A DNA stretch of 40,307 nucleotides from a candidate division WWE3 bacterium (lineage in GTDB: Bacteria > Patescibacteriota > WWE3 > UBA101185 > UBA10185): assembly GCA_003599255.1 (NCBI GenBank), contig QZJF01000008.1, forward strand, positions 1 to 40,307, in the 5' to 3' direction. The notes beneath the pieces are model-generated. The model had not been told where the DNA came from. It searched no databases and was given only the letters and a program-made list of their open reading frames with translations. Positions 1 through 40,307 of the stretch are shown here, in pieces. Made by a program: the position numbers and the translations under genes. Numbering within the stretch: position 1 is the first letter of the stretch; each line of letters opens with the position of its first letter.

Positions 1-17
1 GGATATACAACCAAAAA
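1..17. repeat. 17-bp terminal direct repeat, left copy
   Basis: The first 17 bases (GGATATACAACCAAAAA) are identical to the last 17 bases of the window. A chance match of this length at both ends is very unlikely. It may be the overlap of a circular assembly, or two copies of a dispersed leader element: ATATACAACC recurs at 10348-10357 in front of another gene. AACC at 9-12 and GGTT at 18-21 form a small hairpin around an A5 loop. Confidence 0.85.
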
Positions 18-187
18 GGTTGGGTATTGATTACAAAAATAAATGGGATGATAGATGGTGTAACCTATTGTGTATCAAGACCAAAAAAAATTTTATATTT
101 CCTAAAGTTTCTCTTGATTTCCGCGGATATATATATATTATAATGATATTAGAAAGACAAAAGAAACCTCAAAAAGGAGAATTGAAA
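1..187 (+). promoter_or_regulatory. Leader region with sigma70-like promoter before the early-type genes
   Basis: There is no convincing gene before the SD-led ATG at 188. TTGATT at 114-119 is followed by AT-rich sequence with -10-like hexamers at 136-144 (TATAAT at 139-144, 19-base spacing; TATTAT at 136-141, 16-base spacing). A TGTAACC motif at 59-65 matches motifs in the 10681-10977 region and at 40223-40290. The left part carries an AACC/GGTT hairpin at 9-21. A promoter is inferred from sequence only. Confidence 0.5.
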
Positions 188-376
188 ATGTACAACTTAG
201 AATTTTGGCATAAGGGAGAGCAAAGGGCTTGGAACTACATTCGGGCTAAGAGAAAAGACCTGAATGCTATGATTTCAGAAGTAATTCAAGCAGGCCTTAA
301 GCGTACTAATAAAGAGTTCATCGACCCCGGACAATTCAAGGTAAGCAAGATTGATTTATTTTACGATGGCGCATAA
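188..376 (+). CDS. Hypothetical 62-residue phage protein
   Basis: This is a short soluble protein with a basic, aromatic N-terminal half (WHKGEQRAWNYIRAKRK). I do not recognise the family. The start is set by a strong SD (AAAAAGGAGAATTGAAA) directly before ATG 188. An alternative start at 20 would give a longer N-terminus with no SD and unlikely composition. It is the first gene after the leader promoter and is followed 33 bases later by a gene with an identical initiation cassette, so both are probably early genes that modify the host. There is no signal peptide or membrane segment. Confidence 0.65.
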   Translation: MYNLEFWHKGEQRAWNYIRAKRKDLNAMISEVIQAGLKRTNKEFIDPGQFKVSKIDLFYDGA

Positions 377-409
377 TCAAACATTAACAATTAAAAAGGA
401 GAATTGAAA

Positions 410-775
410 ATGGGAAACAAGCAAGATTTGAACAATGCTTTCAGAACGCTGCGGCAACGCGGGTTCTTCGCAAGGCAGAACTTCGAAGATTGTATGTCTT
501 GCGCATGCGCTGCCCTTCCCGAAGGTGATTTTCAGGGTTACATCTACTATCACCAACAGGACGCGGCACGGCTTCGTGAAAAGAACGGGTGCATGATTCG
601 TTTTTGCGAAGGCAAGCTGCCTGCAAGAGAGGTTGGAGTTTCCGCAGTAGTAGCTCTTCAGGAGTTTGGGGTTCACACTGAGTGGAATCAAGACCCCAGT
701 AGAGCAATTTTTATCAAGCTCGAAGTTCCGCTTGAAACTGCTTTGAGCACTTTATTTGGAAAGGATAGAATGTAA
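410..775 (+). CDS. DUF6891-like small protein
   Basis: The product is 121 residues. An N-terminal segment with RGFFARQNFEDCMSCACAAL (Cys 29, 32 and 34) is followed by a GYIYYHQQDAARL segment. From memory of the pattern, this order (RGYFARQNF, clustered Cys/Ala, then a YYHxQDA segment) resembles the DUF6891 family, whose function is unknown. The start is ATG 410, behind the same AAAAAGGAGAATTGAAA cassette as the previous gene. Its stop codon overlaps the start of a 35-residue membrane ORF (TAATG), suggesting translational coupling. The family call was not checked by a search. Confidence 0.6.
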   Translation: MGNKQDLNNAFRTLRQRGFFARQNFEDCMSCACAALPEGDFQGYIYYHQQDAARLREKNGCMIRFCEGKLPAREVGVSAVVALQEFGVHTEWNQDPSRAIFIKLEVPLETALSTLFGKDRM

Positions 776-882
776 TGATAAGGTTGACCAAAAGAGATAT
801 TCTTGAGTCAATTTTACTCGGACTTGTAGCAGCGCTCATTTTGGGGGCGCTGCTCATCTCCGTGACCGGAGTTTGGAAATGA
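775..882 (+). CDS. 35-residue single-pass membrane protein
   Basis: A very short ORF reads MIRLTKRDILESILLGLVAA and continues LILGALLISVTGVWK. A charged N-terminus (RLTKRD) precedes one hydrophobic segment of about 20 residues ending in a short tail, so the N-terminus is probably cytoplasmic. Start and upstream stop overlap as TAATG, so it is probably translated by coupling; no separate SD is obvious. Two perfect inverted repeats lie inside it (828-835 with 847-854; 858-862 with 867-871). Small phage membrane proteins often act in superinfection exclusion or lysis control, but nothing here decides that. It could also be part of a structured RNA. Confidence 0.45.
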   Translation: MIRLTKRDILESILLGLVAALILGALLISVTGVWK

Positions 883-885
883 GTA

Positions 886-1078
886 CAGGAGGGACACTTC
901 AAAATATGAGCAACTACGATAGTAGAGAGGCTCACTCCTGTTTGGAGCCAGTGGCAGGAAACTGTGAAGTGTTCTTTTGTTACAAAGCAACCTCAAGGGT
1001 GAGTCGGTTCGAGACCGACGGCAGGCCGTCAGGAATGTCGAAAACGCGTCCGGTGCAACCGCCTTTGAGGAGTTTTTT
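886..1078 (+). ncRNA. Candidate structured non-coding RNA ending in a U-tract
   Basis: The stretch is GC-richer than its surroundings and full of complementary arms. Domain 1 is closed by 892-901 pairing with 965-974 (10 bp, one G-U) and contains hairpins 914-917/922-925 and 929-933/945-949. Domain 2 is closed by CCTCAA 991-996 pairing with TTGAGG 1065-1070 and contains GTCGG/CCGAC (1003-1007/1015-1019) with a TTCGAGA loop, or alternatively GACGGC/GCCGTC (1017-1022/1025-1030), plus CGGT/ACCG (1051-1054/1058-1061). T6 follows at 1073-1078. It fits no RNA family I know. A competing view is that 879-1253 is one coding frame. Confidence 0.4.
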
Positions 1079-1097
1079 ATCTGAAAGGAGAATTGAA

Positions 1098-1253
1098 ATG
1101 AGATTTACTTTGATGAAGGCTGAGTTTAAAAAAAGAGTGGGGATATGTTGGAAGGAAATCATCTCGTCTGATGATTGGGTTGACATCGAAGATATTTTGA
1201 ACAGTGAAATATCTGAATCATGCAGAACAGCTCTGCATAGAAAGGAGAATTGA
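1098..1253 (+). CDS. Hypothetical 51-residue protein
   Basis: This short acidic/basic mixed protein begins MRFTLMKAEFKKRVGICWKE and has no recognised family. The SD cassette GAAAGGAGAATTGAA directly before ATG 1098 supports this start. The same frame is open back to an ATG at 879, which also has a GGAG eight bases upstream, so a 124-residue form is possible. That extension would be encoded by the hairpin-rich stretch and has unusual composition. The stop overlaps the SD and start region of the next gene. Confidence 0.5.
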   Translation: MRFTLMKAEFKKRVGICWKEIISSDDWVDIEDILNSEISESCRTALHRKEN

Positions 1254-1254
1254 A

Positions 1255-1815
1255 ATGGGCGCGGATTTTTACATTATGTCTTTGCGCGAGGAGTGCAAAC
1301 GGAAGTATGCTAAGGAATTCAATAGAATAGTTAAACAGCGTGATTTACTCATTGACAAACTGGGAAAGGATTTTGACGAAAAGTTCAAAGGCACCTTTGA
1401 TGATACTGAGTATGCTAAGAAGAAAGGTGAGTTTATTCATTCAGACCTTAGCGTTGTTGACCTTCAGAGAGGAGTCGAGGAACTATATGAGAAGCTGCAT
1501 TCACGTGGATATTTCAGAAGTTCTTTCAATGTTAGTGGGTTGTTAGGAACTCTTAATTTCCAAGTGTTAAACTATGTTGATAACCTTGGGTTTATTTCTG
1601 TTAAAGACGCTAAAGCAATTCTTGAACTTGCTACTCCTGAAAATCAAGTCTTGCCCTCCTTAGAGGAATTGCGAGCCAGCCATGCAAGAATTGAAGATGA
1701 GGGAGACCACAGTCTCGAAGGTTGGCACAGTTTCTTCCTGCAAAGTCTTGAGGAGTTCAGGAAGTTCCTGCAGGACGCCGTTGATTTGAATGAACCTATT
1801 AGGTGTTCATATTGA
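1255..1815 (+). CDS. Hypothetical phage protein (186 residues)
   Basis: This is a mainly helical, charged protein beginning MGADFYIMSLREECKRKYAK, with no membrane segment and no catalytic motif that I recognise. Phage proteins starting MGADFYI are common, but their role is unknown to me. The start is fixed by the fourth copy of the GAAAGGAGAATTGAA initiation cassette. An upstream in-frame start at 1204 lies inside the previous gene and lacks an SD. It belongs to the early-type cluster and probably shares the leader promoter at 114-144. Confidence 0.65.
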   Translation: MGADFYIMSLREECKRKYAKEFNRIVKQRDLLIDKLGKDFDEKFKGTFDDTEYAKKKGEFIHSDLSVVDLQRGVEELYEKLHSRGYFRSSFNVSGLLGTLNFQVLNYVDNLGFISVKDAKAILELATPENQVLPSLEELRASHARIEDEGDHSLEGWHSFFLQSLEEFRKFLQDAVDLNEPIRCSY

Positions 1816-1851
1816 AATTTAAACACTTTAACATTTTTAGAGGATTTCACA

Positions 1852-2856
1852 ATGCGTACAATCAATGATTTTTCGACCGAGCTGAAGGAACTTCAGCAGA
1901 GAAAAAGGGATGATAAGAGCCGTCTTGCTGATATTCGCATGCAAGATGGTAAGCTCTTTTCTCCCAAGTTTGTTGAAGGGGGTGACCTAACTCTTCATGC
2001 TGGAAATCAATTGTCTGAGCGACTGGGCATCCCATCAAAGTATTTCAACTTGATGAAAGAAAGGAAGGAACTTGGCCTTCTTGACCATAACGTTAATACA
2101 TGGTTGCAGAAGGCGCCCGATGAAACGTTCTTTCTTCGGGGAATGTCGAATGGGCACCTCAAAGTTCGAGCGGTGTTATCTGATATGTATCGAATTATCG
2201 ATAATGAGGATGTTTTCTTTTGCACGTTGGACGAGCTAAACAACAAGCGCTGCGATATCGAGGCGCTGAACCTTACAGATGATTTCATGACCGTTCAGTT
2301 CAAATCTCAAGACCTGATGAAGGACGTCCGTGCAGGAGACACTGTGATTGGTGGTATTTCAATTCGGAACTCAGAGATTGGATTGTCCTCCGTTCAAGTT
2401 ATCCCAAGAATTTTTAGAATTCAATGCACAAATGGTATGGTTTTAGAGCAGTTCAAAACTAAACAGGTGCATCTTGGAAAGGGTGACGGGGGTGAATTTG
2501 AATCTGGGCAAGTCTACAATCAGATTCGTTTAAGTATCCGGCACACATTTGAATCTTTTGGAGCCATTGTTGAGATGATGAAGTCATCTACGGACTGGCG
2601 GTTCGACGCTGCTAAGATTGCAACTGTAATTCAGAATGTGGTTACACGATTTAACTTGACCGAAGCTCAGAAAGAAAACTTGTTGGTGGCCTGGGGTGCT
2701 GAACCTGAAAACACCATTTATGGTTTGGCTAACACAATTACTCGAGCTGCTCAGAGTGAGAAATCTTTTGAGGGGCGGTATGCCCTCGAAGCGATTGGCG
2801 GTCAAATACTGACTACGGAGCCTAAAGTAATTTACGATTCTGTGTTAGCTGTATAG
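1852..2856 (+). CDS. DUF932-like protein
   Basis: The product is 334 residues. The layout is that of the DUF932 family, common in phages and plasmids: an N-terminal LSERLGIPSKYFNLM segment, the central block RAVLSDMYRIIDNEDVF at about 104-120, and RIQCTNGMV at about 190. The biochemical role is unknown; such genes often lie in early or anti-host regions. AGAGGA precedes the ATG by 8 bases. It is the last gene before a bidirectional terminator and faces the modification operon tail to tail. Confidence 0.7.
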   Translation: MRTINDFSTELKELQQRKRDDKSRLADIRMQDGKLFSPKFVEGGDLTLHAGNQLSERLGIPSKYFNLMKERKELGLLDHNVNTWLQKAPDETFFLRGMSNGHLKVRAVLSDMYRIIDNEDVFFCTLDELNNKRCDIEALNLTDDFMTVQFKSQDLMKDVRAGDTVIGGISIRNSEIGLSSVQVIPRIFRIQCTNGMVLEQFKTKQVHLGKGDGGEFESGQVYNQIRLSIRHTFESFGAIVEMMKSSTDWRFDAAKIATVIQNVVTRFNLTEAQKENLLVAWGAEPENTIYGLANTITRAAQSEKSFEGRYALEAIGGQILTTEPKVIYDSVLAV

Positions 2857-2875
2857 TTAAAACTTCTAGTAATCA

Positions 2876-2906
2876 CAAAAGCCCGCCAAAAGCGGGCTTT
2901 TGTTTT
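2876..2906. terminator. Bidirectional rho-independent terminator
   Basis: An 11-bp stem, CAAAAGCCCGC at 2876-2886 with GCGGGCTTTTG at 2892-2902, has loop CAAAA and is followed by TTTT on the + strand. A-runs on the 5' side serve the - strand. It sits between two convergent operons (DUF932-like gene and queF). Confidence 0.92.
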
Positions 2907-2930
2907 GGGACGTAGGAGATAAGCGGGAAG

Positions 2931-3308
2931 TTACAATGACCGTGTAACGGACGTTTGAATGCCCCCGCGACCGTTGAAATCTCCTGTGACTCTGAGTTTT
3001 TTTGGATTGATTGTATCTCTAACATCGCAAAAGATTTTGTTGACGGAGTTTTCCATGAAGATACCAACATTACGATACGCTGTTAGATACAATTTCAAAC
3101 TTTTTAACTCCAAGCACAGGTCATTTGGTATGTATTCAATCGTGATAATACCAAAATCGGGCAGACCTGTTTTTGGGCAGATGCTGTTGAATTCCAGCGC
3201 AGCGTGTGTAATTTGGAATTCGGAATCTGTGTAAACATTGTGGAAGATTTCAATTTCCGGCATCTTCAAATCTCGGATTTCGTCTTGGCGTCCTTCGTAT
3301 TCAGACAT
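2931..3308 (-). CDS. queF: QueF-like preQ0 reductase
   Basis: It is predicted to reduce the nitrile of preQ0 to the aminomethyl of preQ1 with NADPH. It is short (125 residues; Bacillus QueF is about 165) and of the single-domain type. CPKTGLPDF carries nucleophile Cys44 and Asp51. ELKSLKLYLTAYRN matches the NADPH-side motif (usually ESKSLK). GIFMEN keeps Glu86, but the His that usually precedes it (FHE) is Met85. RGGI lies near the C-terminus. AGGA stands 8 bases before ATG. It is the last gene of the operon, 8 bases after the CxxCxxCC gene. Its presence implies a dPreQ1-type DNA base rather than dPreQ0. Confidence 0.85.
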   Translation of the reverse strand: MSEYEGRQDEIRDLKMPEIEIFHNVYTDSEFQITHAALEFNSICPKTGLPDFGIITIEYIPNDLCLELKSLKLYLTAYRNVGIFMENSVNKIFCDVRDTINPKKLRVTGDFNGRGGIQTSVTRSL

Positions 3309-3316
3309 GTTTCATC

Positions 3317-3991
3317 CTACTTTCTTGTTCCATAGAAGGTTCGTGTATAATTCATTTCATTATCAATATATAACTTGTACAGCTTTTTATCGTCATAAAG
3401 ATAAGTAAGGAGCTCTTGAATTCTTGGGATTTTCGAATCTATTTCGAAATAGCACATCCACTGTTGTAAGTGAGATAAAAGAGCGTTGATATGCATAACG
3501 TTAGCCTCTGAAATCTCAGAGATAATGCACGGAAGTTTTCTTTCGCCTGTAATGGCCAATCGCAATCGTCCTGCTTTGGTCACTGAAACGGTCTTGATAT
3601 CGGTTTTGGTTATTCGTCCAACTAAGGGAGCAAGTCTGCATAGCAATGGTCTGGTTGAATAGATATTACATTGTCCCGTAGTCGAGAGATTTTTACAGAA
3701 CAATTGCTTTTCATTTTGTATTACGGAATACACAATCTTTTTGATTTCATTAACAACAATGCCTCGAGGTTGCGCTTCTTGGGGGTAGGTTTCAGTAGGG
3801 AGGTAATCCAGCGTTACAGGTTTGCAGCAAGCTCCGCAAAACAGCGGACAGGAGCATGTTCGAAGTAGCAAAGGAGAAATTATCAACGGCGTAGGTGAAA
3901 ATTTACGGCCTTCGAAATCGAAATCCTTGGAAGTGAAGAGCGCTGCGTAGCCGCCCATAAATCGTACTATTGAATCTAAGTTGCCGTACAT
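3317..3991 (-). CDS. CxxCxxCC metal-cluster protein, candidate dPreQ1 methylase
   Basis: The product is 224 residues. Two cysteine groups, C46-C48-C52-C55-C56 and C99, C108, C118 (CNIYSTRPLLCR), match the YkgJ/CxxCxxCC family thought to bind zinc or an Fe-S cluster. To my knowledge the flagellin lysine N-methylase FliB carries the same motif, so N-methylation of the preQ1 amine is an attractive guess. A dPreQ1 methylase, DpdM, is known in phages, but I cannot confirm homology. It lies between queC and queF in the same operon. No clear SD precedes ATG 3991; the gap from the queC stop is 13 bases, so coupling is likely. Confidence 0.55.
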   Translation of the reverse strand: MYGNLDSIVRFMGGYAALFTSKDFDFEGRKFSPTPLIISPLLLRTCSCPLFCGACCKPVTLDYLPTETYPQEAQPRGIVVNEIKKIVYSVIQNEKQLFCKNLSTTGQCNIYSTRPLLCRLAPLVGRITKTDIKTVSVTKAGRLRLAITGERKLPCIISEISEANVMHINALLSHLQQWMCYFEIDSKIPRIQELLTYLYDDKKLYKLYIDNEMNYTRTFYGTRK

Positions 3992-4004
3992 AGATATCGG
4001 TAGG

Positions 4005-4706
4005 CTACTGTTGCAAGTTTGCGTATCGAGTAGGGTCTGCGACTCCTGCTTGCTGAAATCCTTTTCTCCTAATCAAACAAGAGTCGCAGAGGCCGCAAGC
4101 AAGTCCTTCGTCAGAAGGATTGTAACAACTATGAGTTAACTCGAAAGGTACATTGAGTTCTGCACCTTTTTTGATAATATCAGCTTTGCTGAGCATTACC
4201 AATGGTGCTTTGATTGCTATGGAAGCACCTGCAACACCACGTCGAGTGCTTTTATCAATCATGCGCTGAAACGAAGTTACAAATTCAGGTCTACAATCGG
4301 GGTATCCCGAGTAATCTACAGCATTAATTCCCATGTAGATTGCATCAGCGTTCTCAACGTCTGCCAGCGCTGTGGCTATGCTTAAGAAGATGATGTTGCG
4401 TGAAGGTACGTAAGTGACTGGTATGGATGAAAGCATATCATCCAAAGCTCTATTTTCCGGGACAGCGATATCTTTGGATGTTAATGCAGAATTTGAAATG
4501 AAATCAAGTGAGAGAGGCACAATAACATGTTTTACCGCATATCTTTCAGCGATTTTCATAGCTGCTTCAAGCTCTACTTTGTGTCGTTGGTTGTAATTGA
4601 AGCTTAGGGCTACAACTTGATTTGATTCTGTTTTGGCGATTGCTGCTGCTACAGCAGAATCGAGGCCACCACTGATTAGAGCAATTGATGTTTTGAATCG
4701 CGGCAT
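4005..4706 (-). CDS. queC: 7-cyano-7-deazaguanine synthase QueC
   Basis: QueC converts 7-carboxy-7-deazaguanine to preQ0 using ATP and ammonia. The 233-residue product has the PP-loop SGGLDS at 12-17, a GINAVDYSGYPDCRPEF segment, and the C-terminal zinc site HSCYNPSDEGLACGLCDSC with four cysteines. The length is normal. I chose ATG 4706 because GAGGAG lies 8 bases upstream; an ATG at 4733 is further inside the GNAT gene. The start overlaps the GNAT gene by 31 bases. No glutamine amidotransferase domain is fused, so this is plain QueC, not the Gat-QueC seen in dG+ phages. Confidence 0.95.
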   Translation of the reverse strand: MPRFKTSIALISGGLDSAVAAAIAKTESNQVVALSFNYNQRHKVELEAAMKIAERYAVKHVIVPLSLDFISNSALTSKDIAVPENRALDDMLSSIPVTYVPSRNIIFLSIATALADVENADAIYMGINAVDYSGYPDCRPEFVTSFQRMIDKSTRRGVAGASIAIKAPLVMLSKADIIKKGAELNVPFELTHSCYNPSDEGLACGLCDSCLIRRKGFQQAGVADPTRYANLQQ

Positions 4707-5362
4707 ATCGTTTTCTCCTCTTTGATTTGGCATGTTGATTTGATATGTTGAATGTATGAATCAAGCGTAGGGACAAATTCGGGTTTGTGCTTTTCTAAAA
4801 TCTCTTTGTTCTTCTCATAGAGTTCGGTTTGATACGACGAATTTGTTAGTTGAATAGAAATGTCAGGCGAAATACGCGACCACATTGCTGTCCAAGAAGA
4901 AGATTCTAGAAGGTCAAACTGGAACAGACAAATTGACTTTGCAGATGCAGTCTTGTGCTTGAGTTCACCGGCCAATCTCATCCCTAAAGTCGGAAGTAAT
5001 GTAAATTGTATTGGATTATCTCCTACGATTGAATCTTCGAAAAGGCGGCGGCCTTCAAGTATGCCCTGAAATGTGATTGCAGCGTACATTGAAGAAGCAA
5101 TTCGTTGGCGGCGATATTCTGGAATCACACCTACCATTCCGTACTTGATAAGATGCGCTTGTGTTCTGCTTGCAATTTCGACTACACCTACGATGTCTGT
5201 TCCATCTTTAGCAGTGAAAAAGGAAGGCTTTTTTGGAACGATTTTTTGTGAAATCTGTGTTGCTATAGTAAAACCGCCGAGATAGCCTATGATTGTATGA
5301 TGATTAAGCACGGCTTGTATTTCGACAACTTCGTGGGTCTTGGCTGGTGAAATTGTAATCAT
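4676..5362 (-). CDS. GNAT-family acetyltransferase in the deazaguanine operon
   Basis: The product is 228 residues. A GNAT fold is suggested by AKDGTDIVGVVEIA (about 51-64) and GMVGVIPEYRRQRIASSMY (75-93), where RRQRIA stands for the acetyl-CoA pyrophosphate loop (Q/RxxGxG/A). A C-terminal extension of about 60 residues is unassigned. The start codon overlaps the folE stop (ATGA), so it is translationally coupled inside the pathway operon. GNAT enzymes acylate primary amines, and preQ1 has one, so acetylation of preQ1 or dPreQ1 is a possible role. This is inference: a host-targeted acetyltransferase cannot be excluded. Confidence 0.75.
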   Translation of the reverse strand: MITISPAKTHEVVEIQAVLNHHTIIGYLGGFTIATQISQKIVPKKPSFFTAKDGTDIVGVVEIASRTQAHLIKYGMVGVIPEYRRQRIASSMYAAITFQGILEGRRLFEDSIVGDNPIQFTLLPTLGMRLAGELKHKTASAKSICLFQFDLLESSSWTAMWSRISPDISIQLTNSSYQTELYEKNKEILEKHKPEFVPTLDSYIQHIKSTCQIKEEKTICRDSKHQLL

Positions 5363-5928
5363 CTTGTTAGCTCCAAAAATTCTTGTCGAGTTTCAGCCTG
5401 CTCTCGGAATAGTCCAAGCATTGCAGATGTAACCATTCTACTTCCAACCTTCTTCACACCGCGGCAAGCTACACAGAGATGTTCAGCTTCAATGATTACG
5501 CCTACACCTCGAGATTTCAAAGTAGAAAAAATCATTGAAGCAATCTCCATTGTCATTCGTTCTTGAATCTGTAACCGTTTTGAGTAGATATCAACAAGTC
5601 GTGGTAGCTTTGAAAGGCCTACAACTACCTTGTTAGGAAGATATCCGATATGACAGACACCTTGGAACGGGAGAATATGATGTTCGCAGAACGACATAAA
5701 CGGGATGTTTTTGCAGACGATGATTTCGTCATAATCATGAGTTTCAGTGAATGTTTTTTGGAGAACTCGACGAATTTGTATATCCGAATACATGTAGCCC
5801 GAAAACAGTTCAGAATACGACCTCAATACTCTTCGAGGAGTTTCCCTTAGCCCCTCACGGTCGGGATTATCTCCAATCAATGAAATGAGATTTCGAATAA
5901 TCGATATTTGTCTTGTTATTTTATTCAT
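5359..5928 (-). CDS. folE: GTP cyclohydrolase I
   Basis: FolE makes 7,8-dihydroneopterin triphosphate from GTP, the first step of 7-deazaguanine synthesis. In the 189-residue product the zinc ligands are visible as C81 and H84 (SFCEHHILPF) and C152 (EHLCVAC). GLSKLPR and SRMVTSAMLGLF are typical of the family. The ATG at 5928 overlaps the queD stop by 8 bases, suggesting coupling; an upstream alternative start lies deep inside queD. A phage copy would raise flux from GTP into the base modification. Confidence 0.95.
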   Translation of the reverse strand: MNKITRQISIIRNLISLIGDNPDREGLRETPRRVLRSYSELFSGYMYSDIQIRRVLQKTFTETHDYDEIIVCKNIPFMSFCEHHILPFQGVCHIGYLPNKVVVGLSKLPRLVDIYSKRLQIQERMTMEIASMIFSTLKSRGVGVIIEAEHLCVACRGVKKVGSRMVTSAMLGLFREQAETRQEFLELTR

Positions 5929-6352
5929 AGTACGATGCTTTGCTTGTAGGGGTTTCCCAAATATCAATTTTTGAGAGTGCAATAGAAGCGATTCCTTGTG
6001 AAGCAAACAGGCCTTTTAGCTCAGAGTAGAAAATTCTGGCCATGTTTTCTGCTGTAGGCTCGCAAGGAAACCCTATCCATTTCAATCCGAGGTCACGACA
6101 AAGTTCTTTGACTTTCATATCTTCTACATTCAGCATCATACAATGGTCGTAAGTTTCATCTAACCATTTTTTGATAATTCCCTTCATGATAGAAAAGTCA
6201 ATGACCATTCCGTCTTTGCTAAGAGTTTCGGAAGTGGGAACTACTGTGACTTGCAATTTGTATGTATGCCCATGAAGATTGTGACAGGCACCTTTGTAGT
6301 AAAGCAGTCGGTGTCCAGCATCGAATGTAAACTCTTTTGTAATAAAATACAT
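5921..6352 (-). CDS. queD: 6-carboxytetrahydropterin synthase QueD
   Basis: QueD converts dihydroneopterin triphosphate to 6-carboxy-5,6,7,8-tetrahydropterin. The product is 143 residues, a usual length. Zinc ligands H14, H27 and H29 and catalytic C23 are seen in FDAGHRL and GACHNLHGHTYKL; the C-terminal WETPTS segment is also typical. GGAG lies 6 bases before the ATG. It is 9 bases after queE and overlaps folE by 8 bases. Confidence 0.95.
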   Translation of the reverse strand: MYFITKEFTFDAGHRLLYYKGACHNLHGHTYKLQVTVVPTSETLSKDGMVIDFSIMKGIIKKWLDETYDHCMMLNVEDMKVKELCRDLGLKWIGFPCEPTAENMARIFYSELKGLFASQGIASIALSKIDIWETPTSKASYYE

Positions 6353-6361
6353 GTTATCTCC

Positions 6362-7147
6362 TTACACTCTACGAAGTGCAGCGTTGAAAATGACTACGTG
6401 AAGTCTATTGCAGAAACGAAATCCATGCCTCTTACACTGGTCAACAAGAAGTTGTGAAGTTCTAAGAAGTTCTTCGGATGACCTGCATTCTGGCATGATT
6501 AAGATTTTGGTATGGTCAAGCTTAGCATCTTCGATGATGCTCAGAATCTCAGAAAAATCTTCTTGCGAACCTACTACAAATTTGAACCAAGAGTTGTCTA
6601 ACGAGTTGAATGTTTCTAACACATTTTTTTTGTACCGTGCTGATACTAGATTATTTGAATTAGATGTTTTGGGCGATACATTGTACTGAGCCACAAATGC
6701 TTGCGTGTGTTTTGTGGGGGCAACAGTCCCATTTGTTTCAACTTCAATGGTGAATCCGTCAAGGACTAGCCCTTCAAGTAACTGTTGGAAGCTGCTGGAT
6801 TGTTGCTGTATAAGAGGTTCGCCTCCAGTCAGAACGATGTTGTGTATGTTGTATGTAACAAGAATTTTATCGATTTCCGCCCGAATATCATTTACTGTCA
6901 TACAAACAACTTCTTTTTCGGGGTCGTACTTGATGTTGTGACCTGTTTCCCGGTCGCGATGCGGAAATAGTGTTCCTATCCAATTCCATGTATAAGGCGT
7001 ATCACACCAAATACAATGAAGATTACAGCCGGATAAACGAATAAAGACGCTGGGAAGACCTGTGTTTGTTCCTTCCCCCTGAATACTTGCGAAGACCTCC
7101 GCAACGTTCAGGTAATCGTCGTGAACTTTGAGTCGTGATAAAGCCAT
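6362..7147 (-). CDS. queE: 7-carboxy-7-deazaguanine synthase QueE (radical SAM)
   Basis: QueE rearranges 6-carboxytetrahydropterin to 7-carboxy-7-deazaguanine. The 261-residue product has SIQGEGTNTGLPSVFIRLSG, the radical SAM cluster motif C41-NLH-C45-IW-C48, then DTPYTW and TGGEPL, all typical of QueE. ATG 7147 is preferred because GGAG lies 8 bases upstream; a TTG at 7162 lacks an SD. The stop is 9 bases before queD. The host would need to supply flavodoxin or another reductant, as none is visible here. Confidence 0.95.
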   Translation of the reverse strand: MALSRLKVHDDYLNVAEVFASIQGEGTNTGLPSVFIRLSGCNLHCIWCDTPYTWNWIGTLFPHRDRETGHNIKYDPEKEVVCMTVNDIRAEIDKILVTYNIHNIVLTGGEPLIQQQSSSFQQLLEGLVLDGFTIEVETNGTVAPTKHTQAFVAQYNVSPKTSNSNNLVSARYKKNVLETFNSLDNSWFKFVVGSQEDFSEILSIIEDAKLDHTKILIMPECRSSEELLRTSQLLVDQCKRHGFRFCNRLHVVIFNAALRRV

Positions 7148-7174
7148 TGTTTTATTCTCCAATACATAATGATG

Positions 7175-7534
7175 TTATTGTTTTTCCCAAGGAAATATTA
7201 GCCAATCACAGGTTTTTTCTATACAAAATCTATGCGGAACAACTATAGATTGACGATGGAATGCATAAGTTACGATTGTTAGACCTCTTGTAGCGAATGG
7301 GAAAAGTTGTTTTCCTGTATCGGAGATATCATCAACAATCAGTGTATTCGTTGTAATGAGTTCCTCGTGTAAAACAATGGGCAGATTCAGTGCATGCGAT
7401 ACGAGTGTTGCGATAGGAAGCCCTCCTCGGGGCAGTCCATATACTCCACCCAATGTTTTCAACCACGAATCGTTAGTTAGCTGCTCGAATACGAAATCAT
7501 AGATTTCGTTCCAAGTAATGATTTTCGAAATCAT
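7175..7534 (-). CDS. Purine-type phosphoribosyltransferase
   Basis: The product is 119 residues. The PRPP-binding motif is clear at about 64-75 (TLIVDDISDTGK), preceded by VYGLPRGGLPIATLVSHAL at 31-49 as in xanthine-guanine type enzymes. It is shorter than Gpt (about 150). The start at ATG 7534 overlaps dpdA by 38 bases; no strong SD is seen. Next to a base-exchanging transglycosylase, a likely role is turning released guanine into GMP, or acting on a deazaguanine base. Neither is shown by the sequence. Confidence 0.8.
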   Translation of the reverse strand: MISKIITWNEIYDFVFEQLTNDSWLKTLGGVYGLPRGGLPIATLVSHALNLPIVLHEELITTNTLIVDDISDTGKQLFPFATRGLTIVTYAFHRQSIVVPHRFCIEKTCDWLIFPWEKQ

Positions 7535-8486
7535 GAATTTGTTGTAAAGCCTGTAAAGAATCGTCAATGAAGCGCGAACCAGTTAGAGCGTGAAAGACCT
7601 TTGTTCCTAGTATCCATTCGACAAGGAGACCTTGCTCGAGATGACTTCTAATTGTAATCTTGGAAGAAAAAGCATGTTGAGTTCTCCAAGATTCGTGGTC
7701 GAAGAGTTTTGCGGGGTCAACGCCCTTGCTTTCGGTGGCTGAGTATAACCTCAAAGTGAAATCAGAAAGATATTCGGGCTTGGACAATTTTTGTAAACTA
7801 AGAAATGATGCAGAATCTTCGTTCTTTTGACTACCTTTTCCCATTCCTTTGTGCACCGAGCTTGCAGTTACGAAGTTTTGAAGGAAAGTGATTCCACCCC
7901 ATCGTTGTGCCCCAGCAAAGTTTGATGAATCAACTGAGTATGGACGATATTTGATAACATGATTGATGTTGGTTACGCCAAGCCAGTGACATTTTCTTCC
8001 CTGCAATTTTTCTGTCAAAGGCTTGAGATAAGTATGTAAGAAGTTTGAGCCCTCGAATGAGAAAATACCTCCAATTCCTACATAATCTGAGTATTCATAG
8101 CACTTTTCTAATTCATCAAAGTTACTTTTTCGTGTGTAGATTGGAATTACGTCAAAGCCTGCATCTTTCAATTCAAAGAAGTTGTTCCAAGTTCGTTCCT
8201 GGTCGCCCACTACATCTAATGTGAAGCATCTCCAGAATAGTTCTTTGTGCTCTTTGAGGAAGGACTTGTATGAGGAAATAGATATCTCTTTCTTTAGAGA
8301 ATAGGCGGAAAACGCACCACTATCAAGTAAAATCGTTAGATTTTCTCCAAGTTCTTCTTTGAGTCGTTTGAGTCTGTTCAGTAGCGACTTTCCAGATTGA
8401 AGATAGTAATACGAAACAAGAATTCGTAGCGTAATGGGCTTAGAGAATTGTATGATTTGTGCTGATGAGTTTGCTTGGATGTTCAT
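7497..8486 (-). CDS. dpdA: DpdA-type DNA guanine transglycosylase
   Basis: It is related to tRNA-guanine transglycosylase and is predicted to exchange guanine in DNA for a 7-deazaguanine base. In the 329-residue product, LLDSGAFSAY at about 53-62 provides the first conserved Asp (D55), TLDVVGD follows at about 89-95, and SVDSSNFAGAQRWGG (184-198) gives a second Asp (D186), as in phage DpdA proteins. ATG 8486 has AAGG 6 bases upstream; an alternative start at 8564 lies deep inside the ParB-like gene. The DpdA subfamily and target sequence preference cannot be read by eye. Neighbouring que genes strongly support the role. Confidence 0.88.
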   Translation of the reverse strand: MNIQANSSAQIIQFSKPITLRILVSYYYLQSGKSLLNRLKRLKEELGENLTILLDSGAFSAYSLKKEISISSYKSFLKEHKELFWRCFTLDVVGDQERTWNNFFELKDAGFDVIPIYTRKSNFDELEKCYEYSDYVGIGGIFSFEGSNFLHTYLKPLTEKLQGRKCHWLGVTNINHVIKYRPYSVDSSNFAGAQRWGGITFLQNFVTASSVHKGMGKGSQKNEDSASFLSLQKLSKPEYLSDFTLRLYSATESKGVDPAKLFDHESWRTQHAFSSKITIRSHLEQGLLVEWILGTKVFHALTGSRFIDDSLQALQQIHDFENHYLERNL

Positions 8487-8871
8487 GCTGACCTTGAAAC
8501 AAGGATTGAATGATTGATGGAATCGTTGTTTGTGAAATTTCTTTAAACACTTCTCCATTGACAAGCGTAGCGTTGTAAAGAAGCAAATGGTCGATTTCAG
8601 TGAGAGCCAAGTTTGTGTTGATTCGAAGTATTCGCTCCATGTCCTCAGAGCATTCGCAAATCATTCCGAAAGTAGTTGCAATTCCGAGTTGTTGAAGAAT
8701 CGAGGCTCGAACATAACCATCTATATACCTCATAGTGGTTTTGTTAACCACAATGCCTCCCATGTAGCCTTGTTTTAGGGAGTTTTCGAGTCGCTGATAC
8801 GCATCTTTGGAGTATCTACGAAGTGGAAAGAGTGGAGGTGAGTAGTCTGATAAAATGATATTTGTTTCCAT
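8440..8871 (-). CDS. ParB-like (ParB/Srx fold) protein beside dpdA
   Basis: The product is 143 residues. LFPLRRYSKDAYQRLENSLK and GGIVVNKTTMRYIDGYVRAS (about 38-57) match a lone ParB N-terminal domain with its GxxR signature (G52, R55). There is no helix-turn-helix or dimerisation domain. In bacterial Dpd islands, DpdA works with DpdB, which carries a ParB-related domain, so this may be the DNA-recognition or NTPase partner of DpdA; that is inference. Start and upstream helicase stop overlap as TAATG; the end overlaps dpdA by 47 bases. Confidence 0.7.
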   Translation of the reverse strand: METNIILSDYSPPLFPLRRYSKDAYQRLENSLKQGYMGGIVVNKTTMRYIDGYVRASILQQLGIATTFGMICECSEDMERILRINTNLALTEIDHLLLYNATLVNGEVFKEISQTTIPSIIQSLFQGQHEHPSKLISTNHTIL

Positions 8872-10262
8872 TACGTGACCTCAACTTGATTTGGGAAGAG
8901 TTCTTTATATGTATGGTATCGTTGTTTGGAATGCCGTTCGAGTAGTGCTCCATCCGAATCATAAAAATCGATGATGAGTACTTCATTTTTGCCTGCAAAT
9001 GTTCGAAGTCCGCGTCCTAATCGCTGGATAACTGATTTTTGTGATTTTCCTCCATTAGCGATAATTACAACGTCAACACAAGGGATATCAACACCTTCTC
9101 CAAAGATTGTGCCAATCAGAACATGGTTGTTTTGTTTGAAGTCCTCGATTGCATCTTTTCGGTCTTCGCTTGATGCAGAACCATCTACAAACACGCTGTT
9201 CGGAATGAGCTGATGAAGAATCTTGCCGTGCTTTTCAATTCTGTTTGTAATAATCAATACACGCTTGTTTTGATTACAATGAAAGGTTGCTAAGTTAGCA
9301 ATTTGTTGGTTGCGAGTAGTTGAGTTGAGCAATGCTTCAAAAGCTTCATGCCAATCATACGATGAATTATGAACAAGTATTCTGTGCATCTCAATTCGAG
9401 CTTGCGTAAGCACCCCACGCTTAACTAGAGTATCTACATCAATTTCGTGTATGACTTCTCCTGTGACAGCTTTAAGTAGCTCTGCTGAATTCTTATCGCC
9501 CAGAGTCGCCGTCATGCCATATCGAAAATAAGCAGGAATCTTCGCTGCAACCCAAAACCAAGAATTTCCAAGTTCTTGTCCTCCTTTTTGTGAATTTACA
9601 TGGTGACATTCGTCTATAATCAAAACATCTATCATGTTACGTAGCGTTTGAAATTTAGAATCTTCATAAATCGACCACAATGTCTGCTGCGTTGCAATGT
9701 TAATTCGTTCTAGATTCCATACGCTATCGCCCAATTTCCCAATGGGTTCGGGGGCAAAGTATTTTGAAAACACATCGTGAGTTTGGGTGAAAAGTGTTAA
9801 GTTGGGGACGACAACGAGTGTGGGACGTTGTAACTTAGCAATGATTTTTGCCATTGTTGTTGTTTTGCCAGAGCCCGTAGGGTGTAAAAATATACCCCTA
9901 CGATGCTGAGAAACTTGTGCTACTGCATCTTCTTGAAAGGAGTATTTATTAGAGATGATATCTGCTGGCAGATGATATATGCACTTTCCACAACCGGACG
10001 CTGCATGAATACGATACTTATACTCGATTCGTTTATCTATCATGAATTGCTCAACTTTTTGAATTGCCCCAATTGGAAAACTCATTGAGAAGATTTTTGG
10101 ATTGTAGAAACAGTAATAGAATGTTTTGAGCGTTCGCTCCGTTCGCCCACGAAATCTTCGGAATGTTACATACTCGAGTTTGAACAAATCTCGAAATTGA
10201 GCAAACTGCTCAACTGAAACAGGCTCAAGAACAGCGTGATTGTTATATTCGGTAAGGTGCAT
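8871..10262 (-). CDS. SF2 DNA helicase (UvsW/XPB-like)
   Basis: This 463-residue helicase shows motif I HPTGSGKTT (127-135), Ia VVVPNLTLF, motif II IIDECHH (215-221), motif III TATLG and motif VI VIQRLGRGLR (411-420). An N-terminal domain of about 100 residues carries a CGKC pair at 91-94. UvsW-type helicases act in recombination and branched-DNA processing; here it might open DNA for DpdA. It is the first gene of the - strand operon. The -10 box of the only good promoter ends 8 bases before ATG and no SD is present, so the message may be leaderless. Confidence 0.88.
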   Translation of the reverse strand: MHLTEYNNHAVLEPVSVEQFAQFRDLFKLEYVTFRRFRGRTERTLKTFYYCFYNPKIFSMSFPIGAIQKVEQFMIDKRIEYKYRIHAASGCGKCIYHLPADIISNKYSFQEDAVAQVSQHRRGIFLHPTGSGKTTTMAKIIAKLQRPTLVVVPNLTLFTQTHDVFSKYFAPEPIGKLGDSVWNLERINIATQQTLWSIYEDSKFQTLRNMIDVLIIDECHHVNSQKGGQELGNSWFWVAAKIPAYFRYGMTATLGDKNSAELLKAVTGEVIHEIDVDTLVKRGVLTQARIEMHRILVHNSSYDWHEAFEALLNSTTRNQQIANLATFHCNQNKRVLIITNRIEKHGKILHQLIPNSVFVDGSASSEDRKDAIEDFKQNNHVLIGTIFGEGVDIPCVDVVIIANGGKSQKSVIQRLGRGLRTFAGKNEVLIIDFYDSDGALLERHSKQRYHTYKELFPNQVEVT

Positions 10263-10269
10263 CTATGAT

Positions 10270-10298
10270 AATATATAGTGACTTCAAAAAATTATCAA
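10270..10298 (-). promoter_or_regulatory. Promoter of the deazaguanine/helicase operon
   Basis: Read on the - strand: TTGATA (10298-10293), a 17-base spacer, then TATATT (10275-10270). This is near the sigma70 consensus. The predicted transcription start falls at or within 1-2 bases of the helicase ATG at 10262. Confidence 0.7.
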
Positions 10299-10321
10299 AT
10301 CTTTTTAAGAATCGGCTAAAG

Positions 10322-10357
10322 TTTTTCTCGAAAACAGCGGATAATATATATACAACC
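10322..10357 (+). promoter_or_regulatory. Promoter-like element with ATATACAACC leader
   Basis: TTTTTC at 10322-10327, a 17-base spacer and TATATA at 10345-10350 precede the gene at 10378. The overlapping ATATACAACC (10348-10357) is shared with the 17-bp terminal repeat. It is divergent from the - strand operon promoter. Confidence 0.45.
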
Positions 10358-10377
10358 CTATCAAGAAAGGAAAAGTT

Positions 10378-10677
10378 ATGCGTGACCTGACTCGACTCGA
10401 AGAAATTTTCATCAAAGAGACGATTCGAGAGAAGAATGACAAGGTCGTAATGGCTGGTCGTCCTTGGTGTAAGCAGTATCTTCGTTACAACAAACAGCAT
10501 CTTCACTGTCCCCATTTCAAGACTTGTTCGATGTATTGGATGATTCGAGAAAAAATCAGGATGGGTGTCACAGTAGTTGAATCAGATTTTGAGTTGGAGC
10601 AGTTTCATCTTGGAAATCTTGATTTTGAACAAGAACAAAGTCAGGAAGATGACGCTGAGGCTCAAGGCGGTTTGTAA
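10378..10677 (+). CDS. Hypothetical Cys-containing 99-residue protein
   Basis: The N-terminal half is basic, with a CKQYLRYNKQHLHCPHFKTC segment (three Cys and two His within 20 residues) that could bind a metal. The C-terminal tail is acidic and ends EQEQSQEDDAEAQGGL. No family is recognised. AAAGGA stands 7 bases before the ATG. It lies alone between the divergent promoters and the repeat-rich intergenic region, a position typical of phage regulators; a regulatory role is only a guess. Confidence 0.6.
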   Translation: MRDLTRLEEIFIKETIREKNDKVVMAGRPWCKQYLRYNKQHLHCPHFKTCSMYWMIREKIRMGVTVVESDFELEQFHLGNLDFEQEQSQEDDAEAQGGL

Positions 10678-10680
10678 CTC

Positions 10681-10977
10681 TGTAGTGGGCAAGGGGTTAC
10701 ACTTTACAAAATTGAATGTAACCTCTTGTCTGACATTGATTTACGCAAAGTTTGTTTTGTCTATTCTTTAATTATTATATTATTATATTAAATATAGAAT
10801 AAGAATAGGCGATAACAGTTTCTCTGTAACCTAATAAGTAACAATGTGTTACCTGTGTTTTTGAGAACTGTAAGTTATTGAAACTCAATGACTTACAATT
10901 TTGTTTGAAAAATATCTTGATTTCTTGTAATTGGCGTTATATATTAGGACATATTGTTTCATAAACTTGGAGAGTGC
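10681..10977 (+). promoter_or_regulatory. Repeat-rich intergenic region: candidate origin or operator cluster
   Basis: About 280 bases hold no gene. It has an AT-rich tract (about 10766-10800) and repeated TGTAAC/TTACA motifs: GGTTACA 10695-10701 with TGTAACC 10717-10723; TGTAACC 10825-10831; GTAACA/TGTTAC 10838-10843/10847-10852; and a 13-base arm palindrome 10869-10881/10885-10897 (12 of 13 paired). It lies immediately upstream of the replication genes. An iteron-like origin, an operator array or both would fit. The same motif occurs at 40223-40290 and 59-65. Confidence 0.5.
10917..10945 (+). promoter_or_regulatory. Promoter of the replication operon
   Basis: TTGATT (10917-10922), a 17-base spacer and TATATT (10940-10945) closely match sigma70 spacing and consensus. 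A TTGTAA motif (10925-10930) lies in the spacer and could allow control by whatever binds the neighbouring repeats. Confidence 0.72.
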
Positions 10978-11382
10978 ATGCCTGCAGCGAAAAAACGTCT
11001 ACCACTGTCCGTAAAAATTTCCCTTGCTAAAAAAGCATATGAATCCGCCCCTGACGAATCCAAGGAACTAATCAAGTACTTTCTTGATAGTTTAGCTGCT
11101 CATAGCTATGTAACACCTGATTCATTCAATGTTGAAAAAGAACCAATGATGTATCTTGATAACGTTAATCAAGCAAATACCCTTGTCGCAGTTGCGAAGA
11201 TTGAAGTTCTCAAACGTGCAATCGACCTTGCCCATTCACGGTTGCATCCGTTTTGGGGCAATCAATGCCCTGTTTTGCGCATAGGAACGTTAGCAAAAGC
11301 ATACAATCATTTTTTGGCAGCGGGTAGTTTAGGCGTAGATAACGGCGCGTTGAAATATGGAAATAAGCACAAAGAGTTCTGA
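10978..11382 (+). CDS. Hypothetical protein, first gene of replication operon
   Basis: The 134-residue product starts MPAAKKRLPLSVKISLAKKA, with a basic N-terminus followed by helical, neutral sequence. No family is recognised. GGAG stands 6 bases before ATG 10978; an earlier start at 10954 has no SD. Its end overlaps the helicase-loader gene by 26 bases. First position behind the promoter and the repeat region makes a DNA-binding initiator or regulator possible, but no helix-turn-helix is obvious by eye. Confidence 0.6.
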   Translation: MPAAKKRLPLSVKISLAKKAYESAPDESKELIKYFLDSLAAHSYVTPDSFNVEKEPMMYLDNVNQANTLVAVAKIEVLKRAIDLAHSRLHPFWGNQCPVLRIGTLAKAYNHFLAAGSLGVDNGALKYGNKHKEF

Positions 11383-11980
11383 GAAATCGGAATTCATACT
11401 TCTTCATTCAGGGATGCCTCCTATATTTCGTGAACTAAGTTTTGACGGTCTTACTGAAGTTAGCAAGGGCTTGATTTCGCTTTGTGAAAAATACATTGGA
11501 GAGTTTCCTATAAATAAAAAGCCGGGTTTGTACTTGTTTTCTCAAATTCCTGGCAACGCTAAGTCTGCAATTGCTGCTATCATTTTGAAACGTATTGTAT
11601 CTCTGGGTAAAGTGAAGCGTAAAGCGTCCTTCATTTCTTTTCCAGACCTGTTAAATTTTCTCAGGCAGAGATACGTGTATGGGCGAGAATTTGAACCTGA
11701 AGTTGACTATGAATCAATCATTCAACGCAGTGAGCTGCTCGTTTTTGATGATGTTGGGAAGCAGCTCACCGATAAGAATTTGGCCGATTACTACTTCTAT
11801 ATCATGAACAAACTCTATGAGGAGAAGAAATCTGTAATAATCACATCGAATTTTTCATTGGAAGAACTTCGTGAGCGTTTTGAAGTGGCTCCGAAAGTAC
11901 TGGATAGTGTCTTGAGTAGAATTGAGGCTATGTGTGACATTGTTAAAATGACAAACAGGGATTATCGTGTTATTCAATAA
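11357..11980 (+). CDS. DnaC/IstB-like helicase loader ATPase
   Basis: The product is 207 residues. Walker B ELLVFDDVG (126-134), sensor I VIITSNFS (160-167) and an Arg-finger-like VLSRIEAM (185-192) are typical of AAA+ helicase loaders. The Walker A site is unusual: SQIPGNAKS (62-70), where the usual glycines of GxxGxGK(S/T) are replaced while the Lys and Ser remain. It is encoded just before the primase-helicase and would load that ring onto DNA. No strong SD precedes ATG 11357; an ATG at 11414 is an alternative start. Confidence 0.75.
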   Translation: MEISTKSSEKSEFILLHSGMPPIFRELSFDGLTEVSKGLISLCEKYIGEFPINKKPGLYLFSQIPGNAKSAIAAIILKRIVSLGKVKRKASFISFPDLLNFLRQRYVYGREFEPEVDYESIIQRSELLVFDDVGKQLTDKNLADYYFYIMNKLYEEKKSVIITSNFSLEELRERFEVAPKVLDSVLSRIEAMCDIVKMTNRDYRVIQ

Positions 11981-14018
11981 GCTTCTTACTGATGTTGCTA
12001 TATATTACGAATCTGTTTTGAGTGAATCAGCTAAGGCATATCTTTTTGGCCGGGGCATTCATAATCCTTCGCAGTGGCGGTTTGGTTACGCTGACAACAA
12101 GTTAACTCAACGACTTGTTACAATGGGACTCACAGTCGAAGAGTTGTATAACAAAGGGTTGTGTAATGAAGATGGAACAGATTTTTTTCGTGATGGTATT
12201 GTAATTCCCTACATTCTTGATAACAAAGTTCAGACGTTAAGATTTCGCTCGCTGAAAGAAAAGCAATATCTCTCACTCAAGAAATCAAGTCCACTGTATG
12301 CAGAACTTTTTTTCAATCTCGATGCGTTAGTTTCGAACCCATCGAGTCTTTTTATATGCGAAGGAGAGTTTGATACAGTAATGCTTGCACAGGCGGGATA
12401 CAGCGCAATAGGACTGCCCGGTTCGCAAGTGATTCCTTTTGGTTTTGAGCAGGAATTGGGAAAAGTAAAAAACATTTATCTTGCAACAGATGCTGATAAG
12501 GCTGGTGAGGATTGTGCTCGAGTATTGGTTAATCGATTAGGAAGAACTTGTCGGAGATTGAAACTTCCTGAAGGTTACGATATTACGGATTTCATTTTGA
12601 AATTTGGGTATGACTTCTTCAAAAGTTTGATTCAGGAAAGTGTAGATTATGAGCCCGATTTGTTCAAATATGAGTTTGACGACGTAAAGCAGATTCCAGC
12701 TTCATATCAAAGTGAAGTTGCTATTATCAACTTGATTTTGAAAAGTCCACATTTGACTACAACCATTCTTGAACAACTTGGAATCCACGATGAAAAAGAT
12801 AAGAGATATTTTTGTAATCCAATTACTTCATCACTGTTTTCTACAATTTTGTCGCTGTACTTTAAGTACGAACCAATCGACCTTGCAACTGTAGTGGATG
12901 TTGCATCTGTTCCTAAAACTCGAATCATAGAAATTTTCGAGTTATGTTTTGAGGAGAGAAATCTTCCTACGTACATTACAAATCTTGTTAAGGCCTATCT
13001 TGGAAGAGATTGCATAGACCGTAGCCGTAGAATTTTGGAGTATGGAACAAAAAAAAGTGCTACAAAAGAGGGTTTAGAGAATAGAATTAGAGAATGGCAA
13101 GACTGTATAGTTCAAACTAATCCGATGGCAACTAATGTACTTCGCGGAGAGTACTTGATTAGAGAACGTATGCTTCAAGTGCAACGAAGAATGAAACGAA
13201 AGAAAATTGGGACAGGTTTTCAACAAATAGATAGATTACTGACTGCGGGCTTTGTTGTTAGGGGTGAGATGAGCGTTATTGGCGGTCGACCTCGTGAAGG
13301 GAAATCGGCATTCAAAGCGAATTTGATTAGGAACTTGTGTGAAATGGGATGTTGTGTAGTGAATGTAAGTCCTGAGCAGGGTATCGATTCCGAACATAAT
13401 CGATTGGATAGCGTTTCGACAGGGATGCCGCTGAAAGATTTTTTTGATAGTGAGAAGTTGAAAACTAATAACGATTTTTACGAAGTCGTTCAAAAAAACA
13501 TTGAGTATATCACAAAATCTTGGAAGTATCATTTACTTCCATCTCGTGATATTACGTTTTCCGGGCTTGTTTCTAATTTGGAACGTATCAATGAGCAAAG
13601 CAAGATTGATGTTGTGTTCATCGATTTGTTTGATAAATTGAAGGAAATTACACAGGCGGGCGCCGAAACTCGTTACATGATTGATTATCTTTTGAATGAG
13701 TGTAACATACTAGCACGAAAAATGGATATCCATATCTGTTTACTTCATCAAATCAAGCGTCTTAGCAACTCAAACAAGAAATCTGATAGCAGGCCTACAT
13801 TAGAAGACCTGAAAGAATCGGGAAGATTTGAACAAGATTCTTATCTTGTTTTTTTGTTGCATAGAAGGGGGCTTCACTTCAAAGATGAACCAGATGATAC
13901 AATGGACGTGATTTTAGCAAAACAGAAAGATGGAATTTGTGGAGATAACGTAGCAATTACACTTGATTGGAGTCGAGAGACCTTGATTTTGTCTGACCAC
14001 GAAGACGATAAGATGTAA
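11967..14018 (+). CDS. Fused primase-helicase (TOPRIM plus DnaB-type)
   Basis: The product is 683 residues. A DnaG-like core with TOPRIM signatures FICEGEFD (129-136) and ATDADKAGED is followed by a DnaB N-terminal-like segment and a RecA-like helicase with Walker A GGRPREGKS at about 438-446 and Walker B VVFIDLFD at about 549. The layout recalls T7 gp4, but the usual N-terminal zinc-binding domain of primases is absent. It would prime and unwind at the fork. The start is GTG 11967, overlapping the loader by 14 bases. Primase activity without a zinc domain is uncertain. Confidence 0.88.
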   Translation: MLFNKLLTDVAIYYESVLSESAKAYLFGRGIHNPSQWRFGYADNKLTQRLVTMGLTVEELYNKGLCNEDGTDFFRDGIVIPYILDNKVQTLRFRSLKEKQYLSLKKSSPLYAELFFNLDALVSNPSSLFICEGEFDTVMLAQAGYSAIGLPGSQVIPFGFEQELGKVKNIYLATDADKAGEDCARVLVNRLGRTCRRLKLPEGYDITDFILKFGYDFFKSLIQESVDYEPDLFKYEFDDVKQIPASYQSEVAIINLILKSPHLTTTILEQLGIHDEKDKRYFCNPITSSLFSTILSLYFKYEPIDLATVVDVASVPKTRIIEIFELCFEERNLPTYITNLVKAYLGRDCIDRSRRILEYGTKKSATKEGLENRIREWQDCIVQTNPMATNVLRGEYLIRERMLQVQRRMKRKKIGTGFQQIDRLLTAGFVVRGEMSVIGGRPREGKSAFKANLIRNLCEMGCCVVNVSPEQGIDSEHNRLDSVSTGMPLKDFFDSEKLKTNNDFYEVVQKNIEYITKSWKYHLLPSRDITFSGLVSNLERINEQSKIDVVFIDLFDKLKEITQAGAETRYMIDYLLNECNILARKMDIHICLLHQIKRLSNSNKKSDSRPTLEDLKESGRFEQDSYLVFLLHRRGLHFKDEPDDTMDVILAKQKDGICGDNVAITLDWSRETLILSDHEDDKM

Positions 14019-14038
14019 GTAACTTCAAAGGAGTTGAT

Positions 14039-14644
14039 ATGGATGCAGTTCTTGAGTTAATTGAGGATGTAAAAAGAAACAATAGTAGTGATTCATTCGA
14101 CCAACTTTACAACTCGCTTACAAATATGGTTCCGTATTCTTTTTGTCAGCGAGTTTTACCCAACCATGACGCAGAAGATATTGAGCAAGAGAAAAGATTA
14201 GCTGTGCTGAAATTCGCTCGGGATTTTGACTTGGAATACACATCAGCGTATTCTAAAAAGCCTAAAGCGAATCCTCGTACAGTTGCTAAGAAGTACATGG
14301 TTTTTCAGATTCTTGGCAAGCAACGAGTTTGGGATAGACTTGTAGCGTGTTCTTTGGGCGATTCTATTAGTCGTAACAATGCAGACGATGGCGGATTGAC
14401 ATATGAAGATGTTGTTGCTGTATCTCGAGATTCGCTTTTCGAACGTGTAGTTCTTGCTTCATTGCCTAAGTTTGTAAGCCCGTTGGGCTTGAAGATTACT
14501 AAGCTTCTTTTGAGCGGTCAAAGTCTTACTTCGATAAAAAAGTTACTTGCAATTTCCGAATGGAGGCTGAATTGCGAGTTGAAGCAGCTGAGGAAGCCTA
14601 TTGAATTTCTGCTGTTTCTTAAATCTTTTCAAGAAAGTAGCTAA
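14039..14644 (+). CDS. Sigma-70-family-like protein
   Basis: The product is 201 residues. The segment LPNHDAEDIEQEKRLAVLKF (about 40-59) resembles sigma region 2 (DAEDIxQExxLxxxK). The C-terminal part (ITKLLLSGQSLTSIKKLLAI) looks like a region 4 helix-turn-helix. It may redirect host RNA polymerase to middle or late promoters. AAGGAG stands 6 bases before ATG. It sits inside the replication operon between primase-helicase and clamp loader. The match is by pattern only; another DNA-binding protein with a similar fold is possible. Confidence 0.5.
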   Translation: MDAVLELIEDVKRNNSSDSFDQLYNSLTNMVPYSFCQRVLPNHDAEDIEQEKRLAVLKFARDFDLEYTSAYSKKPKANPRTVAKKYMVFQILGKQRVWDRLVACSLGDSISRNNADDGGLTYEDVVAVSRDSLFERVVLASLPKFVSPLGLKITKLLLSGQSLTSIKKLLAISEWRLNCELKQLRKPIEFLLFLKSFQESS

Positions 14645-14681
14645 GCGTAGCTATATATTCATACTAGAAAGTAGGCGAATT

Positions 14682-16067
14682 ATGAGTAACGAAACTTTGT
14701 ATAACAAATACCGTCCTAAGCTTTTTGCTGAGGTTGTAGGGCAAAAGAAGATTGTAGCGAGCCTTACATCATATCTCAAAAAAGGTAAAGGTCTTCCGCA
14801 TGCTATCATGTTTTGTGGATTGCAGGGCACGGGGAAGACTACATTAGCCCGACTTGTATCGAAATTCTTAAACTGTGAAAAACCGAATGGATTTGAACCT
14901 TGCAATCAATGCAGTAATTGCAAGGCAGCTTTGGAAGGGCACCATCCTGACTTGATTGAGATGGATGCAGCGAGCGAACGTGGAATTGATGATATTCGAG
15001 ATTTAAAGGCGTTAGCTCGAACGATGCCCTCCGTAGGTAAAGTAAAGGCCATGATTATCGATGAAGTTCATGATTTAACTTCGCAAGCAATGGACGCGAT
15101 TTTGAAAATGCTGGAAGAACCTCCTGAAAACTTGTACTTTTTCTTTTGTACTACGAATCCACAGAAGGTTTCAAAAACAATTCAATCACGCTGTACAATC
15201 TTTCGTTTATGGTGGGTAAGCCAAACAGAGATTGCTGCGCGTTTGCGTGAGATTTGTCAGGCTGAGCATATCGAGTTTGTTGATGACGCGCTATATGAAA
15301 TTGCGCGTATTGCAAATGGGTCGATGAGAGATGCAATTTCTATTCTTCAAGCCGTTCAGCCCGTAGGAGTATCTTTAGAAAACATATACAATTACAGCGA
15401 TGCTGTTAGCCCCGTGAAAGTGTTTGATTTGCTTGAATGTGCCGTCCAACACAAGCTGAAAATCTATCTTGCTGGAGTCAGCGACTTAATTCAGCAATCG
15501 AATTCTGTTTATGGTGTGTTGTGGGAAGTTCTTAATACGTTATGGAGTGTACAGGAAGTAAGGATGGGTCTTCAACGTGAAAAACTCATTCCATCATATC
15601 AGCTTGAAAAGTACAAATCATTTGCTGCTGCTTTTGGTAGTAATCTTGATGTAGCTATTACAGAAGTTGGATTACAATTTCCCGTGTATGATGAGTTGAA
15701 AGCTAAAGTGTTGCTTTTAACTCTGTATCAAAGACTAACAGGTACTCAATCCGAGAGGTTGCAATCACCTGTTTTGCCCATGCAGGTTGCGGGCTTGCCT
15801 GTTGCAACTGCAATCGACCCATCGAAATTGAGAAACTATTCATATTGGTTTTTGAAAAGAGTAGGGGAAGGCGCGAGTGTACTGACTGATTCTGCGGATA
15901 GAGTTTCAATAAAATACAATGAGATTGTAATCGATTGCGTGTGTTCAAAAGACAAAGCTGTAAATTCGCATTGTGTTTTGCTTGAAGATTTGATAAAGTT
16001 GTTTAATTCGAAAGAATCGTTTTCTGTTCTTGAACTTATTCAGAAAGGTGTGATATGGAAATTGTGA
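14682..16067 (+). CDS. dnaX: Clamp loader ATPase, DnaX (gamma/tau)-like
   Basis: The product is 461 residues. N-terminal YNKYRPKLFAEVVGQ, Walker A GLQGTGKTT (46-54), zinc Cys 65, 74, 77 and 80, DEVH (127-130), sensor I CTTNP and the SRC motif (169-171) are as in bacterial DnaX. It would load the adjacent sliding clamp. ATG 14682 is chosen because the protein then starts like bacterial DnaX; the SD is weak. It overlaps the clamp gene by 13 bases. No delta or delta' subunit gene is seen, so the phage enzyme may be homomeric or borrow host subunits. Confidence 0.93.
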   Translation: MSNETLYNKYRPKLFAEVVGQKKIVASLTSYLKKGKGLPHAIMFCGLQGTGKTTLARLVSKFLNCEKPNGFEPCNQCSNCKAALEGHHPDLIEMDAASERGIDDIRDLKALARTMPSVGKVKAMIIDEVHDLTSQAMDAILKMLEEPPENLYFFFCTTNPQKVSKTIQSRCTIFRLWWVSQTEIAARLREICQAEHIEFVDDALYEIARIANGSMRDAISILQAVQPVGVSLENIYNYSDAVSPVKVFDLLECAVQHKLKIYLAGVSDLIQQSNSVYGVLWEVLNTLWSVQEVRMGLQREKLIPSYQLEKYKSFAAAFGSNLDVAITEVGLQFPVYDELKAKVLLLTLYQRLTGTQSERLQSPVLPMQVAGLPVATAIDPSKLRNYSYWFLKRVGEGASVLTDSADRVSIKYNEIVIDCVCSKDKAVNSHCVLLEDLIKLFNSKESFSVLELIQKGVIWKL

Positions 16068-17200
16068 AGACACGAGTTGAAATTGAGCATGCAGATTTGA
16101 TTGATGCACTTCGCGCTATTTCGCATATTTCTCCTGGTGCAATTGTGAAATACGCTCTGTTTTCTACAAAGAATGGCTCACTTCGTATTGCTGGCAATGG
16201 TAATACTGCATCGCTTGACATGCTTTATCCCGCAGTGATTGAGGGTGAAGATTTCAAACTGAGTTTTCGAAACACAGAACTTCTTAGTTACATTGAACAT
16301 CTATCGGGGCGGATTGTTTTGACTTTTGATAGTGCATCGGTTACGATTCGTATGCAGGGTAAAAAATCTTTTTGTAAACTGTCCGCTGCGAATCACCCCA
16401 ACCTTCTTCTTTTCGATTCCTCTATAAATCTTGATACTTTGAAGCTCGAAGAGTTACACTCACTTCCCTCTGAAGCATACAAGAAAATCATGTCCGATGC
16501 AGCAGCTTTCTGCGCTCCTGAATCGGCGCACGTTCCTGTTGAATTTAATACAATTGGAATTTCTTCCTCGGGCTTCTTTTCAAGTAATAGGGCGATTGCT
16601 TGTAAGCTTGAAACTACAACTTTGAAAGATATTTTTAATCGTGCTGTTTCGATTAGTCGAGCTGCAGTAGATTTTCTTCCATTTTTTCCTGCAGAAACGA
16701 TTTCTGTAGGCTACTCTGACCGCGCTTTTTATCTTTACAACTCGTTTGAAAAAGAAGGTAGAACTTACACAAGATTTGTTGCTATCTACAATATGATTTC
16801 GCAGTTTCCGATTGAGGTTGTAAACGACCACTTTGCTAATTTCAAGGTTGGTTTCTCATTCAATTTGAATCTAGAAGAAATCATTTCAGCTCTGCGTCTT
16901 TCATGCTCTTTGGCTAACAAGCCCGATTCCGATGTTGTTTCAATCAAAGCAGTTGACTCTAGGTATTTGTTATCAATGACTCTGGAAGATGGGACGTACT
17001 TTGAAGACGAGTTAGAAGTTTCAGGTAGTTTTGACAAAGCTACTGTGATTAACGTTCGGAGTTCAATGCTTTTGAAGATAGCACAATTTGTTCTTGACCA
17101 CGGACGGTCTGCTTTAACTATTTCACTTGACCCCTCTAAATCTCAATTGTTGATTGACGGGGGAGAAGGAGTTAAGATTCTGCTTGCTCGGTCAGCGTGA
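16055..17200 (+). CDS. dnaN: DNA polymerase sliding clamp, DnaN-like
   Basis: The 381-residue product has the length and alternating strand pattern of a three-domain bacterial beta clamp, including EIEHADLIDALRAISHI at the start and a C-terminal strand with LLIDGGEGVKILLARSA, typical of family ends. It has little direct motif support, but the position between clamp loader and polymerase is strong context. AAGG lies 7 bases before ATG 16055. The end overlaps the polymerase gene start (GTGA). Confidence 0.82.
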   Translation: MEIVKTRVEIEHADLIDALRAISHISPGAIVKYALFSTKNGSLRIAGNGNTASLDMLYPAVIEGEDFKLSFRNTELLSYIEHLSGRIVLTFDSASVTIRMQGKKSFCKLSAANHPNLLLFDSSINLDTLKLEELHSLPSEAYKKIMSDAAAFCAPESAHVPVEFNTIGISSSGFFSSNRAIACKLETTTLKDIFNRAVSISRAAVDFLPFFPAETISVGYSDRAFYLYNSFEKEGRTYTRFVAIYNMISQFPIEVVNDHFANFKVGFSFNLNLEEIISALRLSCSLANKPDSDVVSIKAVDSRYLLSMTLEDGTYFEDELEVSGSFDKATVINVRSSMLLKIAQFVLDHGRSALTISLDPSKSQLLIDGGEGVKILLARSA

Positions 17201-19587
17201 CATCTATGCAATATGAGATAAACTGCCCTAAAAATTGTCCTTTACTTGGAAATCGGATAGTTCTATCCGAGGGCGAGCCAAGTGCACCTCTGTGGTTGAT
17301 AGGTGAAGCGCCCGGAGAGAACGAAGAACTTGAAGGAAGACCGTTTGTAGGACGAGCGGGTAAAGTTCTTAGGTCGATACTCGCTGAGTTGAAAGTTTCA
17401 AACTCGGAAATCTTTGTTACGAATTCAATCAAATGTCGACCGCCTTCAAATAGAACGCCTACAAATGTTGAGCTTAATCACTGTAGGTATCTTCTTGAAC
17501 AAGAATTGAAACAAAACACACCTTCTGTGATTGTAGCCCTTGGGCGTACTGCTGCATCATTGTTTGTTACGATGGAGAAAGATGCAGTAGGAAGTCATTG
17601 CGGAATTGTTCGTCGGGCTACGATGAACGGAAAAGAAGTGTTGCTGATAATTTCGTGGCATCCTTCCTACGTTTTGCGTAATCCGCAAGTCGAACACGAA
17701 TTACGCGAAGATTTGTTGTTAGCTCATCGACTATCAAAGAATGAAATTACATACTATGATTTGCAGCCGAGAATTAGAATTCTTCAAACCGTGCAGGAAC
17801 TCGAGCAGCTTTACAACAGGCTCAAAGTTGAAAACTGTTCATTTTCTTTAGATGTTGAGACAACAGGTTTGGTTCCTAACAAGCATTTGATTATCGGAGT
17901 GGGTTTTGGAATCAATAACAATGAAACCTGTTACATTCCATTGTATGAGAGAAAATCTTCGATGAAACGTTCGTATCTTACTCCGTTTTGGGGTGCATCG
18001 CAAGAGTTAACAACGTCCTATATTCAGGACATTGTTGAACTTCCCGCCAAAAAAGCAGCCCACAATGCTTCTTTCGAATTGAAAATGATAAAATCTTGTT
18101 TAGGTCGTATGGTCAAGAACTTGACCTGCGATACGAAGTTACTTGCGCACTTGCTTGATGAAAATCTTCCCAGCGATTTGGAGTCGCTTCAACGAAGATA
18201 TTTACGATTTGTAGAGCCGTACAAAGATATGATTTCACGTTATGTGAAGTCCGAAGATGGGCGTAATGATGATTACTCCTTTGTGCCCACATCTTTGCTG
18301 GGCGAATACTGTGCGAAAGATGCTTGGGTTACGTATCGTTTAGTTTCCAAACTTTCTGAAGAGTTATTGCAACATCCAAAACTGATAGAATTCTACAAAA
18401 GATTTGGTATTCCTTTGTGTTATTGTTTATCAGAAATGGAAAGGAATGGAGTGTACTTAGCCAAAGATGATGCGTTGCGCCTTCGTCACGAACTTGAAGC
18501 ACAGAAACAAGATTTGAAAGTTAAGATTTTTCAGCGAGCTGGGCATGAGTTTAACATTCAATCTCACAAAGATGTTGAAGCACTACTTTTTGATGAGATG
18601 AAACTTCCATCTGTGAAGGCGACAAAAACAGGGAGGTCAGTCGATAAGGACGTTCTTAAAGAGCTTGCCGAATCCAATCCGATTTGCTCTGAAATTTTAG
18701 AGTATCGACTTTATGACAAGCTTATGAGCACATACTTGTTTGATGAAGCCTCGCCTCTGGCGTACGTAATGGATTTTCATGGTGTTATCCACGCTTCGTT
18801 TAATCAGACAGGAACAGTTACGGGTAGATTATCATGTGATAATCCGAATCTTCAAAACCTTCCTAAAAAAGCAGGGTCTTCCATTAAGAGGTTGTATCGA
18901 GTTCGAAGTTTGCGAAGAGTATTTGTGATAGGTGACTACTCGCAGATGGAATTGAGAATGTTAGCATGGTATAGTCAAGATGCACGCTTGTTGCATGCCA
19001 GCGCTAACAACATTGATTTACATCGTCAGGTTGCTTCTGAAATTTTTGGAGTACCTCTAGAAAAAGTAACGCAGCAGCAACGCGATATTGGAAAGACCAG
19101 AAACTTTTCGATTGTGTATGGACAGCAGCCCCGTACGGCGGAAGACCGACGTTTTCAAGAAATCTATTTTCAGAAGTACCCCAGTATTCTGAAATGGAAA
19201 TCATCTGTGATTGGTTTTCTTAGAAAAAATGGATATGTTGAAAGTTGTTATGGACGTAGGAGACGTCCTTATGGATACTCGTGTGCAAATGATGGAGTTC
19301 GCGAGGCGGCAGAGCGTGAAGCGGTTAACGCTCTGATTCAGGGAAGTTCTGTTGATTTTTGTAATTTTAACATGGTTCGTTTAGGTCAGCACCTTCAAGA
19401 GCATTTTCTTGAAGCATTTGTTGTTGCGCAAGTTCACGATTCTGTGATAGTGGAGTGTGATAGCGACGATGCAGATAAGGTCTTAGAGGATTTTGTTAGA
19501 ATCATGGAAGAGCCTGTGCAACCAGTGACTGTGAAAATGAGAATTGATGCTGAGATTGCAGAAACTTTTGCTGGGAGTAAAAAGTAA
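17197..19587 (+). CDS. Uracil-DNA glycosylase / family A DNA polymerase fusion
   Basis: The product is 796 residues. Residues 1-180 form a family 4 UDG with Cys 10, 14, 80 and 96 for an Fe-S cluster, GEAPGENEELEGRPFVGRAG (36-55) and HPSYV (155-159). A DEDD 3'-5' exonuclease follows with SLDVETTGL (217-225), then the polymerase palm with GDYSQMELRM (about 579), RDIGKTRNFSIVYG (about 629) and QVHDSVIVE (about 746). It is probably the replicative polymerase, with linked uracil removal. The start is GTG 17197 overlapping the clamp stop, or ATG 17206. UDG-PolA fusions are known in some phages. Confidence 0.95.
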   Translation: MTSMQYEINCPKNCPLLGNRIVLSEGEPSAPLWLIGEAPGENEELEGRPFVGRAGKVLRSILAELKVSNSEIFVTNSIKCRPPSNRTPTNVELNHCRYLLEQELKQNTPSVIVALGRTAASLFVTMEKDAVGSHCGIVRRATMNGKEVLLIISWHPSYVLRNPQVEHELREDLLLAHRLSKNEITYYDLQPRIRILQTVQELEQLYNRLKVENCSFSLDVETTGLVPNKHLIIGVGFGINNNETCYIPLYERKSSMKRSYLTPFWGASQELTTSYIQDIVELPAKKAAHNASFELKMIKSCLGRMVKNLTCDTKLLAHLLDENLPSDLESLQRRYLRFVEPYKDMISRYVKSEDGRNDDYSFVPTSLLGEYCAKDAWVTYRLVSKLSEELLQHPKLIEFYKRFGIPLCYCLSEMERNGVYLAKDDALRLRHELEAQKQDLKVKIFQRAGHEFNIQSHKDVEALLFDEMKLPSVKATKTGRSVDKDVLKELAESNPICSEILEYRLYDKLMSTYLFDEASPLAYVMDFHGVIHASFNQTGTVTGRLSCDNPNLQNLPKKAGSSIKRLYRVRSLRRVFVIGDYSQMELRMLAWYSQDARLLHASANNIDLHRQVASEIFGVPLEKVTQQQRDIGKTRNFSIVYGQQPRTAEDRRFQEIYFQKYPSILKWKSSVIGFLRKNGYVESCYGRRRRPYGYSCANDGVREAAEREAVNALIQGSSVDFCNFNMVRLGQHLQEHFLEAFVVAQVHDSVIVECDSDDADKVLEDFVRIMEEPVQPVTVKMRIDAEIAETFAGSKK

Positions 19588-20165
19588 TGTCAGGAGGTGC
19601 TTCTCGTATGCTCAACGAGGAATCTTCAAAACGCAGCGATAAAAGTGAGTTGCGTGTTGAGGTTCATGAGAATCTGTTGTTGTTTGAGTTCGAACTTGAA
19701 GGGCAACAGCATAGACTTGATTTTCATCCGCTCCTAACGCTGAATGGGGTGAATGTCGAACTTGTTCCGGACGTTACGTTAAATGATTATCTTTCATATA
19801 TTTCCAGCGTTAGATTTACTTTGGATGGATTTATTTGTCGTTTTGAGATGGAAATTAACAAGGTCAAGCTGGATTTTGAGGCGTGGTTAGTATCTGCCCG
19901 TGAAGTAGCTCGAACGAAGCTTGTGGAGCAATCTTTAAAACTCGTTCAGGAAGGTGCTGTGGCGAAAAGTTTTGTGACTGAGCCATCTCGAGAAAAAATC
20001 AATGACCAGGCCTTTGTTTCTAACGTTGAGATTTACAAGAGTTTTTCATTGAGAATTTCGGAACTTGAAGTTTACAAAAACGCCTTTGAGAGATTGCTTT
20101 TTTCTGTGCAGCAAGCTTCGATATGTTTTTTGAATGTTCTTAATCGTAGACATAAAAATTTGTAG
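19587..20165 (+). CDS. Hypothetical protein between polymerase and SSB
   Basis: The product is 192 residues, with a beta-rich N-terminal half and a charged helical C-terminal half, possibly a short coiled coil. No family is recognised. The ATG at 19587 overlaps the polymerase stop (TAATG); a second ATG at 19608 has a stronger SD (AGGAGG, 10 bases upstream) and may be the real start. Context suggests a replication or recombination accessory protein. Confidence 0.6.
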   Translation: MSGGASRMLNEESSKRSDKSELRVEVHENLLLFEFELEGQQHRLDFHPLLTLNGVNVELVPDVTLNDYLSYISSVRFTLDGFICRFEMEINKVKLDFEAWLVSAREVARTKLVEQSLKLVQEGAVAKSFVTEPSREKINDQAFVSNVEIYKSFSLRISELEVYKNAFERLLFSVQQASICFLNVLNRRHKNL

Positions 20166-20191
20166 AAAAATCAGCATGTTTTCTATATATT
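20160..20191 (+). promoter_or_regulatory. Promoter-like element before the SSB gene
   Basis: TTGTAG (20160-20165), an 18-base spacer and TATATA (20184-20189) in an AT-rich intergenic stretch of 60 bases, one of the few gaps in the operon. It would give extra expression of the abundant ssDNA-binding protein. Confidence 0.45.
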
Positions 20192-20225
20192 ATACAAAAA
20201 TACAAGAATTTACAAAGGAGGTTAG

Positions 20226-21320
20226 ATGGTGAAGATTGGAAGTTCTCCGAAATACATGGAGGACAATGTACGAGATTTCGTGCAGATTGATGCGATTCGG
20301 CCTTCGACCTTTGAGTTGAACAAGCCACGTCAATTCAGATTCATTGATTATGTCGGAATGGTTAGAGTCGTATGGTATCCTACACTTGGGCAGGATAAAG
20401 ATGGTCGGCCTACTACTTCATGGAAAAAAATTAACAAGCCCAAGGCCGACGTCCGAACAGACCTTGATAAGATGCTTGAGGTTGAGAAACGCGCAGCCTT
20501 GCGCTTGTTTCCCGACGTTGACCCCAAGACTCTTGAACTTCAATTTAGCCCCGCAAAGTCCTATTGGTTTCTTTGTTTTGACCGCGCTGAGGCTCAGCCC
20601 GTTGTAAAAGTGTTTGAGGCTGGTTGGAACATTTTTGATACTGTAAAAGAAAACATGAAAGTTCTAAGTCCTACAAAGCCCGGATACTTGGCCAATGGAC
20701 TGTTTTGGTTTCATGATATTCTTATCACAGCGACTAAGAAAGAGGCTCGCGACGGCACCCCCGAGAAGTTTCGGCGTCAGTACACCGTTAATATTTACAG
20801 CAACAAGTTTGAAAATCTTGTTCCTGCTGCAGCGTTGGATGAAAGTACGCCCTTTGGTCAGAAGGCTCAAGACCTTGACTGGCTCCGGGAAAAAGGTGTG
20901 TATACAGCAGAAGAGGTTGAGGCTATCATTGATTTCAAAACAAAAAATGATTACATGCGCTGGGTCGCTCCTGCAACTCCGGAAGATATTCACGAAGAAC
21001 TGTTCGTCAAGAATCCAATTTTGCTGACAGCTATGAAGAAAGGTGGAGTGCCCGTTTTCCCATACTTCGCATTCCTCGTAGAGGAGTTCAAAAAAGCCGC
21101 ACTTGCTTTTGACGATACATCTGTTTTAGAGAAGCAGATTTCTGAACGTGTAAGTTCACCCGTGGAAACGAAGAAGGAAGAAGAGCCCAGCGAAGCTCCC
21201 CCTCTTTCTGGAGCTGTAACTACAAGTTCTGCGTTGACCGGAAATGTTCAAGATTTGAAGAAAGGAGATTTGGATTGGGATACACCGCCTAAAAATGCAC
21301 AAGATGCAGGGTTGTTTTGA
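20226..21320 (+). CDS. ssDNA-binding protein-like
   Basis: The product is 364 residues, with a folded core rich in aromatic residues (FRFIDYVGMVRVVWYP, SYWFLCF, LFWFHD) and a low-complexity acidic linker, ending DLDWDTPPKNAQDAGLF. The acidic tail with a terminal Phe recalls bacterial SSB, whose tail recruits partner proteins; the length and layout recall phage gp32-type proteins. A strong SD (GGAGG, 5 bases before ATG 20226) and its own promoter suggest high expression. The position directly before recA supports the call. Family assignment was not checked by search. Confidence 0.65.
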   Translation: MVKIGSSPKYMEDNVRDFVQIDAIRPSTFELNKPRQFRFIDYVGMVRVVWYPTLGQDKDGRPTTSWKKINKPKADVRTDLDKMLEVEKRAALRLFPDVDPKTLELQFSPAKSYWFLCFDRAEAQPVVKVFEAGWNIFDTVKENMKVLSPTKPGYLANGLFWFHDILITATKKEARDGTPEKFRRQYTVNIYSNKFENLVPAAALDESTPFGQKAQDLDWLREKGVYTAEEVEAIIDFKTKNDYMRWVAPATPEDIHEELFVKNPILLTAMKKGGVPVFPYFAFLVEEFKKAALAFDDTSVLEKQISERVSSPVETKKEEEPSEAPPLSGAVTTSSALTGNVQDLKKGDLDWDTPPKNAQDAGLF

Positions 21321-22333
21321 TGACTGACTTTTCGAAATTCAATAAATTGTATCCGAATTCAATCAAGGTGGGTGTAGACGTACGCCCACCTTCTATTGTA
21401 CGAACTGGGATGAAGCGGTTAGATTATGGAATACTTCGAATTGGAGGGCTACCTCTTGGAAGAATTGTTGAGGTTGCTGGTAGACCCTCAGCAGGGAAGT
21501 CCTCGTTTGCGATGAACTTTGTAGCATCTGCTCAAAAGCAAGGTTATTCTTGTGCTTGGGTGGATGTTGAAGGCGATTCGTATACAACAGCTTGGGCTAA
21601 AGGAATTGGAGCAGATGTAGATAATCTTACAATGCTGAATGTATCTGGGTTGACTGGAGATAAAATCATTGATATGATTCAAGCCCTAATTGTTTTATCT
21701 GACCCGCCAATTAACGTGATTGTACTGGATTCGATTGCTAACATTCGCGCTGAAGAACAAACTGCTGTAACTGTATCTGAGCAGACTATGCACACGAATA
21801 TGGCACGTGCAAAGCTTCTGACTGAGTTTTTTCAGTCATTGTTTGGAGGATTCCGTGTTAAGGGCAAAGATTCTACAATCTACAAACTGAATGAATTTCC
21901 AACTTGTTTTATTGCTATCAACCATCTGAAAGATACATTTGCAGGTAACTACGCAAAAGCGGATTCGATAGGAGGTGATGCTGGAAAGTTTGCTGCTTGT
22001 ATTCGACTGTTTTTTGAACGACTTGGTAAGGATAAAGAAGACCCCAATCTATCTCGTGTCAAAATTCATTGTGAGAAGAATAAGTTAGCTCCTCCTTTCG
22101 GTAATGGAGAGTTTTTGTTTAACCTCGAGCAGTGTACTTTTGAAGAGGACTTCAAGTTTTTACTTGATTCTGCTGTTGCGAAGGGCTTGGTTACGACTAC
22201 TGGAGGAGGGCGATATACAATTGGAGAAGAGAAGTTTCATGGAGTAGAAGCTTTCAAAGAAAGGTGTTTGAAAGATGACGAATTCTACACAAAAATGGTT
22301 GAATCAGCTTTCGGAGCGATACATGATTCTTAA
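21320..22333 (+). CDS. recA: RecA-like recombinase
   Basis: The product is 337 residues. Walker A is AGRPSAGKSS (about 55), with a VDVEGDSYT segment, Walker B NVIVLDSIANI and a TCFIAINHLKD segment, as in RecA/UvsX recombinases. It would perform strand exchange in recombination-dependent replication with the SSB, SbcCD and RuvC genes around it. ATG 21320 overlaps the SSB stop (TGATG). The C-terminal domain is short relative to bacterial RecA. Confidence 0.9.
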   Translation: MTDFSKFNKLYPNSIKVGVDVRPPSIVRTGMKRLDYGILRIGGLPLGRIVEVAGRPSAGKSSFAMNFVASAQKQGYSCAWVDVEGDSYTTAWAKGIGADVDNLTMLNVSGLTGDKIIDMIQALIVLSDPPINVIVLDSIANIRAEEQTAVTVSEQTMHTNMARAKLLTEFFQSLFGGFRVKGKDSTIYKLNEFPTCFIAINHLKDTFAGNYAKADSIGGDAGKFAACIRLFFERLGKDKEDPNLSRVKIHCEKNKLAPPFGNGEFLFNLEQCTFEEDFKFLLDSAVAKGLVTTTGGGRYTIGEEKFHGVEAFKERCLKDDEFYTKMVESAFGAIHDS

Positions 22334-22919
22334 TTGGAGAAGACCTTTCTATGTGTTTGTAGATTTGGAGGCTACTTGTTGGGAGGGGGCATGCCCATTC
22401 GATTATAAGAGACAGGAAGTGATTGAAATTGGCGCTGTGTTTACTAATGGAGATTTTGATGAGTTATCTCACTTCGCGAGTTTTGTCAGACCAGCGCACA
22501 ATACGACTTTGACTGAATTTTGTACTAAATTGACTGGGATTACTCAATCTGCTGTGGATGAGGCGCCTACGTTTGGTGAAGTTTTCTTTGATTTTTTGAA
22601 TTGGTTGCCTGAGTCGAGAACGATGACCTGTTTTGCATCTTGGGGAGATTATGATTGGAAGGGGCTTAGGTTCGATTGCGAAGTATCTGCTATTGATTTC
22701 AAGGGTGAAACCTTTGGAATGCAGCATGTTAACATCAAAAAGAGAGTGAAGAAGTGGTGCTTGAGTAAGAATCACTTCCATAAATCTTGGAATCTTGGGC
22801 ATGTTGCTATTGAACACGGGTTGATTCTTCCTGGAAAACAGCATCGTGCGCTTAACGACGCACGAGCAGCAGTAATGGTAGTGAAAGATATCGGCGATGA
22901 AATTTTCAACTTTGATTGA
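22323..22919 (+). CDS. DEDDh 3'-5' exonuclease (ERI/KapD-like)
   Basis: The 198-residue product has FVDLEATCWE (12-21), an EVIEIGAVF segment, FASWGDYDW and the C-terminal HRALNDARAA, which together give the D-E-D-D-H active site of RNase T/ERI-type exonucleases. It could trim DNA or RNA 3' ends. ATG 22323 has GGAG 6 bases upstream and overlaps recA by 11 bases. The 81 bases downstream hold only a 13-codon ORF and no clear terminator. Confidence 0.88.
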   Translation: MILNWRRPFYVFVDLEATCWEGACPFDYKRQEVIEIGAVFTNGDFDELSHFASFVRPAHNTTLTEFCTKLTGITQSAVDEAPTFGEVFFDFLNWLPESRTMTCFASWGDYDWKGLRFDCEVSAIDFKGETFGMQHVNIKKRVKKWCLSKNHFHKSWNLGHVAIEHGLILPGKQHRALNDARAAVMVVKDIGDEIFNFD

Positions 22920-23000
22920 GTATGACTAAAACACTAATAGAGTTCAGATGTGTTCAGTTATAAAAAGTTCTGAAGTAGCGAAAGAACAAGGTGTAATTTT

Positions 23001-24146
23001 ATGAAATTCCTATTGACGGCTGATTTGCACTTGAGGCTCAACGAACCGTTGGGCGTACAAATTTCAGACTTTCATGGATTCAAAATCAATGATAGATTGG
23101 CGGATAAATTTGTTATGCTTGAGCAGATGGTTGCTACTGCTATCAAACATGATGTAGATTGGTTTGTGATTTTGGGGGACTTATTCGATTATCCCAATCC
23201 CCCTGAAATTCTTCGTTTCTTGTTCTTTCAGGCCATTGCTCCGTTGTGGGAAAAGAAGAAAATTTCAACACTACTTCTTGCTGGGAATCATGGAACAGAC
23301 GATTGGCAGGCTCATAACTTGATGTCAGAGTCTTGGGTTTCTCAAGGTGCGTTTGAAACAATGTCAACTCCATTCGTGAAAACGTTTATGAATAGGGCTG
23401 GTGAGGAGATTCCAATCGTAGGATTTCCCGAAATGAAACCCGATGTTCTCGATGATTGGTTTGTGAAATTGGAGAATCGTGACCCTGAACCATTTGCTTT
23501 TGGTCATCTTGGATTGGCATTTTCAAAGGTTGAAGCATCTGATTTTAGGGTAACATCTGGAGTTGAAGTTACTAAGTTTAGCAGATTCAAGCATGTTTTC
23601 CTTGGAGATTTCCATCGTCCGCAGGAGTTGGCAAACTGTCAGTACGTAGGTTCTCCCTTCATAATCGATTTGGGTGAGATTGACTATATTCATTCATACT
23701 TAGTGGCTACATTAACATCTATCGGTGGATGGAAGAGTGAGGCATTTGTTTTGCAAGACCCCCTCTCCTGTGAAGTTCGCAATATCAAAATTGATTCTAA
23801 TACACGTAATGAAGATTTCATGAAGTTGTTTGCTCCAAAGAAGACTGGGATGAAGGAGTTTTTGTGCTTGAAATTGAGTATAGACAAAGCTTCAGCGTCT
23901 CTTCCTATTGTTGACTTCAAAAAACTTCAAGCTGACTTGCTCAATTTAGGATTCTACTGGGTTCGTTTTGATTTTGATTTCGTTGACAACAAAATTCTTG
24001 ATGTTGACAGAGTAGCTGCGAAGGCTGGTGGCATCGATTGGGCTTATTTGGAATATTGTAAGCAGCACTCATTCACGGAAGAAGTTGCTAATTATGGGCG
24101 AAAAATCATGGGGGAACTTCGTGCAACTAAAAAAGCTGAGAATTGA
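23001..24146 (+). CDS. sbcD: SbcD/Mre11-like nuclease
   Basis: The product is 381 residues. Calcineurin-like metal motifs occur in order: TADLHLR (6-12), ILGDLFDYP, LAGNHG, FGHLG and LGDFHRP. This is the nuclease half of an SbcCD/gp46-47 complex that trims DNA ends for recombination. AAGG stands 9 bases before the ATG. It overlaps the SbcC gene, as is usual for this pair. Confidence 0.92.
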   Translation: MKFLLTADLHLRLNEPLGVQISDFHGFKINDRLADKFVMLEQMVATAIKHDVDWFVILGDLFDYPNPPEILRFLFFQAIAPLWEKKKISTLLLAGNHGTDDWQAHNLMSESWVSQGAFETMSTPFVKTFMNRAGEEIPIVGFPEMKPDVLDDWFVKLENRDPEPFAFGHLGLAFSKVEASDFRVTSGVEVTKFSRFKHVFLGDFHRPQELANCQYVGSPFIIDLGEIDYIHSYLVATLTSIGGWKSEAFVLQDPLSCEVRNIKIDSNTRNEDFMKLFAPKKTGMKEFLCLKLSIDKASASLPIVDFKKLQADLLNLGFYWVRFDFDFVDNKILDVDRVAAKAGGIDWAYLEYCKQHSFTEEVANYGRKIMGELRATKKAEN

Positions 24147-26283
24147 GAATCTATTTCGGTTTGAAAAAGTTGATATTGATTTTGGAAAGTTTCCGTTGGG
24201 CGCTACAATTTGTGTTCTCGGTCAGAACTTTGACCAGTTTGGGGCTAACTCTAACGGTGCAGGCAAGAGTTCTATTTTTGAAGTGATATCCTGGGTGATT
24301 TTTGGGAAAACTCTTCGACCGAGCTACGTTAGCGATATAGTTCGTCGGGGAACTTCTGCAGGATTTGCTCGTTTAGAGTTAAACAATGAAAGATACGGCA
24401 ATGTTGTAATTGAGCGATTTCGTAAGATTTCAGAAGCTGGTTTCAAAGTGAAGCTGTGGGTGAACAGCGCGGAAGTTACAGGTAGAAAGAATACTCAAGA
24501 GTTGATTTTTAAGTACTTGGGGTTCGAAGGGAATAGAGTTTTCGAGGATTTTCAGAATCTTGTTTTGCTATCCCGCTCCTCAATTGATTTGTTTGCTTCG
24601 AGTAAGACAGGAGCGAAAGAGAGAATTGAGACAGTTCGTAGATTTTTAGGAGTTGACTTTTTAGGAGAACTTATTATATTACTACGAGACAAGAAAGCCC
24701 AAGGATTGAGTAGCAGGTTGAAGGTGGATGTTGAGGTTGGGCAGTTAAGAGCGATGGTGAATCAAGCGTCAGAATCATCTCTTTTATTGGCACTTGAAAA
24801 TGCTAAATCTAAGAAAAATGAAGCAGTAGCTCAGCAAGAACTTCTTGAGAACGAAATGAGCTCCATTCAGTCTCATTTATTCAATCTTGATGGTGCTTTG
24901 AAGTTGGAAACAGATGTGACAATCTTGAAAAATTCATTGACTTTGCTTCACGAGAGAATTTTAGGTGTGAAGTCAAAGATACTTGCTGTTGAAAATGTGA
25001 TAAGTACTTCTAAGACAGTAGATGTAGAACCTTTGAATTCGAGCATATCACAGCAAGAAAAAATTGTAGATGCTTTAGCGATTGAGGCATCTGAAAAAAT
25101 GATAGTCTCTAAACGTGTAGAGGATGATATTCTTTCTTTACAGACGGAGTTGAAAAAGCAAAATCTATCTACTTCTTCGTTGCTTCGTTGTCCAGTATGC
25201 TTTTCAGAACTACTTCTTGATGAGGGGCTCATGGAGAAATCTTTAATGAAGTTTGACATAGAAGGCAAAGCAAAGTTGCGAAGTGGCCTGGAAGAGAAAA
25301 TCAAAGCTTTGATTGAAAAGCAAAATTTGTTGCTTGTTGAAATAGGCAATGTTCGAGCAGCCTTTTCAGCTGCTAAGCAATCGGTAACATCTCTTCGGGA
25401 TTCTCTTTTGGCTGCAGTTAAAAACAATGAGAGAATCAAGGCTGCTTGTGAATCGGTGGTATCATTAAATGATGATTTGACTGTGTTATCTGCTCAGTGG
25501 GAAGAAAAATCGTCTTCTATGGCTGTAATTTTAGAACAATATTCTGAAATCATGAGTCAGTATGGAAATCAACCTGTTGCTGATGTTAGCAGGAAGTGGC
25601 GGCAACATCTGCAACAGAGCAACGAAAAGTTAGCTACAATCAGAGTGAATGTTGCAAAGTTTGAGGCTGAGATAGCTTCAATTGAGGTGTCAATTGAGGC
25701 TCAGAAACAAGCCAAGGTGAAGATTGACCAGAAAGAGAAAGAATTAGCTGAAATTGATAAAGAGTTGAATTTGATTGAAACTTGGTTAGTAGGATTTCCT
25801 GAAGTTTCAAGGATGGTTATTGATTCATCCTTACCGTTCTTTGAAGATAGAGTAAATTTTTATCTCAGTGAACTCAAAGTTACGGAACGAATCAAGTTCG
25901 AAACGCTGATTGAAAAACGTTCTGCTGAAGGAGAGTTTAAATCGGGGTTCAATATCAAAGTATGGGATGGAGCGTATTGGGCTGATTTTGATATGTACAG
26001 CGAAGGCGAGCGTATGCGAATTGCTCTTGCTGTTTGTTTTGGATTGCGTGATTTATCCTCGAAGATAACGCAAACACCTGTGTACTTCTTTTTGTGCGAT
26101 GAAATTGCAGATACACTTGACGATGCTGGAATACGAGAATTTTTCTTGCTTTTGAAGCATCTTCCTGAGCAGAAGTTTGTAGTAAGCCACAAAGTTGAAG
26201 GTATGCTTACAAATCATGCCGACGACGTGTTGACTGTAGAGCGAAGAAGTGGAGTTTCAATTTTGAAAGGACGTGCAGCGTGA
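24121..26283 (+). CDS. sbcC: SbcC/Rad50-like ATPase
   Basis: The product is about 720 residues, compact for SbcC. Walker A is GANSNGAGKSS, followed by long coiled coils around a zinc-hook CPVC, then the signature YSEGERMRIALA, Walker B FFLCDEIADTLD and an H-loop VVSHK. It pairs with SbcD as an ATP-driven end-processing machine. I prefer GTG 24121 (GGGGG about 6 bases upstream; protein then begins LKKLRIEN-like, as in relatives). ATG 24094 is an alternative. Confidence 0.92.
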   Translation: MQLKKLRIENLFRFEKVDIDFGKFPLGATICVLGQNFDQFGANSNGAGKSSIFEVISWVIFGKTLRPSYVSDIVRRGTSAGFARLELNNERYGNVVIERFRKISEAGFKVKLWVNSAEVTGRKNTQELIFKYLGFEGNRVFEDFQNLVLLSRSSIDLFASSKTGAKERIETVRRFLGVDFLGELIILLRDKKAQGLSSRLKVDVEVGQLRAMVNQASESSLLLALENAKSKKNEAVAQQELLENEMSSIQSHLFNLDGALKLETDVTILKNSLTLLHERILGVKSKILAVENVISTSKTVDVEPLNSSISQQEKIVDALAIEASEKMIVSKRVEDDILSLQTELKKQNLSTSSLLRCPVCFSELLLDEGLMEKSLMKFDIEGKAKLRSGLEEKIKALIEKQNLLLVEIGNVRAAFSAAKQSVTSLRDSLLAAVKNNERIKAACESVVSLNDDLTVLSAQWEEKSSSMAVILEQYSEIMSQYGNQPVADVSRKWRQHLQQSNEKLATIRVNVAKFEAEIASIEVSIEAQKQAKVKIDQKEKELAEIDKELNLIETWLVGFPEVSRMVIDSSLPFFEDRVNFYLSELKVTERIKFETLIEKRSAEGEFKSGFNIKVWDGAYWADFDMYSEGERMRIALAVCFGLRDLSSKITQTPVYFFLCDEIADTLDDAGIREFFLLLKHLPEQKFVVSHKVEGMLTNHADDVLTVERRSGVSILKGRAA

Positions 26284-26933
26284 CGGAAGTTTGGAAAACT
26301 GATAAAGAAATCAAGCAGCTTTCATCTCCAGATATTGAGATAGGGAATTCGATGATTTTTCTTGGTCTTGATTTGAACAAAAATTCAACAGGCGCATCTG
26401 CACTTCTTAGCGATGGAACATTGTGGTTTTCAAGAGTGTTTGTAGGCGGGAAAAACTATCCTTTTGACTCACTTGAACTACTTGTAGAGTACAACAAGTT
26501 CTTTTCAAATCTTGTAGATAACCTCTGTCCTGTTTACGGAAGACTCTATGTTGCAATTGAACAACTCAACGTTTTCTCTCCAAAATTGCAAGCGCTTACG
26601 TTAACTTTGGCGCAGATATCAGGGATATGTGTGATGAGTATGTTAGGTGTTGTTCCCACTGCGAGATTAAAAATGTTTCATAACAAGACGGTGAAGAAAT
26701 TTATTACAGGTAGCGGTAACGCAACGAAAGAAATGATGATTAACGAAATTGAGAAGATGTATCCACGTCCATCAGGCTTTCCAAAATCATTGAGTTCAGA
26801 TAGAGCTGATTCGATTGCTATGGCATATACATATTTATGGGTTTGGAATCATAGAAATAATCAAGATAAGTCAGTCGAACAACTTGCAAATCACGCTGTT
26901 AGGTCTAAGATAGCTCGACAACTTGAAATTTGA
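26280..26933 (+). CDS. ruvC: RuvC-like Holliday junction resolvase
   Basis: The 217-residue product has FLGLDLNKNSTG (first Asp), VAIEQLN (Glu) and the C-terminal SSDRADSIAMAY (Asp pair), giving the RNase H-fold active site of RuvC. It would cut branched DNA before packaging. The GTG start at 26280 overlaps the SbcC stop by 4 bases; GGA lies upstream. A 28-residue N-terminal extension precedes the first strand. Confidence 0.82.
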   Translation: MTEVWKTDKEIKQLSSPDIEIGNSMIFLGLDLNKNSTGASALLSDGTLWFSRVFVGGKNYPFDSLELLVEYNKFFSNLVDNLCPVYGRLYVAIEQLNVFSPKLQALTLTLAQISGICVMSMLGVVPTARLKMFHNKTVKKFITGSGNATKEMMINEIEKMYPRPSGFPKSLSSDRADSIAMAYTYLWVWNHRNNQDKSVEQLANHAVRSKIARQLEI

Positions 26934-26945
26934 TGGAGGGAATGA

Positions 26946-27524
26946 ATGTTTGAGAATGCTGAGATAAGAAAGGTATTTCGAAGTACAAGAGATTTCGTTA
27001 CATTGAATTCATCTTGCTATATTGGTGAATCAGACCTGTGGCTTCCAGTGAGAAATTCAAAAGGTGAACTCTGTGCGACCTTTGTGCGTTGGTATGCTGA
27101 TATGATTTTGGATGCAGGGAAAGAGTTTTCCGAGAAACACAAACAACTTTTCAATCAAGTTATGAAATTAATCAAAGAAGTTGGAATATCTTCTACTGAT
27201 TTGAAATCAAGGAAATCTTTGGAGCTTCTTGAGAAGCTTGATATTGACCGGCATGGAATGGTTACATCGTATGACACACTTATTAATTTGAAATTTCGTC
27301 TCATGTTATGGATGTTTGACGAAATTCGAAGCACACTGAAACTCTCTGAGAGGTCGAGTATGCTTTACTTGATTGAAGGTTCGACAACTCGTGCGAGATT
27401 TGGAATTTTGAAGGAGCCTGCAATTTATACTTTTGGGTTGTTGAAAGAGCTTCAATTTCATGGACTCACTGCAAGATTTTGTAACCTTTCGTTGTATGAA
27501 CATGGACATAGAAGAATTGCGTAA
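26946..27524 (+). CDS. Hypothetical phage protein (192 residues)
   Basis: No recognised motif. It is soluble and mostly helical in the middle, and ends in a basic tail (HGHRRIA). GGAGGG stands 5 bases before ATG. It lies between RuvC and the packaging genes, and its end overlaps the next gene by about 29 bases. Confidence 0.65.
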   Translation: MFENAEIRKVFRSTRDFVTLNSSCYIGESDLWLPVRNSKGELCATFVRWYADMILDAGKEFSEKHKQLFNQVMKLIKEVGISSTDLKSRKSLELLEKLDIDRHGMVTSYDTLINLKFRLMLWMFDEIRSTLKLSERSSMLYLIEGSTTRARFGILKEPAIYTFGLLKELQFHGLTARFCNLSLYEHGHRRIA

Positions 27525-28206
27525 GCAACAATCAGAGAGCAGCCGAGCCCTTATTGCCGTAGAGGCAAGATTAGCAAGGGGAAAGGATAACGTTGAGATT
27601 GTTTCGGAGAAGGAAGTATATCTACTCGATAATGACGGGGTCAGATATCGACGTATTTGTGGAACTGCACTCACCACAATGCCAGAAGGATTTTATTGTT
27701 TGAGGCCTTCAGGTTCGGGGACAAATCATCTTGGAGTTGGAAGATGTAGTTTTCATGATAGAAGTAAGTTGTTGTCCTCAGAGAGAAAATTGCTAACTGT
27801 TTCTGATATGCTATTGAAGACTGGATATGGAAAGGAACTTCGTAAGCGATTCAAGACATGCGAAACCGCTGAGAGTTTGTTTAGTTCTGTTGATTCTGAA
27901 CTTGAATTGCTGTACAGAATACTACGAGAGAGACTTTCAAAGCCTGCTGCCGACCTTAATGAAATTCGAAGCATGATAAATCAAATCATCAAGGTGAAAA
28001 TGGTTCGGCAAGACCTTTTAAGAGCATCCTTATTTACTCGGGACGAGCTGTTAAAATATTTCAAATTGATAGTAGATACTTGTAAAGATATTTTGGATGA
28101 AACGCAGTTTCAGAGGTTGATGATTGTGTTGAATACTGTGATTGGCACAAAGATTGAGAGTTCGCAGATTGATACAGTATCGGACGAGGAGTTGGAGCAG
28201 GTATAG
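27496..28206 (+). CDS. Possible terminase small subunit with Cys/His motif
   Basis: The 236-residue product has a CGTAL...YCLRP...RCSFH segment (about 55-88) that resembles the C-x-C-x-C-x-H patch seen in some phage proteins encoded just ahead of the large terminase. Helical, charged sequence follows. The position three genes before the terminase ATPase half fits TerS, but no DNA-binding fold is clear. The start is uncertain: ATG 27496 or 27502, neither with a good SD. Confidence 0.4.
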   Translation: MNMDIEELRKQQSESSRALIAVEARLARGKDNVEIVSEKEVYLLDNDGVRYRRICGTALTTMPEGFYCLRPSGSGTNHLGVGRCSFHDRSKLLSSERKLLTVSDMLLKTGYGKELRKRFKTCETAESLFSSVDSELELLYRILRERLSKPAADLNEIRSMINQIIKVKMVRQDLLRASLFTRDELLKYFKLIVDTCKDILDETQFQRLMIVLNTVIGTKIESSQIDTVSDEELEQV

Positions 28207-28668
28207 ATGCTTCATTCAATTAAATTTTCTGACCCTATTCGTATTTCCTGCGGGAAGACGAGAAGATATTACAAGAAAAATTGTATCGAAGTGAAAAGTG
28301 ATAGTGGGGAGAGTGCACAGATTCCTGTTTACAAATTTGTGTTTCGAGCAGCGTTGATATCAAGCTTGGTTGCTGTTCAAGACCCTAACTTTGAGCTGAA
28401 TCGAAGAAGTATGAGAATCACTCATCGAATTTCGGAAATAGACTACTACTACATCAATCGCGTAATCACAGATTCTTTAGGATGTTTCAATAAGTTCATC
28501 ATAGCCTCGAGAACAAATGTTCTTCAGTTGATTCCTCGTATTGTAATTGTGAAGATATCAGATTACGTTTTTAATGAACCCTATCTACTTGAGCTTGTTC
28601 GGGATGCAGGTGGAACTACAATTCTCGGCGAAGAAACAATGTTTGAATGGAAGCCTGTGGTTGTATGA
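28207..28668 (+). CDS. Hypothetical protein upstream of terminase
   Basis: The 153-residue product is basic, with many Tyr and Arg residues (KTRRYYKKN; RISEIDYYYINR). No family is recognised. GGAG stands 10 bases before the ATG at 28207; the upstream stop is adjacent. Its stop overlaps the terminase start as ATGA. A packaging-related role is only suggested by position. Confidence 0.6.
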   Translation: MLHSIKFSDPIRISCGKTRRYYKKNCIEVKSDSGESAQIPVYKFVFRAALISSLVAVQDPNFELNRRSMRITHRISEIDYYYINRVITDSLGCFNKFIIASRTNVLQLIPRIVIVKISDYVFNEPYLLELVRDAGGTTILGEETMFEWKPVVV

Positions 28669-29687
28669 ATGGATTGCAAAAAGAACAAAATGTTCTTAAC
28701 TCATTATCTGAGTTGATAAATACTAATTATCGTTCAGCTTTGCTGTCAGGTGCGTCGTCGGTATCTACGATTGATAGAAAGATTGAAGAACTTCAGGACA
28801 TTTCGATTTCTGAACTTCTTGATTCAGAAGAGTTTCTTAACACTAAGGAGTGGTTGTATCCCTGCCATCGTCAAGATATCATAACAATTTTCGAATTGAA
28901 AAAAAAGTATGATATTCATACTGTTCTTGACGAAGAAGGCATTGGAAGCGGGAAATCTACGAAGTTAGCATTGTTGATAGCCCTTCAAATTTTCAAATTA
29001 GGAATGAAGCCTAATCCGCAAGACGAGCTGGGATTAGCTCCCGATAGAAAGATAGCGTTTATCATGATGTCTAAGAATGCGGATAAGGCCAAGAAAGTTA
29101 CATTCACTGAGTTTCTTCCGCTATGCAACAACAAGTTCTTTATGCAGTACTTAACACCTTCTCCAACGTTTGCTGAAGTTCAAAATAAGAGAATTTATCC
29201 CTCTGAGTTGAAGTTTCCAAAGAACATTCTTGTATTTCCTGGGACAGGTGCAGCAGCATCTGCGTTGGGGTATAACATCTACGGAGCAGTGATAGACGAA
29301 GCCAACTACTTAGAGTGGACAGCAGACAGTAAGAAAACAGCATTCGGCGGGACAAGTTTTGCTGTTTACGACGCCGCAAAAATGATGTATGACGAAATTT
29401 TTACACGTATGACTTCGAGATATATGCGAGCTGGAGGACGAATTCCAGGTCTTCTTGTATTATCTTCGAATCCGAGTCACAATGAGACCTTCATGGAGAG
29501 ATTGATTTCACAAGCAGATGTTGAGTCTGTAGACTCAAGTGGGGAGAGATGGGTTGATATCAAGAATAAGATGATGATTATCAAGCGGCCATTGTGGTCG
29601 GCTCTGAAGGACAAGAAAGGTGTGTACTGCGGGAAAACGTTCAAGTTTGATTTCAAGAACTGTAGGGTGGTGAATGATGCAAGTTGA
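28665..29687 (+). CDS. terL: Terminase large subunit, ATPase half
   Basis: The 340-residue product has Walker A-type EEGIGSGKST (about 91-100), Walker B YGAVIDEANY and motif III LVLSSNPS, matching the packaging ATPase domain of large terminases. It ends in the strand FKFDFKNCRVV just where a normal protein would continue into the nuclease domain, which is encoded separately from 30349. ATG 28665 overlaps the upstream stop (ATGA). The two halves sum to 692 residues, so the protein looks complete though split. Confidence 0.85.
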   Translation: MNGLQKEQNVLNSLSELINTNYRSALLSGASSVSTIDRKIEELQDISISELLDSEEFLNTKEWLYPCHRQDIITIFELKKKYDIHTVLDEEGIGSGKSTKLALLIALQIFKLGMKPNPQDELGLAPDRKIAFIMMSKNADKAKKVTFTEFLPLCNNKFFMQYLTPSPTFAEVQNKRIYPSELKFPKNILVFPGTGAAASALGYNIYGAVIDEANYLEWTADSKKTAFGGTSFAVYDAAKMMYDEIFTRMTSRYMRAGGRIPGLLVLSSNPSHNETFMERLISQADVESVDSSGERWVDIKNKMMIIKRPLWSALKDKKGVYCGKTFKFDFKNCRVVNDAS

Positions 29688-29889
29688 ATGGAGGAGATTA
29701 GAGAATGAGGATGCTGTTGTGATTACAACAGGAGAATACACCGGCGTGACTCTTGACGCCATTGTTTTGCAGTTCAACGATACTGATTTTCTTGATAAAC
29801 TGTTGGCAGAAAAGAGTTTAGCAGAACTACATCCGTACATTCACAAGGTATATGAGAAGTATAAGCATTGTCGTCATTGTCTTGATTAG
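29674..29889 (+). CDS. Small protein inside the split terminase
   Basis: The product is 71 residues (70 if ATG 29677 is used), starting MQVEWRRLENEDAVVITTGEY and ending in a Cys/His tail (KHCRHCLD). No family is recognised. AGGGTGG precedes ATG 29674. It overlaps the terminase ATPase stop by 14 bases and the next gene by 38 bases. It does not look like a homing endonuclease. Confidence 0.5.
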   Translation: MMQVEWRRLENEDAVVITTGEYTGVTLDAIVLQFNDTDFLDKLLAEKSLAELHPYIHKVYEKYKHCRHCLD

Positions 29890-30349
29890 TATGATTTTTT
29901 CGTGTCAGCAAGAACGTGAAATTGCTGTACAGAATCCACAATCCGAGATGACTGTGGTTGAGGCTCTTGATTCGATGATTGCCAAGTCCATGAGAGATGT
30001 AAGTAGCCCGATGAGAAAGTTCGACCCTTTTTGTACAACATTATCAGCATCAAAAGTGTTAACAGCACACAAAATAGATTACAATTCAGAATCAGAAAAG
30101 TTTCTTGATAAAGGGTATCGATACGTTGTTTTGCCTGAAAAACAGTACATAGACTTGTTGAATTTTTTGGATTATTTGGAACGTGGTGGCGGAATTGGAT
30201 GGACTGCGCGGCATGTGAAGCTAAGTCCAGGAAATGTAATTGCATTGGATTCAGTGCTAACATTACCTACTCGAGTTGTTCTTTATGAGAATAAGAACTT
30301 TAAGTTTGATAGCTTGGGAAGATTACTCAAGCTTCAAGGAACGGATTGA
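29852..30349 (+). CDS. Putative lipoprotein inside the split terminase
   Basis: The 165-residue product begins with a signal peptide, MRSISIVVIVLISMIFSC, ending in a possible lipobox (IFSC), so cleavage before Cys18 and lipidation are plausible. The mature part is soluble with no recognised domain. AAGG lies 4 bases before the ATG. Its stop overlaps the start of the terminase nuclease half (TGATG). Phage lipoproteins often act in superinfection exclusion, but no direct evidence supports this. Confidence 0.55.
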   Translation: MRSISIVVIVLISMIFSCQQEREIAVQNPQSEMTVVEALDSMIAKSMRDVSSPMRKFDPFCTTLSASKVLTAHKIDYNSESEKFLDKGYRYVVLPEKQYIDLLNFLDYLERGGGIGWTARHVKLSPGNVIALDSVLTLPTRVVLYENKNFKFDSLGRLLKLQGTD

Positions 30350-31407
30350 TGGGTAGAATCATTAGGTCATTTATTCAGGACGTACCTGTTGAATACTTAC
30401 CTCTTGCTGAAAGAGACCCTGTTACATTTGCCCGAACTTTGGGGTGCGACCCTGTTGAGGCTTTGATGCCGTTTTTTACGGATAGAGATGCACTTCTTAG
30501 GTCGATTGATACTGACAAAAACAATCCGTTTGATGGGATTTCTTGCTCATTTTCTGAAGAGTTTGTGTGCCGAGACGAATTTCGAAGATACATGCACGTG
30601 GACTTAGGTTATAAGCGAGACCGATGCGGTTTGGCTATGTGCCATGTTCCTCGAGGCGTGTCTGTATCTCGAGATGTGATTGTTGGGTCTGATAGTTTTG
30701 TAGACCGTCGGCCGCTTCCGTTTGTTCAATTTGATTTTGTCGGTGTGATTCAAGCGTCACCTAACATTCCCATTCAGTTTGACGCTATTATCGAATTGAT
30801 TCACCGCGTCGCCGGAGAACTTGGGTTTCCACTCGTTCTTGTAACATACGATGGATGGCAATCTATCTCCTCAGTACAACGACTTAATCGTGAGGGGTAC
30901 TTAGCAGCTGTGATGTCTGTAGATAGAACGACAAAGTATGTTGTTCTTGATGTACATGAACCGCAAGGTTTTAGAGAAGAATCAACTAATGGAAGATACA
31001 TGATGCCTTGGGAAGGATATCGAGATTTGATTCTGGATGGTCGTGTTAGAATTCCCTTTTACAATCCGTGTTTGCATAATAGATTGAATCCTGATGTTAC
31101 TTTGTATGAAGAAGAATCTATGCATCTTGAAGAGGACGTGAAGAAAGGAAAAGTAGACCACCCGCCGAACGGTAGCAAAGATTTGATGGATGCGATTGTT
31201 GGCGCTGCTCTGAGTGCTTCTATAAATGAGTGGGGCATTCCTGAGCGTCCCGAAGATTTGCGAAGAGTTTCCAAGCAAACTAAGGAAGTTACGAAATCAA
31301 GAAGAGAAGATAAATTCAATGTTAATCTTGAACGAGAAGATAAAAAACAAGATATGGACTTGGGATTGGATGACGTATTTTCAGATTCAAACCCTGTAGG
31401 GTTTTAA
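30349..31407 (+). CDS. terL: Terminase large subunit, nuclease half
   Basis: The product is 352 residues. An N-terminal linker VPVEYLPLAERDP resembles the region joining ATPase and nuclease domains in intact terminases. RNase H-fold acidic residues are seen in YMHVDLGYKRD (about 81-91), VTYDGWQS and SKDLMDAIVGA. It would cut concatemers during packaging. The start is ATG 30349, overlapping the lipoprotein stop, with AAGGA 9 bases upstream. The charged C-terminal tail is long. Confidence 0.85.
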   Translation: MGRIIRSFIQDVPVEYLPLAERDPVTFARTLGCDPVEALMPFFTDRDALLRSIDTDKNNPFDGISCSFSEEFVCRDEFRRYMHVDLGYKRDRCGLAMCHVPRGVSVSRDVIVGSDSFVDRRPLPFVQFDFVGVIQASPNIPIQFDAIIELIHRVAGELGFPLVLVTYDGWQSISSVQRLNREGYLAAVMSVDRTTKYVVLDVHEPQGFREESTNGRYMMPWEGYRDLILDGRVRIPFYNPCLHNRLNPDVTLYEEESMHLEEDVKKGKVDHPPNGSKDLMDAIVGAALSASINEWGIPERPEDLRRVSKQTKEVTKSRREDKFNVNLEREDKKQDMDLGLDDVFSDSNPVGF

Positions 31408-31422
31408 TAGGGAGAGACTAAG

Positions 31423-33264
31423 ATGTCTACACAGCGCGAAAACGAAAAATTGAACGAAATCAAGCGACTTATGAAAGGGCTGCTTAGCCTTAGCCCCGAA
31501 AAGAAGCCTGAATTGAAAGAAGGATTTTGGCATCGAATTCGTAGGCATGTGTTTGGGGAGCCTACTATGAGGTTTACATCAGAGGAACTTTCTGCTGCAC
31601 TTGAAGAGGCCTTTTCACTTGCCAAGTCGCTTTCAAGTAGTGGGCTTTCTATTTCGTCAGACAAATCAATCTTGAATGATATAGAGGTTGTCGGTCATAG
31701 TTTCGTTCAACTTCAAGAGCAACAAACCAAAGCTTCGGGTTTGAAAGTGAAAGAGGGCACAATGTGGGCGGGGATGGGTCTTGAGGATTCGCATGGTGAA
31801 GCGAAAAGAACGATTGGGCTGAACTACCGAAACGACGCCAGAACAGCGAGTTTTGTTTTTTACGATACGACTCCTATTGGGCGTGCAGCTATTCGTAATT
31901 TATCTTCCTACGTTTTTGGAAGAGGAATCAAGTTTGTTTCTCAGTCTGAAGAAATAAACAATGCGTTGCAGAAATTTTGGAATTTCAACAATCTTGAACG
32001 ACGCCAGAAGCGCTTGTACAAAATGTATCTTAATAATGGTGAACAATACATAGCGTTGATAAATACTTCGTTGACTATGCATAAAACTTTGAAGTTAAGA
32101 TACATTCCCCCGAGTCAAGTCGATTTTGTAATCACTGAAGATGGCGATATTGGTGCAGTGTATGGGTTTTGTAGAAGAATTTCGGGTACAGACGGTGAGA
32201 AGAAGGTGTTTTACAAAGAAGCTTTTGCTGATGAGGAGAACAAGCCCAAGGATTTTGAGACTGGAGCAGGAAAAAATTTTGAAGAAGATGAAAATGTTCG
32301 AGTTGTTTCTATGCAGATGGGACACGAGGACGAAACGCGGGGTCTTCCATATATGTATCCTTCATTTCGATGGATGCGTATTCTTCTTGAATTTGCCATG
32401 GAGCGTGCCAGATATGCGATGTTTCGTCAGCGTATTTACGGCATCATGCAGAAAATGGGTAAGTTTCAATCTGGGTCAATTCCATCATACAAGGACTTGC
32501 CAAAGAGTGGTGGGATTTTGTTTGAGGACATGAATCAGAAATTTAGATTTGAGACACCGAATACAGGTGCTCAAGATTCCACGGCTGATTGGAAGATGCT
32601 GATGTATCTGGTTTGTGCAGGGCTTCAGATTCCTCCACATATCCTCTTTCAGGATTCATCTAACGAGAATTACGCGTCTATTCGAAAGGCTGATACCCCG
32701 TTTGCGAATCTTGTTCTCGATGAGCAGGATGAACAACGAGACATGTGGCAGAGGATATTTAGGTATGTGATTAGTCAACTTGTTGAACATACAATCATAC
32801 CGAAGACTATGACAATCAAAGTTTACAAAGCATCGATGATAGGTGAGTCAATACAATGGGAGGCAAAGCAAGAAGCTGCGATTAATTTCATCAGAGCCAA
32901 ACTTCGGTTATTGTCAGGAAAGGTAATCACAGAGCAAGATGAGGCAGATATTCACAACGGGGCAAAGGCGATTCTTGGGCAGGAAATTGAAACTGAAGTT
33001 AAGACCGAAGATGTTCCAATCGATATTGTGTTTCCTCACGTTGTTTACGAAGACCCTCGTTTACAGGCTGAAGTTGTAAAGATTCTTGTTGAGCTTAGGC
33101 TGATGTCTCGATATACTGCAATGAGGAAGTTTGATTTGGAGCCGTCAGAAGAAGAGGCACGAATTTCTGATGAAAAGAGCTTGGATGCAGAACGTAGCGA
33201 TAATGAACTTGCTGATTTGGAGAAATCGTTGATGGGTAAGACGGGAGAAGAGCCAGAGGAATAA
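31423..33264 (+). CDS. Portal protein
   Basis: The 613-residue product shows GRAAIRNLSSYVFGRGIKF, IPPSQVDFVITEDGDIGAVYG and a long region with AGLQIPPHILFQDSSNENYASIRKAD, all typical of tailed-phage portals. It forms the DNA entry ring at one capsid vertex and is the docking site for the terminase encoded just upstream. GGGAG lies 9 bases before the ATG. Its stop is 3 bases before the MuF gene. Confidence 0.85.
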   Translation: MSTQRENEKLNEIKRLMKGLLSLSPEKKPELKEGFWHRIRRHVFGEPTMRFTSEELSAALEEAFSLAKSLSSSGLSISSDKSILNDIEVVGHSFVQLQEQQTKASGLKVKEGTMWAGMGLEDSHGEAKRTIGLNYRNDARTASFVFYDTTPIGRAAIRNLSSYVFGRGIKFVSQSEEINNALQKFWNFNNLERRQKRLYKMYLNNGEQYIALINTSLTMHKTLKLRYIPPSQVDFVITEDGDIGAVYGFCRRISGTDGEKKVFYKEAFADEENKPKDFETGAGKNFEEDENVRVVSMQMGHEDETRGLPYMYPSFRWMRILLEFAMERARYAMFRQRIYGIMQKMGKFQSGSIPSYKDLPKSGGILFEDMNQKFRFETPNTGAQDSTADWKMLMYLVCAGLQIPPHILFQDSSNENYASIRKADTPFANLVLDEQDEQRDMWQRIFRYVISQLVEHTIIPKTMTIKVYKASMIGESIQWEAKQEAAINFIRAKLRLLSGKVITEQDEADIHNGAKAILGQEIETEVKTEDVPIDIVFPHVVYEDPRLQAEVVKILVELRLMSRYTAMRKFDLEPSEEEARISDEKSLDAERSDNELADLEKSLMGKTGEEPEE

Positions 33265-33267
33265 CAC

Positions 33268-36093
33268 ATGCCCATACCTTTGAGAAAATTTGGTTCTGAA
33301 TCTATCAGGATGTTTAGGCAGATGGATGAAAGATTCATTAAAGATATTCGAGCTTATTTCAAGAAGGACTTGAAAATTTCGTTGGAAGCTTGGGCTCAGA
33401 AAGTAGCTGTCGATATTTTTGAGAATGGGCAGCCCGATTGGGAGTTGTGGCGTAGGCAAGAGACTAATTATTTCAGTCAGTTGAATACAACATTACGTCT
33501 TGCCTACGTTGATTTGGCGAAGATGTCGCAGAAAGCGACACTCATGTTCTTTTTGCTTGCCAAAAAGAGATACGTAGAGTTATTCAAGTTGCTCTATCCT
33601 GCAAAGTTCGTGACAATCAAGAAGGAGAATGAAGAAGAATTTCTTTCTGTTGAGACAACGCATAGCGAGATTTTCGAAGCTGAAGCGTCTCCAAAGATAG
33701 TGATTTCGTTGGGCAAGGGAACTCCCAATGACCAATTCAAGCAGATGTTAAAAGGTCAGCTTGATAACAAAACTGAGCCGAGTATGCTTATTAAGACTCT
33801 TAGTGCTGACCACGTTAAGGTTCTTCAACGAGATGTTGCTGCTGCGGTTAGTGCTGGGCAGGGTGTGTATACTGCCAAGGAAGATTTTCTCAAGAAAGTT
33901 CTTCCTACGTTAGATAATGCTGAGTTGACGAAAAAAATGGAATACAATGTTTTGCGTATTATGCGAACATCGTACAATACTGCCGTGAATGAAGACTTTA
34001 CAAAATTCATGTCTGATAATCAGCATCTTTTTGAAAAGAAGATTCGTATGGCAGATGGAAGACCTTGTTTAGCTTGCGTGATGCTGGATGGTAAAGAGTA
34101 CGATATCGCTGCCCCGATGAACGACCACATTGCCGGAATGTGCTATTTCATTCCTGTAGCAAAGACGCTTGAAGACCTTGGGTTCGATACATCAAAGCTT
34201 CCTACTAAGCTTAGTGAATCGTGGAGTAATTATAGTCAGGATGTTCCCTTGATGCAGAGTAGATTTTGGCAACTTCCAGAATCAGAACAGAGAAAAATAT
34301 TTGGTAATCAGGCACTTTTTGACTTGTGGAAGAAGGAGCAGTTTCCCATTGACCGCCTTGCTCGTATTTCGAAGGAGGGTTGGTCGATTCCGATATCGTA
34401 CAAAGATGCTCTTGCAAAGCTGCCTGAACTTGGTGGAATTAGTAATCCTCTTTGTAAGTTTATAGGAACTACTTCAATTGAGACAATTAAGGATTTGAAT
34501 AAAGTTATTGACCCTCTTGACCGTGCAACAAAGGGATTATCAATTACATCTAAGGGAAAAAAGGGTTTGATTAATCAATATGGAATTGACCCTTATGGAT
34601 GGGGAAAGGATTTAAGTAAGGTTCCAGATTCAGTTCTTGCTGATGTTAGGAGATTTTCAACTCTTGTTCGTGACCCCGAGACCATGCCTTGGTATGATTT
34701 CAATCAGCGAGCAAGAATTCTTGGATTGTATACGAGAAAGGCGGTTGACGGGAGAATGTACTATGCTGTTGGTGGAGATGCTGGAAAACTCAAAACCATT
34801 GCACTTCCTAAAGGTGCTCCTCCTCCTGTGACGGCAGTGAAAACTCTGAGTTATCAAGAGTATATCGATTTGGATTCGGATATCGACTTGCTGGCCGGAA
34901 AGAATCTTGATAAGATTAGATGGGATAAGGATGGGATTGGGCACGTTTTAGTAGATGGAAAGAGCGTTGAAGCATTTGAAGTTAAGATTTATAAAACGGC
35001 GGGAGGAACATACTCGTTTCAATTTAAGATAACTGATGAAGCGTCCCGTAGATTATGGAAAGAAATGAATTCTGGCAAGTTCTTGAAGCTTAGAAATGTA
35101 GATGAAAAGTACAGATTGATAAAGAAAACTGATAAGGGATTTGTTTTTTCGAAGAAAGATTTTATATTAGATAGGAAAAATCGAGTTTTTGTTCAATCTT
35201 CAGGTAAAACTACGATTACTGTGAATCTTCCTTATTTTGAAAAATTCAAAACAATTAACAGTTTTTCTAATCAAGTTTGGGTTGATAGCAAATCAGCAGA
35301 TTTAGCTGAAAGCTTACAGCAGGTTAAGAAAGATTTGAAGGAGTACGATATTGGGTCGTGGTTTGCCCCAACTATAAAGAACGATAAAGATGCTTATATT
35401 TCAGCAAGGTATCTTTGGGCGGATGGAAAGAAAGTTATGGATGTAAATGATGTGAGTTTTGTTAACACAGATGAATACGTATCGATGTGGGACGACTTGC
35501 CCCTGCCAGAAGAATTTCAAGGATTTATCCATTTAGGCTCTTCAGAGAGTGTTGAAGCTGTTTTTGATTCCAAACAGTTTCTAAGTACAGAGCAGAGATT
35601 GGCAAGGGGATTTTTTGATGATGCAGTTGGAATGTCTCCCCGTGCAGATTTGGAGACTGGTGGAGCTAACGGTGTTTTTGTTAGACCAGTCACTTCACTT
35701 GATATTAACTACGCGTCCACAGCGTTGGATTCTTCTAGTAAAGGCCACGTGGTGTACGTGTTTAAAAAAGATATTGCTAAGAGATTGGATTGGTATGGGT
35801 TTTCCGGGGACAAGTATGGAGATGTTACCGATATCAAATATTTTTCGAGTAAGGGCAGAACGTCTTATTTCCATTCTCTTAGGAAAGAGCGCCCAGATGG
35901 AGTTAGATATCCTGCTGCTGCTGAAGTAGTATTTAGGAATTCGATTGATTTTAGTAATGTTGAATATGTGATTTGTCATAAACTTGAACGATGGGATTTG
36001 ATAACGAAGTTTATAAGTAAAGGAATTACAAAAATCAATGGGAAGGACATTGCAGACTTTTTTGTAGAAGCAAAAGGGGCGGCAGTGTTTTGA
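33268..36093 (+). CDS. MuF-type head protein with large C-terminal extension
   Basis: The product is 941 residues; simple MuF proteins are 250-450. RIMRTSYNTAVNEDF and ADGRPCLACVMLDGKEYDIAAP...DHIAGMC (about 225-295) match the MuF minor head domain. The extension of over 600 residues ends in a domain (about 750-915) with GFIHLGSS, an ETGGANGVFVR segment and AAAEVVFRN, which by eye recalls ADP-ribosyltransferase folds (His near the start, Glu near the end). Such tails may be injected with the DNA. That reading is weak. No signal peptide. Confidence 0.75.
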   Translation: MPIPLRKFGSESIRMFRQMDERFIKDIRAYFKKDLKISLEAWAQKVAVDIFENGQPDWELWRRQETNYFSQLNTTLRLAYVDLAKMSQKATLMFFLLAKKRYVELFKLLYPAKFVTIKKENEEEFLSVETTHSEIFEAEASPKIVISLGKGTPNDQFKQMLKGQLDNKTEPSMLIKTLSADHVKVLQRDVAAAVSAGQGVYTAKEDFLKKVLPTLDNAELTKKMEYNVLRIMRTSYNTAVNEDFTKFMSDNQHLFEKKIRMADGRPCLACVMLDGKEYDIAAPMNDHIAGMCYFIPVAKTLEDLGFDTSKLPTKLSESWSNYSQDVPLMQSRFWQLPESEQRKIFGNQALFDLWKKEQFPIDRLARISKEGWSIPISYKDALAKLPELGGISNPLCKFIGTTSIETIKDLNKVIDPLDRATKGLSITSKGKKGLINQYGIDPYGWGKDLSKVPDSVLADVRRFSTLVRDPETMPWYDFNQRARILGLYTRKAVDGRMYYAVGGDAGKLKTIALPKGAPPPVTAVKTLSYQEYIDLDSDIDLLAGKNLDKIRWDKDGIGHVLVDGKSVEAFEVKIYKTAGGTYSFQFKITDEASRRLWKEMNSGKFLKLRNVDEKYRLIKKTDKGFVFSKKDFILDRKNRVFVQSSGKTTITVNLPYFEKFKTINSFSNQVWVDSKSADLAESLQQVKKDLKEYDIGSWFAPTIKNDKDAYISARYLWADGKKVMDVNDVSFVNTDEYVSMWDDLPLPEEFQGFIHLGSSESVEAVFDSKQFLSTEQRLARGFFDDAVGMSPRADLETGGANGVFVRPVTSLDINYASTALDSSSKGHVVYVFKKDIAKRLDWYGFSGDKYGDVTDIKYFSSKGRTSYFHSLRKERPDGVRYPAAAEVVFRNSIDFSNVEYVICHKLERWDLITKFISKGITKINGKDIADFFVEAKGAAVF

Positions 36094-36123
36094 TAGTGAT
36101 ACTTTTAATGTAACGAGAGAGCA

Positions 36124-36453
36124 ATGAAAACAGACGCGAGGACTTTGTATGTAGTGGAGACGGAAGAGAATACACACGTTGTATTTGGGATTGTTGCCCG
36201 AAGTGATTCTTTCTTTTCATTTTCATTATCGGTAGACTATCGTAGAACTCTGAATGTTGTTGTTACCAAGGTTGAGGAAACTGATAGCGAGATTTTACTT
36301 ACTGAGGAAAATTCTCATACTTTGAAAGTGTATCCTCTAACGGAAGACAACTACAACACTGTTAAAAATTCTCTTATTGGGCAATACTCGTGGAAAGATT
36401 TTATATCTATAGCCCATAAAAGAGGGTTCAAATTGGTAGAGGAATCAACATGA
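36124..36453 (+). CDS. Hypothetical protein (109 residues)
   Basis: The sequence is beta-rich with no recognised motif. GAGAG stands 3-8 bases before the ATG. It overlaps the next start by 4 bases (ATGA). It lies downstream of the head gene block and may be structural or regulatory. Confidence 0.6.
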   Translation: MKTDARTLYVVETEENTHVVFGIVARSDSFFSFSLSVDYRRTLNVVVTKVEETDSEILLTEENSHTLKVYPLTEDNYNTVKNSLIGQYSWKDFISIAHKRGFKLVEEST

Positions 36454-36725
36454 CACTATCCAAGATGGAAGATGACTCTCAAGATGCTAAGAAGGATTTT
36501 GTTGCTGAGAAGTTTTTTATAGTTCGAAAGCCGAATGGAGCAATTCACGATGTTCAACTCTTGTTTGGAAAGTACCAAAGTTGGTTTGTAACCAATATTT
36601 TTGATAAGGAGTACTCGTACTTGCAGTACTTGCTGGATAACGTAGAGATGCCAAAGGAGGTCTATTCATTTATAGAAGATTTGTTGGATGACGCTGAAAA
36701 AGCGTACATGCGGGAAACAAGATAA
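36450..36725 (+). CDS. Hypothetical protein (91 residues)
   Basis: This is an acidic protein with an aromatic central segment (GKYQSWFVTNIFDKEYSYLQYLL) and a helical C-terminus. No family is recognised. It is translationally coupled to the gene before it (ATGA overlap). Confidence 0.6.
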   Translation: MTLSKMEDDSQDAKKDFVAEKFFIVRKPNGAIHDVQLLFGKYQSWFVTNIFDKEYSYLQYLLDNVEMPKEVYSFIEDLLDDAEKAYMRETR

Positions 36726-36740
36726 TGAAAGGAGATGTTG

Positions 36741-37091
36741 ATGTCTGAAACAAAGTCAGATATTTTGTTGGCACCTGATGGTCAAAAAGTCAGGACGAAG
36801 GGAAAGCCACTTTGCGCTTTTACAGTAGTGATTTATGAGACAGGGGCGATTGAAATTCTTGAGGAAACTGAATACGGAGGTCAGAAATTTCCTCAGGCGA
36901 TTCATTCTGGAACTATTGCGGAGTCGATTCAAGCGTTAGCAATCATCAACATGTTTCAGCCTTTGATAAATCAGATTGCAATGAGAATTCGTGGAGAGAT
37001 TCCTCCGTTGGTCATTCAAGCGTTGAATAAGGTCATGCAGGATTCAATGCGAGTTGCTGCGGCTGCGCAGGCTGTTGAAAAGAGACATTGA
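36741..37091 (+). CDS. Hypothetical protein (116 residues)
   Basis: The N-terminal half looks like a small beta domain (APDGQKVRTKGKPLCAFTVVIY). The C-terminal half is an amphipathic helix ending AAAAQAVEKRH. No family is recognised. AAAGGAG lies 6 bases before ATG 36741; an ATG at 36735 overlaps the SD. Confidence 0.6.
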   Translation: MSETKSDILLAPDGQKVRTKGKPLCAFTVVIYETGAIEILEETEYGGQKFPQAIHSGTIAESIQALAIINMFQPLINQIAMRIRGEIPPLVIQALNKVMQDSMRVAAAAQAVEKRH

Positions 37092-37100
37092 GGAGGAGAA

Positions 37101-37754
37101 ATGAAAAAGAATCAAGATGAGAAGGTGAAAGGAACGGGTGATGAAGCTAAGATTGAGCCTACTGAGTCTGCTTCTATCGTTAGTGAAGGAGCTGGCGACC
37201 TGGCTGCGGCTTCAAGTTCGCTTTCTGTTGCCGATTCCGCAGGAAATAACGAAATCAAATTGGAGGAGGCAGTTGCTCCTCCAAAAGAGGAATCTACGCC
37301 GCCTGAACCTGCTACCAGACCGAAATCTAAACTTCCGTTTGAAAGCAATCTTGAATGGAAGAAAATTCAAAGAAAGAAGTACGCTTACGCTGACCAACCC
37401 TATGCTCCTACATTTTTTTACAATGTTTGGGAACGGGAGGAGTTAGGGGATAGATTTGATTTCGTTCAAGATATTTCATCAGCGTTTGTATTACTGAATG
37501 ACCGGCTTCCGAATTCTGGAGATGTTGTTCACGTTCGATTTCCTGGGACAGTGAAAGATGTCATCAATCGTTACGAAGTTCGAGATGTTTATGAGTGTCA
37601 GGCGCCACGCAAGGACAAAATCATTTTTTGTTGGATTTCGTTGAAGATGAAAGATAGAGATGTTTCGAAACCGCAGAGTGAATTGATTCTCAATCGAGCT
37701 TACTTCGCTTATGTGGAGAGGGTTGAGAAGATAATCAAATCGAAGAACGAATGA
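37101..37754 (+). CDS. Hypothetical protein with low-complexity N-terminus
   Basis: In the 217-residue product, the first 80 residues are rich in Ala, Ser, Glu and Pro and probably disordered. The rest is a folded domain with YAPTFFYNVWEREE and VHVRFPGTVKDVINRYEVRDVYEC. AGGAGGAG stands 2-9 bases before the ATG. The stop overlaps the next gene (ATGA). It has no recognised family. Confidence 0.6.
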   Translation: MKKNQDEKVKGTGDEAKIEPTESASIVSEGAGDLAAASSSLSVADSAGNNEIKLEEAVAPPKEESTPPEPATRPKSKLPFESNLEWKKIQRKKYAYADQPYAPTFFYNVWEREELGDRFDFVQDISSAFVLLNDRLPNSGDVVHVRFPGTVKDVINRYEVRDVYECQAPRKDKIIFCWISLKMKDRDVSKPQSELILNRAYFAYVERVEKIIKSKNE

Positions 37755-38116
37755 GTGCTGACGCAACAAAAGAGAGTGAGGGCAAGCTTCGGTTTGACCT
37801 CATTCCCTCTTTCGTGCTGTTTGAGGAAGTTGAGGTTTGGACGCATGGTGCAAACAAATACACTAAGTTGTCTGGACAAGAAGGTTCGTGGAATTGGGAG
37901 AAAGGACGGCCTCATTCGGAGTATTTTGCTGCACTGTGTAGGCATTTATTCAAGTATTGGGCAGGTGAGGACATTGACCCGGAGACTGGGTTAAATCACT
38001 TGGCGCAGGTGAGAGTCAACGCTGCTATCTTGCGTGAACTACAACGTGTTCATCCGGAGTTAGATGACAGACCGAAGCATCGTAAATGGATGGGCGAGAT
38101 TACGAAAAGCATATGA
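37751..38116 (+). CDS. DUF5664-like dATP/dGTP pyrophosphohydrolase
   Basis: The 121-residue product has GKLRFDLIPSFVL, HGANKYTKLSG, RHLFKYWAGEDIDPETGLNHLAQV and related helices, as in the all-alpha DUF5664 family. Some members (MazZ type) hydrolyse dGTP or dATP to the monophosphate. Here it might tune the dGTP pool or degrade host nucleotides; the substrate cannot be told by eye. ATG 37751 overlaps the previous stop. It is far from the modification operon and on the opposite strand. Confidence 0.75.
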   Translation: MSADATKESEGKLRFDLIPSFVLFEEVEVWTHGANKYTKLSGQEGSWNWEKGRPHSEYFAALCRHLFKYWAGEDIDPETGLNHLAQVRVNAAILRELQRVHPELDDRPKHRKWMGEITKSI

Positions 38117-38589
38117 GTTCTAACAACTTGTTGATTAAGAAGTATTTGCTTAAGCAGTGTAATTCTTGTGGGGCGTTCCTTGTTGGGCATTATCCTTCTT
38201 TGATTGACCTTGTCCGAAACAAGAAATGTCCGATGTGTAAACTTTTGCCGCGTAAGGAACGAAAGAAGCATCGTAAGCGTAAGGCTTCAAATCTATATCA
38301 GACTCATAAGGATAGAAGATGCCTGGGATGTGGAAAGAAGTTAATAGAGGACTATCCTTCTATGAGCTCGTTGTGCAGGGCAATGTGGTGTAAATCCTGC
38401 GGAACAAGCTATGAATCAAAGAAAAGAATGAATCAACATGATGATAGTATTGACGAGCTTCACCGCCGCAAATCTCGAGAGAAAAAGAGGAAGTTCATTA
38501 ACATTTATTCTCTTCATGGACTTACTACTGAAAAGTTCGTTAGAATAATTAATCAAGGTCTTCGTGGAGACGTTGAACTTGTAAAGTAG
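38113..38589 (+). CDS. Double zinc-ribbon protein
   Basis: The 158-residue product has two tandem copies of one unit: CNSCGAFLVGHYPSLIDLVR with KKCPMC, and CLGCGKKLIEDYPSMSSLCR with MWCKSC. Each has two CxxC pairs and a shared YPSxxxLxR core, indicating an internal duplication. The linker and tail are strongly basic (RKERKKHRKRK), so nucleic-acid binding is likely. ATG 38113 overlaps the previous stop (ATGA). Confidence 0.65.
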   Translation: MSSNNLLIKKYLLKQCNSCGAFLVGHYPSLIDLVRNKKCPMCKLLPRKERKKHRKRKASNLYQTHKDRRCLGCGKKLIEDYPSMSSLCRAMWCKSCGTSYESKKRMNQHDDSIDELHRRKSREKKRKFINIYSLHGLTTEKFVRIINQGLRGDVELVK

Positions 38590-38599
38590 GAGGACAACT

Positions 38600-39940
38600 A
38601 TGGCTGGTCGAAGATGGACGCAAGAAGAGATTGATTTTGTTAAATCGAGCTTGGGGAAAGGGCATCACCCACGCGAGATTTCTTTATTGTTGGAGCAACG
38701 GTTTGGGGTGGGAAGAACTATTGCTGCAATAAAATTATTACTTACAAATTCAGGAATTAGCTGGAATCATCTTGCTGGACGCAGGTCGATTACCGACGAA
38801 AATGTTGGGGAGCGAGTTAAGAATGATGTTGCCCTCGAACGTATCCAAGCAGAACTGCGTATTTTAAAAAGAAGATATTCTGAGGCAGTTCAAACAGTGA
38901 GCGAGCATCTTGATATCATTTCGCAGATGAAAGATTACCTGCAAGCGTTTCCCGAACCCGATTTGAAATTTCGTGATATCGTTAGTAAGAAATCAACAAC
39001 CAAGGAAACGTTGCTGATGTTGATTTCAGATATTCACTTTGGAGAGGTTGTTAGGAAGAGAGAGATTCTTGGGCTGAATAGCTATGACATGGACATTGCA
39101 GCTCAGAGGTTGAAATGGTATGTGACTCGAGTGGTTGACATTGCAAAAAATAAACTTCGAGGTTACACGTTTGACAAAGTTGTAGTAGCTTCACTGGGCG
39201 ATGTTGTTTCAGGAAACATTCATGATGAACTTCGAGAAGAAGTTGAGGGGAATATTGTAGAGTGGACTGTAGGTGCTGCTCATCTAATGGGACAAGCTTT
39301 AACAGAACTTTCAAAGTACTTCAAGGAAGTAGAATTTGTTGGAGTAGTAGGAAATCACGGCCGCGTCTTTCAGAAGCCACGCTACAAATCTCGGTATGTG
39401 AATTGGGATTACATGACATATCAGTTACTTGAGGGGCTTTTGGAAAAGAACAAGCGTATAAAGTTCATACTCCCGAAGAGTTTTTGGCATGTACATAATA
39501 TCAACGGCCATAACTTTTTGTTACTTCACGGAGATAACATCAAAAGCTATTATGGAATACCTTTTTATGGTATTCAAAGGACTGTAACTCAACTCACAGA
39601 GCTTCTATTCGCTGAAGATGTACGTATGGATTATGTGCTTCTGGGTCATTTTCATACTTCAAACACTTTGAGTCGCATGAAAGGCAAGGTGTTTTTGAAT
39701 GGTTCAATGAAAGGTGCTGATGAATTTAGTTTGGGAAGGCTGTTTACTGGAACGAGAGCGAGTCAGCTGTTGATAGGAGTTCACCCAGAGAGAACATCTT
39801 TTGAGTTTGCAATTGATTTGCAAGATGCTGAAATATCGACGATTGAGGGTTATTCATTCCGAAGTGAAAAATCAGAGGATGAAATCAAAAAAACTGTACA
39901 CGCTGTTTTGAAAGAAGGTCATGATAAGAATAGGAAATGA
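38600..39940 (+). CDS. Calcineurin-like phosphoesterase with N-terminal SANT/HTH-like domain
   Basis: The product is 446 residues. An N-terminal RRWTQEEIDFVKSSLGKGHHP segment looks like a Myb/SANT or GcrA-type DNA-binding domain. The C-terminal part has LISDIHFGE, SLGDVVSGNIHDE, VVGNHGR, LLHGDN and LLGHFHT, the five metal motifs of the family. It could be a DNA-directed nuclease or phosphatase. GGAGG stands 8 bases before the ATG. It is distinct from SbcD in this window. Confidence 0.8.
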   Translation: MAGRRWTQEEIDFVKSSLGKGHHPREISLLLEQRFGVGRTIAAIKLLLTNSGISWNHLAGRRSITDENVGERVKNDVALERIQAELRILKRRYSEAVQTVSEHLDIISQMKDYLQAFPEPDLKFRDIVSKKSTTKETLLMLISDIHFGEVVRKREILGLNSYDMDIAAQRLKWYVTRVVDIAKNKLRGYTFDKVVVASLGDVVSGNIHDELREEVEGNIVEWTVGAAHLMGQALTELSKYFKEVEFVGVVGNHGRVFQKPRYKSRYVNWDYMTYQLLEGLLEKNKRIKFILPKSFWHVHNINGHNFLLLHGDNIKSYYGIPFYGIQRTVTQLTELLFAEDVRMDYVLLGHFHTSNTLSRMKGKVFLNGSMKGADEFSLGRLFTGTRASQLLIGVHPERTSFEFAIDLQDAEISTIEGYSFRSEKSEDEIKKTVHAVLKEGHDKNRK

Positions 39941-40214
39941 TGATGCAATAGGTGGCGATATTGTCACTGTTACATCGCGTGTAAATTCACTTCCGATACG
40001 GGCTTTGCTTGATGTTTATAGAGCGAAAGACCGTATCATTGATTTGTGCGGAAAGGAGAAGTGTAGGACGATTGTGATTTTGAGTTCAGGCTGGATTATT
40101 CAACTCTCTCCCTCGATTGACCGTGTTATGAAGACAGCAGACCTTGCTCACAGTGCAAACTTTGATGCAGCAGCAAAGACCATAGAAGAAGTTCCAAAAA
40201 CTAATCAGCCATAG
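39921..40214 (+). CDS. Hypothetical protein (97 residues)
   Basis: No family is recognised. The sequence is mixed alpha/beta with no membrane segment. AAGG lies 3-6 bases before the ATG, and it overlaps the phosphoesterase gene by 20 bases. It is the last gene before the right-end intergenic region. Confidence 0.55.
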   Translation: MIRIGNDDAIGGDIVTVTSRVNSLPIRALLDVYRAKDRIIDLCGKEKCRTIVILSSGWIIQLSPSIDRVMKTADLAHSANFDAAAKTIEEVPKTNQP

Positions 40215-40307
40215 CACAACAAGTTACAACGATTTTCATAAATTCTTTTTGTCTGGTCTTGTAACTCTATATAAACTAACAACTTACAAGGGATATACAA
40301 CCAAAAA
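40215..40307 (+). promoter_or_regulatory. Right-end intergenic region with TTGTAA repeats and promoter-like sequence
   Basis: No gene is present. GTTACAA (40223-40229), CTTGTAAC (40258-40265) and CTTACAAG (40283-40290) form overlapping inverted repeats, the same motif type as at 10681-10977. TATATAA lies at 40269-40275 between two of the repeats. The last 17 bases repeat the start of the window. Confidence 0.5.
40291..40307. repeat. 17-bp terminal direct repeat, right copy
   Basis: It is identical to bases 1-17. If the contig is circular, the join places the promoter-like sequence at 40258-40290 directly upstream of the leader at 1-187. Confidence 0.85.

Follow-up and report, generated by a model that had tools for sequence, protein, structure and literature searches.

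Which group might a virus place on its DNA when a GNAT-type acyltransferase is embedded among its genes for 7-deazaguanine synthesis? This question is raised by a gene cluster in the window, i.e., the whole stretch of 40,307 bases analyzed here. The window is the entire metagenomic IMG/VR contig IMGVR_UViG_3300007351_000495, and the same contig is present as contig C10 in a 1.1-Mb binned genome. A 17-bp direct repeat occurs at both contig ends (1–17 and 40291–40307) and nowhere else in the contig, which suggests that the genome is circular or has terminal redundancy. The ORF list of the window showed no obvious genes for a major capsid or tail protein. The gene order on the minus strand is helicase, ParB-like protein, DpdA, phosphoribosyltransferase-like protein, QueE, QueD, FolE, GNAT, QueC, CxxCxxCC protein, and QueF. 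Apart from the helicase, these features are:

8440–8871, minus strand: ParB-like protein overlapping dpdA (phrog_620, 0.005)
7497–8564, minus strand: DpdA, DNA-guanine transglycosylase (phrog_887)
7175–7567, minus strand: short phosphoribosyltransferase-like protein (phrog_8995, 1e-8)
6362–7162, minus strand: QueE, radical SAM protein; better start ATG 7147 (phrog_2076, 1e-53)
5921–6352, minus strand: QueD (TIGR03367, over cut-off)
5359–6006, minus strand: FolE, GTP cyclohydrolase I; likely true start ATG 5928 (PF01227, 2e-68)
4676–5362, minus strand: GNAT acyltransferase of the GNAT1 subfamily, 228 aa, GNAT domain (residues 1–150) plus C-terminal extension (PF00583, AlphaFold2 model, homologue in viral locus L068)
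4005–4733, minus strand: QueC; better start ATG 4706 (TIGR00364, over cut-off)
3317–3991, minus strand: CxxCxxCC (YkgJ-type) protein, probable dPreQ1 N-methylase (PF03692; phage homologues beside queF/dpdA)
2931–3308, minus strand: QueF-II, preQ0 reductase (TIGR03139; catalytic residues kept)

The GNAT gene and the pathway around it

The GNAT ORF was confirmed to be real and to lie on the minus strand; the plus strand contains 13 stop codons over the same stretch. Its start codon (ATG 5362) is preceded by GGAG ~10 nt upstream and overlaps the folE stop codon as ATGA. The overlap with queC is 58 nt, or 31 nt from the alternative queC start ATG 4706, whose ribosome-binding site is better. The coupling to folE, the overlap with queC, and the presence of QueF in the same operon as a source of the amine are all as stated in the original prediction.

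The window GNAT matched PF00583 with 23.5 bits (cut-off 20.7; E = 7e-5), and its scores for PF13508 and PF13673 were below their cut-offs. An AlphaFold2 model was built on a 21-sequence alignment that included sequences of another GNAT family (GNAT2, see below); the single sequence alone gave a pLDDT of 31. The model has a canonical GNAT domain at residues 1–150 (block pLDDT about 78–97), followed by ~75 C-terminal residues of low confidence. The best PDB matches in Foldseek were Ard1/RimI-type acetyltransferases (E ~1e-10, TM by target up to 0.87), and SpeG and other CoA N-acetyltransferases were also matched. At the position of the CoA-binding motif [QR]xxGx[GA], the window protein has RRQRIA, where the first Arg and the last Ala fit and the Gly is replaced by Arg, as it is in the L068 homologue. 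The general-acid Tyr after strand 5 is absent, with Leu123 in the window, Leu in L068, and Tyr in GNAT2. Many GNATs do without this Tyr, so its absence does not exclude GNAT membership. The atypical P-loop together with Leu123 makes the use of acetyl-CoA by this enzyme less than certain.

FolE, QueD, QueE, and QueC were confirmed by profile searches. The window QueF scored 139 bits with TIGR03139, the preQ1 synthase equivalog (cut-off 86.9), and its best PDB matches were bacterial QueF (1e-21, compared to 8e-4 for QueF-L). On this basis, its assignment as a QueF-L amidotransferase, which would lead to dG+, was rejected. Cys44, Asp51, and Glu86 are invariant across the phage QueFs. The active-site His (His96 in B. 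subtilis) is Met in the window and Gln in Cellulophaga phage phi3:1, with the Cys, Asp, and Glu kept. DpdA was confirmed by its PHROG 887 match (2e-27) and by tblastn homology to phage DpdAs, and its catalytic-type residues D81, D117, and D212 are invariant (alignment A5). Among phages with QueF, Dp-1 and HVTV-1 contain dPreQ1 as determined by mass spectrometry (PMC6884629), and vibrio phage 6E351A contains dPreQ1 at 15% of dG (PMC12028318). A free aminomethyl base is therefore expected in the window phage, because its QueF passes the preQ1-synthase cut-off and keeps the catalytic residues, and because QueF phages carry dPreQ1. Like the dPreQ1 type (QueF with DpdA; Dp-1, HVTV-1, 6E351A), the window has the full FolE/QueD/QueE/QueC/QueF and DpdA set; it differs in the added GNAT and CxxCxxCC protein and in the Met of its QueF.

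Three further observations concern the surroundings of the pathway. A ParB gene is likewise adjacent to dpdA in phi3:1 and Sonali, and near it in Knocker. The phosphoribosyltransferase-like gene, which has a PRPP motif, recurs in dpdA clusters (17/58 queF+ and 50/118 queF− units), sometimes in one frame with folE; its product might salvage the guanine released by DpdA. The binned host genome encodes a tRNA-guanine transglycosylase (contig C4:28238–29281), and its only QueF is the one on the phage contig, the link between phage and host being binning alone.

GNATs in queF clusters of other viruses

Searches of phages, plasmids, and GTDB genome contigs returned no direct homologue of the window GNAT, nor did those of 286 related genomes; a weak IMG/VR match (L003) was rejected because its frame runs antisense to a structural gene. 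The sole homologue came from the survey of queF loci, where viral locus L068 encodes a protein with 34% identity (E = 4e-25); L113 has the same protein. The existence of this homologue in another virus indicates that the window GNAT is a selected protein. The ~75-aa C-terminal region is common to both. In L068, 7 kb separate the gene from queF, and its neighbors are dCMP deaminase-like and ThyX-like genes; besides QueF, this virus encodes a ParB-DUF6610 protein and a YhhQ-like transporter. The GNAT1 homologue is directly followed, with a 4-base overlap, by a second GNAT-like ORF (L068 1950–2636) that has no Pfam hit. The GNAT1 subfamily is thus rare, being present in two viruses. The original prediction had named homology to acetyltransferases that target the host and lie outside que/dpd clusters as counterevidence; no such homology was found in phages, plasmids, IMG/VR, or GTDB genomes.

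Other GNATs came to light when whole queF+ records were searched with Pfam models and then with profiles; matches in L058 and L099 were left out as doubtful. These GNATs lie among the que genes, in the order queF-GNAT-dpdA in L026, folE-GNAT-queF in L023, L051, and L092, and queF-GNAT-queC in the L055 and L071 groups. In L029 the GNAT adjoins queC, and in phage R5C it adjoins dpdA. The survey of other phages that had been suggested shows GNATs recurring in the queF/dpdA clusters of unrelated viruses. Two queF records labeled as phage (L011 and L012) are Bacteroides-like chromosome fragments and were excluded as phage evidence. Comparison of GNAT1 with GNAT2, the commonest queF-linked GNAT family, gave an hhalign probability of 0.5%, so that at least two subfamilies are unrelated at the profile level. 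The recruitment of separate GNAT subfamilies to the same clusters looks like convergence.

Scanning IMG/VR with GNAT2, independently of queF, yielded 27 loci, a count that overstates independent events because many of them are near-duplicates. Twenty-one of the 27 carry queF, in 18 cases within 18 bp. In five of the six queF-less loci (L293, L294, L304, L305, and L306), GNAT2 adjoins or is fused to DUF6610, and L303 has neither queF nor DUF6610. An apparent fusion is that of L293 (8050–9375), where both seem to share one 441-aa frame.

DUF6610 (PF20314) is the family of gp69 of HVTV-1 (L010 12244–13404; 2.7e-56), a virus in which about 30% of G is present as dPreQ1, yet which has no DpdA (PMC6884629). 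Because HVTV-1 has gp69 and dPreQ1 without DpdA, DUF6610 is a candidate for an alternative DNA transglycosylase, a role that we consider likely. DUF6610 proteins were found in queF clusters without DpdA, and beside or fused to GNAT2 (L010, L292, L293, L294, L304, L305, L306, L068, L098, L099, and L018); DpdA and DUF6610 occur together only in L121. DUF6610 is possibly the DpdA4 reported by Cui et al. in 2023.

The co-occurrence of GNATs with queF was quantified per DpdA locus. QueF, GNAT, and CxxCxxCC were scored within 7 kb, the units were dereplicated by DpdA identity, and the GNAT counts exclude the window and every locus retrieved by a GNAT query. At 90% dereplication, GNATs were present in 12/57 queF+ units and 0/118 queF− units (p = 6e-7), and at 70% in 11/50 and 0/70 units (p = 3e-5). 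The association was weaker at 50% (8/38 and 0/31 units, p = 0.007); at all three levels, the controls were drawn from two DpdA clades, many of the contigs are fragmentary, and independence between the dereplicated units is incomplete. Among the controls, weak QueF-profile matches were discounted, their E-values indicating FolE paralogues. As a check on the GNAT profiles, whose seed sequences came from queF+ loci, Pfam models were applied to whole records. Over their cut-offs, PF00583 was found in 5/50 and PF13508 in 4/50 queF+ records, compared to 0/50 and 0/50 queF− records. Within the DpdA clade nearest to the window, GNATs occur in 11/18 queF+ loci (window counted), and the 62 queF− loci have neither GNAT nor CxxCxxCC. 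Most of this statistical support comes from a GNAT family other than that of the window. Since unrelated viruses repeatedly pair GNATs with queF, and never with clusters lacking queF, the window GNAT probably caps the amine.

A second candidate tailoring enzyme

The original prediction, which is partly supported, overlooked the CxxCxxCC gene between queC and queF; with this gene in the operon, mdPreQ1 is a serious rival candidate for the final base. The protein matches PF03692 (3e-8), a family that includes the amine methylase FliB. Pan1, phi3:1, and about 13 other loci encode homologues beside queF/dpdA, with eight invariant Cys residues; the identity of the window protein to those of Pan1 and phi3:1 is 26%–30%. 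At 70% DpdA dereplication, the gene was present in 14/50 queF+ units and 0/70 queF− units (p = 1e-6), or in 9/46 and 0/70 when loci fetched by that gene were omitted. Cui et al. in 2023 reportedly described phages with mdPreQ1 and fdPreQ1, made by the methylase DpdM, which is said to have an unusual fold, and the formyltransferase DpdN. We take the CxxCxxCC protein to be DpdM-like; its properties are those to be expected of the reported enzyme, and it is probably a dPreQ1 methylase. The window would thus resemble the mdPreQ1/fdPreQ1 phages in that a phage enzyme, here of probable DpdM type, tailors the dPreQ1 amine. It differs from them in its GNAT candidate, which would form an acyl amide by a different chemistry.

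GNAT and CxxCxxCC genes are nearly exclusive, occurring together in QueF+ units only in the window (doubtful L099 left out). Within the R5C/Pan1 group, one member has the GNAT and another the CxxCxxCC gene. Between queF and queC, L055 (like L071) has a GNAT, L066 a different and shorter CxxCxxCC protein (2906–3394), and L054 nothing. The two genes look like interchangeable means of tailoring one amine. The window, which has both, may produce a mixture or a doubly capped base; its final base could carry a methyl group, an acyl group, or both. Methylation and acylation of the same nitrogen would give N-acyl-N-methyl-dPreQ1, a tertiary amide and doubly capped 7-deazaguanine that we know of in no DNA; we regard this outcome as distinctly unlikely. 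The cultured Nanhaivirus phages share a common queF-dpdA cluster and differ in this step, with no tailoring gene in R26L (L006), CxxCxxCC in Pan1 (L007), and a GNAT in R5C (L009). They represent a natural experiment for base analysis.

Proposed acylation of preQ1 and competing explanations

The proposed pathway begins with FolE, QueD, QueE, and QueC, which would produce preQ0. QueF would convert preQ0 to preQ1, which bears a primary aminomethyl group, and DpdA would exchange guanine in DNA for preQ1. The GNAT would then acylate the preQ1 amine, most likely by transferring acetyl from acetyl-CoA. This could happen on the free base or on DNA; we infer the latter order, with acylation after DpdA. 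The product would be a 7-(acylaminomethyl)-7-deazaguanine. Acylation would remove a positive charge and add bulk in the major groove, probably as camouflage against restriction.

Thymine hypermodification provides, in principle, a known case of a phage GNAT capping an aminomethyl DNA base. In Pseudomonas phage Epa43 (L118), a GNAT2 relative belongs to a cluster whose other genes encode ADDT, an FAD oxidoreductase (DAO), a P-loop kinase, HMUDK_hel, and ThyA; the GNAT is flanked by the oxidoreductase and the kinase. The related phage PaMx11 (Mesyanzhinovviridae) reportedly contains 5-acetylaminomethyl-dU, formed by acetylation of 5-aminomethyl-dU. The likeness to the window is that a GNAT is encoded within a DNA-hypermodification cluster that makes an aminomethyl base. 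In contrast to the window, that base is a pyrimidine built post-replicatively by ADDT/HMUDK, and the GNATs are related only at the superfamily level: the GNAT1 profile had no match to L118, which was matched only by GNAT2-containing profiles.

We estimate the probability that the window GNAT N-acylates (d)preQ1 at roughly 60%, and somewhat lower for acetyl specifically. For the window's own enzyme, the case consists of operon position and analogy, because its P-loop is atypical, Leu123 replaces the usual Tyr, and no relation to GNAT2 is detectable beyond the superfamily. The acetyl-dPreQ1 originally predicted is upheld in its genomic logic, as GNATs track queF and not the dpdA clusters that lack it. 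Its chemistry is a prediction, in which the acyl group could be other than acetyl and the CxxCxxCC methylase competes. No mention of acetyl-dPreQ1 was found in the literature searched, to which Cui et al. 2023 and a 2024 review did not belong.

The final base could instead be N-methyl-dPreQ1 made by the CxxCxxCC/YkgJ protein, with the GNAT acting on a protein (DpdA, host restriction or defence) or on a host small molecule. The location of the CxxCxxCC gene, its homologues near queF/dpdA, and its absence from all queF− clusters argue for this, as do the reported mdPreQ1 and DpdM precedent and the place of FliB in PF03692. GNATs are also promiscuous, and some phage GNATs modify proteins. This explanation, which we consider unlikely although worth taking seriously, accounts neither for the specific tracking of queF by GNATs nor for the near-absence of GNAT and CxxCxxCC pairs outside the window, a pattern expected of alternative enzymes for one amine. 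It is improbable that the protein modifies DNA with another donor or on another base. Mom of phage Mu, which acts on adenine N6 and has no que pathway, is a GNAT-fold DNA-base modifier, and the RRQRIA loop, the missing catalytic Tyr, and the extra C-terminal region common to L068 would suit such a role. However, the structural matches of the window protein are ordinary CoA-dependent N-acetyltransferases, and the association with queF indicates the aminomethyl group as the target.

Two further explanations would leave the GNAT without a part in the final DNA base. It might acylate free preQ1 and so bar it from host tRNA or steer it, as the transglycosylase of the binned genome, which has no QueF of its own, could let viral preQ1 leak into tRNA. 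We find this very improbable: acylating the free base would deprive DpdA of preQ1, DNA is the target in the thymine-hypermodification precedent, and the host assignment comes from binning. A chance neighbor, i.e., a moron without a role in the pathway, would agree with the rarity of window-type GNATs and with the L068 homologue not being beside que genes. Given the four-base overlap on one side, the gene overlap on the other, and the recurrence of GNATs in queF+ clusters, we regard such an accident as extremely improbable.

Acylation of the preQ1 amine by the GNAT would point to an undescribed class of DNA base, acyl-dPreQ1, across many uncultured phages and at least one cultured phage. The step after QueF would be a modular slot, filled by nothing, by a CxxCxxCC methylase, or by a GNAT, in parallel to thymine hypermodification. 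If this is true, the repertoire of anti-restriction bases grows, and these viruses would be a source of enzymes that acylate an amine on DNA.
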